Source of the DNA: Rhodospirillum centenum SW
Lineage (GTDB): Bacteria > Pseudomonadota > Alphaproteobacteria > Azospirillales > Azospirillaceae
Reading direction: 5' to 3'
Length of the DNA stretch: 64,000 nucleotides
Assembly: GCF_000016185.1 (NCBI RefSeq)
Contig: NC_011420.2
Coordinates: 1,880,501-1,944,500, forward strand
Shown piece after piece: positions 1-64,000 of this stretch. The notes below the pieces were generated by a model. That model worked only from the letters and a program-made list of their open reading frames with translations, made no database searches and was not told the origin of the DNA. Within the stretch, counting starts at the first letter, position 1, and every line of letters starts with the position of its first letter. The position numbers were made by a program, and so were the translations under genes.

Positions 1-706
1 CGACGCTGCCGCTGCCGAACAGCACCTCCGACTGGAAGACGAAGCGGTCGCCCACGACGCGCACGTCGTCGCGCTCCCCCAGCGCCTCGCGCAGCCGGCC
101 GAAGAATTCCGAGCGGTAGCGGGCCAGCTCCGTCACCTTGTCGGCCAGGGCGACGTTCAGCCGGTTGCCCAGGTCGGCGATCTGCGCCTCCTGCTCCCGC
201 CCCTTCCCCTCCGACACCTCCAGCGCCGCCGCCACCCGGGCAAGCTGCTCGCGCAGGGCGGCGACCTGCTGGTTCAGCAACTCCACCTGGGCGCGCGCCT
301 CGTCGCCCAGCGCCCGCTCTGACTCCACACTGCCCTTCAGCCCGGCCTCCCGCGCGGCCAGGGCGTCGCGCTCTCCGGCCAGGGCGGCGATGTCGGCCTG
401 GAGCTGCTCCCCGCGGGCCAGAGTGCTGCGCAGCCGGTCGGTCAGTTGCGCCACGTCGGCACGCAGGCCGCCCGACGTTTCCCGTTCCAGCGCCAGCATG
501 TCCGCCAGTTCGGCGATGCGGCGGTTGACCTCCGCGAGCTGGCGGTCACGGCCCTGCAGGGCGCTGGACAGGTAGACCTGCGCCAGCACGAAGACCAGCA
601 GCAGGAAGACGATCACCATCAGCAGGGAGGACAGCGCATCCACCCAGCCGGGCCAGATGTCCACCGCCGCCCCCCGCCCGCCCCGCCGGCCGCCGAAGCC
701 GGGCAT
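1..706 (-). CDS. MotB/OmpA-like membrane protein, C-terminus cut by window edge
   Basis: Reading leftward from the ATG at 706 gives an open frame to the window edge (235 residues visible, no stop). A short basic, glycine-rich N-terminus is followed by one membrane segment at about residues 24-42, as in MotB and TolR. A long charged coiled coil covers about residues 45-200 and ends in a segment that looks like the start of an OmpA-type peptidoglycan-binding domain. The start lies 3 bases after the stop of the MotA/TolQ-like gene, so the two are almost certainly co-transcribed and probably form one proton-driven channel complex, with this protein anchoring it to the wall. The OmpA part is outside the window, so the C-terminal call is inference. 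A role in flagellar rotation is not implied; TolQR/ExbBD-like functions fit equally well. Confidence 0.8.
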   Translation of the reverse strand, partial: MPGFGGRRGGRGAAVDIWPGWVDALSSLLMVIVFLLLVFVLAQVYLSSALQGRDRQLAEVNRRIAELADMLALERETSGGLRADVAQLTDRLRSTLARGEQLQADIAALAGERDALAAREAGLKGSVESERALGDEARAQVELLNQQVAALREQLARVAAALEVSEGKGREQEAQIADLGNRLNVALADKVTELARYRSEFFGRLREALGERDDVRVVGDRFVFQSEVLFGSGSV

Positions 707-709
707 GGC

Positions 710-1858
710 TCAGCGCTCCCCGCCGTCGCCCAGCGCGGCGACGGTGCGCGCCAGGATGCGGATCTCGTTGCGCAGTTCGGCCACCGCCTCGGCCCGGCCG
801 CTGGAACTGTCCTCCAGCAGCCGCGCGGTATACAGCTCCAGGTTCCGGATGTGGGTGCGGGTGGCGTCGTCGATGCCCATGTTGACGCCGGCGGCCAGCG
901 TGGCCGCCAGTTGAGCCAGCACCGGGCGCAGTTCCATCTGGCTTTCCGCCAGCCGGGCCATGAGCTGCTGCTCCGCCCGCATCTGCTCGGCCAGCGCGGT
1001 GATCTTCTCCGTGAGCTGGGTCAGGTGGACGTTCTGCGTCCGCCGCCCCTCCTCCGTCGAGGCCATGGCATACTGCAACCGCTCGATGCTCTCCGCCGTC
1101 GTCTCCAGCAGCGCCTGGACATAGGCCGGGACGGAGCCGCCCTCCCCGCCGTCCCCGGCGATCCCGCCGGTCAGCCGGGTGGCACCGGCCAGCCAGTCCT
1201 CAAGCTCCGCATAGAAGCGGTTCTGCGCCTGCCCCGCCTGGAGTTCCAGGAAGCCCAGCACCAGCGAGCCGGCAAGGCCGAACAGCGAGGAACTGAAGGC
1301 CGTGCCCATGCCGGCGAGCGGCGCCTGGAGCCCCTGTTGCAGATCGCCGAAGACGCTGCCGGCATCGGCCGCCCCGTCGATCCGCAGGCTGCCGATCACG
1401 CCGCCGATGGCGCCGACCGTCTGCAACAGGCCCCAGAAGGTGCCCAGCAGGCCCAGGAAGATCAGCAGGCCGATGAGGTAGCGGCTGGTCTCACGGCTTT
1501 CGTCCAGCCGGGCGCCGACGCCGTCCAGCAGCGAGCGCGTGGCGACCGCCGAGAGGCTGAGCCGCCCCTGCCGCTCGCCCAGCATCCTGGCCATGGGGGC
1601 CAGCAGGCGCGGGGCCGCCGGCGGCACCTCCCCGGCGCGGAAGGCGTCCAGCCAGGCCGCCTCCGGCCGCAGCATCAGCACCTGCCGGAAGATGAAGGCG
1701 ATGCCCAGCAGCAGGACGACGAGGATCAGCCCGTTGAGCGCCGGATTGGCCAGGAAGGCGTGCGCGATCGCCGGGAAGAGCGCCACCGCGACGGCGGCGA
1801 CGGCGAGGAGGAACCCGGCCATCCGGCCGAGGAACCGCTGCGGGCGAGACATGGGCAT
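710..1858 (-). CDS. MotA/TolQ/ExbB-family proton channel protein
   Basis: This 382-residue inner-membrane protein has two N-terminal hydrophobic segments (about residues 12-35 and 40-58), a cytoplasmic stretch, and a second hydrophobic pair at about 125-150 and 185-215. The Gly-rich LGLLGTFWGLL-type segment is typical of the MotA/TolQ/ExbB family. The C-terminus (about 270-370) is a predicted coiled coil, which is longer than in TolQ. The ATG at 1858 follows a GGGGAG ribosome site with 8 bases spacing. The partner MotB-like gene begins 3 bases downstream. In related bacteria such pairs are often labelled flagellar motor proteins, but no flagellar genes are near. I infer a proton-driven energiser of unknown output. 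Confidence 0.85.
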   Translation of the reverse strand: MPMSRPQRFLGRMAGFLLAVAAVAVALFPAIAHAFLANPALNGLILVVLLLGIAFIFRQVLMLRPEAAWLDAFRAGEVPPAAPRLLAPMARMLGERQGRLSLSAVATRSLLDGVGARLDESRETSRYLIGLLIFLGLLGTFWGLLQTVGAIGGVIGSLRIDGAADAGSVFGDLQQGLQAPLAGMGTAFSSSLFGLAGSLVLGFLELQAGQAQNRFYAELEDWLAGATRLTGGIAGDGGEGGSVPAYVQALLETTAESIERLQYAMASTEEGRRTQNVHLTQLTEKITALAEQMRAEQQLMARLAESQMELRPVLAQLAATLAAGVNMGIDDATRTHIRNLELYTARLLEDSSSGRAEAVAELRNEIRILARTVAALGDGGER

Positions 1859-2014
1859 GATCCTGGCTCCCCTGCTGTGCCGGCCTGTGCCGGTCTTCTC
1901 CGTCCCTGCCGGCCTGCGCCGGTCTGTCCGGTGCCGGTCCCTCTTCGGCGTCCTCTGCCGGGCCGGCCTGTCCCTGCGGACGGGGGCCCTGGGGACGGCG
2001 GCACTGTGGATCGG
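1859..2014. other. Intergenic GC-rich imperfect repeats
   Basis: This spacer between the OmpA-like gene and the MotA-like gene is filled with imperfect copies of a TGCCGGCCTG / GCCGGTCT motif between about 1874 and 1955. No gene is supported. The repeats can fold in several ways but no clean terminator is seen. Confidence 0.4.
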
Positions 2015-2752
2015 TCAGCGCCGGAAGGAAAGCTCAACCCGGTCGGCTCCCCCTTCGGCGCCGTCGGTGCCGAGCGCGAAGACCAGCATCCGCTGCTTCG
2101 GGACGCCCAGCGCCATCAGCTTTGACCGCACGGCGAGCGCGCGGGCCAGCGCCAGCCGGCGCGCCCCCGTCTCCCCGTCGGCCCCCAGGGTCGCATGGGC
2201 CCGCAGTTCCAGCCGGTCGCCCGGCGCCTCGGCCAGCCGCCGGGCGACACCCTGGAGCACAGGCTCGGCCGCGGCGCCGAGTCCGTCGGAACCGGGGGCG
2301 AAGTCGATCGCCACGGCAGCGCGACCGGCCACCTCCGCCGGCACGGGGCCGGGCGCGACGCGGGTTTCCGGCGGCGGCGGCAGGTCCGTCCGCGGCGCGG
2401 GCGGCACGCCCTCCGGGTCCGCCGCGGGGGGAATCGGGGTCACTTCCGGCAGATAGGCCGGCGGCGCCTTGATGAGGCCGGTCCGCTGCCCGGGCTTCGG
2501 CACCACGGGCGTGGCCGGAGTCTCCACCGCGGGCGGCGGCGGCACGGGCGGCTTGCGACCGGGCACCCGCACGGCGGGGGCCGGGGCCGTTGCCGTCGTG
2601 TTGTCGCCGGTCTGTGCCTGCGCCGGGCTCAGGGCGAGCAGCGCAGCGGCAAGGCCGGCGGCACAGAGGACGCCGCGGCGGAGCGGGGCACGGAAGAGGA
2701 AGCGGTTCTGCTGCACGCTGTGCATCGGAGCCCGGAAATGTGGCGGCACCAT
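2015..2752 (-). CDS. Exported OmpA-like domain protein with proline-rich linker
   Basis: The 245-residue product has an N-terminal signal peptide (hydrophobic core around residues 28-45, ending in a SPAQAQ-type cleavage site). A proline-rich low-complexity region follows at about 50-140, then a C-terminal OmpA/MotB-like fold at about 145-245. The segment AIDFAPGSDGL and the later RLALARALAVRSKL helix match the peptidoglycan-binding domain pattern. It probably links the outer membrane or periplasm to the wall and may serve the MotAB-like pair 156 bases downstream. The start at 2752 has no clear ribosome site; the ATG at 2725 (nine codons later) is an alternative and would give a more ordinary signal peptide. 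Confidence 0.75.
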   Translation of the reverse strand: MVPPHFRAPMHSVQQNRFLFRAPLRRGVLCAAGLAAALLALSPAQAQTGDNTTATAPAPAVRVPGRKPPVPPPPAVETPATPVVPKPGQRTGLIKAPPAYLPEVTPIPPAADPEGVPPAPRTDLPPPPETRVAPGPVPAEVAGRAAVAIDFAPGSDGLGAAAEPVLQGVARRLAEAPGDRLELRAHATLGADGETGARRLALARALAVRSKLMALGVPKQRMLVFALGTDGAEGGADRVELSFRR

Positions 2753-2821
2753 GGTCCGGTGCCCTGGTCTGCCCGGGTTGGTCCGGCCGGAACGGTCCGG
2801 CGGAACGGTCCGGCCCCCGCA

Positions 2822-2845
2822 GGTCCGCCGCCCGGGCGGCGGACC
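2822..2845 (-). terminator. Perfect 24-bp palindrome after the inositol monophosphatase gene
   Basis: The 12-base arms (GGTCCGCCGCCC and its complement) are perfect and directly abutting, just past the stop of the minus-strand gene ending at 2856. No T-run follows, so this is a stem-loop or terminator candidate only. A tandem 13-base repeat (GGAACGGTCCGGC) sits a few bases beyond, at about 2788-2814. Confidence 0.4.
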
Positions 2846-2855
2846 GGGGCCGGCG

Positions 2856-3726
2856 TCAGCCGGCGCTGCCGCCCGCGGCAGTCGGGGTGGAAGCGGCCGG
2901 GGTGGAGGCGGCCGGGGCCGGCTTGGCCTTCGGCTTCATGGCGTTGCGCAGCAGCGTGCCGAGCGGCAGGTGCAGGTGCGGGTTCGCCGCCAGCACGCTC
3001 TGCCCCGCGGCCGGATTGCGGCCGCCGCCGATCTCGGTGACGAAGCCGCCCGCCTCGGCCACCAGCAGCACGCCGGCCGCCACGTCCCAGGGGTTGAGGT
3101 CCGTCTCCCAGTAGGCGTCGAAGCGGCCCGCCGCCGTGTAGGCGAGATCGAGGGCCGCCGAGCCCAGACGGCGGATGCCCGACACCTCGGGCATCACGGC
3201 GGCGAGCTGGGCCATGAAGCCCTGGAAGTCGCCATGCCCCTTGAACGGGATGCCGGTGGCGACCAGCGCATCGGGCAGGTTGCGCCGGGCCGAGACGCGC
3301 AGGCGCTGGTGGTTCAGGAAGGCGCCCTGCCCCTTCTCCGCCCAGAACATCTCGTCATGCGTCGGCTCGTAGACGACGCCGGCAACGATCTCGCCCTCGC
3401 GCTCCAGCGCGATGGAGATGGCCCAGTGCGGCAGGCCGTGCAGGAAGTTCGTGGTGCCGTCCAGCGGGTCGATGATCCAGCGGCTTCTCTTGTCGCGCCC
3501 TTCGACCGTGCCGGACTCCTCCATCAGGAAGCCGAAGTCGGGGCGGGCGCGGGCCAGCTCGTCGCGGACCATGCGCTCGGCCTTGCGGTCGGCGGCGGAG
3601 ACGAAGTCCGCCGGTCCCTTGCGGCTGACCTGGAGCTGCTCGACCTCGCCGAAGTCGCGCAGAAGGCGCGGCGGGCCTTTTCGGCGGCGCGGGCCATGAC
3701 ATGATGACGGCCGAACGGGCGGCCAT
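2856..3726 (-). CDS. Inositol monophosphatase (SuhB) family protein, 5' end split by two apparent frameshifts
   Basis: The catalytic core is intact from the in-frame ATG at 3572 to the stop at 2856 (238 codons). It carries the Mg-binding DPLDGTTNF motif, an EES upstream of it and WDVAAG near the C-terminus, which define Mg-dependent inositol/sugar phosphatases. Family members have about 50 more N-terminal residues. Here those are present but spread over three frames: MAARSAVIM from the ATG at 3726 (with a strong GAGGAG site 7 bases upstream), then VMARAAEKARRAF, then LRDFGEVEQLQVSRKGPADF. One base seems to be missing near 3703 and one near 3661. Either the gene is damaged, translation starts late at 3572, or the sequence has two errors. 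The C-terminal Pro/Ala-rich tail (last 30 residues) is unusual. Confidence 0.8.
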
Positions 3727-3748
3727 GGGCAAACTCCTCAAAATGCGG

Positions 3749-3782
3749 GACGGGCACCCTCTCGCGTGCGAGGGCGCCCGTC
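3749..3782 (-). terminator. Rho-independent terminator of efp
   Basis: Two 13-base arms, GACGGGCACCCTC at 3749-3761 and GAGGGCGCCCGTC at 3770-3782, pair fully in the minus-strand RNA with one G-U pair. A short T-rich stretch (CATTTTG) follows in the minus direction. It lies between efp and the inositol monophosphatase gene, so it separates the two transcription units. Confidence 0.65.
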
Positions 3783-3855
3783 GGGAACGGTCGGGACCGG
3801 GGCGTCGCGCGCCGCGGACGGCGCCACCGGGCGCCGCGGGAGACGCGCGGCCGGA

Positions 3856-4422
3856 TCAGTCCTTCGCGCGCTCCAGATAGGTGCCGTCCTCGACATTGAC
3901 CACGATGCGGGTGCCGGCATCGACATGCGGCGGCACCAGCACGCGGACGCCGTTCTCCAGCACCGCCGGCTTGTAGGAGGAAGACGCCGTCTGGCCCTTC
4001 ACGACCGGGTCGGCCTCGACGATGCGCAGGGTCACCGTCTGCGGCAGCTCGACCGAGAGCGGCGCGCCCTCGAAGGACTGGACGACGACTTCCATGCCGT
4101 CCTGGAGGAACACCTTGCCGTCGCCGATCACGTCACCGGGGATGGTGACCTGCTCGAACGACTCCTTGTCCATGAAGGTGTACTGGTCGCCCTCGGCGAA
4201 CAGGAAGGACATCTCGTGCTCGTCCAGGCGGGCGCGCTCCACCGTCTCCTGCGTGCGGAAGCGCATCGACGTCTTGGTGCCGGTCCGCACGTCCTTCATC
4301 TCAAGCTGGATGAAGGCGCCGCCCTTTCCGGGCTGCACGATGTTGGCCGCCGTAATGACGTAGAGCTTGCCGCCATCCTCCAGGATGTGGCCCTTCCGCA
4401 TGGTGTTCGCGTTGACCTTCAT
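3856..4422 (-). CDS. efp: Translation elongation factor P
   Basis: This 188-residue protein matches EF-P over its full length, with the three beta-barrel domains. EF-P binds between the P and E sites of stalled ribosomes and promotes peptide bonds at polyproline runs. The start at MKVNANTMRKGHIL was chosen because it matches the family N-terminus; the frame is open further upstream without family similarity. The loop tip that is modified in other bacteria (Lys34 in E. coli) lies in the segment VQPGKGGAF, so a lysine is available at the expected position. The gene faces away from the liv operon. High demand is plausible, since many proteins in the window have polyproline tracts. Confidence 0.97.
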   Translation of the reverse strand: MKVNANTMRKGHILEDGGKLYVITAANIVQPGKGGAFIQLEMKDVRTGTKTSMRFRTQETVERARLDEHEMSFLFAEGDQYTFMDKESFEQVTIPGDVIGDGKVFLQDGMEVVVQSFEGAPLSVELPQTVTLRIVEADPVVKGQTASSSYKPAVLENGVRVLVPPHVDAGTRIVVNVEDGTYLERAKD

Positions 4423-4649
4423 GGCACTGTCTTTCACGTGGACTTGAAGCGGCGCGGACCCTACCAGCAAGCCGCGGGACAGGCAACGCCGGGCCGCGCA
4501 GCCCCGTTCTGCACAACCGCGGCGGGCCGGAAAAGCGATGCGGCTCCGGTACTTCGGCCGGTCTGCGGCTTGAACGGGGGCGATCCGTCGGATAGGGTTC
4601 GCCCCCAATCAGAAAGCCCGGATCACGGGTTTCAGGGCATGGGGACTTC
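4423..4649. promoter_or_regulatory. Divergent intergenic region between efp and livH
   Basis: These 227 bases must hold promoters for both efp (minus) and the liv operon (plus). I see no unambiguous -35/-10 pair or operator. Confidence 0.4.
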
Positions 4650-5585
4650 ATGGACGGTGCAGCGCTGGGACTGGGGACATTTCTCCAGCACCTGATCAAT
4701 GGACTGACGCTGGGGGCGATCTACGGCCTGATCGCCATCGGCTACACGATGGTCTACGGCATCATCCGCATGATCAATTTCGCCCATGGCGAAATCTACA
4801 TGCTGGGGGCCTTCGTCGCGGTGACGGGTTTCACACTGCTGTCCGCGCTGGGCGTGCAGTCGGTAGCGCTGGGCCTGATCGTGGTGCTGGCGGCCTCGAT
4901 CCTGTTCACCGCCGCCTATGGCTGGACGGTGGAGCGGGTCGCCTACCGCCCCTTGCGCGGATCGGGCCGGCTGGCGCCGCTGATCAGCGCCATCGGCATG
5001 TCGATCTTCCTGCAGAACTACGTGATGCTGACCCAGGGCGCGCGGCCGAAGCCGTTGCAGCCCGTGCTGTCGGGCGGCATCACCCTCTGGCAGGGGGAGA
5101 CCTTCGCGCTGGGCATCACCTACATCCAGGCCTTCATCATCGTGCTGACCGTGGCGCTGATGGCGTCCTTCACGGTGCTGATCGCGCGCACGCCGCTGGG
5201 CCGGGCGCAGCGGGCCTGCGAGCAGGACCGGACCATGGCGGCGCTGCTGGGCATCAACGTGGACCGCACCATCAGCCTGACCTTCGTGATGGGTGCCTCG
5301 CTGGCCGCCGTCGCGGGCGTGCTGGTGACGATGTATTACGGTGTCGTGGACTTCTACATCGGCTTCCTGGCCGGGCTGAAGGCCTTCACCGCGGCCGTGC
5401 TGGGCGGCATCGGCTCGCTGCCGGGCGCGATGCTGGGCGGCCTGCTGATCGGGCTGATCGAGGCGTTCTTCACCGGCTATGTCTCCGGTGCCTACAAGGA
5501 CGTGGCAGCGTTCTCCATCCTGATCCTGGTGCTGGTGCTGCGGCCGACGGGCCTGCTCGGCCGCCCCGACATCGAGAAGGTGTGA
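4650..5585 (+). CDS. livH: Branched-chain amino acid ABC transporter permease LivH
   Basis: The 311-residue integral membrane protein has about eight hydrophobic segments and the LivH signatures [20 protein letters not shown] near the N-terminus, NFAHGE after it and the EAA-like cytoplasmic loop [15 protein letters not shown] in the middle. With LivM it forms the membrane channel for Leu/Ile/Val or related substrates. It is the first gene of a four-gene operon; livM follows after 4 bases. Substrate cannot be told from sequence, because related systems also carry urea, short-chain amides and aromatic compounds. Confidence 0.95.
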
Positions 5586-5589
5586 GCCG

Positions 5590-6897
5590 ATGCAGCCTGC
5601 ACCGACCCTCGCCGCCCGCCTCAAGGATGCCGGCCTCGCCGCCGGCGTGGCGCTGCTGCTGGCGATCCCCTTCATCGGCCTGACCACGGTCAACACCGAC
5701 CAGGGCCTGTCCGTCGCCACCCGCTGGCCCTGGGTCGGCTACGCCGTGGCCGCCGTCTTCGCCGGCCGGCTGCTGGCGGGCTACCTGCGCGACGCCCTGG
5801 CCGGCCGCGCCAGCGCCGCGACGTCGGCGCGCAACGTGCTGCCGACGGGCGAGACGGCGCGGCGGCTCGGCCGTGGCTTCGTGATCGCCGGCATCGGATT
5901 CGCCGCGGTGATGCCGTTCCTGCCCTTCAGCGACCGCTACATCCTGGACCTGGGCACCACGGCCCTGATCTACGTTCTGCTGGGCATGGGGCTGAACGTG
6001 ACGGTGGGTCTGGCGGGCCTGCTGGACCTGGGCTTCGTCGCCTTCTATGCCATCGGCGCCTACACCTTCGCCCTGCTGGCGAAGTTCGCCGGGCTGGGCT
6101 TCTGGCTGAGCCTGCCGCTCTCGGGGCTGGTCGCGGCGCTGTTCGCGGTGCTGCTGTCGCTGCCGATCCTGCGGCTGCGCGGCGACTATCTGGCGATCGT
6201 CACGCTGGGCTTCGGTGAGATCACCCGCATCGTCATCCTGAACTGGCAGAGCCTGACCGGCGGCCCGAACGGGGTTGCCGGCATTCCGCGGCCGTCGCTG
6301 TTCGGCATCTCCTTCGAGCGCCGCCCGCCGGAGGGACAGGTCAGCTTCCATGAGCTGACCGGCATCGCGTTCTCCAGCGAGCACCGGATGATGTTCCTCT
6401 ACTTCATCATCCTGGTGCTGGTGCTGGCGGCGTCCTGGGCCGTCTGGCGGCTGCGCCGGCTGCCCATCGGCCGCGCCTGGGAGGCCCTGCGCGAGGACGA
6501 GATCGCCTGCCGCAGCCTGGGCATCAACCCCACCGCGGCCAAGGTTTCGGCCTATGCCACGGGAGCGATGCTGGGCGGGCTGGCGGGCTGCTTCTTCTCC
6601 GCCCGGCAGGGCTTCGTCAGCCCGGAGAGCTTCACCTTCATCGAGAGCGCGATCATCCTGGCCATTGTCGTGCTGGGCGGCATGGGCAGCCAGATCGGCG
6701 TCGTCATCGCGGCGCTGTTCATCGTGCTGCTGCCCGAATTCGCCCGCGAGTTCGCGGACTACCGCATGCTGCTGTTCGGGGCGGCGATGATCCTGATCAT
6801 GGTCTGGCGTCCGGGCGGGCTGCTGTCGGGACGCGACCCGACCCTGCGCCTGTCCGACCGCCGCAGCCCCCCGCCCGCCGCGACGGAGAGCCTGTGA
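5590..6897 (+). CDS. livM: Branched-chain amino acid ABC transporter permease LivM
   Basis: This 435-residue permease has the LivM core from about residue 105 onward, with [16 protein letters not shown] and the region [15 protein letters not shown] typical of the family. The N-terminal 100 residues carry extra hydrophobic segments, so the protein is longer than many LivM proteins, a known variant type. It pairs with LivH and is energised by LivG and LivF. The stop codon overlaps the start of livG in an ATGA arrangement, which indicates translational coupling. Confidence 0.95.
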
Positions 6898-7756
6898 TGG
6901 CCGAGCCCACGACGACGCCTCCGCTGCTGGAGGTCACCGGCCTGACCATGCGTTTCGGCGGTCTGGTCGCGGTGGACAACCTGAATCTGACCGCGCACGG
7001 CTCCGACATCACCGCCGTGATCGGCCCCAACGGTGCCGGCAAGACCACCGTCTTCAACTGCCTGACCGGCTTCTACCGGCCCTCCGCCGGACGGCTGCTG
7101 CTGCGTCATCCGGCGCGCGGCGCGGTGGAGCTGCAGGCCCTGCCCGGCTATGCCGTGGCGCGCATGGGCGTGGTCCGCACCTTCCAGAACATCCGCCTGT
7201 TCCCCCGCATGTCGGTGCTGGAGAACCTGCTGGTGGCGCAGCACACGGGCCTGATGCGGCAGTCGGGCTACGGCGTCGCCGGGCTGCTGAACCTGCCGGT
7301 CTGGCGCCGGGCCGAAGCGGCGGCGGTGGAGCGGGCGCGGGTCTGGCTGGACCGGCTGGACCTGCTGTCGGTCGCCGACGAGGAGGCGGGCAACCTGTCC
7401 TATGGCGTCCAGCGGCGGGTGGAGATCGCCCGCGCCATGAGCACGGACCCGCTGCTGCTCTGCCTGGACGAGCCGGCCGCCGGCCTGAACCCGCGGGAAA
7501 CGGCGGCGCTGGGCGACCTGCTGCTGACCATCCGGGGCGAGTTCGGCACCGGCATCCTGCTGATCGAGCACGACATGAGTCTGGTGATGCGCATCTCCGA
7601 CCGCATCCATGTGGTCGATCACGGCAAGAAGATCGCCGAGGGCACGCCCGAGGAGATCCGCAGCGACGACCGGGTCATCAAGGCCTATCTGGGCGAACCG
7701 GAGGAGGAGGAGATCCCGCCCGAGGTGGTGCAGGACCTTGAGGCGGAGGGGCGGCT

Positions 7757-7760
<4 letters not shown>
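6897..7760 (+). CDS. livG: Branched-chain amino acid ABC transporter ATPase LivG
   Basis: The 287-residue ATPase has a Walker A motif GPNGAGKTT at residues 43-51, a LivG-type signature NLSYGVQRR (in place of LSGGQ), a Walker B/D-loop segment LCLDEPAAGLNP and the H-loop His in IEHDM. The ATG at 6897 overlaps the livM stop, so I prefer it to the GTG one codon earlier. The C-terminal tail is acidic (EEEEIPPE). It overlaps livF by 4 bases. Confidence 0.95.
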
Positions 7761-8476
<716 letters not shown>

Positions 8477-8501
8477 CCCGCCCCGCCGCCGCCTGACCGC
8501 C

Positions 8502-8526
8502 CCCTGCGCCGCTCAGCGGCGCAGGG
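8502..8526. terminator. Bidirectional terminator-like hairpin between livF and the LysE gene
   Basis: A 12-base perfect inverted repeat (CCCTGCGCCGCT and its complement) with a single-base centre lies between two convergent genes and overlaps the stop codon of the minus-strand LysE gene. No long T-run follows on either side. Confidence 0.4.
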
Positions 8527-9130
8527 CGAGCGCGAGGCCGGTGCCGATCATCGCGGTGCCGGCCGTGCGGTTCATCCAGCGCACCCGGCGCGGGCTGGTC
8601 AGCAGCCCCCGCGCCTGCGCCGCCGTCCGGGCGTAGACCACCACCACCCCGCCGACGACGACCGTGACCAGCCCGGCCAGGACCGCCATGTCCACCGGCC
8701 CGATCCGGGTCACGTCGATGAAGCTGGGCAGGAAGCCCATGTAGAAGATGATGGCCTTGGGGTTGCCCAGCGTGACGGCGAGGCCCGCCAGGAAGGTGCG
8801 GGCAAGGCCCCTGCCCGTCTCCGGTCCGGCGGCGGACGGCAGCACCGGCTCGGCCCGCCACGCCTTGATGCCCAGCCAGAGGATGTAGGCGGCCCCGGCC
8901 AGCTTCACCGCCAGGAACAGCTCGCCCATGGCCTGGGCCAGCAGCGCCATCCCCTGCACCGCCAGCGTCATGTAGACGAGATCGCCCAGCACCAGCCCGG
9001 CCCCGAGCGCAAGCCCGGCGCGGAAACCGCGGGCGATGGCACAGGACATGACGGCCAGGATGCCGGGACCCGGCGTGGCGGCGAAGATGGCCAGGGCAAG
9101 CGCCAGGGCCAGGGAGGATTCGAGGGTCAT
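8513..9130 (-). CDS. LysE/RhtB family amino acid exporter
   Basis: The 205-residue inner-membrane protein has six hydrophobic segments. The N-terminal FAATPGPGILAVMS and the later VTLGNPKAIIFYMGFLPSF segments are hallmarks of LysE/RhtB efflux proteins, which export amino acids or homoserine lactones. The partner substrate cannot be told from sequence. A second member of the same family lies at 46504-47145. Confidence 0.9.
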   Translation of the reverse strand: MTLESSLALALALAIFAATPGPGILAVMSCAIARGFRAGLALGAGLVLGDLVYMTLAVQGMALLAQAMGELFLAVKLAGAAYILWLGIKAWRAEPVLPSAAGPETGRGLARTFLAGLAVTLGNPKAIIFYMGFLPSFIDVTRIGPVDMAVLAGLVTVVVGGVVVVYARTAAQARGLLTSPRRVRWMNRTAGTAMIGTGLALALRR

Positions 9131-9298
9131 GCGGGGCTCGGGCGGCAGGAGGGCGGGGATCAGGAGGGCGGCGGGCTAAGCTGGGAATTGTGCGCCGCAC
9201 CAGAAGGCTATCCCCTTCCGCGCCCGGCGGGAAGGGGCACCGACTCCACGGGGCCGGGACGCTTCGTGCTGTCTGCCGTCCCGGCCCGTTCCGAAGCT

Positions 9299-9331
9299 CC
9301 CCGCCGCCCGGGTAACCGGCGGGCGGCGGGG
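9299..9331 (-). terminator. Stem-loop after the chemoreceptor gene
   Basis: Perfect 12-base arms (CCCCGCCGCCCG and complement) with a 9-base loop lie in the 290-base gap between the chemoreceptor and the LysE gene. There is no T-run, so termination is likely but not proven by sequence. The rest of the gap shows nothing recognisable. Confidence 0.45.
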
Positions 9332-9420
9332 CCCCGGAGACAACCGTCCTTCCCTCCCAGGACCAGGAGACCCGTGTCGGGTGCGGTCCCCGGTCCGTCT
9401 CTTCCGCCTTGCGCGGTTGC

Positions 9421-11493
9421 TTACGCCGCGTTCAGGTTCTCGACGAAGCGGCGGACCTGGGTGCGCATGGTGGTCAGTTCCTGTTCCAGCGCGGCGATGC
9501 GCTGCTGCAGGGCGCTGGCCGATTCCCCGCTGCTGTGCGCCAGATCGGCGACGCTGCGGACGCTGGTCTTCAACTGCCCGGTGCCGCCGGCCGCGGCGGC
9601 CACGGCCCGGCTGATCTCCGTCGTCGCCGCGTTCTGCTCCTCCACCGCCGCGGCGATGGACGCGCTGATCTGGCTGACGGTCTGGATCACCTGGGCGATC
9701 TCGTTGATCTCGCTGGCCGCGGAGCCGGTCGAGGACTGGATCGCCTGGACCTGCTGGGAGATCTCCTCGGTGGCCTTGGCCGTCTGGTTGGCAAGGCTCT
9801 TCACCTCCCCGGCGACGACGGCGAAGCCCTTGCCGGCCTCGCCGGCCCGCGCCGCCTCGATCGTCGCGTTCAGCGCCAGCAGGTTGGTCTGGCCGGCGAT
9901 CTCGGAGATCAGGGTGACGACGTCCCCGATCTTCCGCGCGGCATCGACCAGCCGGGCGACCTGGGAGACGGTGGTGCTGGCCCGGCTGGCCGCGTCGTCC
10001 GCGACCCGGTTGGAGTTCTGCGCCTGACCGCTGATCTCGCGGATGCTGGCCGCCAGTTCCTCCACCGCCGCCGCGACGGTCTGCACGTTGCCGCTGACAT
10101 CCTCTGCCGATTCGGCGAGCGCCTGGCTGGTGACGGCGTTCGACTGGGCCGCCTCCGCCATGTCGTCCACGGCGCCGGCCATGGCTTCGGCCGTCTGGCC
10201 GACACCGTCGATGGAGCGGCCGACCTCGCGGTCGAACTCCTGGGCGATGGTGCGGCGGGCGCGCAGCCGCTCCTGTTCGGATGCCTGCGCCAGACGGGCC
10301 TGCTCCGCCTCCAGCTCGCGCTTGGCCTGGGCCTCCTTGCGGAAGGTCAGGACCGCGGCCGCCATGCGGCCGATCTCGTCGCCGCGGTCCATGGCCGGGA
10401 TCTCGACCGACAGGTCGCCCGCCGCCAGCCGCTGCATGGTGGCGGTCATGCCCACGATGGGCCGGCTGATGGAACGGGCCATCAGGAACAGCACCAGCAC
10501 GCCGGCCAGAAGGGTCAGGGTGCCGACCAGCAGCATCCCGTTGCGGGTAGCGACCGCATCGGCCAGCAGCGCCTTTTCCGGCACGATCAGGCCGAAGGCC
10601 CAGGTGGCATCGACCCCGTCGAAGCGGACCGGCACCATCACGGCGATCATGGTCTCGCCGCTGGCGGCGTCAGTGAAACGGGTGGACGACACCTCGGCTC
10701 CGGCCAGCCCGGCCCGCGCCTCGCGGATCGCCGCGTCGTCGCTGTCCTTGCCGACCCTGGCGGCATCGGGATGGGCGACCCACTTGCCGTCGTCGCTGAG
10801 CAGGACGGCATGGCCCACGCCGAAGGGGCGGACCCGGCCCAGCGTCTCGTTCACGCTGGCCAGCGCCACGTCCACGGTCGTGATGCCGCGCGGCACGCCG
10901 CCTTTGTCGATGATGGGGGTGGACGCCGTGACCATCAGCACGTCCCGCCCTTCGACCGGATAGGTATAGGGCGAGGTGAGGACGGTCCGCTTCTCCCGCA
11001 TCGGGCGCTGATACCAGCCGTCGGTGTCCTCCGGCTTCGACATGTCCAGCATCTCCATGCCGACACCGCCCGCGTTGCGATAGAAGTAGGGCACGAAACG
11101 GCCCTTCGCATCGCTGGCGGAGTGCCCGACGAAGCGCGCGTCATCGCCTTCCGGGAAGCCCGGATCGAAGGCGATGGTCACCCCGAAGAACTGGTCGCTG
11201 AGGCCGAGGGCGGACCGCGCCATCGCTGCCAGATCGTCGCGCTCGGCGCGGTCGGCCTGGACCAGGGCGGTGACGCTGCGTCCGATGCCCTGCACCGCGG
11301 TCACGGCGCGTCCCACGGTATCATGGACGACACGGGCCTCCGCGGCTGCCTGCTGCCGGAGAAGGTCCGTGGAGAGGGAACGCGCCTCGCCCATCTGGGC
11401 ATAGTTCGCGTAGAGAACCAGGGCGCCCAGGCCGGTCACGAAGACGGCCAGAACGGACACCATGATCCGCATGCCCAGGGAGAGCTTCGACAT
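9421..11493 (-). CDS. Methyl-accepting chemotaxis protein with Cache sensor
   Basis: The 690-residue receptor has membrane segments at about residues 10-30 and 319-339. The periplasmic region between them looks like a double Cache domain; it contains a GWYQRP segment at 159-164 and a VDVALASV strand near 207, positions that matter for ligand binding in dCache_1 receptors. A HAMP domain follows (340-392) and then the methyl-accepting signalling domain (420-690) with the hairpin tip [20 protein letters not shown]. It signals to CheA/CheW to control the flagellar motor. The ligand is unknown. No che gene is near, so it is an orphan receptor gene. Confidence 0.95.
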
Positions 11494-11632
11494 CAGTCAC
11501 CTCGAATGCGAGCACCGATGTCGACAATTTAGTCTTTATTGTACGCCACGGCATTCTGACCGGACGGACAGGGGGGGCAGAGTCCCCGGAGGGCCACGGA
11601 ATTCCCAGGACGTCGAGACGCCGGACGCGGTG

Positions 11633-13471
11633 TCAGACGACGGCGGCGCCGGCCGTCCGCTGGTCGAACTGCAGGGCGGCAAGGCGGGCATAGAGACCTT
11701 CCTGCCGCAGCAGCTCGGCATGGGTGCCGCTGGCGACGACGCGGCCGGCATCCAGCACGACGATGCGGTCGGCGTTCAGCACGGTGGCGAGGCGGTGCGC
11801 GATGATGAGCGTCGTGCGGTTCTTCATCAGGTCTTCCAGCGCCTCCTGCACGGCGCGCTCGCTCTCCGCGTCCAGGGCGGAGGTCGCCTCGTCCAGCAGC
11901 AGCAGCGGCGGGTTGCGCAGGAGCGCGCGGGCGATCGCCACCCGCTGGCGCTGGCCGCCGGAGAGCCGCACGCCCTTCTCCCCCAGGAAGGTGTCGAAGC
12001 CCTGCGGCAGCGCCTCCAGGAAGTCCAGCGCGTGCGCCGCGCGGGCCGCCTCCCGCACCTCCGCGTCGGTCGCCTCGGGACGGCCGTAGCGGATGTTCTC
12101 CATCGCGTTGGTGGAGAAGATCACCGGGTCCTGCGGCACGATGCCGATGCGGGCGCGCACGGCGGCGGGATCGGCCTCGCGGATGTCCACCCCGTCCAGC
12201 AGGATGCGGCCCGACCGCGGGTCGTAGAAGCGCAGCAGGAGCTGGAACACGGTGCTCTTGCCGGCCCCGCTGGGGCCGACCAGGGCCACCGTCTCGCCCG
12301 GCCGGACCTCAAGCTCCAGGCCGTTCAGCGCCGCGTCTTTGGGTCGGGAGGGATAGTGGAAGACGACGTTGTCGAACCGGACCGCCCCTTCGGCCGGCTG
12401 CGGCAGCGGCTTCGGATCGGCCGGGGCCCGGATGTCCGGTTCCGTCGCCAGCAGGTCGAACAGGCGCTCCGTCGCTCCGGCGGCACGGGCAAGGTCGCCC
12501 ATCACCTCCGACAGGGCACCGACGGCGCCGGCCACGACCACCGCATAGAAGATGAAGGCCGACAGCTCGCCGGCACTGATCTCGCCGCTGATGACGGCAT
12601 GCCCGCCGATCCAGAGCACCGTGCCGATGGCACCGAACACCAGCACGATCACCAGCATGGTCAGCCACGCCCGCGCCCGCACCCGGTCCAGGGCGACGCT
12701 CACCGCGTCCTCCACCCGGGAGGAGAAGCGCTGCCGTTCCAGCGCCTCGCGGCCGAACGCCTGCACCGTGCGGATGCCGCCCAGCGCCTCGTCCACCGCC
12801 TGCGCCACATCGGCCACGCGGTCCTGGCTGGCCCGCGACAGGACCCGGACCCGGCGCCCGAAGACGACGATGGGCAGCACCACGGCCGGCACCACCAGCA
12901 GCACCATGCCCGCCAGCTTGGGGCTGGTCACCACCAGCAGCACGATCCCCCCCGCCAGCAGCAGGGAGTTGCGCAGGGCGATGGAGATGGTGGAGCCGAC
13001 GACGACCTGGAGCAGCGTGGTGTCCGTCGTCAGGCGGGACTGCACCTCGCTGGTCCGCGTCACCTCGAAGAAAGCGGGGGACAGGCTGACGACATGGTCG
13101 AACACCGTCTTGCGCAGGTCCGCCACCACCCGCTCGCCGACGAAGGAGACGAGGTAGAAGCGCCCGAAGGTGGAGGCGCCCAGCAGCACGATCACGGAGA
13201 GCAGCACCAGCAGCGCCTGGTCCAGCACCGCCCCGTCGGCCTGGGCGATGCCCTGGTCCACCAGGTACTGGAGCCCCTTGCCCAGACCCAGCACGGTTCC
13301 TGCGGCGATCAGCAGCGACAGGCAGGCCAGCGCGATGGCGCCCCGGTACGGCGTCAGGAAGGGCAGCAGGCGCCGGAGCGGTTTGAGGTCCCGGCGGCGG
13401 GCGGTGGCGGTCTTCTGGTCGTCGGCCGGGGACCGGCCGGCTTCGGCATAGCTCGGTTCGCGGAAGACCAA
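11633..13471 (-). CDS. ABC exporter, fused permease and ATPase (MsbA-related)
   Basis: This half-transporter has an N-terminal transmembrane domain with six helices and a C-terminal ATPase with GPSGAGKST (Walker A), LSGGQRQR (signature) and [12 protein letters not shown] (Walker B). It belongs to the MsbA/lipid-A-exporter-like group common in alphaproteobacteria. Substrate (lipid, drug or peptide) is not evident. I place the start at the TTG at 13471 because a GGAG site lies 7 bases upstream and the sequence before it shows no family similarity; the frame stays open to an ATG at 13642 that would overlap the divergent rpmE start. The predicted length is 612 residues. Confidence 0.88.
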
Positions 13472-13640
13472 GGGGGCGCTCCAGAGGCTTCGCTGTGCAT
13501 GCCGGACCTGCCGGCGCCCCCTTGCTAACGGGATGAGGGGACAAGAGCAACACCGCAGCCTGCAATCACCATCATTCGGACGGTTGCACCGGCATGAGGC
13601 TTTGGCTATATACGGCGCTTCGTTTTGGGGACCGCCGATC

Positions 13641-13862
13641 ATGAAGCCTGAGATTCACCCGGAATATCACGAGATCACCGTCGTCATGACCGACGGCAGC
13701 TCGTTCAAGACCCGCACCACCTGGGGCAAGCCCGGCGACACCATGCGCCTGGACATCGACCCGAAGTCCCACCCGGCGTGGACGGGCGTGCAGAAGCTGG
13801 TCGACACCGGCGGCCAGATCGCCAAGTTCAACAAGCGCTTCTCCAACTTCGGCCTGAAGTAA
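13641..13862 (+). CDS. rpmE: 50S ribosomal protein L31
   Basis: The 73-residue product matches bacterial L31 along its whole length ([20 protein letters not shown] at the N-terminus). It has no cysteine, so it is the zinc-independent (C-minus) form. L31 sits at the subunit bridge of the 50S ribosome. The start is fixed by family alignment. It is followed by a strong terminator, so it is probably a single-gene unit. Confidence 0.97.
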
Positions 13863-13892
13863 GGCCGGACCGGAGTCCGCTTTGCACCGGAA

Positions 13893-13923
13893 GGGCGCCG
13901 CGGCTTGCCGCGGGCGCCCTTTT
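13893..13923 (+). terminator. Rho-independent terminator of rpmE
   Basis: An 11-base stem (GGGCGCCGCGG, one bulged G in the other arm) with a CTTG loop is followed by a T-run. Confidence 0.8.
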
Positions 13924-14039
13924 CGTGTTGCCGGTATCTGTGACGCCGTATCTGTGACGCCGTATCCGTGGTGGTCATGTCCGGGCGCCGGAACGGTGCG
14001 CCGGCAAAGGTCGCCGCGCGTCAGCGACAAGGGCACCCG

Positions 14040-14456
14040 TCAGGCGACGTTGCGCCGGACCATCTCGTCCAGGCGGGCCACCCGGACATAGAGCCCGTGG
14101 CTGCGGTCCAGCAGCGAGCGCAGGCCGCCGGGCAGCAGCTCGCTCTCCGGGCCGGACGGTTCCGAACAGATATGGCCGCCGGACAGGGCGTATTCGTCGG
14201 ACGCCGCCTGTTCCTGCGTCATCTCCCCCGCATGCACGGCCTTCTGCGCCAGAAGCCATGCCATCACCTGGGTCAGCCGGGTGGTGACGCGCATCGCCTC
14301 GTAGCTGGCCTGAAGCCGGAGGTGCGGCGGCAGCTTCGCCTGGTCCGCCGCCTCATGATGGGCGACATAGTTCCGCGCCTCCAGGAGCAGAGCCATCGTC
14401 TCGTCATAGGTGCGGTTGAAGAACGCGGTCGGGCCACCCACACTCGATCCTTTCAC
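14040..14456 (-). CDS. rcdA: RcdA-like protein (DUF1465), CtrA-degradation adaptor family
   Basis: The 138-residue protein begins with GPTAFFNRTYDETMALLLEA and contains EAMRVTTRLTQVMAWLLAQKA followed by GEMT, a pattern I recognise from the DUF1465/RcdA family. In Caulobacter RcdA is an adaptor that helps ClpXP degrade the cell-cycle regulator CtrA. The all-helical character fits the three-helix fold of that family. The C-terminus is longer and more charged than the core. The function in this organism is an inference from family. A perfect 14-bp palindrome lies 22 bases upstream of the start. Confidence 0.75.
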   Translation of the reverse strand: MKGSSVGGPTAFFNRTYDETMALLLEARNYVAHHEAADQAKLPPHLRLQASYEAMRVTTRLTQVMAWLLAQKAVHAGEMTQEQAASDEYALSGGHICSEPSGPESELLPGGLRSLLDRSHGLYVRVARLDEMVRRNVA

Positions 14457-14477
14457 CGGGACAGCCCCGGCCTCCGG

Positions 14478-14491
14478 AAACTCTAGAGTTT
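14478..14491. promoter_or_regulatory. Perfect AT-rich palindrome upstream of rcdA
   Basis: AAACTCTAGAGTTT is a perfect 14-bp palindrome in an otherwise GC-rich region, 22-35 bases before the rcdA start codon. Its position suits an operator. No known binding consensus is matched with confidence. Confidence 0.4.
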
Positions 14492-14599
14492 AAACGCTGA
14501 AACTTGCAACCGTTCCGGAGCAGACGCCGGGGGTGATGCAGGCGACAGGAGCAACCGGAAGGCGTCGGCCCACACCTGGATACCGTCGCCATCCCCCCT

Positions 14600-14628
14600 C
14601 TTGACGCCGTCGGAGCGCCTTCCCATCT
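14600..14628 (+). promoter_or_regulatory. Candidate sigma-32 heat-shock promoter
   Basis: CTTGACG at 14600-14606 and CCCATCT at 14622-14628 with 15 bases between them resemble the heat-shock sigma consensus (CTTGAAA, then CCCCATNT). It lies about 170 bases before the hsp20 start, which would give a long 5' leader. Confidence 0.5.
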
Positions 14629-14639
14629 CGAAGAGCGTC

Positions 14640-14795
14640 GGCGGACGCCCGCCAGGGGTTCCCGACAGAGACCTGAAAGTACTGGCAGAAAGTACTGACA
14701 GAAGTGTCGGTACGCACTGTCACCGACGCACCCCGGAAGGATCGCCCGCAGGCGGGGACCTTCCATCGGGGTATCGCTCACGAAGGAGGATATCC
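14640..14795 (+). promoter_or_regulatory. ROSE-like RNA thermometer in the hsp20 leader
   Basis: The leader can fold into successive hairpins. A tandem 13-base repeat lies at 14675-14700. A 9-bp hairpin with a GAAG loop lies at 14692-14713. GGAAGG at 14735-14740 pairs with CCTTCC at 14759-14764. In the last hairpin UCGCU at 14774-14778 faces the ribosome site AGGA at 14784-14787 with one unpaired G, as in the UYGCU-AGGA pairing of ROSE elements, and GGGUA at 14769-14773 pairs with UAUCC at 14791-14795. ROSE elements block translation of small heat-shock genes at low temperature and melt on warming. Identification rests on this pairing pattern and gene context. Confidence 0.65.
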
Positions 14796-15254
14796 ATGCG
14801 TAGCTACGACCTGTCGCCGCTGTTCCGTTCCACCGTCGGTTTCGACCGCCTGACCCGCCTCATGGAGTCGGCCCTGAACACCGACGAGGCCAGTACCGGC
14901 TACCCGCCCTACAACATCGAGAAGCTGGACGACGACCATTACCGGATCACCATGGCCGTGGCGGGCTTCCGCCCCGAGGATCTGGAGATCACGGCGCATC
15001 CGAACCTGCTGGTCATCCAGGGCAAGGCCATCAAGGAAGGGGACGCGGGGAACTATCTCTACCGCGGCATCGCCGGCCGGGCCTTCGAGCGCCGCTTCCA
15101 GCTTGCCGACCACATCCGCGTCTCCGACGCGACCCTGGAGCACGGCCTGCTGAGCGTGTCGCTGGTCCGCGAGGTGCCCGAGGCCATGAAGCCCCGCACC
15201 GTCCAGATCACCACCGCCACCCGCCCGGCGACCCTGGAAGCCCGCGCGGCCTGA
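14796..15254 (+). CDS. Small heat-shock protein, Hsp20/IbpA family
   Basis: The 152-residue protein begins MRSYDLSPLFRSTVGFDRL, the usual N-terminus of class A rhizobial and IbpA-type small heat-shock proteins. The alpha-crystallin domain covers about residues 35-130 and includes YRITMAVAGFRPEDLEI and the LEHGLLSVSLVREVPE strand region. It binds unfolding proteins without ATP. The start follows a perfect AAGGAGG site. The leader carries a ROSE-like thermometer and a candidate heat-shock promoter, so double temperature control is likely. A terminator follows. Confidence 0.95.
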   Translation: MRSYDLSPLFRSTVGFDRLTRLMESALNTDEASTGYPPYNIEKLDDDHYRITMAVAGFRPEDLEITAHPNLLVIQGKAIKEGDAGNYLYRGIAGRAFERRFQLADHIRVSDATLEHGLLSVSLVREVPEAMKPRTVQITTATRPATLEARAA

Positions 15255-15318
15255 TGTCCGCGCAACTCCGGGAGAAGGCAGCCCCGGGAGAAACCTGAGC
15301 GGGGCCTTCCGGAACGCG

Positions 15319-15349
15319 AACGGGGACGGCATGACGCCGTCCCCGTTTC
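15319..15349 (+). terminator. Terminator of the small heat-shock gene
   Basis: A perfect 12-base stem (AACGGGGACGGC and complement) with a 5-base loop is followed by a short T-run. Confidence 0.7.
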
Positions 15350-15576
15350 CCGAACCGCCCGGAAGGACCCCGACGGCTGCATGGCCCTGAGGCCATGCCC
15401 ACCACCGTGGGCCTTGTCCAAGCGTGAGGCCGCTTTTCCGCGGTCCCCTTTTTGTTGCCCCGCCCGTTCAACTCGCACTCGAACAATGCGGTAACGGTAT
15501 GCAGGGCCTGCGGAGTCGTCAAGCCGAACAAGCAGCCTTGTTAGCCATATCGTCATAATTCCGCATTGTTGTGTCC
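15350..15576. other. Non-coding gap between hsp20 terminator and anti-sigma gene
   Basis: No gene, repeat or promoter is recognisable here. It has a locally AT-richer stretch near 15540-15580. Confidence 0.4.
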
Positions 15577-16428
15577 TTACATCCCCTGCCGGTGAACCGC
15601 CGGGTGCAGCGACGCCGCCCGCGGCGGTGCCAGTCCCCGCCGCGGATGTGCCCCGTCGGGGCTGAGCCCGGCATGCACCGCATCGGCCAGACGCAGCAGT
15701 TCGCCCCGGCCCAGGTCGCCGACCAGCGCATAGCCGAGATCCCCGTCCAGCCAGGTGAACAGCGTCCGGCTGCCCTGACGCATGTAGCTGAAGGTGCCCT
15801 CGGTGGCCTCCGCGGGCGGTCCGACGATCAGGCTGACATGACGGGCGCCCGCGGCCTCCCGGTAGATGAACTGCAACCCCGCCCCGTCGCCCAGGGGAAC
15901 GGGACGACGCCGGTCCAGATGCCAGCCCAGCGGCGACAGGTCGGGGGGCCTTACCCCCGCCACCAGCCCCGTCGCCGCCGGAATCGCCCCGCCGGCACCG
16001 GCGACCGTCCGGGCGTGCGCCTCCAGGGCGGACCGGGAGAAACGGTAGAAGTCCGCCCCGCCCGGTCCGGCCCGCCAGCCCGGCAGAACCGCCACCGCCA
16101 GCAGGGCCGCGGCACACAGAGCACCGGCCAGGACCACCCGCCCCCCGCGGCGGAACGGCGGCGGCTGGCGTACCTGCCGCGCCAGACCTGACGCCTCGCG
16201 CCGCCAGGCCTCGAACGCCGCCCGGGGGACGGGTCCCGCCCCCTCCCCCGCGCCGAACAGCACCCGCAGACCCTCGTTCTGGGCCTGCCAGGCGGCGACG
16301 CGGGCTGCCGCCGCAGGATTGGCGGCAAGATAGGCCAGCACGACCGCCCGGCGGGCCGGCGGCAGGGCACCGTCCACCAGTTCGTGCAGGTCCTCCTCCA
16401 CCACCACCGGCGGCCGCCGCCCGATCAT
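15577..16428 (-). CDS. Anti-sigma factor, single-pass membrane protein
   Basis: The 283-residue protein has a cytoplasmic N-terminal region (residues 1-95) beginning VVVEEDLHELVDGALPPARR, the typical opening of RsiW/PrtR-like anti-sigma factors, then one membrane segment at about 98-117 and a periplasmic domain. No zinc-binding HxxxCxxC motif is seen, so it is not of the ZAS type. It overlaps the ECF sigma gene by 4 bases, which supports a sigma/anti-sigma pair. The signal it senses through the periplasmic part is unknown. Confidence 0.85.
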   Translation of the reverse strand: MIGRRPPVVVEEDLHELVDGALPPARRAVVLAYLAANPAAAARVAAWQAQNEGLRVLFGAGEGAGPVPRAAFEAWRREASGLARQVRQPPPFRRGGRVVLAGALCAAALLAVAVLPGWRAGPGGADFYRFSRSALEAHARTVAGAGGAIPAATGLVAGVRPPDLSPLGWHLDRRRPVPLGDGAGLQFIYREAAGARHVSLIVGPPAEATEGTFSYMRQGSRTLFTWLDGDLGYALVGDLGRGELLRLADAVHAGLSPDGAHPRRGLAPPRAASLHPAVHRQGM

Positions 16429-16943
16429 TTCACCCTCCGTAGCCGCGGGGCCTCGCCGGCCAGATGCTGACGCAGCGCCTCCCGCGCCCGGGACAGACGG
16501 GACATGACAGTGCCGACCGGAATGCCCAGCACGGTTGCCACCTCCTCGTACCGCAGCCCCTCCAGCGCCACCAGCAGCAGCACCTGCCGCTGCTCCGGCG
16601 GCAGCAGGGCCAGACCGCGGGCCATGTCGCGCAGTTCCATGTGGTCGTCCTGACCGGCAGGGGTGGCGACATGCAGGGCCGCGTCCCCGACGGGGGTGAC
16701 GGTGGGGGCCGTCACCTTGCGCCGGACATGGTTGGCATGGAGGTTGTGCAGGATGGTGAAGAGCCAGGCCCGCAGATTGGTGCCCGGCTGGAACCTGTCG
16801 GACCGGGACAGGGCCCGCGCCAGCGCATCCTGGACCAGATCGTCGGCATCCGTCCGGTCACGCAGGAGAGCCCGGGCATACCGGCGCAACGGCCCGATAT
16901 GCTGCTCGATCTCCGCACCGAATTCGGTCACGCCGCCCCCCAT
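16425..16943 (-). CDS. ECF-family RNA polymerase sigma factor
   Basis: The 172-residue protein has sigma region 2 (DADDLVQDALARAL and NLRAWLFTILHNLHANHVRR) and region 4 (LPPEQRQVLLLVALEGLRYEEVATVLGI, then GTVMSRLSRAREALR). It lacks regions 1 and 3, as in all ECF sigmas. It directs RNA polymerase to a small regulon under control of the membrane anti-sigma factor encoded downstream. I chose the ATG at 16943, which lies inside a 15-bp inverted repeat; a GTG four codons later is an alternative start. The terminator of prpE ends only about 50 bases upstream. Confidence 0.93.
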   Translation of the reverse strand: MGGGVTEFGAEIEQHIGPLRRYARALLRDRTDADDLVQDALARALSRSDRFQPGTNLRAWLFTILHNLHANHVRRKVTAPTVTPVGDAALHVATPAGQDDHMELRDMARGLALLPPEQRQVLLLVALEGLRYEEVATVLGIPVGTVMSRLSRAREALRQHLAGEAPRLRRVK

Positions 16944-16976
16944 CGCTGTTGCCTGCGAGGACAACAGCGATGGGGG
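16937..16976 (-). promoter_or_regulatory. Perfect 15-bp inverted repeat over the ECF sigma start codon
   Basis: CCCCCATCGCTGTTG at 16937-16951 is repeated as its exact complement at 16962-16976, with 10 bases between. In the minus-strand RNA the AUG lies in the second arm and the weak AGG ribosome site lies in the loop. The structure could hide the start codon, or the DNA could be an operator for a dimeric regulator. Confidence 0.6.
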
Positions 16977-16993
16977 ACCGGGAGACACGCACG

Positions 16994-17029
16994 AAAAAGA
17001 GGCCCGGGCCGATATTCCCGGCCCGGGCC
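16994..17029 (-). terminator. Rho-independent terminator of prpE
   Basis: Arms GGCCCGGGCCG at 17001-17011 and its complement at 17019-17029 have a 7-base loop, and in the minus direction the stem is followed by TCTTTTT. Confidence 0.85.
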
Positions 17030-17062
17030 TTCGCAGATCGTTCGGCGAGGACGCCCGCCGGG

Positions 17063-18973
17063 TCAGTCCGCGGGCTTGTCCACGGCGTAGCCGATGGTCC
17101 GCAGGGCGTCCCCGATCTCCTCCAGGATCATCGGGTCGTCGATCGTGGCCGGCATCTTCCAGGGTTCCGCATCGGCGATCTTCTGCATGGTGCCGCGCAG
17201 GATCTTGCCCGAACGGGTCTTCGGCAGGCGGTCCACGACGATGGCCTGCTTGAAGCTGGCGACCGGGCCGATCTCGTCGCGCACCTTGGCGACGATCTCG
17301 CGCACGATCACCTCCGTCGGGCGGGTGACGCCGGCCTTCAGCACGACGAAGCCCAGCGGCACCTGGCCCTTCAACTGGTCCGCCACGCCGATGACGGCGC
17401 ATTCCGCCACGTCGGGGTGGCCGGCCAGCACCTCCTCCATACCACCGGTGGAGAGCCGGTGGCCCGCCACATTGATGATGTCGTCGGTGCGGGCCATCAC
17501 ATAGACATAGCCGTCCGCATCGACGAAGCCGGCGTCCGCCGTCTGGTAGTAGCCGGAGAACTCCGACAGGTAGCTCTTGCGGAAGCGGTCCTCGGCGTTC
17601 CAGAGGGTCGCCAGCGTGCCCGGCGGCAGCGGCAGCTTGCAGACGATGGCGCCGATGTCGCCGCGCTTCACCTCATGCCCGTCCGCGCCCAGGATGCGGA
17701 CGTCCCAGCCCGGCAGCGGCTTGCAGGTGCTGCCGTACTTGACCGGGAAGAGACCCAGGCCCAGCGGGTTGCCGGCGATCGGCCAGCCCGTCTCCGTCTG
17801 CCACCAGTGGTCGATGACGGGGACCTTCAGATGGTCCTCGGCCCAGTGCAGCGTGTCGGGGTCGCTGCGCTCACCCGCCAGGAACAGGGCGCGCAGGCAG
17901 GAGACATCGTAGTTCTTCAGCAGCAGTGCGTTCGGGTCGTCGCGCTTGATGGCGCGGAACGCGGTGGGCGCCGTGAACAGCGTCTGGATGCGGTACTCGC
18001 TGATCATGCGCCAGAAGGCGCCGGCGTCGGGCGTGCCGACCGGCTTGCCCTCGTAGATCACCGTCGTGCAGCCGTGCAGCAGCGGCGCATAGACGATGTA
18101 GCTGTGGCCGACCACCCAGCCCACGTCCGAAGCGGCCCAGAACACCTCGCCCGGCTTCACGCCGTAGAAGTGCTCCATGGTCCACTTCAGCGCCACGGCA
18201 TGACCGCCGTTGTCGCGCACGACGCCCTTGGGCTGGCCCGTCGTGCCCGAGGTGTAGAGGATGTAGAGCGGGTCGGTGGCGGCGACCGGCACGCAGTCGG
18301 CCGGGGTCGTCGCGGCGACGGCGGCCTCCCAGTCGTGGTCGCGGCCGTCGATCAGGGACGCCTGCTCCTGCGGGCGTTGCAGAATCAGGCAGGATTCGGG
18401 CTTGTGGGTCGCCTGCTCGATGGCGCTGTCGAGCATCGGCTTGTACTTCACCACCCGGCCCGGCTCGATGCCGCAGGAGGCGGAGACGATCACCTTGGGC
18501 TGGGCATCGTTGATGCGGGTCGCCAGCTCGTGCGGGGCGAAACCGCCGAAGACGACGGAGTGGACCGCCCCCAGCCGGGCGCAGGCCAGCATGGCGACCA
18601 GCGCCTCCGGCACCATCGGCATGTAGACCAGGACACGGTCGCCCTTGACCACACCGCGGTCGCGCAGCGCGCCGGCGAACAGCGCCACCTGGTCACGGAA
18701 GTCGCGGTAGGTCAGGATGCGCTTCGTGCCGGTGACAGGGCTGTCGTAGATGATGGCCGGCTGGTCGGCCCGGCCGCCCTCGACATGGCGGTCGATGGCG
18801 TTCCAGCAGGTGTTCAGCTCGCCGCCGGCGAACCAGCGGTAGAGCGGGGCGCGGCTGTCGTCCAGCACGACGTCCCACGGCCTGATCCAGTCGATGTCCT
18901 TGGCGGCTTCTCCCCAGAAGCCAGCAGGATCGGCCAGCGAGCGTTGGTGAAGCTCCTCATAGCGGGCCGGCAT
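17063..18973 (-). CDS. prpE: Propionyl-CoA synthetase (propionate--CoA ligase)
   Basis: The 636-residue enzyme activates propionate (and to a lesser degree acetate) to its CoA thioester via the acyl-adenylate. It has the AMP-binding motif YTSGTTGQPKG, the WWQTETGWPI motif and the C-terminal catalytic-lysine motif RSGKILRGT, whose lysine is acetylated in relatives. The opening YEELHQRSLADPAGFWGEAA and the whole pattern match PrpE rather than Acs. A GAGGAGG site 5 bases before the ATG supports the start. No methylcitrate-cycle genes are adjacent. It ends in a strong terminator. Confidence 0.92.
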   Translation of the reverse strand: MPARYEELHQRSLADPAGFWGEAAKDIDWIRPWDVVLDDSRAPLYRWFAGGELNTCWNAIDRHVEGGRADQPAIIYDSPVTGTKRILTYRDFRDQVALFAGALRDRGVVKGDRVLVYMPMVPEALVAMLACARLGAVHSVVFGGFAPHELATRINDAQPKVIVSASCGIEPGRVVKYKPMLDSAIEQATHKPESCLILQRPQEQASLIDGRDHDWEAAVAATTPADCVPVAATDPLYILYTSGTTGQPKGVVRDNGGHAVALKWTMEHFYGVKPGEVFWAASDVGWVVGHSYIVYAPLLHGCTTVIYEGKPVGTPDAGAFWRMISEYRIQTLFTAPTAFRAIKRDDPNALLLKNYDVSCLRALFLAGERSDPDTLHWAEDHLKVPVIDHWWQTETGWPIAGNPLGLGLFPVKYGSTCKPLPGWDVRILGADGHEVKRGDIGAIVCKLPLPPGTLATLWNAEDRFRKSYLSEFSGYYQTADAGFVDADGYVYVMARTDDIINVAGHRLSTGGMEEVLAGHPDVAECAVIGVADQLKGQVPLGFVVLKAGVTRPTEVIVREIVAKVRDEIGPVASFKQAIVVDRLPKTRSGKILRGTMQKIADAEPWKMPATIDDPMILEEIGDALRTIGYAVDKPAD

Positions 18974-19160
18974 TGATGCCTCCTCAGAATTTCTCCGCCG
19001 CACGCAGATTCCGCACGCACGGCGTGTTGGCTCTCGCTTGTCGCCAAGCGCAATTAGGGCGTGTCGACTCCGCCATGACAATGGGGAAAAGGCAAAGCCC
19101 TGCACCTGACCGGGCGACCCCGGACGCCCGCGACCCTTCCGGTCCGGCGACCGCGACGCC

Positions 19161-19174
19161 ATGACATAGGTCAT
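19161..19174. promoter_or_regulatory. Small inverted repeat in the prpE upstream region
   Basis: ATGAC and GTCAT flank a 4-base spacer in the 276-base gap between prpE and the next plus-strand gene. It could be an operator for either gene. No regulator can be assigned. Confidence 0.3.
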
Positions 19175-19249
19175 ATCAGCGCTGGCTGTTGAAGCATTTT
19201 GCTTCCCGCGGCGATGCACCGCGGTTTAGAAGTGGGCCCCCGGCGCCAT

Positions 19250-19627
19250 ATGCCGGTAATTTCCGTAGCATATGCCCATGACATGATCGTCGAGAACCGC
19301 CGTATCATCTTCTCGCCGGAGGCCGTCCGCGAGGCCGTGAAACTGTACCGCGAGTCGTTCCCCCAGAAGCAGCCGCCCGGCGTACTCGGACCGATCATCC
19401 TCCGCAACCAGGCGCCCCTGGCGCTGGGCATTTCAGTACAGGCGGTCGGAGCCAGCAACTTCCGGGAGATCGAGATGGCGGAGACGGAGATCGCCGCCAT
19501 GCTGATCCTCTACTGCCGCCGCCTGAAGATCCCCCTGCCCCGCGCCAGCTCCAAGTCGATGGAGGCGCAGAACGACAGCCTGGTGCTGTCGATCACCAAG
19601 GTCCTGCCGGTCGCACCGGGGGCCTGA
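19250..19627 (+). CDS. Conserved-type hypothetical protein of unknown function
   Basis: The 125-residue product (or 114 residues from the ATG at 19283, MIVENRRIIFSPEAVREAV) is not recognised. It has a mixed alpha/beta pattern: a short N-terminal strand, a helix rich in Arg/Lys/Glu, a central hydrophobic stretch (GPIILRNQAPLALGISVQAV) and a second helix (ETEIAAMLILYCRRLKIPLP). No signal peptide or membrane segment is seen. Neither start has a clear ribosome site. Third-codon GC bias supports coding. It converges on the patatin gene with 28 bases between, and nothing in the context suggests its role. Confidence 0.6.
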   Translation: MPVISVAYAHDMIVENRRIIFSPEAVREAVKLYRESFPQKQPPGVLGPIILRNQAPLALGISVQAVGASNFREIEMAETEIAAMLILYCRRLKIPLPRASSKSMEAQNDSLVLSITKVLPVAPGA

Positions 19628-19655
19628 CCGCCCGTCCGCCCGCGGACGGTGACGC

Positions 19656-20738
19656 TCAGGCGAAGAAGCGTTCGACCTCGAAGCTGCTGGCCCGGCCGAC
19701 GCTGGCGAAGCGCTCCTCCAGCCAGCGCGAGGCGGCGGCGCGGCCGAGATCGCGCAGTTCCGTGAGAAAACCCCAGTCGGCGTTCAGCTTGCTGGACACA
19801 CCCAGCACCGCCATTGCCGCCTCCGCCTCGATCCGGTGCAGGAAGAGGGCGCGCATGCCCGCCTCCTCCTCCGTCAGCCGGCCGGCGGCGAGCAGCCGGT
19901 TGACCAGTTCCAGCGAGCGCAGTTCGCGCAGGAAGGTGCCGTTGAAGCCGATCTCGTTCATGCGGTCGATGATCGCCGTCGGCGTCGTCGGCACGGCCGG
20001 GCGGGCGATCGGCGTCACCTGCACGATCAGCACGTCGCGGGCGGCGCACTCGTGGATCAGGGGATAGATGGTCGGGTTGCCCATGTAGCCCCCGTCCCAG
20101 TAGTGCTCCCCGTCGATCTCCACCGCCTGGAACAGGAACGGCAGGCAGGCCGAGGCGACAAGACAGTCGGCCGACAGCTCCCGCCCCTTGAAGACCTTGA
20201 GCTTGCTCTCCCGCACGTTGGTGGCACCGACATAGAGGCGCACGTCCGCCGCCTCGCGCAGGACGTCGAAGTCGATCAGGCCGCGCAGGATCTCCCGCAT
20301 CGGGTTCAGGCCCAGCGGATTGAACTGGTAGGGACTCATCATCCGGACCAGCAGGTCGAAGCCGGCATAGACCGGGTGGGCCTCCAGGTGCGGGTCGCCG
20401 GTGAAGCGCGACATCCAGGAGGGATTCCAGGGGCCGACCGCGTTCGCCTTGGCCAGCCGCCGCCAGAGCCGGTAGAGCTGGCCGCGCGCCTCCTCCCGGC
20501 CGCCGGTCAGCAGCCCGTAGGCCAGCATGGCGCCGTTCATGGCGCCGGCGCTGGTGCCGCTGATCCCCTCGAAATCCAGCCGCCCGTCCTCCAGCAGCCG
20601 GTCGAGCACGCCCCAGGTGAAGGCGCCGTGGGCGCCGCCCCCCTGGAGAGCGAGATTCACCGTGCGGGTCCCCGCCGCGGCCCCCTGGTCCCCGGACCGT
20701 TCCGGTGCCGTCGCACCCTCGACCATGCCGTCCTTCAC
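19656..20738 (-). CDS. Patatin-like phospholipase
   Basis: The 360-residue protein has the patatin oxyanion-hole motif GGGAHG at residues 33-38, the nucleophile elbow GTSAG at 61-65 and the catalytic-dyad DGG in YWDGGYMGNP at about residue 215. Such enzymes hydrolyse phospholipids or neutral lipids by a Ser-Asp dyad. No signal peptide is visible, so it is probably cytoplasmic or membrane-associated. In Rhodospirillales patatins are often beside bdhA and polyhydroxybutyrate genes, and bdhA is the next gene upstream on the same strand; a role in polyester or lipid turnover is possible but inferred. Confidence 0.92.
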   Translation of the reverse strand: MKDGMVEGATAPERSGDQGAAAGTRTVNLALQGGGAHGAFTWGVLDRLLEDGRLDFEGISGTSAGAMNGAMLAYGLLTGGREEARGQLYRLWRRLAKANAVGPWNPSWMSRFTGDPHLEAHPVYAGFDLLVRMMSPYQFNPLGLNPMREILRGLIDFDVLREAADVRLYVGATNVRESKLKVFKGRELSADCLVASACLPFLFQAVEIDGEHYWDGGYMGNPTIYPLIHECAARDVLIVQVTPIARPAVPTTPTAIIDRMNEIGFNGTFLRELRSLELVNRLLAAGRLTEEEAGMRALFLHRIEAEAAMAVLGVSSKLNADWGFLTELRDLGRAAASRWLEERFASVGRASSFEVERFFA

Positions 20739-20822
20739 AGTGTCCGCTGCCTCATGTCAGGGGGGCCTCGTGTCAGGGGGCCTCATGTTGCGGGGGATGG
20801 GTCGGGCGCGCCGGGCAGGCCG

Positions 20823-21605
20823 CTACTGCGCCGTCCAGCCGCCATCCACCGGCAGCGAGGCGCCGGTCAGGTTGGCAGCGGCCGGGCCGCAGAGGAAGAC
20901 GGCCAGCTCGCCGAGTTGTTCCGGGGTGGTGAACGCCCTGGAGGGCTGCTTCTCCGACAGCAGTCGCACCTCCGCCTCCTGGGGCGGGATGCCCTCGCGC
21001 TCGGCCAGGGCGTCGATCTGCTTCTGCACCAGCGGCGTCAGCACCCAGCCGGGACAGATGGCGTTGCAGGTGATGCCGCAGCCCGCCGTCTCCAGCGCCA
21101 CGACCTTGGTCAGCCCGACGATGCCGTGCTTGGCGGCGACATAGGCCGACTTGTTGACGGAGGCGACCAGACCGTGGGCGCTGGCGATGTTGACGATGCG
21201 GCCCCAGCCGCGCGCCTTCATGTGCGGCAGCGCCAGCCGGATGCCGTGGAAGGCGGAGGACAGGTTGATGGCGATCACGGCATCCCAGCGGTCCACCGGG
21301 AACTGGTCCACGGGGGCCGTATGCTGGATGCCGGCATTGTTGACCAGCACGTCCACGCCGCCGAACCGCTCGGCACAGGCGGCGACCAGCGCCTCGATCT
21401 CCGCCGGCTTCGCCATGTCGGCGCCGTGGTGGATGACGCCGACGCCGAACTCCGTCTCGATGCCGCGACGCAGCTCCTCGATCGCGGCTGCCTCACCGAA
21501 GCCGTTCAGCACGATGTCCGCGCCGGCGCGGGCGAGCGAGCGGGCGATCCCCAGCCCGATCCCGCTGGTCGATCCCGTGACGATGGCCGCCTTGCCCTTA
21601 AGCAT
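20823..21605 (-). CDS. bdhA: 3-hydroxybutyrate dehydrogenase
   Basis: The 260-residue short-chain dehydrogenase has TGSTSGIG at residues 10-17, NNAG near 89, catalytic Ser142, Tyr155 and Lys159, and the C-terminal GASLPVDGGWTAQ that is characteristic of D-3-hydroxybutyrate dehydrogenases. It oxidises 3-hydroxybutyrate to acetoacetate with NAD, linking polyhydroxybutyrate breakdown to central metabolism. A GAGGAG site precedes the ATG. It probably shares a transcript with the patatin gene 84 bases downstream. Confidence 0.93.
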   Translation of the reverse strand: MLKGKAAIVTGSTSGIGLGIARSLARAGADIVLNGFGEAAAIEELRRGIETEFGVGVIHHGADMAKPAEIEALVAACAERFGGVDVLVNNAGIQHTAPVDQFPVDRWDAVIAINLSSAFHGIRLALPHMKARGWGRIVNIASAHGLVASVNKSAYVAAKHGIVGLTKVVALETAGCGITCNAICPGWVLTPLVQKQIDALAEREGIPPQEAEVRLLSEKQPSRAFTTPEQLGELAVFLCGPAAANLTGASLPVDGGWTAQ

Positions 21606-21717
21606 TACCGTCTCCTCCCCTGATCGTGTCTTCCCGGAAGGAATAGCGGAGACGGGCCGGCCGTTCCACCGCCGACCTGCGGCGACGCACAGGCGACAAT
21701 GGACCGGCGGCGGTTAC

Positions 21718-24700
21718 CTACTGCTTAAGCCGGTCGGGAAGGGAGCCGGTCGGGACCGCCCCCCGGCCCTCCGTCCGGTCACCCCCTGGCGGCGCGGCGG
21801 CGGCACGGCCGGCCACCCAGGCCAGCAGCGTGTCCGCCGCCAGCGTCCGGTCCGGTCCGGCGAGCGGCCCGGTCAGGTCCAGGCTGAAAGGCGGCGCCCC
21901 GTCCGGTCGGGCCGGCTGCACCGCCGCCGACAGCCGCACGGTATCGGTCAGCGGGTCGAGCACCCCGTCCACCGTGAGGGAACCGGCCGGCCCCTCCGCC
22001 GCCAGCCCGCTGCTGCCGGGGGTCCCGGCGGCGAACGCCAGATCGCCGGACAGCCGGGTGAGCGGTGTGCGTCCGGCAGCGACCGCGGCGGCCAGCCGAC
22101 GGGCGGCGTCCCGGGCGTCGCCGGTCCCGTCAAGCGCCGCCGTGGCGCGGCCGAGGTCGAGACCGAGCAGGACCGTGTCGCTCAGAGCCACCTGCCCCTG
22201 GCCGGTCAGGCTGCGCAGCACGCCGGCCGGGTCCGGCCCCGCGCCGCGGCCTTCCATGGCGAGGTCCAGGCGGCCGCCGGACAGGGCCAGCCCGCGGTCC
22301 CGGCCGGGCGGCAGGTCGGGCAGGGTCGCCCCCGTCAGTTCCAGCCGCAGGTCCCCCTCCAGCGGGGGAAACGCCCCCTCCCCCTCCGGCAGCGGCTGGG
22401 TGAGCCGGAGAGCGGCCTCCAGGCGCCCGCCGCGCCATGTGCCCCGCAGCCGCTCAAGCTCCAGCCCGCCATCGCCGGCAGCGAGGCGGAGGGAGGCCCC
22501 TTCCACGGTGGCCCCGGCGAGGGTCAGGGCCTGGGCCTCGATCTCCGCCTCGCCGTCCAGGCCCCGGGTCCAGGACAGATCCCACGGTGACCCGCCGGCC
22601 GCCGCCAGGGCGGGAGCGAGACGGTCGAGGTCGAGCGGCCCCGTCACCAGGGACGCCCGCAGCCGTGGCAGATCGCCGGATCGGTCCAGCGCCACCCGGC
22701 CGGTCACGGCCGTCTGACCCAGCGTCCCCTGGATGGCATCGACGGTCAGCTCGGGCCAGGTGCCCGTGAGGGCGGCGAAAAGCTCTGTTCCCCCCGGCGC
22801 GCCGGCGGGCCGCCAGTCCGGCCACCAGAGCCGGCCGAGGCGTACCGCGTCCGGCAGGGTCGCCCGCAGCTTGAGGTCGAGCGCCGGGGTCCCGTCCGTC
22901 CCGGCCAGGGTGCCCCCGGCCTGCACCGTTCCGCCCAGCAGCCCGGCCTCCGCCTCCAGCACCATGCGGGCGGCGTCGCCGGCCAGCCGGGCCGTCAGCG
23001 TGACCGGGCCGAGCCGGTCCGGGGCCACCGGCGGCGGGAGGGCCAGAGCCCGGAACAGCGGCGCCAGCGTTTCTGCCCGGGCGCTGACGGTCAGGTCGGT
23101 GAAACCGCCCGACAGCGGTTCGCCCACGCGGCCGGCGATGCGGCCGGCGATGCCGGCGGCGGACTCCGCCGACAGGTCGCGCAGGGTCAGGGCGCCGTCC
23201 CGGGCCGTGGCGGAGAGAACCAGCCCCTCCACCGGCACCCCGCCCGCCGTCAGGTGCCCGAAGCGGGCATCGAGATCGATGTCGAGCGTCTCCAGCCGGT
23301 CCGCCCAGGCGCGCGGATCAATGTCGCCGCCCCCGTCCGGCCGATAGGCGTCCAGGTCCAGCCGGTCGGCGGCGAGGTTCAGGCCCAGGACCGGCCTTTC
23401 ACCGCCGTCCCACGACACGGCCCCGGTCAGGGTGGTGGTATCGAGGCTGCCGGCAAGATCGGTCAGGCGGAAGGCCGCGGGCGTGCCGGCCAGCCGGCCG
23501 GCCAGCGCCGCCGAGCGCAGCCGCTCGGCCGGGATGTCCGCCGTGTCCAGTCCCATCCAGGCCAGGGTGGTGCGCAGGTCCGCCGTCTTCAGCGTGACGG
23601 CAGTGTCCGCCCGGAGGAGCCCGTCGGTGGCGGCAAGACGGCCCGAGGCCGTCACCACCGTATCGCCCGGCAGCACGATGCCGGCAGTCTCCAAAGCCAG
23701 CCCCCCGTCCTCCAGCCGGCCGCGGAGACGGGCGTCGCGCAGCAGGGCGCGTTCCCAGACGATGTGATCCGCCACGAGATCCAGCGCGAGCACGGCCGGC
23801 AGCGGCAGCGGGGCCGTCGGACCGGAACCGGCATCGTCCGCGGGGGAACCGGGCAGCCAGTCGTCCAGGGCCAGGGGCGAGAGCGCCAGGGACAGCCGCG
23901 CCGGATCGTCCGCGCTGGCGACGGCCGGCAGGACCAGGGTGCCGGTGCCGCGCGTCTCCCCCACCCGCAGGTCGATCCCCTTCAGGGTGCAGCGCCCGCC
24001 CGCGACCGTCAGGGACGCCGCGGCGTTGAAGGGCTGGTCGGCTGCGGCCGGCAGCGCCTCGGGCAGGCGCCGTCCCAGCCCGGCCGCGGCGGCGCGGAGA
24101 AGCGATGCCAGCCGCTCCCCCTCCGCGCGCAGGTCCCCCTGCAACCGGGACGGGTCGCCGTCCGGCACGACGCCGGCGAAGCGGACCTGTCCCTTGCCGT
24201 CGGGCACGCCCAGCGTGGCCCGCACCGGGACCGTGGCGCCGGGGGCGATACGGCCGGTGGTGACGTCCAGCGTCAGCGGTACCCCGTCGAGACTGAAGCT
24301 GCCGGCGACGTTGAAGGGTCCCTGCGGTCCGCCGGCATCCACCGAGCCGCGGATGGAGACCAGATCCAGCCGGCGGCGACCGTCGTCGGCTTCCAGGGTC
24401 AGGGTGCCGCGATGGATCGTCATGCGGTCGAGCTGCACCGTCCCGCCCAGGGCGGACAGGTCGATCGGACCGATGCGGCTGCCGTCGGGACGGAACTCGA
24501 TCCGCATGCGGGAATCGACCAGCGCCAGCTTCTCGATCTGCACCCTGCCCGCCAGCAGCGGCAGCAGCCGCACCTTCACCTCCACCGTTCCGACACTGGC
24601 CAGAGGCGGGCGGCCGGGCGCCGCCCCCGGTTCCGAGAGCGCGACATCAGCGGCCAGCAGCGTCGGCGAAGGCAGCAGCGTCAGATCCACGTCGCCGGCA

Positions 24701-24843
24701 ATGGTGACATCCCGCCCCATGGCAGTGGCCAGGAGATCGGCCAGCTCCGGCCGGAAGCGGTTCCAGTCCACCAGGGCCGGGGCCAGCAGCACCGTCGCCA
24801 GGACCAGGGCCAGTCCGGCGGCAGCGGTCAGGGGCTTTCTCAC
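21718..24843 (-). CDS. AsmA family protein, 1041 residues
   Basis: The protein has one N-terminal membrane segment (about residues 7-25) followed by WNRFRPELADLLATAMGRDVTI, the typical AsmA opening, and a very long periplasmic region of repeated beta-strand segments. The C-terminal AsmA_2 part includes GQVALSDTVLLGLDL. AsmA-like proteins are thought to be bridge-like lipid carriers between the two membranes. The start codon is GTG with only a weak ribosome site. It reads away from the DUF4169 gene. The last 30 residues are Pro/Gly/Ala-rich. Confidence 0.9.
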   Translation of the reverse strand: MRKPLTAAAGLALVLATVLLAPALVDWNRFRPELADLLATAMGRDVTIAGDVDLTLLPSPTLLAADVALSEPGAAPGRPPLASVGTVEVKVRLLPLLAGRVQIEKLALVDSRMRIEFRPDGSRIGPIDLSALGGTVQLDRMTIHRGTLTLEADDGRRRLDLVSIRGSVDAGGPQGPFNVAGSFSLDGVPLTLDVTTGRIAPGATVPVRATLGVPDGKGQVRFAGVVPDGDPSRLQGDLRAEGERLASLLRAAAAGLGRRLPEALPAAADQPFNAAASLTVAGGRCTLKGIDLRVGETRGTGTLVLPAVASADDPARLSLALSPLALDDWLPGSPADDAGSGPTAPLPLPAVLALDLVADHIVWERALLRDARLRGRLEDGGLALETAGIVLPGDTVVTASGRLAATDGLLRADTAVTLKTADLRTTLAWMGLDTADIPAERLRSAALAGRLAGTPAAFRLTDLAGSLDTTTLTGAVSWDGGERPVLGLNLAADRLDLDAYRPDGGGDIDPRAWADRLETLDIDLDARFGHLTAGGVPVEGLVLSATARDGALTLRDLSAESAAGIAGRIAGRVGEPLSGGFTDLTVSARAETLAPLFRALALPPPVAPDRLGPVTLTARLAGDAARMVLEAEAGLLGGTVQAGGTLAGTDGTPALDLKLRATLPDAVRLGRLWWPDWRPAGAPGGTELFAALTGTWPELTVDAIQGTLGQTAVTGRVALDRSGDLPRLRASLVTGPLDLDRLAPALAAAGGSPWDLSWTRGLDGEAEIEAQALTLAGATVEGASLRLAAGDGGLELERLRGTWRGGRLEAALRLTQPLPEGEGAFPPLEGDLRLELTGATLPDLPPGRDRGLALSGGRLDLAMEGRGAGPDPAGVLRSLTGQGQVALSDTVLLGLDLGRATAALDGTGDARDAARRLAAAVAAGRTPLTRLSGDLAFAAGTPGSSGLAAEGPAGSLTVDGVLDPLTDTVRLSAAVQPARPDGAPPFSLDLTGPLAGPDRTLAADTLLAWVAGRAAAAPPGGDRTEGRGAVPTGSLPDRLKQ

Positions 24844-25077
24844 GAGGCGTCGTCCCGTCGGAAGAGTGACGCCCTCTCCCTTTCCGGGGCGGGCGTCGAA
24901 GGGTAAGCTGGGGGTCGCGTTCTAGGGCGCAAATGTGGCGTCCGCCGGGCGCGCGCAAGGGCACCGGCGGGGCACCGGAGGGGCGCAGGAGCGTTCCGGC
25001 GCCGCCGGATGTTCAGCCATGCCGCCGGACCATCCGGCGACAGTCGGAACGGACGCGACACGGGAAGGGAGGGTCCC

Positions 25078-25260
25078 ATGGGGGAGGTCGTCAACCTCAA
25101 CCGCTACCGCAAGCAGCGCAGCCGCGCCGAGCGCGAGAAGGAGGCCGCCGCCAACCGGGCGAAACACGGCCGGACCAAGGCGGAACGGCACCAGCAGGCG
25201 ATGCAGCAGTCCAAGGACACCGCCGACCTTGAGCAGCACCGGCTGGACCGGGACGAGTGA
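25078..25260 (+). CDS. DUF4169 family small basic protein
   Basis: The 60-residue product begins MGEVVNLNRYRKQRSRAER and is rich in Arg, Lys, Glu and Gln, matching the DUF4169 family found in alphaproteobacteria. It is predicted to be one long helix. Function is unknown. A GGGAGGG site precedes the ATG. It lies between asmA (divergent) and purK (convergent). Confidence 0.85.
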   Translation: MGEVVNLNRYRKQRSRAEREKEAAANRAKHGRTKAERHQQAMQQSKDTADLEQHRLDRDE

Positions 25261-25315
25261 CCGGGAACGACGGGAAACGGCGTCAGAAAGCCGGCCACGG
25301 CTCGGCCGACCTCCG

Positions 25316-25354
25316 CGCGGTCGGCCTCAGCGCGGTCGGCCTCAGCGCGGTCGG
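25316..25354. repeat. 15-bp tandem repeat spanning the purK stop codon
   Basis: CGCGGTCGGCCTCAG occurs twice in tandem, with a third partial copy. Each full copy carries a stop codon in the purK frame, so the end of purK has been duplicated. Confidence 0.7.
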
Positions 25355-26409
25355 TTGACGTGCCCCATCTTGCGCCCCGGCCGGGCCTGCGCCTTGCCGT
25401 AGAGGTGCAGCTTCGCCCCCGGCTCTGCCAGGAGCGCGGGCCACTGCGCCACCTCGTCTCCGATCAGGTTCTTCATGCGCGCCGGGGCACGGATGCCGGT
25501 CGGTCCCAGGGGCAGGCCGCAGACCGCGCGGACGAGCTGCTCGAACTGGCATGTCTCCGCGAAATCCATGGTCCAGTGGCCGGAATTGTGCGGCCGCGGG
25601 GCGATCTCGTTGACCAGAACGGTGCCGTCGCGGGTGACGAACATCTCCACCGCCAGCAGCCCGACGACGCCCAGCGCCTCGGCCAGCGCGCGGGCGATGC
25701 GGTCGGCCTCCGCCGCGACGGAGGGCGCGATGTCGGCCGGGGCCAGCGTTTCGTCCAGGATGCCGGCGCGGTGGCGGTTCTCCACCGCCGGCCAGGCCGC
25801 CATCTCCCCGTCCTCGCGCCGGGCGACGATGACGGAGACCTCCAGCGCGAAATCCACCCAGCCTTCCAGGATGCCCTCGGGGGCGCCCATCTCCGCCCAG
25901 GCCGCGGCCAGATCGGTGCCGGGCGCGAGCCGGACCTGCCCCTTGCCGTCATAGCCCATGCGGGTGGACTTCAGCACCGACGGGGTGCCCAGCGCGGCCA
26001 CGGCGTCCGCCAGCCCGGCAACGTCGCGCACGGCGCGGAAGGGGGCCGTGCCGATGCCCAGCGCATTGGCGAACCCCTTCTCCCGCAGCCGGTCCTGCGC
26101 CACCGCCAGCACGCCGGCGCCGGGATGCACGGGCACCCGCTCGGCCAGGAAGGCGACCGCCTCCGTCGGGATGTTCTCCCACTCCAGCGTCACCACATCG
26201 ACCGCGGCGGCGAAGCGGGTCAGGGCGGCGCGGTCGGTGTAGTCGGTGACGATGGTGGCCTCGGCCGCGACCTGGGCGCAGGGCCCTTCCGCCTCATGCG
26301 TCAGGACATGGGTGCGGTAGCCCAGCCGGGCCGCCGCCAGCGCCGTCATGCGGCCGAGCTGGCCGCCGCCCAGCATGCCGAGGGTGGCGCCCGGCGCGAT
26401 CGTCCGCAT
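25342..26409 (-). CDS. purK: 5-(carboxyamino)imidazole ribonucleotide synthase
   Basis: The 355-residue ATP-grasp enzyme carboxylates AIR to N5-CAIR with ATP and bicarbonate in purine synthesis. The N-terminus GATLGMLGGGQLGRMTALAA and the later EIAPRPHNSGHWTMD are family signatures. The ATG at 26409 is 4 bases after the purE stop, giving a purEK operon. The start follows from family alignment; the frame is open 27 codons further without similarity. The last codons lie in a tandem repeat. Confidence 0.96.
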   Translation of the reverse strand: MRTIAPGATLGMLGGGQLGRMTALAAARLGYRTHVLTHEAEGPCAQVAAEATIVTDYTDRAALTRFAAAVDVVTLEWENIPTEAVAFLAERVPVHPGAGVLAVAQDRLREKGFANALGIGTAPFRAVRDVAGLADAVAALGTPSVLKSTRMGYDGKGQVRLAPGTDLAAAWAEMGAPEGILEGWVDFALEVSVIVARREDGEMAAWPAVENRHRAGILDETLAPADIAPSVAAEADRIARALAEALGVVGLLAVEMFVTRDGTVLVNEIAPRPHNSGHWTMDFAETCQFEQLVRAVCGLPLGPTGIRAPARMKNLIGDEVAQWPALLAEPGAKLHLYGKAQARPGRKMGHVNRPR

Positions 26410-26413
26410 GATG

Positions 26414-26932
26414 TCAGCCCTGCGGTTCGTCGACGGGGACCTCGGCCACCCGGTCGGTCTGCCGGGCCCGCCAGTCCACCAGCGCGGCATCCAGCCGCGG
26501 GTCGGAGAGCGCCAGCACCGCGGCGGCCAGCAGCGCCCCGTTGATCGCCCCGGCCTTGCCGATGGCCAGCGTGCCGACCGGCACGCCGCCGGGCATCTGC
26601 ACGATGGAATAGAGGCTGTCCAGCCCGCGCAGCGCGTGGCTTTCCACCGGCACGCCGAAGACCGGCAGCGTCGTCATGCTGGCCGCCATGCCGGGCAGGT
26701 GCGCGGCCCCGCCGGCCCCGGCAATGATGACCCTGAGCCCGCGGCCCTTGGCCGTGTGCGCATAGTCGTAGAGGCGCTGCGGCGTCCGGTGGGCGGAGAC
26801 GATGCGCGCCTCGAACGGCACGCCCAGCTCCTCCAGGACCTGGGCGGCGTGGCGCATGGTCGCCCAGTCGGACTGGCTCCCCATGATGATGCCGACCAGC
26901 GGGTCGGCGGCGTGGGTTTCGGGCGGGGTCAC
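26414..26932 (-). CDS. purE: N5-carboxyaminoimidazole ribonucleotide mutase
   Basis: The 172-residue enzyme moves the carboxyl group of N5-CAIR to give CAIR. The motifs [25 protein letters not shown] and [10 protein letters not shown] are those of class I PurE; the pairing with PurK is as expected for that class. It is the first gene of the purEK operon. Confidence 0.96.
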
Positions 26933-27037
26933 GGGCGGCGCTCCTGGCCTGTCGCAGGCGGAAAGCGGCGGATTATAGGAACGGACGCCGCCCGCGCAAG
27001 CGTGGTGGTGCAGCGCAGCGCGCCGCGCGGCCGGTGC

Positions 27038-27238
27038 TCAGGCGATGATGTCGGGCAGCAGCTCGCTCTCGATGCGGGCAATCATGTCCTTCAGCAGCAG
27101 CTTGCGCTTCTTCAGCCGCTGGAGCTGCAACTGGTCGATCGGGGTCTGCTCGGAAAGCCGCACGATGACATCGTCCAGGTCGCGGTGTTCGACCCGGAGC
27201 GCCGCCAGCTTTTCCTTCATCGCCTGTTGTTCGTTCAT
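27038..27238 (-). CDS. YdcH/DUF465 family small protein
   Basis: The 66-residue product (MNEQQAMKEKLAALRVEHRDLDDVI, shown in part) is a predicted helical hairpin with the DUF465 pattern ending RLKKRKLLLKDMIARIE. Function is unknown; members are abundant in alphaproteobacteria. The start was chosen at the family N-terminus; the frame is open upstream over the divergent phosphofructokinase start. A second member lies at 32509-32676. Confidence 0.85.
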   Translation of the reverse strand: MNEQQAMKEKLAALRVEHRDLDDVIVRLSEQTPIDQLQLQRLKKRKLLLKDMIARIESELLPDIIA

Positions 27239-27470
27239 GCCACGCGCCGCCACTGCATCGAGCGGGTTCCTTATCACAAATCCCCCGGCAGGTGGCCTGT
27301 GGAATTTGCGCCCGGCCGGTGCGGTCCGGACGGTGCATTCCGCCCCCGGTGGCCGGGCGCCCGGCGGCAGGGCGGTTGCGGCGCCGGGGCGATCTGGTAA
27401 CACTGGCAGCGTCCGGCGCGGACCCGTCCGGGCGCCGGCACCCTTCCCGTCCCGAGCATGGAACCCTGCC

Positions 27471-28565
27471 ATGACGCCCACCAAACGCATCGGCATCCTC
27501 ACCAGCGGCGGCGACTGCGCCGGCCTGAACGCGGTCATCCGGGCCGTGGTCCATCGGGCCACCACGCATTACGGCTGGCAGGTCGTCGGCATCGAGGACG
27601 GCACCCAGGGCCTGCTGTCGCGCCCCGTGCGCTACCTGAACCTGGACCTCAACATGGTGGACGGCACCATGATGCGGCAGGGCGGCACGGTGCTGGGCAC
27701 CACCAACAAGGGCGACCCCTTCGCCTATCCCATGGCCGACGGCAGCACCCGCGACCGCAGCCAGGAGATCATCGGCGGCCTGCGCGAGCTGGGCGTGGAT
27801 ACGCTGATCGGCATCGGCGGCGACGGCAGCATGGCGATCCTGCGCAGGCTGGCCGCCATCGGCGGAATCAAGCTGATCGGCGTGCCCAAGACCATCGACA
27901 ACGACCTGGGCATCACCGAGACGTCCGTCGGCTTCGATACGGCCGTCGCCGTGGCGACGGAGGCGCTGGACCGGCTCCAGCCCACCGCAGCCAGCCACGA
28001 CCGCGTCATGGTGCTGGAGGTGATGGGCCGCGATGCCGGCCATATCGCCCTGACCGCGGGCATCGCCGGCGGCGCCGACGTGATCCTGCTGCCCGAGCTG
28101 TCCTGGTCCATCGAGGGCGTGGCGGCGAAGATCCGGCAGGTGCAGCGCAACGGCCGCAACTTCGCCCTGGTCGTCGTCTCCGAAGCCGTGAAGACGGCCG
28201 AGGGCGCCGCCGCGCGGAAGGAGTTCGCCGACGGCCAGAAGCGCTACGGCGGCATCGGCAACTACATCGGCCATCTGATCTCCGAGGCGACGGGGGCGGA
28301 GACCCGCGTCACCGTGCTGGGCCATGTCCAGCGCGGCTGCCCGCCCTCCTACCGCGACCGGCTGCTGGCCTCGGCCTTCGGCGTGCGCGCCGTGGACCTG
28401 ATCGCGGAGGGCAAGTCCGACCGGCTGCTGGCCTGGTCGAACCGTCAGGTGATCGACGTGCCGATCGAGGAGGCGATCGCCGCCTATGCCAGCGTCGATA
28501 CCGCCAGCACCCTGGTGCAGACGGCGCGCGGCCTGGGCATCTATATCGGCGATGTGGACGGCTGA
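27471..28565 (+). CDS. 6-phosphofructokinase with mixed donor signature
   Basis: The 364-residue enzyme phosphorylates fructose 6-phosphate. It has GGDC at residues 13-16, IGGDGS at 115-120 and PKTIDND at 139-145. The Gly in GGDG is the ATP-type residue (PPi enzymes have GGDD), while the Lys in PKTIDND is the PPi-type residue (classic ATP enzymes have PGTIDND). A glycine/lysine pair is known from group III and trypanosomal ATP enzymes, so the phosphoryl donor cannot be told with certainty. The start follows from the family N-terminus TKRIGILTSGGDCAG. Confidence 0.93.
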   Translation: MTPTKRIGILTSGGDCAGLNAVIRAVVHRATTHYGWQVVGIEDGTQGLLSRPVRYLNLDLNMVDGTMMRQGGTVLGTTNKGDPFAYPMADGSTRDRSQEIIGGLRELGVDTLIGIGGDGSMAILRRLAAIGGIKLIGVPKTIDNDLGITETSVGFDTAVAVATEALDRLQPTAASHDRVMVLEVMGRDAGHIALTAGIAGGADVILLPELSWSIEGVAAKIRQVQRNGRNFALVVVSEAVKTAEGAAARKEFADGQKRYGGIGNYIGHLISEATGAETRVTVLGHVQRGCPPSYRDRLLASAFGVRAVDLIAEGKSDRLLAWSNRQVIDVPIEEAIAAYASVDTASTLVQTARGLGIYIGDVDG

Positions 28566-28600
28566 GCGGCCGCCCGCCGCCGCCCTGACGTGATGCCCGC

Positions 28601-29131
28601 GTGACGGTCTCTGCCGCCCCTTCCCCCGACCTCTGGCGCTTCTCCCTGGCGGTCTACGCCCGGCCGGGCGTGGCACCGATGTGCCTGGAGCTTCAGGACC
28701 GGCACGGAGCGGACGTCAACCTGCTGCTCTGGGCCGCCTGGCTGGCCCTGGTGCATGGCCATGTCCTGACGCCGGAGGAACTGGCCGGGGCGGAGGCGGC
28801 GGTGGCGCCCTGGCGCGAGGCGGTGGTGCGGCCCTTGCGCGCGGTCCGACGCACGCTGAAGGCTCCGGAACCACCCCTCCCCGCCGACGCCGGCGCCCTG
28901 CGGGAGCGGATCAAGGCGGTGGAGCTGGAGGCTGAACGGCTGCAGCAGCAGATGCTGGACGGGCTGCCGGCCACGCGCAGGCCGGGCGGCAGCCCCGCCA
29001 GCCCCGCGGCGGCCCTGGCGACCAACCTGTCGCGGCTGGTTCCGCCCGAGACTCTCCCCGCCGTTACACGGGCGTTACACACGGCCGCTCAGGAGTCCGG
29101 CATCCTCCGTGGTAGCGTCCCTTCCCCGTGA
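28601..29131 (+). CDS. TIGR02444/DUF2390 family protein
   Basis: The 176-residue product begins with a GTG start and has the family motif LWRFSLAVYARPGVAPMCLEL and DVNLLLWAAWLA. It is helical with no signal peptide. Function is unknown. The stop codon lies inside the left arm of a 16-bp inverted repeat that precedes the M13 peptidase gene. It follows the phosphofructokinase gene by 35 bases and may share its transcript. Confidence 0.85.
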   Translation: MTVSAAPSPDLWRFSLAVYARPGVAPMCLELQDRHGADVNLLLWAAWLALVHGHVLTPEELAGAEAAVAPWREAVVRPLRAVRRTLKAPEPPLPADAGALRERIKAVELEAERLQQQMLDGLPATRRPGGSPASPAAALATNLSRLVPPETLPAVTRALHTAAQESGILRGSVPSP

Positions 29132-29175
29132 GGGGGGGCCATCCGCCGCGGTGGTTGGTCCCCCCTCACGGGGAA
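29122..29175. promoter_or_regulatory. Perfect 16-bp inverted repeat before the M13 peptidase gene
   Basis: TTCCCCGTGAGGGGGG at 29122-29137 recurs as its exact complement at 29160-29175, with 22 bases between. No T-run follows. It overlaps the stop of the upstream gene and ends 24 bases before the peptidase ATG, so it can act as an operator, an attenuator-like hairpin or a transcript-stabilising structure. Confidence 0.55.
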
Positions 29176-29199
29176 ACCACGAAGAAGCATGGGGCCTCG

Positions 29200-31323
29200 A
29201 TGAGCAGGAATTCCAGCAAGGGCGCGCTGTCCCGCCGCGCGCAGTCCACCACGTCCCTGACGGGCGCCGCGCTCGGCGGCATGCTCGGGGCGTTCGCCGT
29301 CGCGCTGACCGTCGCCGGTACCGCCGTGGCCGCCGGGCCGACGCAGGTCGCGCAGTCCCAGGCCGTGCCGAAGGCGCAGCCCCCGGCCCCCGGCCTGCCG
29401 GTGCTGGACCCGGCCGTCAGCCCCTGCCAGAACTTCTTCCTGCACGCCTGCGGTCCCTGGATCAAGGCGCACCCGATCCCGGACGACCAGTCCCGCTGGG
29501 GCAGCTTCAACCTGCTGGCCGAGGACAACCAGGCCCTGCTGCACGACATCCTGGAAGCGGCGGTGAAGGCGCCGACGCCGGAGACGCAGAAGATCGGTGA
29601 CTACTACAAGGCCTGCATGGACGAGGCCGGCATCGAGGCCAAGGGCCTGAAGCCGCTGGAGCCCGTGCTGTCCGGCATCCAGGGCCTGAAGGACAAGAAG
29701 GCGATCGCGCCCCTGCTGGCGGATCTGCACCGCCAGGGCATCGGCGGCCTGTTCCGCTTCGGCCAGCAGCAGGACTTCAAGGACGCCACCATGGCCATCG
29801 CCGTGGTGGATCAGGGCGGCCTGGGCCTGCCGGACCGCGACTTCTACCTGAAGGACGACGAGCGCTCGACGAAGCTGCGCGACGCCTATGTGGCGCATGT
29901 GCAGAAGATGTTCGAGCTGGCCGGCAGCAAGCCCGAGGAGGCCGCGAAGAAGGCCGCCGCGGTGATGAAGATCGAGACGGCGCTGGCCGACGGCTCGATG
30001 ACCCGGGTGATGCGCCGGCAGCCCGAGAACCGCTACAACATGAAGGCCTTCGCGGACTTCACGGCGCTGGCCCCCAGCATCGACTGGGCCGCCTACACCG
30101 CGGCGCTGGGCGTGCCGCCGCAGAAGGATCTGAACGTCGCCAACCCGGCCTTCTTCCAGAAGCTGGAGGAGGTGGTCAAGGCGACCTCGCTGGACGACCT
30201 GAAGACCTATCTGTCCTGGCACGCCCTGCGCGGTGCTGCGCCGATGCTGCCCGACGCCTTCGTGCAGGAGAATTTCAACTTCTACGGCAAGGCCCTGTCG
30301 GGGGCGAAGCAGATCCGCCCGCGCTGGAAGCGCTGCGTCGCGGCGACCGACAACGCGCTGGGCGAGGATCTCGGCCAGCACTATGTCGAGAAGGTGTTCG
30401 GCCCCGACCACAAAAAGCGCATGCTGTCCATGGTCGCGGACATCCAGTCCGCCTTCCACGAGAAGATGGGCACGCTGGAATGGATGAGCCCGGAGACCCA
30501 GACCAAGGCCCGTGAGAAGCTGGCCGCGGTGCAGAACAAGATCGGCTATCCCGACCAGTGGCTGGACTACTCGCTGCTGGAGGTGAAGCCGGACGACGCG
30601 CTGGGCAACGCCGCCCGCGCCAACGCCTTCGAGACGAAGCGCGACCTGGACAAGATCGGCAAGCCCGTGGACCGCGGCGAGTGGTTCATGACCCCGCCGA
30701 CCGTGAACGCCTACTATTCGCCGGCCTTCAACGACATCAACTTCCCGGCCGGCATCCTGCGTCCGCCCTTCTTCGACTTCGAGGCCGACGACGCCTACAA
30801 CTACGGCGCCATCGGCGCCGTGATCGGGCATGAGATCACGCACGGCTTCGACGACCAGGGCCGCAAGTTCGACGCCAAGGGCAACCTGTCGAACTGGTGG
30901 ACCGAGGACGACGCCAAGCGCTTCACCGAGCGCGCCCAGTGCCTGGTGGACCAGTACGGCTCCTACGTCGCGGAAGGCGACGTGAAGCAGAACGGCGAGC
31001 TGACCCTGGGCGAGAACACCGCCGACAACGGCGGCCTGCGTCTGGCCCTGGCCGGGCTGCGCAAGCGGCTGGGCGAGAAGGGGCTGGCCGAGAAGGTCGG
31101 CGGCCTGACGGCGGAGCAGCGCTTCTTCTACGGCTGGGCGCATGTCTGGTGCGCCACGGCGCGGCCGGAGGCGCGGGTGCTGCAGGCCAAGACCGACCCG
31201 CACTCGCTGCCGGAGTACCGTGTCAACGGCACCGTCTCCAACATGGAAGACTTCGCCAAGGCCTTCAACTGCAAGCCCACGGACCCGATGGTCCGCGGCG
31301 AGAAGGCCTGCCGCGTCTGGTGA
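29200..31323 (+). CDS. M13 family zinc metallopeptidase (neprilysin/PepO-like)
   Basis: The 707-residue enzyme has an N-terminal signal peptide or membrane segment (residues 20-47), the M13 N-terminal domain (SPCQNFFLHACGPWIKAHP) and the catalytic domain with the zinc motif HEITH and the downstream ENTADNGG, whose Glu is the third zinc ligand. It ends in CRVW, the usual C-terminus of the family. It degrades peptides in the periplasm. The ATG at 29200 gives a proper signal sequence. Confidence 0.95.
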   Translation: MSRNSSKGALSRRAQSTTSLTGAALGGMLGAFAVALTVAGTAVAAGPTQVAQSQAVPKAQPPAPGLPVLDPAVSPCQNFFLHACGPWIKAHPIPDDQSRWGSFNLLAEDNQALLHDILEAAVKAPTPETQKIGDYYKACMDEAGIEAKGLKPLEPVLSGIQGLKDKKAIAPLLADLHRQGIGGLFRFGQQQDFKDATMAIAVVDQGGLGLPDRDFYLKDDERSTKLRDAYVAHVQKMFELAGSKPEEAAKKAAAVMKIETALADGSMTRVMRRQPENRYNMKAFADFTALAPSIDWAAYTAALGVPPQKDLNVANPAFFQKLEEVVKATSLDDLKTYLSWHALRGAAPMLPDAFVQENFNFYGKALSGAKQIRPRWKRCVAATDNALGEDLGQHYVEKVFGPDHKKRMLSMVADIQSAFHEKMGTLEWMSPETQTKAREKLAAVQNKIGYPDQWLDYSLLEVKPDDALGNAARANAFETKRDLDKIGKPVDRGEWFMTPPTVNAYYSPAFNDINFPAGILRPPFFDFEADDAYNYGAIGAVIGHEITHGFDDQGRKFDAKGNLSNWWTEDDAKRFTERAQCLVDQYGSYVAEGDVKQNGELTLGENTADNGGLRLALAGLRKRLGEKGLAEKVGGLTAEQRFFYGWAHVWCATARPEARVLQAKTDPHSLPEYRVNGTVSNMEDFAKAFNCKPTDPMVRGEKACRVW

Positions 31324-31377
31324 CGGCCGGGGCCGGGGCACCGCCCCGGCTCCCCTTCCCCTTCGCGGATACGACGA

Positions 31378-31404
31378 GGGCGGGCCCGCAAGGACCCGCC
31401 CTTT
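31378..31404 (+). terminator. Terminator of the M13 peptidase gene
   Basis: A GGGCGGG/CCCGCCC stem, extended by CC/GG inside with a GCAA loop, is followed by TTT. It lies between convergent genes and may work both ways. Confidence 0.7.
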
Positions 31405-31447
31405 CGCATTCCAGGCTCCGGCGGACCGGAATGTCGGCCGACGCCGG

Positions 31448-31678
31448 TCAGTTCCGGTCGGTGCGGTCCTCGATCCGGTCGCCGGCCTCTTCGGCGTTCC
31501 GCTCCAGGCGGTCGCCGGTATTCTCCAGGGCCTCCCCGGTCTCCTCGGCCGCCTCGTCGAGCTGGGCGCCGGCCCGCTCGGCGGGACCCTCGTTGTCGCA
31601 GGCGGCCAGGGCCAGCGGCGAAGCCAGCAGGGCCACGGCGAGGAAGCGGCGCAGGGTGGGGTTGGCGGTCATGTCCAT
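31448..31678 (-). CDS. Small lipoprotein, probably a general stress response protein
   Basis: The 76-residue product has a lipoprotein signal with lipobox LAAC (Cys at residue 27). The mature part is acidic and helical with repeated ENTGDRLERNAEEAGDRIED heptad-like units, so it may form a periplasmic coiled coil. The ATG at 31672 is an alternative start. A perfect EcfG-type promoter lies 46 bases upstream, which suggests induction by general stress. Function is unknown. Confidence 0.8.
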   Translation of the reverse strand: MDMTANPTLRRFLAVALLASPLALAACDNEGPAERAGAQLDEAAEETGEALENTGDRLERNAEEAGDRIEDRTDRN

Positions 31679-31723
31679 GTCCGTTCGCTGTTGCAGGGGG
31701 CCGCCGCAGCGGCTGCAACAACC

Positions 31724-31749
31724 AACGTCAAGAGCGCATCGGTGGTTCC
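31724..31749 (-). promoter_or_regulatory. EcfG-type general stress promoter
   Basis: On the minus strand GGAAC, 17 bases, then CGTT match exactly the consensus GGAAC-N16/17-CGTT of the alphaproteobacterial general stress sigma factor EcfG. The spacing to the lipoprotein gene (about 45 bases to the ATG) is right for its promoter. Confidence 0.7.
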
Positions 31750-31808
31750 GGGCGCCGTGAAACGATCACACTGGGGCGATTCCGGGGCAGCGCCTCCCCG
31801 GTCGGGGT

Positions 31809-32420
31809 TCAGTCCCCGTCCGCAGCGACGGGCGGCACCGGGGCCGGGGCTGCCGGATCGCGCCAGCGCCGCACCCGGTCCGTCTCGATGTCGAACAGGT
31901 CGAGCACGCGGCCGACCGTGTGGTCCACCATCTCGTCCACCGAGCCGGGCAGCGCATAGAGCGCCGGCACCGGCGGATAGACGATCGCCCCCATCTCCGT
32001 CACCGCCACCATGGAGCGCAGATGACCCAGATGCAGCGGCGTCTCCCGCACCATCAGGACCAGCCGCCGGCGCTCCTTCAGCACGACATCGGCCGCGCGG
32101 GTCAGCAGCGTCGAGGTCACGCCGGTGGCGATCTCGCTCAGGCTGCGCATGGAGCACGGGGCGACGACCATGCCGAGCGTGCGGAAGCTGCCGCTGGAGA
32201 TGGCGGCCCCGATATCCTGCGGGGAATGCGCCACATCCGCCAGCGCCCGCACGTCCGCCGCCTTCAGGTCTGTTTCATACGCAAGGGTCACCTCCGCCGA
32301 CCTGCTCATTACGAGGTGGGTTTCGATCGGCAAGGGACGTAGGATTTGCAGCAGGCGGATGCCGTAGACGACACCCGAGGCGCCGCTGATACCGACGATG
32401 AGGCGGGGAGTTCCGGACAT
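31809..32420 (-). CDS. ubiX: Flavin prenyltransferase UbiX
   Basis: The 203-residue enzyme prenylates FMN to make the cofactor of UbiD-type decarboxylases in ubiquinone synthesis. The N-terminus PRLIVGISGASGVVYGIRLL and the motif VVAPCSMRSLSEIATG are diagnostic. The ATG at 32420 fits the family N-terminus. No ubiD is adjacent. It is divergent from the small YdcH gene. Confidence 0.94.
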   Translation of the reverse strand: MSGTPRLIVGISGASGVVYGIRLLQILRPLPIETHLVMSRSAEVTLAYETDLKAADVRALADVAHSPQDIGAAISSGSFRTLGMVVAPCSMRSLSEIATGVTSTLLTRAADVVLKERRRLVLMVRETPLHLGHLRSMVAVTEMGAIVYPPVPALYALPGSVDEMVDHTVGRVLDLFDIETDRVRRWRDPAAPAPVPPVAADGD

Positions 32421-32508
32421 GGACGTGATGTAGCGTTCCGCCGCGCCAGCGTCCAGCACCAGCTTCCCGCCCGTGACCTGAGTCCGCGACCCGGCAGGAG
32501 GGAACGAG

Positions 32509-32676
32509 ATGTCGATGGTGGAGCGTGTCGAATCCCTGAAGGTGAAGCACCGGACCCTGGAGGCGCTGCTGCGCCACGAGACGCAACGGCCCCTGCCCGA
32601 CCCCGCCATCGTCACCCGCCTGAAGCGGGAGAAACTGCGCATCAAGGATGAGATCGCCCGGATCGCCCTGGCCTGA
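32509..32676 (+). CDS. YdcH/DUF465 family small protein (second copy)
   Basis: A 55-residue frame begins MSMVERVESLKVKHRTLEAL with a GGAGGG ribosome site 7 bases upstream and ends KREKLRIKDEIARIALA. The helical-hairpin pattern and the RLKREKLRIKDEI segment match DUF465. It shares only the family pattern with the member at 27038-27238. Confidence 0.85.
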   Translation: MSMVERVESLKVKHRTLEALLRHETQRPLPDPAIVTRLKREKLRIKDEIARIALA

Positions 32677-32715
32677 CCGGGAGCCGGACGACAGGGGCTG
32701 GAAGAGACACCAGCC

Positions 32716-32760
32716 GGAAACGCAGACGGCGTGTCCCGCCAGGGACACGCCGTCCGTTCC
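32716..32760. terminator. Hairpin between convergent YdcH and trcR genes
   Basis: GACGGCGTGTCCC at 32725-32737 pairs perfectly with its complement at 32742-32754, with a GCCA loop, and the stem extends through GGAA/TTCC. It has no T-run but its place between convergent genes suits a two-way terminator. Confidence 0.55.
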
Positions 32761-32798
32761 GTGACCGTGACAGGCCGGGAGCGCCTGCCGGGATGCCG

Positions 32799-33413
32799 TC
32801 AGTCGGCGTCGTACTCGGCCGCGTCCCCGGCACCTGCACCGCCTTCGACCAGCCCGGAGACGGTCTCCGTCTCCTCCTCCTCGTCGGCGGGGCGGCCCTT
32901 GCGAGCCTTCTCCAGCGCCGCTTCCATCTCCCGCTGGCTGCACAGGCCCAGCAGGACGGGGTTGCGCGGCTTGATGTTCTGGGAGTTCCAGTGGGTCTTG
33001 TCGCGCACCGAGGCGATGGTCGGCTTCGTCGTGCCGATCAGCTTGCAGATCTGCGCGTCGGTGAGCTGCGGATAGGTCTTCAGCAGCCAGGAGATCGCGT
33101 CGGGCTTGTCGCCGCGCTTGGTCACCGGCGTATAGCGCGGCCCCTTGGCGCGGGCGACCGGCTGCGGCAGATCCTGGTGCCGCATCTGGAGCTTGGCGTT
33201 CGGGTCCTTTTCCACCCGATGGATCTCGTCCCAGGTAAGCTCGCCGCCCGCGATGGGGTCGCGCCCGACCATGCCTACCGCCACCTCGTCGTCGGCGATG
33301 GCCTGGACCTCCAGCTCGTGCATGCCGCAGAACTCGGCGATCTGATCGAAGGTCAGGCCGGTGTTCTCGACCAGCCAGACCGCGGTCGCCTTCGGCATCA
33401 GGGGCAGAGCCAT
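32799..33413 (-). CDS. trcR: TrcR (DUF1013) cell-cycle transcriptional regulator
   Basis: The 204-residue protein matches DUF1013 over its length: MPKATAVWLVENTGLTFDQIAEFCGMHELEV at the start (two helix-turn-helix-like blocks) and LTDAQICKLIGTTKPTIASVRDKTHWN in the middle. The family is named TrcR after work in Caulobacter, where it binds RNA polymerase. The C-terminus is acidic and disordered. A GAGGAGG site precedes the ATG. Its target genes here are unknown. Confidence 0.88.
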   Translation of the reverse strand: MALPLMPKATAVWLVENTGLTFDQIAEFCGMHELEVQAIADDEVAVGMVGRDPIAGGELTWDEIHRVEKDPNAKLQMRHQDLPQPVARAKGPRYTPVTKRGDKPDAISWLLKTYPQLTDAQICKLIGTTKPTIASVRDKTHWNSQNIKPRNPVLLGLCSQREMEAALEKARKGRPADEEEETETVSGLVEGGAGAGDAAEYDAD

Positions 33414-33565
33414 GTTTCCTCCTCGAACGCAAAGCCCGCCCGTGGCGCGGGTCACTGGCCCCGCGCAGCCCCGGACGGAAATGTCACGTATGCTTCTGCT
33501 ATACAGGCAGGTGCCGGGAGAGGTCACGCCTTTTCGCAAGGAGCGCGCGTGGCGGACAGCCGGCT

Positions 33566-34567
33566 TCACCCGGCAACGGTGAGGATGATCTTGCCGACAT
33601 GCTCGCCGGATTCGATCAGGGCATGGGCGGCGGCGGCCTGCTCCAGCGGGAAGGTGCGGTAGATGCGCGGCCGCACCAGCCCCTCCTCCAGCAGCGGCCA
33701 GACCTTCTCCTGCAGGGCCACGGCGATGCGCCCCTTCTCCGCCACCGGCCGCGGCCGCAGGGTGGAGCCGGTGAGCACCAGCCGCTTCTGCATCACCCAC
33801 ATCAGGTTGAGCGTCCCCTTCGGCCCGCGCTGGAAGGCGATGGAGACATGCCGCCCGTCGGGGGCGAGGCAGTCCACGTTGCGGGCAAGGTAGTCGCCAC
33901 CGACCATGTCCAGCACCACGTCGACCCCGGTGCCGCCGGTCAGCTCCTTGACCACGACCACGAAATCCTCGGCCTTGTAGTCGATGCCGCGGTCGGCCCC
34001 CAGCTCCTCGCAGGCGCGGGCCTTGGCCGGGCTTCCGGCGGTGGCGAAGACACGGGCGCCGAACGCCTTGGCGAGCTGGATGGCGGTGGTGCCGATGCCG
34101 CTGGTGCCGCCATGGACCAGCAGCGACTCGGTCGGCTTCAGGGCGCCGCGCTCGAACACGTTGCTCCAGACGGTGAAGAAGGTCTCCGGCACGCCCGCCG
34201 CCTCCACCGCCGACAGCCCGCGCGGGATCGGCAGGCACTGCGGTGCCGGGGCGACGCAGTAGGCGGCATAGCCGCCGCCGGCGACCAGGGCGCAGAGCGC
34301 ATCGCCCTCGCGCCAGCCCGACACGCCCTCGCCCACGGCCGCGACGGTGCCGGCCACCTCAAGCCCCGGCAGGTCGCTCGCCCCCGGCGGCGGCGGATAG
34401 AGGCCCAGGCGCTGGAGCACGTCCGGACGGTTGACGCCGGCGGCGGCGACGCGGATCAGCAGCTCGCCCGGGCCGGGCCGCGGCACCGGCCGCTCCACCG
34501 GGCGCAGCACCTCCGGGCCGCCGGCCCCGCCGATCTCCACCGCACGCATCCGCTCGGGCACCGCCAT
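33566..34567 (-). CDS. NAD(P)H quinone oxidoreductase (zeta-crystallin type)
   Basis: The 333-residue medium-chain reductase has the quinone oxidoreductase segments AAGVNRPDVLQRLGLYPPPP and the Rossmann motif LVHGGTSGIGTTAIQLAKAF. It reduces quinones or other activated double bonds with NADPH and has no zinc-site residues. The ATG at 34567 lies 6 bases after AGGAGG; an ATG two codons earlier is too close to that site. It is divergent from the DUF1192 gene. Confidence 0.92.
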   Translation of the reverse strand: MAVPERMRAVEIGGAGGPEVLRPVERPVPRPGPGELLIRVAAAGVNRPDVLQRLGLYPPPPGASDLPGLEVAGTVAAVGEGVSGWREGDALCALVAGGGYAAYCVAPAPQCLPIPRGLSAVEAAGVPETFFTVWSNVFERGALKPTESLLVHGGTSGIGTTAIQLAKAFGARVFATAGSPAKARACEELGADRGIDYKAEDFVVVVKELTGGTGVDVVLDMVGGDYLARNVDCLAPDGRHVSIAFQRGPKGTLNLMWVMQKRLVLTGSTLRPRPVAEKGRIAVALQEKVWPLLEEGLVRPRIYRTFPLEQAAAAHALIESGEHVGKIILTVAG

Positions 34568-34685
34568 CACCATCCTCCTGAAAACCGACGGAGCGCCCCT
34601 GACCGGATCGCGCCCGCTGTTGCCCCGGCCCCGGGGCGGGGACAGACTATACAGATCGGAACCGCCTTGAGCAGAGGATGACGCC

Positions 34686-34868
34686 ATGGAACCGGAGGAT
34701 TTCGAGCCGCGCAACCGGCCGGCCAGACCGAAGGATCTCTCCACCCTGTCGGTGGGCGACCTGGAGGAGTACATCGCCGGCCTGGAGGCCGAGATCGCCC
34801 GCGCCCGCGCGACGATCCAGGCGAAACAGGCCGTGACCGCCGCCGCCCAGGCCGTCTTCAAGCGCTGA
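34686..34868 (+). CDS. DUF1192 family small protein
   Basis: The 60-residue product (segment DLSTLSVGDLEEYIAGLEAE) matches DUF1192, a short coiled-coil family found in alphaproteobacteria. No function is known. Confidence 0.85.
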   Translation: MEPEDFEPRNRPARPKDLSTLSVGDLEEYIAGLEAEIARARATIQAKQAVTAAAQAVFKR

Positions 34869-34960
34869 GCGTCCGTCAGGCCCGGGCATCTGATGCCGGA
34901 CGTCGCGGCGCTGCCGCCGGAGCGAGAGGAGCGCCGCGGACGTCACAGAACGTCTCGTCC

Positions 34961-34993
34961 GTCATAAGACTTTTTCGCACGTCATAAGACTTT
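34961..34993 (+). repeat. 13-bp direct repeats 20 bases apart upstream of the inverse autotransporter gene
   Basis: GTCATAAGACTTT occurs at 34961-34973 and again at 34981-34993. The 20-base period is close to two helical turns, which suits two molecules of a regulator on one DNA face. Shorter ACGTC echoes occur just upstream. Confidence 0.55.
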
Positions 34994-35039
34994 CATGGAG
35001 CGCTGCTAGGGTCCCGCCTCTTTCCTGAGGGGGGAAACG

Positions 35040-37847
35040 ATGAACGGTTTCAGGACTCTGACATCAGCTCTGGCGCTCGTGACGGCGCTCGGCGCGGGGA
35101 GCGCCGCCGCCGATCCGGCACTGATGGACTTCGTGCTGCGCCCGGGCACCGACGGCGCCGAGGGCTCGATCGCGGTGGCGATCCCCCTGGCCGACAGCGA
35201 CGCGGCCCGCACCTTCCTTGACCTGCGCGGCAGCATCGACGATGCCGACCGCCGCGTCGCCAACATCGGCATCGGCCATCGCTTCCGCCTGGGCGCGGTG
35301 GTGCTGGGCGGCGCCGTCTACTACGACCGGGTCCGCACCGACCTGGAGAGCGACTTCAGCCAGGCCACCGTCAGCCTGGACCTGATGACCGCCGACCTGG
35401 ACCTGCGCGCCAACTATTACGCACCGCTGGACGACGAGGAGTCGGTCGGCACGACCGTCGCCGGGGCGCCGCGCCTGTCGGGCAACCATATCGTCCGCAG
35501 CATCTTCCAGCCGCGCGAAGTGACGCTGAAGGGCTTCGACGCCGAGGTCGGCTACCGCCTGGGCGCCATCGAGGGCTACGACGTGCGCGCCTTCGCCGGC
35601 GGCTACCGCTACACCGACGACGAGGCGCCCACGGTGGACGGCGTCAAGGGTCGCCTGGAAGCGTGGTCGCAGGACGGCCGCTTCAGCTTCGGCATCGAGG
35701 TGCGGGACGACGACCAGGACGACACGCAGGCGTTCGCCACCTTCCGCATGCGGCTGGGCCTGTTCAGCGAGCCGGCCCGGCGCGAAGGCACCGCGTCCCG
35801 CCTGGACTGGCCGGTGCTGCGCGAATCCGGCGTGCGCACGGCCGGCCCCGGCCGCTCCGATGACCGTTTCGTCGCCGAGGAGCAGTACAACCTGACGAGC
35901 GGCACCTTCGGCGGCAGCGGGGGCACCCGGCTGGTGTTCGTGAGCCAGGGCGCCGCGGGCACCGGCACCGTGGAAAGCCCGTTCGGCAGCATCGCCGCCG
36001 CCGCCGCCGCGGCGCAGGCGAACGACCTCATCTATGTCCGCAGCGGCTCCTACACCGGCAACGTGGCGCTGAAGAACGGCCAGCAGCTCATCGGCCAGGG
36101 CGAGGCGCTGAGCGCGGGTGGCACCACCCTGATCGCCGCCGGCGAGCGGCCGAGCCTGACGGCCGCCAGCGGGAACGTGGTGACGCTGGCCAACGGCAAC
36201 ACCGTTGCCGGCCTGCGCATCACCGCCCCTGCGGGGACGACGAACCGGGACGAGTTCGCCGCCGTTCTGGGCGACAACATCACCGGCCAGACCCTGCGTA
36301 ACAACGATTTCTCCGGGAACACCGGCAGCAACGGCACCTCGTCCGTGGGTGTGCGCCTGACCAACATGGCCGGCATCGCCGGCACCCGGTCGGAGACGCG
36401 CCACTTCGTCTCCAACAGCACCAGCGCCCCCTATTACGGCACCTACTATACGGGCTTCGGCGCCAACAACGCCGAGATCGTCTCCGTCACCACGGCGAAC
36501 GGCGGCTGGGGCGTGCTCTCGACCGACGGCGCCGGCACGGTGGACGTGTTCAGCATCGGCAGCGGCGACATCGCCGGCCTGCCCATCCTGATGCGGCGCG
36601 ACACGGTGCGGGCCGACATCGCCCGCGACGTCGGCGCCGCCGCGGCGGGCGACCTGACGACGGTGACCGTGCATCCGACGTCCGGCTACTATCTGGTGGC
36701 GGTGCAGCACACCGACATCACCAGAAGCGGCCTTGTGGAGATCCGCGACAAGGCCACGGGCCGCGTCATCCAGCGCGTGACCGCGGGCGTCGGACCGGAC
36801 GGCACCGGCATCTCCCCCGACGGCCGCTGGGCCGTGGTCGCCAACGAGGCGGAGGCGCTGAACGCCCCGGGCTCGATCACCGTGATCGATCTGGCGAAGG
36901 CCGCCAGCGGCGGGGCCGTGGCGCGGCAGGTCGCGCTGACCGACCAGACCGGGACCTTCTACGCCAACCCGGCGGGCACGCAGCAGCGTTTCACCGACAA
37001 CGACGACCCCGTGCGCGTCGGTCCCGTGACGCACGACCCTGAGGGGCTCCAGCCCGAATATGTCGGCTTCAGCAGCGACAGCCGCTACGCCTATGTCTCC
37101 TTGCAGGAGAACAACGGTGTGATGGCCCTGGACCTGACCGGCGGCACGGCGCCGCGGTACTTCAACCTGGGCGCGGTGACGCGGACCGGGGTCGATCTGA
37201 CCAACAGCTCCAGCAACCCGCCGCAGATCAGCTTCACCCAGACCCTGACCGGGGCGCTGCGCGAGCCGGACGGCGTCGCTGGCTTCACGCTGAACGGAGT
37301 CCGCTACTTCATCACCGCCGACGAGGGCGACACCAGCCAGCCGGGGGTGAGCAGCAGCCAGCGTTTCCGCGGCGGCCGCTCCGTCTCCATCTTCAACGCG
37401 GAGACGGGGCAGCTCGTCGGCGACACCGGCAGCCAGTTCGACCAGCTCCTGTTCAGCACCGGCAACGCGGCGATGGAGGCCAACCCCGGCATCTACGGGT
37501 CGCTGTCGCAGGCGCCGCGCTACTACAACGATGACCGCTCCCGCCGAGGCGGCAGCGAGCCGGAGGTGCTGACCGTGTTCGAGCAGAACGGCGCCACCTA
37601 TGCCGCCGTCGGTCTGGAGCGCGGTGCCAGCATCGCACTGGTCAACCTGTCCGACCCGGCGCGCCCGCGGGTGGAGACCATCGCCCTCTTGCCGCGCGAT
37701 CTGACGACGGTGACCGGCACGGTCGGCCTGGCCGCCAACCCGGAGGGCATCGCCTCGGCCGTGTTCGGCGGCCGGCGCTTCGTCTATGCCGGGCTGGAGA
37801 ACGCCGGCAACGTCGCCATCTGGCGCTTCAACCCGGGCGGCAACTGA
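35040..37847 (+). CDS. Inverse autotransporter barrel fused to beta-helix and choice-of-anchor I beta-propeller
   Basis: The 935-residue surface protein has a signal peptide (residues 1-24) and an intimin/invasin-type beta-barrel at about 25-243 (segments SQATVSLDLMTADLDLRANYYAPL, in part, and KGFDAEVGYRLG). A parallel beta-helix segment of DUF1565 type covers about 297-440 (GTVESPFGSIAAAAAAAQANDLIYV, in part). A C-terminal propeller at about 510-935 matches choice-of-anchor I proteins (PEYVGFSSDSRYAYVSLQEN and FITADEGDT). Inverse autotransporters insert the N-terminal barrel in the outer membrane and display the C-terminal passenger; the usual passenger is Ig-like, so a propeller is odd. No LysM domain is seen. 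It may bind a surface ligand or act on a phosphorylated substrate; function is unknown. A strong terminator follows. Confidence 0.8.
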   Translation: MNGFRTLTSALALVTALGAGSAAADPALMDFVLRPGTDGAEGSIAVAIPLADSDAARTFLDLRGSIDDADRRVANIGIGHRFRLGAVVLGGAVYYDRVRTDLESDFSQATVSLDLMTADLDLRANYYAPLDDEESVGTTVAGAPRLSGNHIVRSIFQPREVTLKGFDAEVGYRLGAIEGYDVRAFAGGYRYTDDEAPTVDGVKGRLEAWSQDGRFSFGIEVRDDDQDDTQAFATFRMRLGLFSEPARREGTASRLDWPVLRESGVRTAGPGRSDDRFVAEEQYNLTSGTFGGSGGTRLVFVSQGAAGTGTVESPFGSIAAAAAAAQANDLIYVRSGSYTGNVALKNGQQLIGQGEALSAGGTTLIAAGERPSLTAASGNVVTLANGNTVAGLRITAPAGTTNRDEFAAVLGDNITGQTLRNNDFSGNTGSNGTSSVGVRLTNMAGIAGTRSETRHFVSNSTSAPYYGTYYTGFGANNAEIVSVTTANGGWGVLSTDGAGTVDVFSIGSGDIAGLPILMRRDTVRADIARDVGAAAAGDLTTVTVHPTSGYYLVAVQHTDITRSGLVEIRDKATGRVIQRVTAGVGPDGTGISPDGRWAVVANEAEALNAPGSITVIDLAKAASGGAVARQVALTDQTGTFYANPAGTQQRFTDNDDPVRVGPVTHDPEGLQPEYVGFSSDSRYAYVSLQENNGVMALDLTGGTAPRYFNLGAVTRTGVDLTNSSSNPPQISFTQTLTGALREPDGVAGFTLNGVRYFITADEGDTSQPGVSSSQRFRGGRSVSIFNAETGQLVGDTGSQFDQLLFSTGNAAMEANPGIYGSLSQAPRYYNDDRSRRGGSEPEVLTVFEQNGATYAAVGLERGASIALVNLSDPARPRVETIALLPRDLTTVTGTVGLAANPEGIASAVFGGRRFVYAGLENAGNVAIWRFNPGGN

Positions 37848-37883
37848 CGCCCGGCCGAGAGACCCCGGATTGCTCCTCAACTC

Positions 37884-37911
37884 GGGGGCGGCAGCGATGC
37901 CGCCCCCTTTT
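37884..37911 (+). terminator. Terminator of the inverse autotransporter gene
   Basis: A perfect 10-base stem (GGGGGCGGCA and complement) with a GCGA loop is followed by TTTTCTT. Confidence 0.85.
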
Positions 37912-37929
37912 CTTCGCCCGCGGCGCCCG

Positions 37930-38148
37930 TCAGCCCCGGGGAACCTCCCCGGCCCTGACCGCCTCCAGCACATGGACCCGCAGCGCGCTGGAGAGATTGC
38001 CCGTGCGGGTCGCGTCCACCTCCTCGATCAGGGTGCCGACGGGGACGCCGCGCGCCGCCGCCAGTTCCTTCAGCGCCTCCCAGAACGGTTCCTCCAGCGT
38101 CACGCTGGTCGGGTGCCCCGCCACGAGCACGGATCGCTTCTTGATCAT
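37930..38148 (-). CDS. Ribbon-helix-helix domain protein
   Basis: The 72-residue product has the RHH_4 pattern: RSVLVAGHPTSVTLEEPFWEAL, then LSSALRVHVLEAV. Proteins of this family are small DNA-binding or adaptor proteins. It converges on the inverse autotransporter gene and is 38 bases downstream of the TonB receptor gene on the same strand; whether it regulates it is unknown. Confidence 0.85.
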   Translation of the reverse strand: MIKKRSVLVAGHPTSVTLEEPFWEALKELAAARGVPVGTLIEEVDATRTGNLSSALRVHVLEAVRAGEVPRG

Positions 38149-38186
38149 GGTCCGCCGCCCCCTTCCGCCGGATCAGCCCCGGCCGC

Positions 38187-40373
38187 TCAGAACGTCACCC
38201 GGCCGGTCAGGCTCCAGACCCGGCCGTCGCCGGGCGTCACCAGCCAGGCGCGGGCGGAGCCGCGGGCCGGGTCGGAGAAGCGCACGGCCACCGGCGGCGT
38301 GCGGTCGTCGAACAGGTTCTCCACCCGCAGGGTCAGGCGCCAGGGGCCGCTTTCCAGCCCGGTCCAGACATCCACGCGGCCGGCGGACGGGACCCAGGAG
38401 AGGTTGGAGTTCTCCGTGTACTGGCGCGACTGCCAGAGCCATTCGCCGCCCGTGAACCAGCCCAGGTCCGCGGCCCAGGGCAGGTCGCCGTCATACTGCG
38501 CGGTGGCCGCGACCTGATGCCGGCTCTGCCGCGGCAGGGCGTTGCCGGAGATGTCGCCCGTGGGGCCGAAGGCGGGGATGTCGCGGTAGTCGGGGTCCTG
38601 GTAGTCGCGGAATTCCGCATCCACCAGCGTATAGGCGAGGCTGAGGTCCAGCCCCGCCGCGGGCGTCGCCGCCAGTTCCAGTTCCAGCCCGCGGCTGCGG
38701 CTGCGGGCGGCATTGTTGGTGTAGAAGTTGTTGGACCGGCCGGCGGCGCTGGCCGCGACCACCTGCTGGTCGCGCCAGTCGATCCAGAACAGCGCCGCGT
38801 TGGCGGTCAGCAGGCCGTCGAACCACGCCGTCTTGGTCCCCACCTCGTAGGTCCAGTTCGTCTCCGGACCGAAGCTGCGCTCCGTATCGAACAGGTTGGC
38901 CATGGTATTGAAGCCGCCGCTCTTCGCCCCCTTGGCGACGCTGGCATAGAGCATGGCCGTGTCCGTCGCCTGCCAGGAGAGGGCGAAGCGCGGAGTCCAC
39001 ATGGTCCAGCGGTCGGACAGCGCGATGGGATTGCCGGCCGCGTCGCGGCTGGTGGTCCGGAAGTCCTTCTCGTCGCGCTGCCAGCGCAGGTCGGCCGTGG
39101 CGGTCAGCCCGTCCAGCAGGCGCCAGCCGAGCGAGCCGTAGAGGGCGGTGCTGTCCGTCTCCTCGTCCGTGCGCGGCAGCCGCGGGCTGACGGTCTGGCC
39201 CAGCGCGTACTCGATGTTCCGCCGCTCCGTCTCGTTGTCGAAATGGTAGACGCTGGCGCCGACGATCCAGGTCAGCGCCTGCCCGCGGTCGGCGGAGACG
39301 AGCCGCAGCTCCTGGCCCGCGTCCCAGCGGTCGGTGAGCTGGCCGGCGCCGGAGACGAGGGCGGCCGTGTAGTCGTTGTCGCGGTTGAACTCGTTGGTTT
39401 CGGCGTTGAACGCCGTGATGGCGGTCAGCGTCGCCGCGTCCAGCGCATAGTCCACGGTCAGGGCGGTGCGCCACGCATCGCGCCGGAAGCCGAAATGCTC
39501 GGGATTGGCGGCGAAGGGGCCGCTGCTCTCCGGGATAGCGCCGCAGTACTGGCTGAACACGCCGGTCGCGGCGCGCGGCTCGCAGTTGGTGGCGAGGTAG
39601 TATCCCTTGGGCTGGCCGTCGTCGTCCTCGGCGTAGGAGACGCGCAGCAACGCCTCCAGCCGCTCCGTCGGCGTCGCGCGCAGGGTCAGGGCCCCGGCGA
39701 CGCTCTTCTCCGAGCCGATCTCCGGCCCGCCGGCCAGCGCATTGTCGTAGAAGCCGCCATAGTCGCGCAGGGACACGCTGGCCCGCGCCGCCAGCTTGCC
39801 GGGGATCAGCGGGCCGCCGACGGCCGCCGCAGCCTGCCGCTGCTGCTTGGAGCCGAAGCCCGCTTCCGCGAAGCCCTCCAGCGTGTCGCCCGGCCGGCGC
39901 GTCACAAGGTTGACGGCGCCGCCGAAGGTGTTGCGGCCGAACAGGGCGTTCTGCGGTCCCTTCAGCACCTCCACCCGCTCCAGGTCGTTGAGGAACAGGT
40001 TGATGGAACTGCGGCCGGAGACATAGACGCCGTCCAGGAAGAAGCCGACCGACGGCTCCTCCCCCGTGCCGGGCTGGGTCAGGCCACGGATCGCCGGGGC
40101 CGGGTTGAAGCGGCCGAAGGGGTCGCTGACGACGAGGCCGGGCGCGCGCACCGCGATGCCGGCGATGCTGTCCACCCGCGCCCGCTCGATCAGGGTCGCG
40201 TCCAGCACCGTGACGGAGACCGGCACGCGCTGCGGGTTCTCCTCCCGCTGGCGGGCGGTGATGACGATCTCCTCCACCGGCGCCGCCCCGGCGGGGAAGG
40301 CGTGCAGGACGGTGACGGCCGCGGACAGGGACGGCAGCAGGGCGGCCGCGGCCGCCATGGACGTTCTACGCAT
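38187..40373 (-). CDS. TonB-dependent outer-membrane receptor
   Basis: The 728-residue receptor has a signal peptide (residues 1-30), a TonB-box-like segment with EEIVITAR, the plug domain with DGVYVSGRSSI and RVEVLKGPQNALFGRNTFGG, and a C-terminal barrel that ends in the aromatic GRVTF. It imports iron complexes, vitamins or glycans across the outer membrane with TonB energy. The plug resembles FecA/FyuA-like and carbohydrate receptors; substrate is not evident. No TonB, ExbB or iron regulator gene is adjacent. The start lacks a clear ribosome site; a second ATG is five codons later. Confidence 0.93.
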   Translation of the reverse strand: MRRTSMAAAAALLPSLSAAVTVLHAFPAGAAPVEEIVITARQREENPQRVPVSVTVLDATLIERARVDSIAGIAVRAPGLVVSDPFGRFNPAPAIRGLTQPGTGEEPSVGFFLDGVYVSGRSSINLFLNDLERVEVLKGPQNALFGRNTFGGAVNLVTRRPGDTLEGFAEAGFGSKQQRQAAAAVGGPLIPGKLAARASVSLRDYGGFYDNALAGGPEIGSEKSVAGALTLRATPTERLEALLRVSYAEDDDGQPKGYYLATNCEPRAATGVFSQYCGAIPESSGPFAANPEHFGFRRDAWRTALTVDYALDAATLTAITAFNAETNEFNRDNDYTAALVSGAGQLTDRWDAGQELRLVSADRGQALTWIVGASVYHFDNETERRNIEYALGQTVSPRLPRTDEETDSTALYGSLGWRLLDGLTATADLRWQRDEKDFRTTSRDAAGNPIALSDRWTMWTPRFALSWQATDTAMLYASVAKGAKSGGFNTMANLFDTERSFGPETNWTYEVGTKTAWFDGLLTANAALFWIDWRDQQVVAASAAGRSNNFYTNNAARSRSRGLELELAATPAAGLDLSLAYTLVDAEFRDYQDPDYRDIPAFGPTGDISGNALPRQSRHQVAATAQYDGDLPWAADLGWFTGGEWLWQSRQYTENSNLSWVPSAGRVDVWTGLESGPWRLTLRVENLFDDRTPPVAVRFSDPARGSARAWLVTPGDGRVWSLTGRVTF

Positions 40374-40515
40374 CGGTCGGTGTCTTCGGTGCCGGGGATG
40401 TCGGGCGCGTCCTTCCGGAGCGCGCGCAGGGCTGCCGGGTAGCAGCTTCGCGGCAGCCCTGTCCAGCGCGGCCGGCCCGCCTGCGTCACCCGCAGGCAGC
40501 ACCGTGGCACGGATG

Positions 40516-41577
40516 CTACGCCGCGCCCGCCTGCGCCGGGTCGAAGGGGCGGCCGAGCAGATAGCCCTGCATCAGGTCGATGCCGCGGTCCAGCAGCCAG
40601 TCACGGTCGGCTTCCTCCTCGATCCCTTCCGCCACCGAGAGCGCGCCCGTGTCGCGGATCATCGGGATCAGGTGGCCGACGATGCTCTGCCGGTAGCGGT
40701 CGGCATGGACGCCGCGGATCAGCCCCATGTCGATCTTCACGACGTCGGGGCGCAGTTCCTGCATCAGGCTGAGCCCGGCGAACCCGGCGCCCACATCGTC
40801 CAGCGCGATGCGGAACCCGGCCTTGCGGTAGAAGGCCAGGATGTTGCGCAGGTGGTCGAGATCCTTGACCTCGGCGCTCTCGATCACCTCGAAGACGACA
40901 TCGCCCGGATCGAGGCCGATCTCCTGGATGAAGCGGGCCGTGGTGCGCAGGCAGTAGGTCGGGTCGTAGATGGCCGAGGGGTTGAAGTTGATGAAGACCT
41001 TGCCCCCCGACGGCCGGACCCGGCCCGCCGCCTGCAACCCGGCGCGGCGTGCCACGAGGTCGAGGTTGAAGAGAAGGTCCGCCTCCCGGGCCGTGTCGAA
41101 CAGGGGGCCGGCGCCGATCAGGCTGCCGTCGGCCTCCCGCCCGCGCAGCAGGCTCTCATGGCCGTAGAGCGTGCCGTCGCGTCCGACGATGGGCTGGAGC
41201 ATGGCGAACAGCCGGTCATGCTCCACCAGATCCACCAGCCAGCGCCCGCGCACCCGGGCCACCAGATGGCGCAGGGTGACCGTGTGCAGCCAGTCGCCCA
41301 TGCGCGGGGCAACGTCGGCCGGCAGCAGCAGGGCACGGGTGTGCGTCTGCTCCTCCCGCGAGAGCAGCGGGTCGAGCGCGGCGCAGAAGCGTTGGAGCTG
41401 GTCGGCGCTGGCGGTGAAGCCCAGACAGTCCCCGTCCTCCAGCGGCTCCAGGGCCAGCGCGTGCTCGCGCGCCAGCCGGGCCACCTTGGTGCGGGTGAAG
41501 CCGGTCGCAAACCCCAGGAGAACCCGGTTCTCGGGATACTCGACGGGGGGAAGCCGCTCGCAGTCGGGACAACGCAT
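40516..41577 (-). CDS. EAL-domain protein, putative c-di-GMP phosphodiesterase with ESL motif
   Basis: The 353-residue protein has an N-terminal region of about 110 residues starting MRCPDCERLPPVEYP, with a CxxC pair, followed by an EAL domain at about 125-350. The signature EALLR reads ESLLR here; other residues of the active site are kept: FNPSAI, EVIES, DDVGAGF (for DDFGTGY), KIDM, AEGIEE and QGYLLGRP. The enzyme may still cut c-di-GMP, but the altered loop 6 (DVGAGFAGL) could weaken it. A GGGAGGA site 9 bases upstream supports the start. It is downstream of fumC on the same strand. Confidence 0.87.
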   Translation of the reverse strand: MRCPDCERLPPVEYPENRVLLGFATGFTRTKVARLAREHALALEPLEDGDCLGFTASADQLQRFCAALDPLLSREEQTHTRALLLPADVAPRMGDWLHTVTLRHLVARVRGRWLVDLVEHDRLFAMLQPIVGRDGTLYGHESLLRGREADGSLIGAGPLFDTAREADLLFNLDLVARRAGLQAAGRVRPSGGKVFINFNPSAIYDPTYCLRTTARFIQEIGLDPGDVVFEVIESAEVKDLDHLRNILAFYRKAGFRIALDDVGAGFAGLSLMQELRPDVVKIDMGLIRGVHADRYRQSIVGHLIPMIRDTGALSVAEGIEEEADRDWLLDRGIDLMQGYLLGRPFDPAQAGAA

Positions 41578-41666
41578 GCGCCGGGGTCCTCCCTTCTGTC
41601 CGTCGAAGGCACAGCCCGGGGCGGCGTGGGGTGGCCCGCCGCCCCGCTTGGGACAGGTGGGCCGCA

Positions 41667-43061
<1,395 letters not shown>

Positions 43062-43310
43062 TGGCCAGATCCTCCGGAAGGTCGAACGACGCTCCGCGTT
43101 GTAGCCCCACCGCCGCCGTCGGGCAATGGTGCCGGCCGGAGCGAAGGGACAGGTGACCGCGCGGACGGCAGGGCGACACCGCCACGGGAACAAACGCCGC
43201 CGCCGGCTGTCGTCATCCCGCGGGTGCCGGCACATCCGCCGCGGCCCCGTCGCCGCGGCGCTCCCCGGGGAGGAGGACAGCCGGTACCCCCGGAGAAGGC
43301 GGGGGTGGGG

Positions 43311-43790
43311 ATGGAAGCCGGACGGCGGGGACTCCGGAAGCGGAAGGCGGTGGCGGGCCGGGCGGCCGCGCTGGCGGTGGTCGTCGTGTCCTGGGCCATG
43401 CCGGCCGCGGCAGGCGGAGGCGGCGGCCGGGAACCCGCCGCGGAAATACCGGCCGTGGTCGCCGGCCGGATCACAGAGATGCCGGCCGTAACCCGGTCGC
43501 GCCTGCTGGTGCTGCCCCCGACAGCCGGGCCGGCGCTGGCCGAGCCGGCCCTGCGCCTGGACCGCGCCCCCGACCGGCCGCGCACCGCCCCGGTGGACGC
43601 CCCCTTCTCCGGACACGGCTTCGCCGATGTCGGCAGCGTGCGGATGGGCATGGGCTGGGCCTTCGAGGGCGACGCCCTGTCCCTGGACCTGACGCCGGAG
43701 GCGGCCCGCTACCGCCTGCGCAGCCGGATCGAGCTGGACACCGGCGACGTGGTGGACCGGGTGATGCTGGGCGTCGTCATGCCGTTCTGA
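43311..43790 (+). CDS. Predicted exported protein of unknown function
   Basis: The 159-residue product has a signal peptide (basic RRGLRKRK, hydrophobic core at about 20-32, ending in a Gly-rich stretch). The rest is Pro/Ala-rich in the middle, then beta-strand rich ([20 protein letters not shown]), and it ends with an aromatic residue (VVMPF). No domain is recognised; the strand content and C-terminal Phe would be compatible with an outer-membrane protein or a small exported protein. Only a weak ribosome site is seen. It is divergent from fumC. Confidence 0.5.
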
Positions 43791-43903
43791 CGCACCCGAC
43801 CTGCAGAGACACCCCCCGCGGAAATGCCATCATGTCGCAGTTTTGCCTTCACTTGGGCACAGCGAGGGGCTAGTCCTTTCTCAGGATGCTTTAACCGGAC
43901 CCT

Positions 43904-43933
43904 GTTACAGTTATCCAGGTTACAAGTATCCTG
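43904..43933 (+). repeat. 15-bp imperfect tandem repeat upstream of the lipoprotein gene
   Basis: GTTACAGTTATCCAG is followed directly by GTTACAAGTATCCTG (12 of 15 identical). It is AT-rich compared with its surroundings and lies 28-57 bases before the next gene's ATG, so it may overlap its promoter or be an operator. Confidence 0.45.
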
Positions 43934-43960
43934 AATCGCAGCCGATCCCCACAGCCGATC

Positions 43961-44500
43961 ATGTCCATCGAGACAGCCACGCCGTCCCTTCCCGCCGGCA
44001 CCGCGCCCGTTGTGCGCCTTTACCTCACCCCCGCCCTGATCGCCGTCGCCATTGCCGCCCTGGCCGTGCTGGCGGCCTGCGCCCCGGACCGCCCGGTGCC
44101 GCACGGCGGCTATGGCGTGAACGAGCAGGCGGAGCGCCGGGCGGTGCTGGGCACCCCTGCCTTCGCGCAGTTCCCGCCTTACCGGATCGTGGCGCCGGAG
44201 GCCGTGGTGCCGGACCTGGACAGCCATCCGCAGGCGCGCGACTACGCCACCGCCCTGCGCCAGGGCGCTGCCCGCGGCGCGACCTTCGCCGGGCATCTGG
44301 CCGTGGCCCGCTGGAGCTGCGGCACGGGCTGCCAGCAGTGGGCCTTCATCGACGCGCTGGACGGGCGGGTGCTCTGGGGGCCGACGACGGCCGCCGGCGC
44401 CCGCTACACCATGGACAGCCGGCTGTTCGTCGCCGACGCGGACGGCACGGCGCGCTACTTCGTCTGGGACGGCAGCGCCCTGCGCCCGCTGGCCGGCTGA
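43961..44500 (+). CDS. Lipoprotein-like exported protein with RWSCGTGC motif
   Basis: The 179-residue product has a long N-terminal hydrophobic segment (residues 22-40) ending in LAAC, which fits a lipobox (Cys41) although the N-terminal part is long. The later segment GHLAVARWSCGTGCQQWAFID is a motif shared by a family of uncharacterised secreted proteins; its two cysteines may form a disulfide. The C-terminus is YFVWDGSALRPL. Function is unknown. It is preceded by an AT-rich direct repeat. Confidence 0.75.
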   Translation: MSIETATPSLPAGTAPVVRLYLTPALIAVAIAALAVLAACAPDRPVPHGGYGVNEQAERRAVLGTPAFAQFPPYRIVAPEAVVPDLDSHPQARDYATALRQGAARGATFAGHLAVARWSCGTGCQQWAFIDALDGRVLWGPTTAAGARYTMDSRLFVADADGTARYFVWDGSALRPLAG

Positions 44501-44563
44501 GGCAGCGGCGGCCCGGAAGCCGCCGCCCGCCATCCTCCAGCCTGTCGCCGGCGCGACCGGCCG

Positions 44564-45571
44564 TCAGCGGTTGCCCATCACGATGTCGCCCAGGGGGCCG
44601 AGGGCGCTGCCCTCCCCCTTCTTGCCCAGCGGCGTGGCGGCGGCCAGCATCCGCCCGGCGAGGCGCGAGAAGGGCAGGCTCTGGATCCAGACCCGGCCCG
44701 GCCCCCGCAGCGAGGCGAAGAACACCCCCTCCCCGCCGAACACCATCGACTTGATGCCGCCGACCTGGACGAGGTCGAAATCCACCTCCGGCGTCATCGC
44801 CGCGAGGCAGCCGGTATCGACGTGCAGTTCCTCACCGGCCGCGAGCTGACGCTCCACGACGGTGCCGCCGACATGCACGAAGACCCAGCCGTCGCCGGCC
44901 AGGTTCTGCATGATGAAGCCCTCGCCGCCGAACAGGCCGGTAAGGATGCGGCGCTGGAAATGGATGCCGATGGAGACGCCCTTGGCCGCGGCCAGGAAGC
45001 TGTCCTTCTGGCAGATCAGCCGGCCGCCGACATCGGACAGCTTCAGCGCCAGGATGGTGCCGGGATAGGGCGCGCCGAAGGCGACCTTTCCCTTGCCGGT
45101 CCCCTGATGGGTGAAGACGGTGGTGAACAGGCTCTCCCCGGTGATGACGCGCTTGCCGGCACCGATCAGCTTGTCCATGAAGCTGCCGCCCTCCGGCCCG
45201 GAGCCGTCGCCGAAGATGGTGGTCATCTCCACCCGGGAGTCCTTGTAGACCATGGCCCCGGCCTCGGCCACGGCACTCTCGCCGGGGTCGAGTTCGACCT
45301 CCACGAACTGCATCTCCTCGCCGTAGATGCGGAAGTCGATCTCGTCGGCGCGGCCGCCGCGGATGCCGGCCGACGGCGGCGGCGGCATCGCCCCGCCGGC
45401 CCAGGGGCTGGCGTCGGCCGACAGTTCCGCGACCGCCTTCACCGGCAGCCATTCCGGCATCCCCTGGCGCCAGCAGAAGGCGTCCGGGTTGCGCCGGGCG
45501 AAGTCGAGGGCGGCCTCACCCTGCAACGGGCCGACCTGTTCCCGCGACGTATGGAAGAACCACTGCGTCAT
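44564..45571 (-). CDS. AIM24/TIGR00266 family protein with N-terminal GYF_2 domain
   Basis: The 335-residue protein has a GYF_2-type domain at residues 1-48 (QWFFHTSREQVGPLQGEAAL and WRQGMPEWLPV), a short linker and the AIM24/TIGR00266 beta-barrel-like domain at about 75-320 (VELDPGESAVAEAGAMVYK and GEGFIMQNLAGDGWVFVH). GYF domains bind proline-rich peptides; TIGR00266 proteins have no known enzyme activity. The fusion suggests recruitment by a proline-rich partner; the TerB-like protein encoded next door has a proline-rich linker. Two ATGs are in frame at the start (45574 and 45571); both are possible. Confidence 0.85.
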   Translation of the reverse strand: MTQWFFHTSREQVGPLQGEAALDFARRNPDAFCWRQGMPEWLPVKAVAELSADASPWAGGAMPPPPSAGIRGGRADEIDFRIYGEEMQFVEVELDPGESAVAEAGAMVYKDSRVEMTTIFGDGSGPEGGSFMDKLIGAGKRVITGESLFTTVFTHQGTGKGKVAFGAPYPGTILALKLSDVGGRLICQKDSFLAAAKGVSIGIHFQRRILTGLFGGEGFIMQNLAGDGWVFVHVGGTVVERQLAAGEELHVDTGCLAAMTPEVDFDLVQVGGIKSMVFGGEGVFFASLRGPGRVWIQSLPFSRLAGRMLAAATPLGKKGEGSALGPLGDIVMGNR

Positions 45572-45670
45572 CATCCGCTCTCCCCTTGTTCCCTGCCCTT
45601 CTGCACGGCTCCGTCCTTGCGACGGGTTCTTTTCTGTCATGGGGCCGTCGCCGGGCCCTGCGGTCTCCCG

Positions 45671-46387
45671 TCAGTCGTCGCTGCCGGCCCCGGCTTCGGC
45701 GAGGCGGGCCTCGATCTCCGCCACGGCGGCCTCGTCGAGGCCGAGGCGGCGGGCCAGCTCCGCCAGATAGTCCTGTTCCACCCGGGTGTCCGGCTCGATG
45801 GCGAGGCGGGAGGCGGCCCAGACCTCGGCCGCAGTGGCGGGGTCCTTCACCCGCGCGACCAGTCCATCCATGTCGCAGGGACCGGCCAGCAGCTCGTTGA
45901 AGCGGGCGAGCACGTCGTTCTCCGCCCCCTCCTCCTCCATCGCGTCGAGGATGTCGCGCTTCTCCTCCTCGTCCAGCACGCCGTCGGCCTTGGCCGCCTG
46001 CACAGCGGCATAGATCAGGAGATCGACGTCGGGCACCGGCGCCGGCGGGGTCAGCGCCCCCGGCGGCAGCGGCGGCGGGCCAGAGGGCGCGGCAGGCATG
46101 GGCACGGCGGGCAGGGGCACAACAGGCGGCGGCGCGGCAGGCGCGGCCCCAGCCCCGGGGGCGGCCCCGGGGAACGGTGGCGGCACGGCCTGCCCGCCCG
46201 GCGGCGGGGGCGGCTCGACCTGCGGCCCCTGCTGACGGCCGCGGAAATGTTCGTAGGCGGCGAATCCGATCCCGGCGATGAGCGTCAGCCCCTCGCGCGA
46301 GAAGGCTGCCCGGCGGGCGATCCCCCCCACCGATCTGCCGCGCAGGCTGTTGTCCAGAAACATGCCGAGAAGCCGTTCGACATCCAT
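45671..46387 (-). CDS. DUF533/TerB-like inner-membrane-associated protein
   Basis: The 238-residue protein has an N-terminal Gly/Arg-rich region with a hydrophobic stretch (about 34-45), a Pro/Ala-rich linker (about 55-115) and a C-terminal helical TerB/DUF533 domain (LLIYAAVQAAKADGVLDEEEKRDIL, in part; EVWAASRLAIEPDTRVEQDYL, in part). Function is unknown; DUF533 proteins such as YebE are stress-linked in enterobacteria. It lies 97 bases upstream of the GYF_2-AIM24 gene, on the same strand, so joint transcription is possible. Confidence 0.8.
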   Translation of the reverse strand: MDVERLLGMFLDNSLRGRSVGGIARRAAFSREGLTLIAGIGFAAYEHFRGRQQGPQVEPPPPPGGQAVPPPFPGAAPGAGAAPAAPPPVVPLPAVPMPAAPSGPPPLPPGALTPPAPVPDVDLLIYAAVQAAKADGVLDEEEKRDILDAMEEEGAENDVLARFNELLAGPCDMDGLVARVKDPATAAEVWAASRLAIEPDTRVEQDYLAELARRLGLDEAAVAEIEARLAEAGAGSDD

Positions 46388-46503
46388 CCCCGGGTCTCCA
46401 CCGACCATCGTGACCGGCCCCCTTATAGGGCATCCCGGCGCCCGCTGTCCCGGTCCGCTTGGGGGCACCCCGTCGGACCAGCGCTGCCGACCGGTCCCGT
46501 ATG

Positions 46504-47145
46504 TCAGCCGCGCGGGGCCGCCACCAGCCGCAGCGCGAGCGCGACAAAGATCGTCCCCACCAGCCAGTTCTGCACCCGTGCCCAGAGCGGCCGGCGCAGC
46601 AGCCAGCGGCCCAGCCCCCCGGCGGAGACGCCGACGGCGGCGTTCACCAGGAAGCCCGGCACGAACAGGATCAGGCTGAGCACCAGGAACTGCGCCGCCA
46701 TGCTGCCCGCCTCCGGCCGCACGAACTGCGGCAGGAAGGCCAGCATGAACAGCAGCAGCTTCGGGTTCAGCAGGCAGGTCAGCAGGCCGCGCCGGTAGAC
46801 CGCCGCCAGGGCGGCGCGCTGATCCGTCGGCGCCACCGCGCCCAGCCCCGCCGGGCCGGCGCGGAAGGCGTTCCAGGCCGCCCACAGCAGATAGGCGGCG
46901 CCGAGCCAGCGCAGCAGGTCCAGCGCCAGGGGGGACGCCGCCACCAGCCCGGCGAAGCCCAGCGTCATCGCCACCGTGTGCAGCAGCAGCGCGGTGGCGA
47001 CGCCGGCGGAGGCCGCCAGCCCGGCCCGCGGTCCGCCGCCCAGGCCGCTGGCGAAGCAGAGCAGCATGTCCGGTCCCGGGGTAAGGGAGAGGGCCACGGC
47101 GGCCAGGGTGTAGACGGCCAGGAGCTGGGGATCGAAGACAGGCAT
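46504..47145 (-). CDS. LysE family translocator (second copy)
   Basis: The 213-residue membrane protein shows the LysE pattern: SLTPGPDMLLCFASGL near the N-terminus and LLTCLLNPKLLLFMLAFLPQF in the middle. About six hydrophobic segments are seen. It is likely an amino acid or related metabolite exporter; substrate unknown. It is only moderately similar to the member at 8513-9130. Confidence 0.9.
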   Translation of the reverse strand: MPVFDPQLLAVYTLAAVALSLTPGPDMLLCFASGLGGGPRAGLAASAGVATALLLHTVAMTLGFAGLVAASPLALDLLRWLGAAYLLWAAWNAFRAGPAGLGAVAPTDQRAALAAVYRRGLLTCLLNPKLLLFMLAFLPQFVRPEAGSMAAQFLVLSLILFVPGFLVNAAVGVSAGGLGRWLLRRPLWARVQNWLVGTIFVALALRLVAAPRG

Positions 47146-47178
47146 GGCGGGTCCCGGGATTGCGGCGCTGCGGGACCG

Positions 47179-48246
47179 CTATTGGACGGGGCGTCCGGGC
47201 GTCGCGCAAGCCCCGTCGTGCCCGGGCGGCGAACGACGTTCCCGCCGTTCCCGCCGCCGGGCGGCGCGGGCCGCCAGCCGACGGCGGGGCAGGAGCACGG
47301 CGGCGGCGCCTGCGGCGACCGCGAGCCAGGCGGGCAGCGCGTGCGTCGCCAGCGACGGCAGGGCGTGCAGCACCAGCACGTCGTTGCCGCCGTAGCTGAG
47401 CCCCGCCCCGCCGCCCATCAGGATGCCGCCGGCGAAGCACGCCACCGCCCGGGCCGGGATCGAAGTGCAGGCGGAAGCGGCCGGAGGCGCGCACCGACAC
47501 CGTCGCCCCGGCGAGCACGGCCGCCGTCAGCAGCGCCACCTTCCCAAGGCCCGGAAATGCCGTTCCGGCGACACCTGTCTGGCCCAGGGCGCGGGGGATC
47601 AGGGAGGTGTACATTCCAGGGGCCCGTGCAGGGCGTAGAGCGTGCCGCCGGCGACTCTAATCACCGCCGTCGCCGCGAAAGGGGTTCCAGCGCGCCCGGC
47701 TCCAGGGCGTTGCGCCAGGCCCGGCCGCGGGACCAGCCGCACCAGCAGGGCCGTCCCGGCCACCAGGAGGGCCGCCACCAGCAGCAGCGACCAGGGGTGC
47801 GGCTCGGCCAGGACGCTGGTCCGGTCCGGCGCCGGAACCTCCCGCGCCAGCCCGCGCCAGAGGGCCAGCAGGCCGAGCCCGCCGGCCAGCCCGGCCGCCG
47901 CCGCGAGATAGGAGAGGTCGCCGCCGCCCAGCCGGGTGACCGTGCTGAAGGCGCAGCCGCGGTTGACCGCCGCCCCCATCCCGAAGACGAAGGCGCCCGC
48001 CAGCAGGGGGAGATCCACCGGCAGGCTGACCGCCAGCGTCGAGCGCGGCAGCAGCCAGGCCAGCGGCACCGTCACCGCCAGAACCCAGGCGGAGCAGGCG
48101 AGGATCGCCACGCCCTGCCGCGGCCGGCGGCGGTCCAGCAGTTCCTGCACTGCCGCCACGGCGCAGATCGAGCCCTTCTGTGATGCCAGCCCGACGATGA
48201 AGGCCAGCGGCAGCGACACCAGCACCATGACGACCGCGAGAAGCAC
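47179..48246 (-). pseudogene. YeeE/YedE-type sulfur transporter, broken by two compensating frameshifts
   Basis: From a GTG at 48246 with a GGAAGGGGG site the frame gives a membrane protein of YeeE/YedE type with SQKGSICAV and GMGAAVNRGCAFSTV, the cysteine-bearing motifs of these thiosulfate or sulfur transporters, but it stops at 47599 (TGA). The continuation is seen in another frame from about 47612 to 47455 (SLIPRALGQTGVAGTAFPGLG, in part, then hydrophobic) and returns to the first frame after about 47455 (ACFAGGILMGGGAGLSYGGND, in part), ending at 47179. The two shifts cancel. If repaired it would be 355 residues. It is either a recent pseudogene or a place with two sequence errors. Confidence 0.75.
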
Positions 48247-48533
48247 CCCCGTTCCCCCTTCCTGCCGCGTCCCCTGCCCCCGACAACGGCGGCCGACGCG
48301 CTCCGCTCCCGCACGGGAACCGCACGGAACCGCCGCGGCCGGCCCCGGAAGGGCGACAGCCTGGCGCGGGCGTGCGCGCAGTTTCCCCCTCGACACCGTC
48401 GTCGGAACGGGTGTTCGATTGATCCAGGAGGAACAAGCGCACCAGGCCGACTGTCGGGTCGGCGGGCGGCGCGCAAGCCCGCCTGAAGACCGCGAGAGCC
48501 GCACCGGGGCGTGATCGTACACGGAGGTGTGGC

Positions 48534-50576
48534 ATGAATGACGGCATGAGGTCAGGGCCGCGCGTCGCGGCCCTGGTCGGACCCTATCTCAGCGGCAAGA
48601 CGACGCTGCTGGAGAGCCTTCTCGCGGCCACCGGCGCCGTCGCGCGCAAGGGCAGCACGACCGAGGGCAGCAGCCTGGGCGATGCCTCGCCCGAGGCCCG
48701 CGCGCGGCACATGACCATCGACATGAATCTGGCCGCCGCCGAGTTCCTGGGCGAGCGCTGGCATTTCCTGGACTGCCCCGGCTCGATCGAGCTGGCGGCC
48801 GAGGCGCAGCGGGCGCTGTGCGTGGCCGACGTGGCGGTCGTCGTCTGCGAACCCGACCCGGACAAGGCGGCGGCGCTGGCGCCGCTGTTCAGGTTCCTGG
48901 ACGATCTTGCCATCCCGCACATGGTCTTCATCAACAAGATGGACCAGCTCGCCGGGGCGGACCTGCGCGTGCGCGACCTGATGCAGGCGCTGCAGGGCGC
49001 CTCGCAGCGGCCGCTGGTGCTGCGGCAGGTCCCCATCCGCGACGGGCAGGAGGTCACCGGCTACGTCGATCTGGTCAGCGAGCGCGCCTACCGCTGGCGC
49101 CCCGGCCAGGCGTCGGACCTGGTGCCGCTGCCCGACACCGTGCGCGAGCGCGAGCAGGATGCCCGGCAGACCATGCTGGAGTCGCTGGCCGACTTCGACG
49201 ACACCCTGATGGAGCAGCTTCTGGAGGACATGGCGCCCGAGCGCGGCGAGGTCTACCGGCAACTCTCGCAGGATCTGGCGCGCGACCTGATCGTGCCCGT
49301 CTTCCTGGGCTGCGCCGACCGCGACCACGGTGTCCGCCGGCTGCTGAAGGCGCTGCGCCACGAGACGCCGGACAGCACGCAGAGCGCCGCCCGCCTGGGG
49401 ATCCCCGAGGGCCAGACGGTCGTGCAGGTGTTCAAGACCTTCCACGCCAGCCATGCCGGCAAGCTGTCCATCGCCCGCGTCTGGCGCGGCACGGTCGGCG
49501 ACGGGGCCGTTCTGTCCGGCGACAAGGCCAGCGGCCTGTTCGACTTCGTCGGCCTTGCCGCCACCAAGCGCGGCCCCGCCGCCCAGGGCGAGGTGGTCGC
49601 CATCGGCAAGCTGGAGCATGCGCGCAGCGGCGACGTGCTGTCCGACGCCGGACCGGCCGTGCGCGCGACCTTCTGGCCGGAGCCGTCGGTGCCGGTCCAT
49701 GCCGTCGCCATCGCCGCCGAGCAGAAGACCGACGAGGTCAAGCTGACCGCCGCCATCCAGAAGCTGATCGACGAGGACGCAAGCCTGTGCTTCCAGCACG
49801 GCGGCGACACGGGCGAGCTGATCCTGTCCGGCCAGGGCGCGGTGCATCTGGCCATCGCCATCGACCGGCTGCGCAGCCGCTACAACGTGGCCGTCCGCTC
49901 CCACCCGCCGGCGGTGCCGTACCGCGAGACGATCCGGAAACCGACCGAGCAGCACGCCCGCTTCAAGCGCCAGACCGGCGGCCACGGCCAGTTCGCCGAC
50001 GTGCATGTGGAGGTGCGGCCGCTGGCCCGCGGCGAGGGCTTCCGCTTCGAGGACAGGATCGTCGGCGGCGTCATCCCGCGCACCTACATCCCCGCCGTGG
50101 AGGAAGGGGCGAAGGAGGCGCTGGCCCTGGGGCCGCTGGGCTTCCCCGTCGTTGACGTGGCCATGACCCTGACCAACGGCCAGTACCATGCCGTGGACAG
50201 CAGCGAACAGGCCTTCAAGACCGCCGGCCGCATGGCCATGCAGGAGGCCCTGCCGAAGTGCGAGCCGGTGCTGCTGGAACCGATCCTGCTGGTCACCCTG
50301 TCGGTGCCGTCGGAGTTCACGCCCAAGGTGCAGCGCATGGTCAGCCAGCGCCGCGGCCAGATCCTGGGCTTCGACGCCCGGCCCGGCTGGCCCGGCTGGG
50401 ACGAGACCAAGGCCTACATCCCGCAGGCCGACATGGCCGACCTGATCGTGGAGATGCGGTCCCTGAGCCAGGGGCTCGGCACCTACACGGCCGAGCTGGC
50501 GCATCTGGCCGAGCTGAACGGCAAGCTGGCCGACCGCGTGATCGAAAGCCGCGCCGCCGCCATCGCGGCCCAGTAG
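48534..50576 (+). CDS. Elongation factor G-like GTPase lacking the catalytic histidine
   Basis: The 680-residue protein has EF-G domain order: GTPase domain (P-loop GPYLSGKT at 16-23, NKMD at 134-137), domain II, III, IV and V. In EF-G the switch II is DTPGH, whose His is needed for GTP hydrolysis; here it is D80-C-P-G-S84. The switch I consensus RGITI reads HMTID. It is a paralogue of canonical EF-G (not in this window), and the class is known in other alphaproteobacteria as an EF-G-like protein of unknown role. A GGAGG site 6 bases before the ATG supports the start. A hairpin terminator follows. Confidence 0.88.
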   Translation: MNDGMRSGPRVAALVGPYLSGKTTLLESLLAATGAVARKGSTTEGSSLGDASPEARARHMTIDMNLAAAEFLGERWHFLDCPGSIELAAEAQRALCVADVAVVVCEPDPDKAAALAPLFRFLDDLAIPHMVFINKMDQLAGADLRVRDLMQALQGASQRPLVLRQVPIRDGQEVTGYVDLVSERAYRWRPGQASDLVPLPDTVREREQDARQTMLESLADFDDTLMEQLLEDMAPERGEVYRQLSQDLARDLIVPVFLGCADRDHGVRRLLKALRHETPDSTQSAARLGIPEGQTVVQVFKTFHASHAGKLSIARVWRGTVGDGAVLSGDKASGLFDFVGLAATKRGPAAQGEVVAIGKLEHARSGDVLSDAGPAVRATFWPEPSVPVHAVAIAAEQKTDEVKLTAAIQKLIDEDASLCFQHGGDTGELILSGQGAVHLAIAIDRLRSRYNVAVRSHPPAVPYRETIRKPTEQHARFKRQTGGHGQFADVHVEVRPLARGEGFRFEDRIVGGVIPRTYIPAVEEGAKEALALGPLGFPVVDVAMTLTNGQYHAVDSSEQAFKTAGRMAMQEALPKCEPVLLEPILLVTLSVPSEFTPKVQRMVSQRRGQILGFDARPGWPGWDETKAYIPQADMADLIVEMRSLSQGLGTYTAELAHLAELNGKLADRVIESRAAAIAAQ

Positions 50577-50630
50577 CCGCCGGTCCGGTAACCGCCGTCA
50601 CAGCGAACGCCGGCTGATCCCGCCCAAGGG

Positions 50631-50670
50631 CGGAGCGGACCCCGGGGCCATCCCCGGGGTCCGTCCGTTC
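50631..50670 (+). terminator. Hairpin after the EF-G-like gene
   Basis: An 11-base perfect stem (GGACCCCGGGG) with a CCAT loop extends through CGGA/TCCG with a small bulge. A weak T-rich tail follows. Confidence 0.6.
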
Positions 50671-50844
50671 CGGCCCTCTTGTCCGGCCCCGGGGCGGTCC
50701 CCATCCTGCTGCGGCGTGCGCAAGCGTCTTGCAGCCGCCGCCGGCTTGCCGCAGTAAGAGCGTCGCCAGTTTCCCTGGAGTGGGTACGCCCTCCGGCGCG
50801 CCGGTTCCGTCCGGCGCCCGCGGGGCCAGTGTCGGGAGCCGTTC

Positions 50845-51615
50845 TTGAAAGCCATCATCCTGAGCGCCGGGCAGGGCAAGCGGCTGATGCCGCTGACCGC
50901 GGACCAGCCGAAATGCCTGATCGCGCTGTCCGGCCGCACCCTGCTGGAATGGCAGTTGCGCCATCTGGCGCAGGCCGGCGTGGAGGAGGCCGTCGTCGTC
51001 ACCGGATTCGGCGCCGACATGGTGGACCAGGCCATCGCGGCCATGCCGCTGTCGGGCATCCGGGTGAGGACCCTGCACAACCCCTTCTACGCCCTGGCCG
51101 ACAATCTGGGGAGCTGCTGGGCCGCCCGCGGAGAGATGGGGGACGGCTTCCTGATCCTGAACGGCGACACCCTGTTTCCGACCGCCGCGGCGGCACGGTT
51201 GCTGGCCGCAGGGGACGCGCCGATCACGGTCACCATCGACCGCAAGGACGGCTACGACGCCGACGACATGAAGGTGCGGACGGCCCCCGACGGGCGGCTG
51301 CTGGCCATCGGCAAGACCCTGCCGGCGGAGATCGTCAACGGCGAGTCCATCGGCTTCCTGAAGTTCACGCCCGAGGGCGGCCACCGCTTCCGGACGGAGG
51401 TGGAGCGCGCCCTGCGCGCGCCGGAAGGGCTGAAGCTCTGGTATCTCTCGGTGATCGACCGCATCGCCCGGGCGACGCCGGAAGATGCGACGCCGGTGGT
51501 CGGCACCGTGGGCATCGAGGGGCTGGAGTGGGGCGAGATGGACTTTCCCGCCGATGTCCGCCGCAACGAGGAACTGACCCGCGGCTGGCTGGCGGCCGAA
51601 GCCGCCGGGCGTTAG
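50845..51615 (+). CDS. Sugar-phosphate or phosphocholine nucleotidyltransferase
   Basis: The 256-residue enzyme has the nucleotidyltransferase N-terminus MKAIILSAGQGKRLMPLTAD and PKCLIALSGRTLLEWQL, with GDTLF as the metal-binding motif. Relatives activate sugar phosphates or phosphocholine with CTP or UTP. The start is TTG (at 50845), two bases from a GAG site at a suitable distance, fixed by the family N-terminus. No sugar or lipid gene adjoins it, so the substrate is unknown. Confidence 0.85.
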   Translation: MKAIILSAGQGKRLMPLTADQPKCLIALSGRTLLEWQLRHLAQAGVEEAVVVTGFGADMVDQAIAAMPLSGIRVRTLHNPFYALADNLGSCWAARGEMGDGFLILNGDTLFPTAAAARLLAAGDAPITVTIDRKDGYDADDMKVRTAPDGRLLAIGKTLPAEIVNGESIGFLKFTPEGGHRFRTEVERALRAPEGLKLWYLSVIDRIARATPEDATPVVGTVGIEGLEWGEMDFPADVRRNEELTRGWLAAEAAGR

Positions 51616-51680
51616 CCGCGGCAGGACGCCGCAGCCATTCCGACCCGCCTGCCGTGACCCGGTGCTCTTTCCGCTGTTGC

Positions 51681-51695
51681 AGGGACACGTTCCCT
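51681..51695. promoter_or_regulatory. Small inverted repeat upstream of dps1
   Basis: AGGGA and TCCCT flank 5 bases (CACGT) 18-32 bases before the start of the first dps gene. Its position fits an operator or a leader hairpin. Confidence 0.3.
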
Positions 51696-51712
51696 GAACG
51701 CGGAGAGAAACG

Positions 51713-52231
51713 ATGGACCAGCAACTGACCGATACCCAGCGCACGCCCCCGTCGCACGAGGCGCTGCCCGTGCAGACCGGGCTGCCCGAGGACGCCCGGC
51801 AGGATCTGGCACAGGGGCTGGCGCGGGTCCTGGCCGATACCTACACGCTGCTGGGCAAGACGCACGGCTTCCACTGGAACGTCACCGGCCGGCAGTTCCA
51901 TTCCCTGCACGAGATGTTCCAGGAACAGTACGAGGATCTGACCGGGGCCGTGGACGACCTGGCCGAGCGCATCCGCGCCCTGGGCCACTTCGCCCCCGGC
52001 AGCCTGAGCCAGTTCCTGAAGCTGACCGAGATCGAGGACGAGCACGGCGTGCCCGCGCCGCAGGAGATGCTGAGCCAGCTCGTGCGCGACAACGAGACGG
52101 TGACGCGGACCTGCCGCGAGGTGGTGGACATCGCCCAGGAGGCCGGGGACACGGTCACCGAGGACCTGATGAACCAGCGCATGGCCTATCACGAGAAGGC
52201 GGCCTGGATGCTGCGCGCCAGCATCGGCTGA
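51713..52231 (+). CDS. dps: Dps-family ferritin-like DNA-protection protein (first copy)
   Basis: The 172-residue protein has the Dps fold: [21 protein letters not shown], then EQYEDLTGAVDDLAERIRALG, with the ferroxidase His, Asp and Glu residues at the inter-subunit site. Dps oxidises iron with hydrogen peroxide and protects DNA. The N-terminal extension (residues 1-30) is polar. A GGAG-like site precedes the ATG. A terminator and a second, related dps gene follow, 276 bases downstream. Confidence 0.93.
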   Translation: MDQQLTDTQRTPPSHEALPVQTGLPEDARQDLAQGLARVLADTYTLLGKTHGFHWNVTGRQFHSLHEMFQEQYEDLTGAVDDLAERIRALGHFAPGSLSQFLKLTEIEDEHGVPAPQEMLSQLVRDNETVTRTCREVVDIAQEAGDTVTEDLMNQRMAYHEKAAWMLRASIG

Positions 52232-52261
52232 GCCGCCGTCCCGGCAGAGACCGGCCAGAAG

Positions 52262-52292
52262 ACGGGCGGGCCCCCGCGGCCCGCCCGTTCCG
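52262..52292 (+). terminator. Terminator of dps1
   Basis: A perfect 11-base stem (ACGGGCGGGCC) with a 5-base loop is followed by TTCCGTTG. Confidence 0.65.
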
Positions 52293-52430
52293 TTGTGCGG
52301 GTCCCGCCGGAGCCGGAAAAGGGGAGCGGCGATACCCCTGCCATAGGTAGTGCTTCTTCAAGGGCCCGGAGGGGCTTATCCTTTGTGTGCGACGCATAGC
52401 CGGTAAACTTGGAAGAATTCTAAACTGGGC

Positions 52431-52459
52431 TTGAGGGGATGTCCCCGCCCCGTTAGGAT
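52431..52459 (+). promoter_or_regulatory. Sigma-70-like promoter of dps2
   Basis: TTGAGG and TAGGAT, each matching four of six consensus bases, are 17 bases apart and lie 49-77 bases before the ATG of the second dps gene. Confidence 0.5.
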
Positions 52460-52507
52460 CGCCAGCGGATGGCCGGTTACGGCTCACAGCATCGAGGAGA
52501 AGCGATT

Positions 52508-52987
52508 ATGGCCAAGGCAATGACCATCGACATCGGCATTCCGGAAGCGGACCGCAAGGAGATCGCGGACGGGCTGTCCGCCCTGCTGGCGGACACCTTC
52601 TCGCTCTACCTGAAGACCCATGGCTTCCACTGGAACGTCACGGGCCCGATGTTCAACACGCTCCACACCATGTTCATGACCCAGTACACGGAGCTGTGGA
52701 ACGCGCTGGACGACATCGCCGAGCGCATCCGCTCCCTGGGCTTCCCGGCCCCGGCCAGCAGCACCCAGTACGCCGCCCTGACCTCGGTGACGGAGGAGAC
52801 GGCCGTGCCGTCCGCGATGGAGATGGTGCGCCAGCTCGTCGCCGGGCACGAGGCCGTGGCGCGCACTGCGCGGCGCGTCTTCCCGGCCGCCGAGAAGGGC
52901 GGCGACGAGTCGACCGCCGATCTGCTGACGCAGCGTCTCCAGATCCATGAGAAGACCGCCTGGATGCTGCGCTCCCTGCTGGAATAG
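52508..52987 (+). CDS. dps: Dps-family ferritin-like DNA-protection protein (second copy)
   Basis: The 159-residue protein has the same ferroxidase pattern [21 protein letters not shown] and [21 protein letters not shown]. It differs from the first copy over the N-terminus and the C-terminal half. A GAGGAG site precedes the ATG. It has its own sigma-70-like promoter, so the two copies may respond to different signals. The pair probably arose by duplication. Confidence 0.94.
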
Positions 52988-52999
52988 CAGCCTGCCCGC

Positions 53000-53614
53000 T
53001 CAGCCGAAGGCCGTCGCCTGCATCGACGGCCTTCGGCCGACCTCGTCGTACCAGTCCGCCAGCCGCGGCGCGAGGCTGCGCCAGCCCAGCGCGGCGTGGC
53101 GGAAATCCAGATAGGCCAAGGCGACGGCAAGGCCGATGTCGCCCAGGTCGAAGTGCTCCGGCTCCCCGGGCTCGCCGTCCGGGAAGCGGGCCTTCTCCAG
53201 CGCCGGCACGGCCCGGCGCAGCGCCGCCGTCTGGCGCGACACCCAGCCGGCGGAGCGTTCCGCCTCCGGCCGCCGTCCCTCCACGACGGCCGCGAAGGCC
53301 GCGTCGGTGACGCCGCGGGCCAGCGCCGCCAGCCGCAGCGCCCGCCAGCGTGCCGGCCCGATGGGGGCCAGCAGCCGCGGGGCCGGGCCGGAGGCGTCCA
53401 GCCATTCCGCGATCAGGTCGCTGTCCACCAGCGTCGTGCCGTCCTCAAGGTCCAGCGCGGGCACCTTTGACAACGGATTGACGGCCAGCAGGGCCGCCGG
53501 GTCCGACCAGGGGTCGCAGAACACCGTCTCGACGGCGCTCTCCAGCCCCTTCTCCTGCACCACCACCAGCACCTTGCGCGCATAGGGCGAGGTGCCGTTG
53601 ACATAGAGCTTCAT
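53000..53614 (-). CDS. Glutathione S-transferase family protein
   Basis: The 204-residue protein has the thioredoxin-like N-terminal domain beginning MKLYVNGTSPYARKVLVVVQ, with SPYAR as the likely catalytic/GSH-binding site and the cis-proline motif VPALDL, then the helical C-terminal domain. Such enzymes conjugate or reduce substrates with glutathione. It converges on dps2 with 12 bases between stops. Confidence 0.88.
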   Translation of the reverse strand: MKLYVNGTSPYARKVLVVVQEKGLESAVETVFCDPWSDPAALLAVNPLSKVPALDLEDGTTLVDSDLIAEWLDASGPAPRLLAPIGPARWRALRLAALARGVTDAAFAAVVEGRRPEAERSAGWVSRQTAALRRAVPALEKARFPDGEPGEPEHFDLGDIGLAVALAYLDFRHAALGWRSLAPRLADWYDEVGRRPSMQATAFG

Positions 53615-53729
53615 CGCCTGTTTCCCGTGGCGCCTGGTGCCCGCTGCGGCCGCCCCCTCCATAGGGATCGTCACCCTCGAACAGGCGTGAGGCGGCGTCC
53701 TCCCGCCCGGACGGACGGAGGGGCGGTGA

Positions 53730-54542
53730 TCAGTGCGTGACCAGCAGCGGCACCTTGGTGTGCTGCAGGACGTACTTGCTGACGCCGCCGAGGATGCGGG
53801 TGCGCAGGCGGCTGTGGCCGTAGACGCCCATCACGATCAGCCCGGCCCCGGCGATCCGCGCCTCCTCCAGAATGGTGTCGCCGACATCGTGGTCGTCGGC
53901 GCCGATGGTGCGCAGTTCCACCTGGACGCCGTGTTCGGCCAGGAACTGCGACAGGCCGGCGCCGGGCAGATCCTTGGAGCCGTGCGGCTGGGCGCAGACG
54001 ACGGTGACGCCCTCGGCCTCCTTCAGCAGCGGCAGCGCGTCGCGCACGGCCGACGCCGCCTCCCGCGAGGATTTCCAGGCGATCAGGATGCGGGTGGGGT
54101 CGATCACGCTGTCGCGGCCCTGGGGCAGCACGATCACCGGCGCGCTGGCGGCGAAGGGCAGGAACTCCGTCAGGTCGGCGTGGAAATCGTTGAAGGCGCT
54201 GCGCGGCGCGTCCTGGCTGATGACGATGGCGTCCGCATAGCGGCCGTGCAGGGCGAGGTGCTCGGCGGCGTCGCCCAGTTCCATCAGGAATTCATGGCGC
54301 AGCCCGTTGCGCCCGCAGACCGCCTCGAAATGTTCCCGGGCCTCGGCCGAGACCTCCTCCGCCCGCAGCACGGCATCGCGCATGGACACGCCATAGGGCA
54401 GGCCGGGAAGCTGCATGGGAAGGCAGATGAACAGGCCGCGCAGCCGTGCCTGCTGGCGGGCCGCGAACTCGGCCGCGATCTCCACCCGCCGACGGCTGTC
54501 AGGATCGGGGCCGATGTGGACGAGGACGGTCTTGAATCCCAC
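53730..54542 (-). CDS. Tandem universal stress protein (UspA family)
   Basis: The 270-residue protein consists of two Usp domains, about 1-145 and 150-270. The first begins FKTVLVHIGPDPDSR; the second ends with the ATP-binding type loop GVYGHSRLRTRILGGVSKYVLQ (in part). The start is GTG with an AAGGAG site 7 bases upstream. An AT-rich leader with TATAAT (54560s, minus strand) may include its promoter. Usp proteins are induced by starvation or oxidative stress. Confidence 0.92.
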   Translation of the reverse strand: MGFKTVLVHIGPDPDSRRRVEIAAEFAARQQARLRGLFICLPMQLPGLPYGVSMRDAVLRAEEVSAEAREHFEAVCGRNGLRHEFLMELGDAAEHLALHGRYADAIVISQDAPRSAFNDFHADLTEFLPFAASAPVIVLPQGRDSVIDPTRILIAWKSSREAASAVRDALPLLKEAEGVTVVCAQPHGSKDLPGAGLSQFLAEHGVQVELRTIGADDHDVGDTILEEARIAGAGLIVMGVYGHSRLRTRILGGVSKYVLQHTKVPLLVTH

Positions 54543-54738
54543 GGGCGCTCTCCTTGATCTTTGATTTTATTATATGTTTCCGGCCAGGGCGGGGAGGGTC
54601 CGCCGCCCTGCCGCGCTCCGGATCGCCGCGGACCCGGGACGTCCGCCTGGAACGGCCCCGGATTGTCGCCGGAGGCGCCCCCCCAGTCCAGCCCCTGATC
54701 AATGACGGCCCCGTGACCGGACGGAACCGTGACCGCCG

Positions 54739-56802
54739 CTACTTCTGCCCGTCACCCCCGTCATCCGTGCAGGAGGTGCATTCACCCCCCAGATACGTGT
54801 GGAGAAACCGCTCGATGGCCTCGCTGGAGACGATGACGCCGTCGAGCGAGCTGATCTCATGGCCGTCCTCCGGCAGGGTCACCAGGGTGGATGTCCGCCC
54901 CGCCGCCGCCATCCGGGCCTGCATCTGGCGCACGGGACCGACAGGCGTGACCTCGTCCTTCTCTCCCTGCACGAAGAGCGTGGGCGGGAAGCCCTCCCGG
55001 GTGCCGGTGAGCGGCGACGCCGCCACACGCCGCCGTTTCAGATCGGCATCATCCGGATCGCCCAGGTAACGGAGTTGCTCCATCCCCGCGGAACCCATTG
55101 ATCGGGCGTAAGCTAAGAACTGTTCCAGGTCCACGAGGCCGCCGAGGGCGACGACGGCGCGGTAGGGCGTGCCGGGGCGGTTGGCCGCCGCCAGCGCCAG
55201 ATAGCTGCCGAAGCTGCCGCCCACCAGCGCCACCCGGTCCCGCCGCGCCAGTCCCGCCGACACCGCCCAGGCCAGCGTGTCCTCAACATCGTCCAGCATG
55301 GCCCCGTCGAACTGACGGAACCCCGCCTTCTGGAAGGCCTGCCCGAAGCCGGTGGAGCCGCGGTAGTCGGGCATGATCACCGTATAGCCCCGGTCGGCCA
55401 GGAACAGGGTCAACTGGTCCAGATGGGGTTTGTTCTGCTCCTGTGGACCGCCGTGCAGCATGACAATCGCAGGGCCATCGGTGCCGGCTGCCGCATCGGC
55501 CCGGCGCCGGACCGTGTAGACCGGCAGTTCGGTCCCGTCCCGCGCCGTGATGAAGCGGAAGTCGAAGGCGAAGGCCCCCATCAGGTCGCACCCGGACGAA
55601 AGCCGCTGCACCGCCCTGGCCTTGATGTCCAGGATGACGTCGTCCACCTGCCCGTCGCGGCTGTAGACCCGCAGGAGCTGGCGTTCGCCCGTAGCATCGG
55701 CTGCCGTGACCGAGACGAAGGCGGTGGGCGCACCGAAGGCCGTCTGCAAGGCCGGTTCGATCCAGGCGGAGTCGTGATCGAACAGGGCGATGCGGGAGAA
55801 GCCGGCGGTCTCGACCGCCCCGAAAGCCGTGCGCCCGTCGGCGGAGAGCAGCAGATCAGAGACATCGCCGCGGGCCGGAGCCCAGAGCGGCGTCACGGTA
55901 CCGTCGCCGCCCAGTTTCCCGAAGGCCAGCAGACCCCGCCCGTCCCAGTACCGCACATGGCTCCAGGGTATCCCGTCCATGACCAGACCGCGCCCCATAC
56001 GGAGGTAGTCCGCAGGGAAGACCGTGTCCTTGTCGATGGTCAGCAGCGGGGTCGGTGTCCGCCCCTGGCGGATCTCCTCGACCGTGCCGAGAAAGAGGTG
56101 CCGGAGATCCAGGGGGTCGCCCACCTCATTGGGGCGGCCGGCGACAGCGTAGATACGGTCCTCGGCATCGACCACCCAGCGCACGATATCGCCCGGATTC
56201 CGGACCAGCAGCTCTGCCGTACCGCTGGACAGGTCCACGGTGAACAGGTCACCGCCCTTATGATGCCTGTCGGCGGACAGCGGGTCCGCATCCGCTCCCA
56301 GCCGCAGGGCGATGAAACCGGTATGCGGCTGCGCCGGATAGCCCAGGCGCGTCACCCGGTCTGGCAGCAGGATTCTTCTGTCCTGGGGCATCTCCCGGGC
56401 GAGAGGGACGACCAGGGGGCGCTCGGAGACGTCCGGCTCCAGGGTGACCAGGATCGGCGTCTTGTCCCGCAGCACCACCAGGAACCGGCTCGCCGTTCCA
56501 TCCAAGGGGACATAAACCGTCACGTCCTCGACTACGCGCTCACGCCCCGATACGAGGTCGCGGGTCTTCAGCAGGGTGCGACTGCCTTCGGTGCGGATCG
56601 GTCCCGGGGTGCGCGCCCTGGCAACAAGGCGCAGCCCGTCCGCCGAGAGACCCTCGGCATCGGTCCGGCAGACGGGCTGATAGTAATGGATATAGGGAGC
56701 TGTCGGCCCTTCATCTGCAGAAGCCCCCGCCCCCGGTCCTCCGGTAATGACTGCGGCGAAGAATACCGGAACCACGAACAAGACACGATCCAGCTTTCTC
56801 AT
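54739..56802 (-). CDS. S9 family serine peptidase (prolyl oligopeptidase type)
   Basis: The 687-residue enzyme has a signal peptide (residues 1-27), a beta-propeller-like N-terminal region and a C-terminal alpha/beta hydrolase domain with the nucleophile motif GGSFGSY, GEKDEVTP (Asp) and EDGHE (His). The YRGSTGFG segment is also typical. It is expected to act in the periplasm on short peptides. The ATG at 56802 gives the right signal peptide; the frame is open upstream. No partner genes are adjacent. Confidence 0.92.
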   Translation of the reverse strand: MRKLDRVLFVVPVFFAAVITGGPGAGASADEGPTAPYIHYYQPVCRTDAEGLSADGLRLVARARTPGPIRTEGSRTLLKTRDLVSGRERVVEDVTVYVPLDGTASRFLVVLRDKTPILVTLEPDVSERPLVVPLAREMPQDRRILLPDRVTRLGYPAQPHTGFIALRLGADADPLSADRHHKGGDLFTVDLSSGTAELLVRNPGDIVRWVVDAEDRIYAVAGRPNEVGDPLDLRHLFLGTVEEIRQGRTPTPLLTIDKDTVFPADYLRMGRGLVMDGIPWSHVRYWDGRGLLAFGKLGGDGTVTPLWAPARGDVSDLLLSADGRTAFGAVETAGFSRIALFDHDSAWIEPALQTAFGAPTAFVSVTAADATGERQLLRVYSRDGQVDDVILDIKARAVQRLSSGCDLMGAFAFDFRFITARDGTELPVYTVRRRADAAAGTDGPAIVMLHGGPQEQNKPHLDQLTLFLADRGYTVIMPDYRGSTGFGQAFQKAGFRQFDGAMLDDVEDTLAWAVSAGLARRDRVALVGGSFGSYLALAAANRPGTPYRAVVALGGLVDLEQFLAYARSMGSAGMEQLRYLGDPDDADLKRRRVAASPLTGTREGFPPTLFVQGEKDEVTPVGPVRQMQARMAAAGRTSTLVTLPEDGHEISSLDGVIVSSEAIERFLHTYLGGECTSCTDDGGDGQK

Positions 56803-57015
56803 CGAAACGAAGTCCCACTTATCGGAATTGCGCCAGACAGAATGAAGGACCTTCCTTGAGGCCAGAACCTCAGGAGCCGAGCCCACCTGTTACCGCGGTA
56901 GCACACCCGGCGGCCAACCATGACCTGCGTCAAGGATACGCTGGCGGGCCCCGTCCGCACTTCCTAAAAATGGCGGCAAGGGGCCGCACTTACGCGGCCC
57001 GTCCGGGAGGAAGCC

Positions 57016-57180
57016 ATGACGGCCCGCCGTGGATGCCTGAATTTTGCCGCCCTGGGTTGTGCCCTGGCCCTGGCCGCTGCCTTTTCGCCCGTCGAAGCGC
57101 AGAGCGCCGACCGGACGGACCCGAAGCCGGCCCCGCGCCCCTCGCAGGCCGAGTCCGTCCCCCTGGGCGCGGCGGCCTGA
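57016..57180 (+). CDS. Short exported protein of unknown function
   Basis: A 54-residue frame begins MTARRGCLNFAALGCALALA and has a GGGAGGAAG ribosome site 4-12 bases upstream. It looks like a signal peptide (cleavage near VEAQ) followed by about 25 residues rich in Pro and Asp. No family is known. It lies alone between the S9 peptidase and the aminotransferase genes. Confidence 0.6.
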   Translation: MTARRGCLNFAALGCALALAAAFSPVEAQSADRTDPKPAPRPSQAESVPLGAAA

Positions 57181-57509
57181 TCCGCGCGGGGGCCTGTCCG
57201 CGCGGGCGATGCCTGCCCCGGAGGGGGAAACCCCTGCCCCCCGGTGTCAGGTCAGGCTGACAGCCTTTTCCGGATCGCCGGCGGGAAATACAGAACTTTT
57301 AACAGCTTGCATGGATGGCCCGGACTTGCTTGAGCCCGGCCCCGCGATCCGGGCCGCGTGAGACGGGGTCCGGCCCCCCATCGGCTCCGGTCGTGCTTCC
57401 GCCACTGCCGCGGCATGTCCCGCGGCAGCACTCAAGGGCGGCGGCCTGCCTGCGCCGCCGCCCGGTTTTCCGGTCCCGCTTCCGTTCGGCGTTCCGACCC
57501 CGGCCGGCG
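57181..57509. other. Non-coding gap with small GC-rich repeats
   Basis: No gene is supported. CCGCGCGG occurs twice at about 57182-57205 and could form a small hairpin. A CCGG-TTTT-CCGG hairpin occurs near 57465. Confidence 0.4.
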
Positions 57510-59185
<1,676 letters not shown>

Positions 59186-59203
59186 AGAAGATCCGGTGGG
59201 CGC

Positions 59204-61540
<2,337 letters not shown>

Positions 61541-61544
61541 GCCC

Positions 61545-62255
61545 CTAGGATAGGACGCGGCGGCCCGCCGTTCCAGTGCCCGATCCCGTTCTGTTCGCCC
61601 CGGCCCGCCCGCCGGTGCGGCCGCTGGCCTGGGAGAACGCCTTGGACAGGGTGTCCCAGGCCGCGTCCAGGGCCGGCGAGGCGCCCCCGTCCTCGGCCGC
61701 CATGTCGCGGATCGCCTTGGCGAAATCGTCCATGACGCAGGTCCCCTTGGGCGGCCGGGGACCGAGGTCGGCGCTGCGCGGGAACACGGTCAGCACCCGG
61801 ATGCGGACCAGCGGGAAGCGGCCGCGGATGGCCTGGATCAGGGGATGCAGCCTGACCACCGGATTGGGGAAGCTGCCGACCTTGCCCCCCGGCGCGACAT
61901 AGCGCCAGAGGCCGGACCCGGCATTGGCCTTCACCGGCCCGACCACGTCGTGCGGGCCGGAATGGACCAGCAGGACCGAGGCCGGCAGCCGCAGCACATG
62001 GTCCACCTTCAGCACCTTGCCATGCCCGTCATGGATGCGGACATCGTGGATCGCCTCGAAGGGCAACTCGTCCAGCACGATGCGACGCTTGTAGAGGTCG
62101 GCGTCGTACTGCCGCGCCGACGGCATCCGGCGCCGCCGCGAGACCAGCGCCAGCAGCAGCACCAGGACGAGCACGGCCAACACCAGCGCCAGGGCGCCGG
62201 CCGTCACCAGTTCGCCGGGGCTCAGACCCGTCTGTTGCACAAGCGTGGAAAGCAT
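61545..62255 (-). CDS. Membrane-anchored NERD-like domain protein, catalytic residues degenerate
   Basis: The 236-residue protein has an N-terminal membrane segment (residues 17-38) and a region at about 55-185 with a nuclease-related (NERD) pattern: [18 protein letters not shown] and, later, [20 protein letters not shown]. The Asp of the KVDH segment matches the first catalytic residue of PD-(D/E)xK enzymes, but the expected E-x-K pair is not found at VHSGPHD, so the domain is probably inactive. The C-terminus is disordered. It precedes uvrB in one unit; a role in DNA repair is only suggested by that. Confidence 0.65.
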
Positions 62256-62399
62256 GGGGGTTGCTTAGCTCTTTTATGCGCCCCTGTCACCGTTGCGGGT
62301 CCCCGCCCGCCCCGCATGCCATATCGCCACTGACACCTGCCCGGCCGGAGCGTTACGCTGCCGGGCGACAGGTGACGGAGCGCAGGCGGGGGAGCGACG

Positions 62400-63203
62400 A
62401 TGCCGGTGATGGCGAAGAAGGCGGTACTGGTGACGGGGGCGGCGATGGGCGTGGGCGCCGCCATCGCGGAGGACCTGGGGGCCGACGGCTGGAACGTGGG
62501 TGTCCACTACTTCACCCAGAAGGACCTGGCCGACCAGGTGGTGGCGAACATCCGCCGCAACGGCGGCACGGCCCACGCGCTCCAGGCCAATCTGGCGAGC
62601 GAGGCCGACACGGCGGGGCTGATCCCGCAGGCCTTCCAGACGCTGGGGGCGCTGACCCTGCTGATCAACGCCGCCTCCGTGTTCGAGGACGACACGGCCC
62701 TGACCGCCACCCGGCGCTGCTGGGACCGGCACATGGAGACGAACCTGCGGGCGCCGTTCGTGCTGATCCAGCAGTTCGCCCGCCAGCTTTCCGAGACCGA
62801 GAGCGGCTGCGTCATCAACGTGCTGGACCAGCGGGTGCTGAACCTGACGCCGCACTATCTGAGCTACACCGTGTCCAAGGCCGGGCTGTGGACCCTGACC
62901 CGCACGCTGGCGCTGGCGCTGGCCCCGCGCATCCGGGTCAACGGCATCGGCCCGGGGCAGGAGTTCCGCCCGGCGCGGGAGCCCGACGCCAAAGGTGCCG
63001 CCATGGCAGCGGCCCCGCCCCTGGATCCCGACGAGCACGCGCGCAGCCTGCCGCTGCGCAGGCGCGTGGGCGTGGAGGAGGTCTGCCGCGCCGTCCACTT
63101 CATCCTGGAAACCCCGTCCCTGACCGGCCAGATGCTGGCGCTGGACGCGGGCGAGCACATGGGCTGGGCGCTGCCGACCTCGGTCCTGCCGGGCGGGTCG
63201 TGA
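62400..63203 (+). CDS. Short-chain dehydrogenase, possibly pteridine reductase-like (FolM/PTR1 group)
   Basis: The 267-residue protein has TGAAMGVGAAIA (cofactor glycine motif, with M in the place usual for PTR1-like enzymes), a Y-x3-K in SYTVSKAGL and NGIGPG near the C-terminus. The NINAASVF motif and the LPLRRRVGVEEVCRAVHFI segment resemble pteridine reductases and FolM. Such enzymes reduce dihydrofolate or biopterin. The start has a GGGGAG site; an ATG three codons on is possible. It is divergent from the NERD-like gene and is followed by a 583-base gap. Confidence 0.8.
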   Translation: MPVMAKKAVLVTGAAMGVGAAIAEDLGADGWNVGVHYFTQKDLADQVVANIRRNGGTAHALQANLASEADTAGLIPQAFQTLGALTLLINAASVFEDDTALTATRRCWDRHMETNLRAPFVLIQQFARQLSETESGCVINVLDQRVLNLTPHYLSYTVSKAGLWTLTRTLALALAPRIRVNGIGPGQEFRPAREPDAKGAAMAAAPPLDPDEHARSLPLRRRVGVEEVCRAVHFILETPSLTGQMLALDAGEHMGWALPTSVLPGGS

Positions 63204-63786
63204 CCCCCGGGAGCGGGCGGTGCCGGCGGGCGGCCGGACGGGACTCCGGGCCGGCGCGCCTGTGCCGCAGTGCGGCAGGTGCTGTGCTGCAAATCCGCAC
63301 GGAGAAGACAGACCGCCCCCCTGGCCCTGTTCTTTCGGCAGGCTCTGGCCGGGGGCCGGACCCAAGGATGGTTCGCCCGCCGAAATAAAGGGAGCCGAAG
63401 TTTTGCACACCCCCCGGCTGCGCCCCACGCCCCCGCCTGTCAAGCCGAAAAATCCGCCACATGACGGGACCGTGACCCCTTGACTTGAAAAAAGCTCAAT
63501 GAAATCAATGACGTCATATTTGATGCCCAAAAAATGAGCAGGGACGTGAAAGCCGCGGAGCGCTTAGGGTCCCACAGCACAGACCAGGGCTTATCCGCAG
63601 AGTTATCCACAGGAATCGTGGATGACTTCCCGATTACCCCTCCCGGAAGGGTGGGGCCGGTCGATTCGACGTCCCGCCCCGGGCCGGGGCCGGCATCCTG
63701 CGGATCGGCGGCGGCCGCAGCGCCCGCGGCGCGGCATGCCCGGGTTGCCCGTCACCCGCGTTGACCATGGCGGCGGGATCGGCCAC
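63204..63786. other. Non-coding region with AT-rich block and DnaA boxes
   Basis: No gene is supported in this 583-base stretch. It holds a GC-rich first part, an AT-rich block at 63478-63540 and two DnaA-like boxes at 63591-63611 followed by a GC-rich stretch to the next start. Confidence 0.6.
63478..63625 (+). other. Candidate replication origin or DnaA-controlled promoter
   Basis: TTATCCGCA at 63591-63599 and a perfect TTATCCACA at 63603-63611 are DnaA boxes in the same direction with 3 bases between. An AT-rich run at 63481-63540, with AAAAAA at two places, lies about 50 bases upstream, like a duplex-unwinding region. No other DnaA boxes or a neighbouring dnaA, parA or hemE gene were found, so an origin is a candidate only. 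Confidence 0.4.
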
Positions 63787-64000
63787 ATGAGCGGCATGCA
63801 CCCCGATGAGATGCCTCCCCCGCAGGACGCGGAGACCCTGCCGTCTGTGAACAGCCCGGCGACGGACGGTCCTGCCGACGCCGCCCCCGCCGTTCCGGAC
63901 GGGGGGCCGGGAGAAGACGGAAGCACCGCCCCCGCCGAGGCGCGCCCGGGCCGGCGGCGACGCGGCAGCGTGGCGGACCTGGCCCGCGGGGTGGAGACGA
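63787..64000 (+). CDS. Unidentified protein, N-terminus only; possibly UvrC
   Basis: A frame starts at ATG 63787 and runs off the window edge (71 residues). It is Pro/Asp/Ala-rich and probably disordered up to RPGRRRRGSVADLARGVET, where it becomes more ordered. The last segment resembles the region that leads into the GIY-YIG domain of UvrC in alphaproteobacteria, and SDR-uvrC neighbours are known there; this is a guess from memory and position. The first in-frame ATG follows a weak GCGGGA site. The ATG at 63767 is in another frame and stops after 7 codons. Confidence 0.4.
   Translation, partial: MSGMHPDEMPPPQDAETLPSVNSPATDGPADAAPAVPDGGPGEDGSTAPAEARPGRRRRGSVADLARGVET

Follow-up and report, generated by a model that had tools for sequence, protein, structure and literature searches.

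A hairpin in the leader of an ECF sigma factor gene of Rhodospirillum centenum and its possible role as an insulator against prpE read-through

What might a perfect inverted repeat do that is squeezed between the terminator of a metabolic gene and the beginning of a gene for an ECF sigma factor? Such a repeat is found in Rhodospirillum centenum downstream of a prpE-type gene, and the original prediction, which placed it over the start codon of the sigma gene, offered an autoregulatory operator, a translational switch or a true start at a downstream GTG as possible answers. Coordinates refer to the window, i.e. the whole stretch of 64,000 nt that was analysed, and the features are given in the order of transcription.

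17063..19219, minus strand: frame of a prpE-type propionate--CoA ligase, immediately upstream of the sigma gene (best NCBIfam match, below the curated cut-off)
16995..17030, minus strand: intrinsic-terminator-like hairpin after prpE, 12-bp perfect stem at 17000-17030 and T run at 16995-16999 (repeat and terminator scan)
16962..16976, minus strand: 5' arm of the leader-RNA hairpin, transcribed first (repeat search and folding)
16963..16966, minus strand: TGTT in the 5' arm, a candidate -10 element located 35 nt upstream of the GTG and lacking a matching -35 element (promoter scoring)
16952..16961, minus strand: spacer of 10 nt, which would hold the RNA start deduced from the candidate -10 element (repeat search)
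16937..16951, minus strand: 3' arm, with the rejected ATG and the larger part of the G-rich ribosome site (repeat search and folding)
16941..16943, minus strand: in-frame ATG, the start in the original prediction, not conserved in orthologs
16936..16941, minus strand: six consecutive G at the core of the presumed ribosome-binding site for the GTG (sequence and folding)
16929..16931, minus strand: GTG start supported by orthologs (start-codon conservation)
16425..16931, minus strand: ECF sigma factor gene (168 aa when started at the GTG) with the inferred tag RC1_1842 (profile matches and orthologs)
15577..16428, minus strand: putative anti-sigma factor, 283 aa, its ATG overlapping the sigma stop (ATGA) (ORF, weak NCBIfam match, E = 0.009)

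The genes, the start codon and the hairpin

Pfam and NCBIfam assign the sigma protein to sigma-70/ECF sigma families only. The next ORF, which overlaps the sigma gene by 4 nt, has no Pfam match, an NCBIfam anti-sigma match at the E value given above and a hydrophobic stretch recognizable by eye, and similar frames adjoin the sigma genes of many relatives. As the sigma frame ends in an ATGA that overlaps the anti-sigma start, the two genes are probably translationally coupled and translation of sigma would probably govern both. The genome contains 17 sigma-factor matches over cut-off, which can be aligned in step with the sigma tags quoted in the excerpts of PMC4340629 and PMC4681086, and the class II fumarase (41670-43616) and EF-G (48534-50573) of the window lie as expected for RC1_1865 and RC1_1873 from the excerpts of PMC2890560 and PMC7117780. 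By gene order against these published tags the sigma gene is probably RC1_1842, which, according to the same excerpts, is elevated late in cyst development (PMC4340629) and reduced in germination (PMC7117780).

The position of the start codon determines how the repeat has to be viewed. Start codons, like repeat conservation and folding z-scores, were compared at 39 loci (38 of the family, one outside). GTG or TTG stands exactly at the position of GTG 16931 in 35 of the 38 family genes, among them that of R. centenum, and the remaining three have a TTG 1-5 codons upstream of the aligned position (in L209, L173 and L230 the aligned codon is not a start and the nearest TTG was taken). Twelve of the 38 contain no other ATG, GTG or TTG back to the upstream in-frame stop. 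With starts placed in this way, 50 of the 59 family orthologs begin with TTG and nine with GTG, never with ATG; R. centenum alone has an ATG 12 nt upstream of the start, and all 58 other family orthologs lack it. The ortholog start codons rule out the ATG at 16943 and strongly support GTG 16931-16929 as translation start, i.e. the third of the suggested options was right, and the start codon of the probable RC1_1842 gene is corrected. Since the GTG lies downstream of the repeat, the hairpin is an element of the leader RNA and not, as first thought, one that covers the start codon.

The repeat itself is as originally described, with two perfect 15-mer arms (16937-16951 and 16962-16976, minus strand) around a 10-nt spacer, the ATG (16943-16941) in the second arm, a weak ribosome site, GCAGG, in the spacer and the T run of the prpE terminator at a distance of 18 nt, within the fewer than 20 bases first stated. 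A longer imperfect version extends over 16927-16986 with 84% identity. On the minus, i.e. transcribed, strand the hairpin has a predicted folding energy of -46.9 kcal/mol vs -26.5 +/- 3.1 kcal/mol for 200 shuffles (z = -6.5), none of which folded as well. The predicted helix consists of 18 continuous pairs and ends 5 nt 5' of the GTG, and its 3' arm includes the G-rich ribosome site. Whether 60, 131 or 200 nt of leader are folded, the predicted unpaired probability of the ribosome site (-15 to -4 from the GTG) is 0.00, with about 0.5 for the start codon.

Throughout the 4.36-Mb genome the arm matches exactly at the two hairpin sites only, which rules out a dispersed repeat or mobile element; likewise, with up to three mismatches 135 matches are found vs 107 for the reversed control, so that the arm is not part of a dispersed repeat. 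A survey of 464 kb, made up of the window and twenty further 20-kb samples from this genome, yielded 28 perfect inverted repeats with arms of at least 12 bp and loops of 3-20 nt, two of which, including 16937-16976, have arms of at least 15 bp, and a first-order Markov model gave four such repeats in 2 x 464 kb, none longer than 13 bp. The 15-bp perfect repeat exists as described, occurs nowhere else in the genome and greatly exceeds what chance would give. The other repeat with arms of at least 15 bp (L158, 10703-10743) has a 19-bp arm and a 3-nt loop, lacks a T run and is the longest in the 464-kb sample. The 16937-16976 hairpin was also considered as a second intrinsic terminator and rejected as such; the terminator scan reports the prpE hairpin at 17000-17030 only (two overlapping matches).

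Ribosome-site burial and promoter loss among relatives

Gene layout, promoter and ribosome-site accessibility were measured together for 59 family orthologs with about 3 kb of upstream sequence and for one ortholog outside the family, and the upstream sequence retrieved contains prpE at 31 of these 60 loci. The ribosome site of R. centenum, where prpE is 131 nt away, has an unpaired probability of 0.00, and the other two prpE-proximal orthologs reach 0.08 (G032, gap of 83 nt) and 0.09 (G027, gap of 100 nt), with values of 0.19-0.76 for the other 56. The next-larger gaps, 220-304 nt, all go along with an upstream promoter and open sites (0.37-0.69). In G012, which has no upstream promoter and carries prpE 1405 nt away, the site is not buried (0.28). 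In a wider search for compact layouts the order-level sample consisted of the same 82 genomes and a lower completeness limit brought no further ones; a class-wide draw of 385 genomes (E <= 1e-50) gave five genomes, two of them outside the family, and of these G432, which was examined, has no prpE within about 3 kb upstream.

Since the arms of the three buried leaders differ in sequence, the trait that they share is burial of the ribosome site and not the palindrome. A perfect inverted repeat with arms of at least 10 bp and its second arm over the ribosome site occurs in none of the 37 other family orthologs examined, one of which has 9 bp. Hence the expectation that close relatives would conserve the repeat fails for its sequence but holds for the burial in the two relatives with compact layout, and the suggested translational switch finds support from the structure comparison in this form only, i.e. 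as ribosome-site burial. Folding energy, expressed as z against dinucleotide shuffles, does not set G032 (-3.0) and G027 (-2.4) apart because their values overlap those of unburied orthologs, which reach -2.4, and only R. centenum (-5.3) is well clear; what distinguishes G032 and G027 from unburied orthologs is the placement of the helix. Among 327 sampled genes of the R. centenum genome none has an unpaired probability of 0.02 or less, about four (~1%) are at 0.09 or less and 13 reach -38 kcal/mol, in a sample that is based on rough gene calls and took the ATG for the sigma gene, so that its GTG leader is not included. Taken together, burial of the ribosome site is strongly predicted.

The second peculiarity of the locus is its promoter. 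The original prediction saw little room for a normal one, and indeed the promoter that precedes 55 of the 59 family orthologs, GGAATAA-N16/17-[CT]GTT at 100-186 nt upstream of the start (two with a changed first base), is absent from R. centenum, as well as from G032, G027 and G012. These four cluster in the sigma tree (support 92/73, with long branches and a bootstrap that is not settled). Ortholog counts overstate independence because a single genus (g11) supplies the majority of the genes with a distal promoter. A sigma-70 promoter was not found in 16500-17600 either (0.2 in shuffles). The loop of the prpE terminator (17012-17018, minus strand) reads GGAATAT, which is similar to the -35 element of ECF26, and has a CGTG after it, spaced by 20 vs 16-17; as a relic of the distal promoter this pair was rejected, scoring 2.0 vs a 95% shuffle value of 6.5.

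The motif GGAATAA-N14/15-[CT]GTT is found at 5-9 sites in each of eight promoter-keeping genomes (reversed control 0-3) vs 0, 1, 2 and 1 sites in the four promoter-less genomes (controls 1, 0, 2 and 1), with R. centenum having no site at all; these 12 genomes were picked by hand across the genera from the 82 of the family, and the excess in the promoter-bearing G020 is small (5 vs 3). The -35 preference may have changed together with sigma in the promoter-less lineage. In the protein alignment, the four sigma factors without distal promoter (L200, L208, L209 and L210) carry residues that are absent from 40 distinct promoter-bearing others, for example GP at columns 18-19 vs AS (SS in one of the 40) and L at column 161 vs V/I. 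These residues are possibly tied to a changed promoter preference.

A candidate promoter inside the hairpin

The tetranucleotide [CT]GTT starts at -34 to -38 in all four promoter-less orthologs and in none of the 55 others (scanned from -40 to -32). The corresponding Fisher p of 2e-6 is overstated, because the pattern was seen before testing and the four genes are kin; the scan window, too, was chosen after the sites had been seen, and 6/55 promoter-bearing orthologs have GGTT there. In the three buried leaders the 5' arm contains or adjoins the tetranucleotide, and RNA begun at the latter would lack this arm.

According to a -10 matrix built from the 55 promoters, [CT]GTT is the best site in each buried leader, a score matched by 27% of the shuffles for R. 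centenum, 4% for G032 and 0/500 for G027, whereas in G012 it ranks only second. When -35 and -10 elements are scored together, the proximal site is best in G032, G027 and G012, not in R. centenum. By eye the -35 positions read GGCAAC (G032), GTGAAAC (G027), GGCAACC (G012) and GTGTC (R. centenum), the last resembling neither GGAATA nor GGAAC, and none of the four full proximal-promoter scores exceeds the 95% shuffle value. The shuffles for the full scores and for the -10 matrix preserved single-base content only. The sequence points weakly to a promoter inside the hairpin.

RNA synthesis starting about 5-9 nt past TGTT would begin between the arms and give a leader of 22-26 nt. With leaders of this length the predicted accessibility of the ribosome site would reach 0.35-0.44 in R. 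centenum (0.00 in the full leader), 0.35-0.52 in G032 (0.08) and 0.75-0.84 in G027 (0.09), and removal of the 5' arm gives predicted values of 0.25-0.84, depending on the gene and the assumed start. In the shortened leaders the start codon is predicted to go from about 0.5 to 0.19-0.40 in R. centenum and to stay paired (0.00-0.01) in G027 (L208). If all 59 leaders are cut at -26, G027 gains most (0.76), R. centenum ranks third (0.35) and G032 sixth (0.16); one unburied ortholog gains 0.67. Orthologs of genus g7 (L203-L207, also numbered L003-L005, L007 and L008) have a second ECF-like element, GGAACTT-N16/17-GGTT, at about -57 to -32, downstream of the distal promoter and with GGTT at -36 in 5/5.

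Proposed function, alternatives and known systems

The hairpin with its predicted stability, the start codon, the missing distal promoter and the burial in both compact relatives are what sequence and computation show. The explanation that we favour is that the hairpin serves as a translational insulator against prpE read-through that is bypassed by a promoter inside the hairpin, and we give it just under an even chance. In RNA reading through from prpE the G-rich ribosome site would be locked in the 18-bp helix, the hairpin would back up the prpE terminator, should the terminator leak, and sigma, probably together with the coupled anti-sigma factor, would be kept unmade whenever prpE is transcribed. 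Expression would then need RNA without the 5' arm, the likeliest source of which would be a promoter with TGTT (16966-16963) in the 5' arm as its -10 element and RNA starting between the arms. Read-through from prpE, repression by the hairpin in the cell and use of the internal promoter are the three steps that we infer. A terminator that already follows prpE in R. centenum and the missing conservation of the arm sequence speak against an insulator, as do the folding z-scores of the relatives, which are not distinctive, and the start codon, which the shorter leader does not free. We further consider, as an unlikely elaboration, that the lineage lost its distal GGAATA promoter, changed its preference and moved the promoter into the 5' arm, one segment thereby serving as the sigma gene's own -10 element and as mask of the ribosome site.

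Alternatively, the palindrome may be a product of chance or a relic, the 5' arm having been copied recently, in inverted orientation, from the region of the ribosome site and having no selected function, with low expression from read-through. Arms that are perfect and unique, and a sequence absent from the other orthologs examined, are as expected for a recent event, and the closest relative has a purine-rich ribosome site to which the 3' arm, but not most of the 5' arm, can be aligned. On the other hand, the ribosome site is buried by other sequences in two diverged relatives that share the layout, only ~1% of the sampled genes are buried to such a degree, and an intact gene blocked by a perfect 18-bp helix would carry a cost unless something compensated for it, so that we hold this explanation to be somewhat unlikely. 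By an RNase III-type cleavage the duplex in prpE read-through RNA would be cut, the ribosome site freed and sigma made; it could draw on 18 continuous pairs, and a cut near the loop would create a short leader like that from the internal start (accessibility 0.35-0.44). As the stem is near the short end for the enzyme and the stems of the relatives are interrupted, such processing seems rather improbable.

A protein could act on the DNA as a dimeric regulator, with the repeat as operator, or on the RNA as an autogenous repressor binding the hairpin, and both the perfect dyad symmetry immediately before the start and the regulation of the gene during cyst development (excerpts of PMC4340629 and PMC7117780), if the inferred tag RC1_1842 is right, would fit. 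However, the arm has no second exact copy elsewhere in the genome, no such repeat was found in the relatives examined and perfect arms of 15 bp exceed usual operators; we would be surprised if a protein were in control. A small molecule acting through a riboswitch finds no counterpart among Rfam families at gathering score, the best over the hairpin reaching 23.3 bits vs 77.

RNA thermometers occur upstream of rpoH, pairing the ribosome site, i.e. a sigma gene with buried ribosome site is the classical setting for such a device, and the pairing of the sigma-gene ribosome site in the leader is what the present locus has in common with rpoH. By contrast, the hairpin of R. centenum is predicted to be much too stable for melting in the growth range: its site stays closed from 20 to 60 °C (unpaired probability 0.00-0.01), which makes a thermometer, as one form of the suggested translational switch, unlikely. 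That a thermometer or riboswitch opens the ribosome site is the most improbable of the explanations considered.

The closest parallel to an insulator bypassed from within comes from phage T4, where, as described in the excerpts of PMC3014915, long transcripts do not express the lysozyme gene e because a helix encloses its ribosome site. Expression of e comes from late promoters in the 5' strand of the hairpin, whose RNA lacks the 5' part of the helix, and soc, 49 and I-TevI likewise have a ribosome site that is hidden in long transcripts. As far as these excerpts go, the sigma gene resembles gene e in having a predicted ribosome-site helix in RNA arriving from upstream and in that the DNA coding for the 5' strand contains a candidate promoter element, a proximal start at which would drop this strand. 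It differs from gene e in being a chromosomal bacterial sigma gene with a weak putative promoter. A limited open-access literature search, mostly of titles and abstracts, found no description of such a hairpin for an ECF sigma gene.

If the promoter does lie in the arm, the locus would provide a cellular stress-sigma operon with a promoter-selective translation filter such as phage T4 has. A potent regulator would be kept silent in read-through messages by RNA structure and made only from the messages of one promoter. Such a compact noise filter, documented in phage T4, would account for the control of a sigma gene that follows a metabolic gene at a distance of 131 nt and lacks the promoter of its relatives.

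We regard the sigma gene as ECF26-like. In that group (Sinorhizobium meliloti RpoE1, E3, E4 and E6 with the EcfR anti-sigma factors) an anti-sigma gene follows the sigma gene, as the putative one may do in R. centenum, and the distal promoter of 55/59 family orthologs resembles the consensus, -35 GGAATA / -10 GT, that the excerpts of PMC6180224 list for S. meliloti rpoE4 among others. Unlike this type, the R. centenum gene and those of three relatives lack a GGAATA / GT promoter before themselves.

At 14040-15254, past the anti-sigma gene, there are a small heat-shock protein gene on the opposite strand (IbpA/IbpB models) and the frame of an RcdA-like protease adaptor, both with matches below cut-off and both plausible stress-regulon neighbours.
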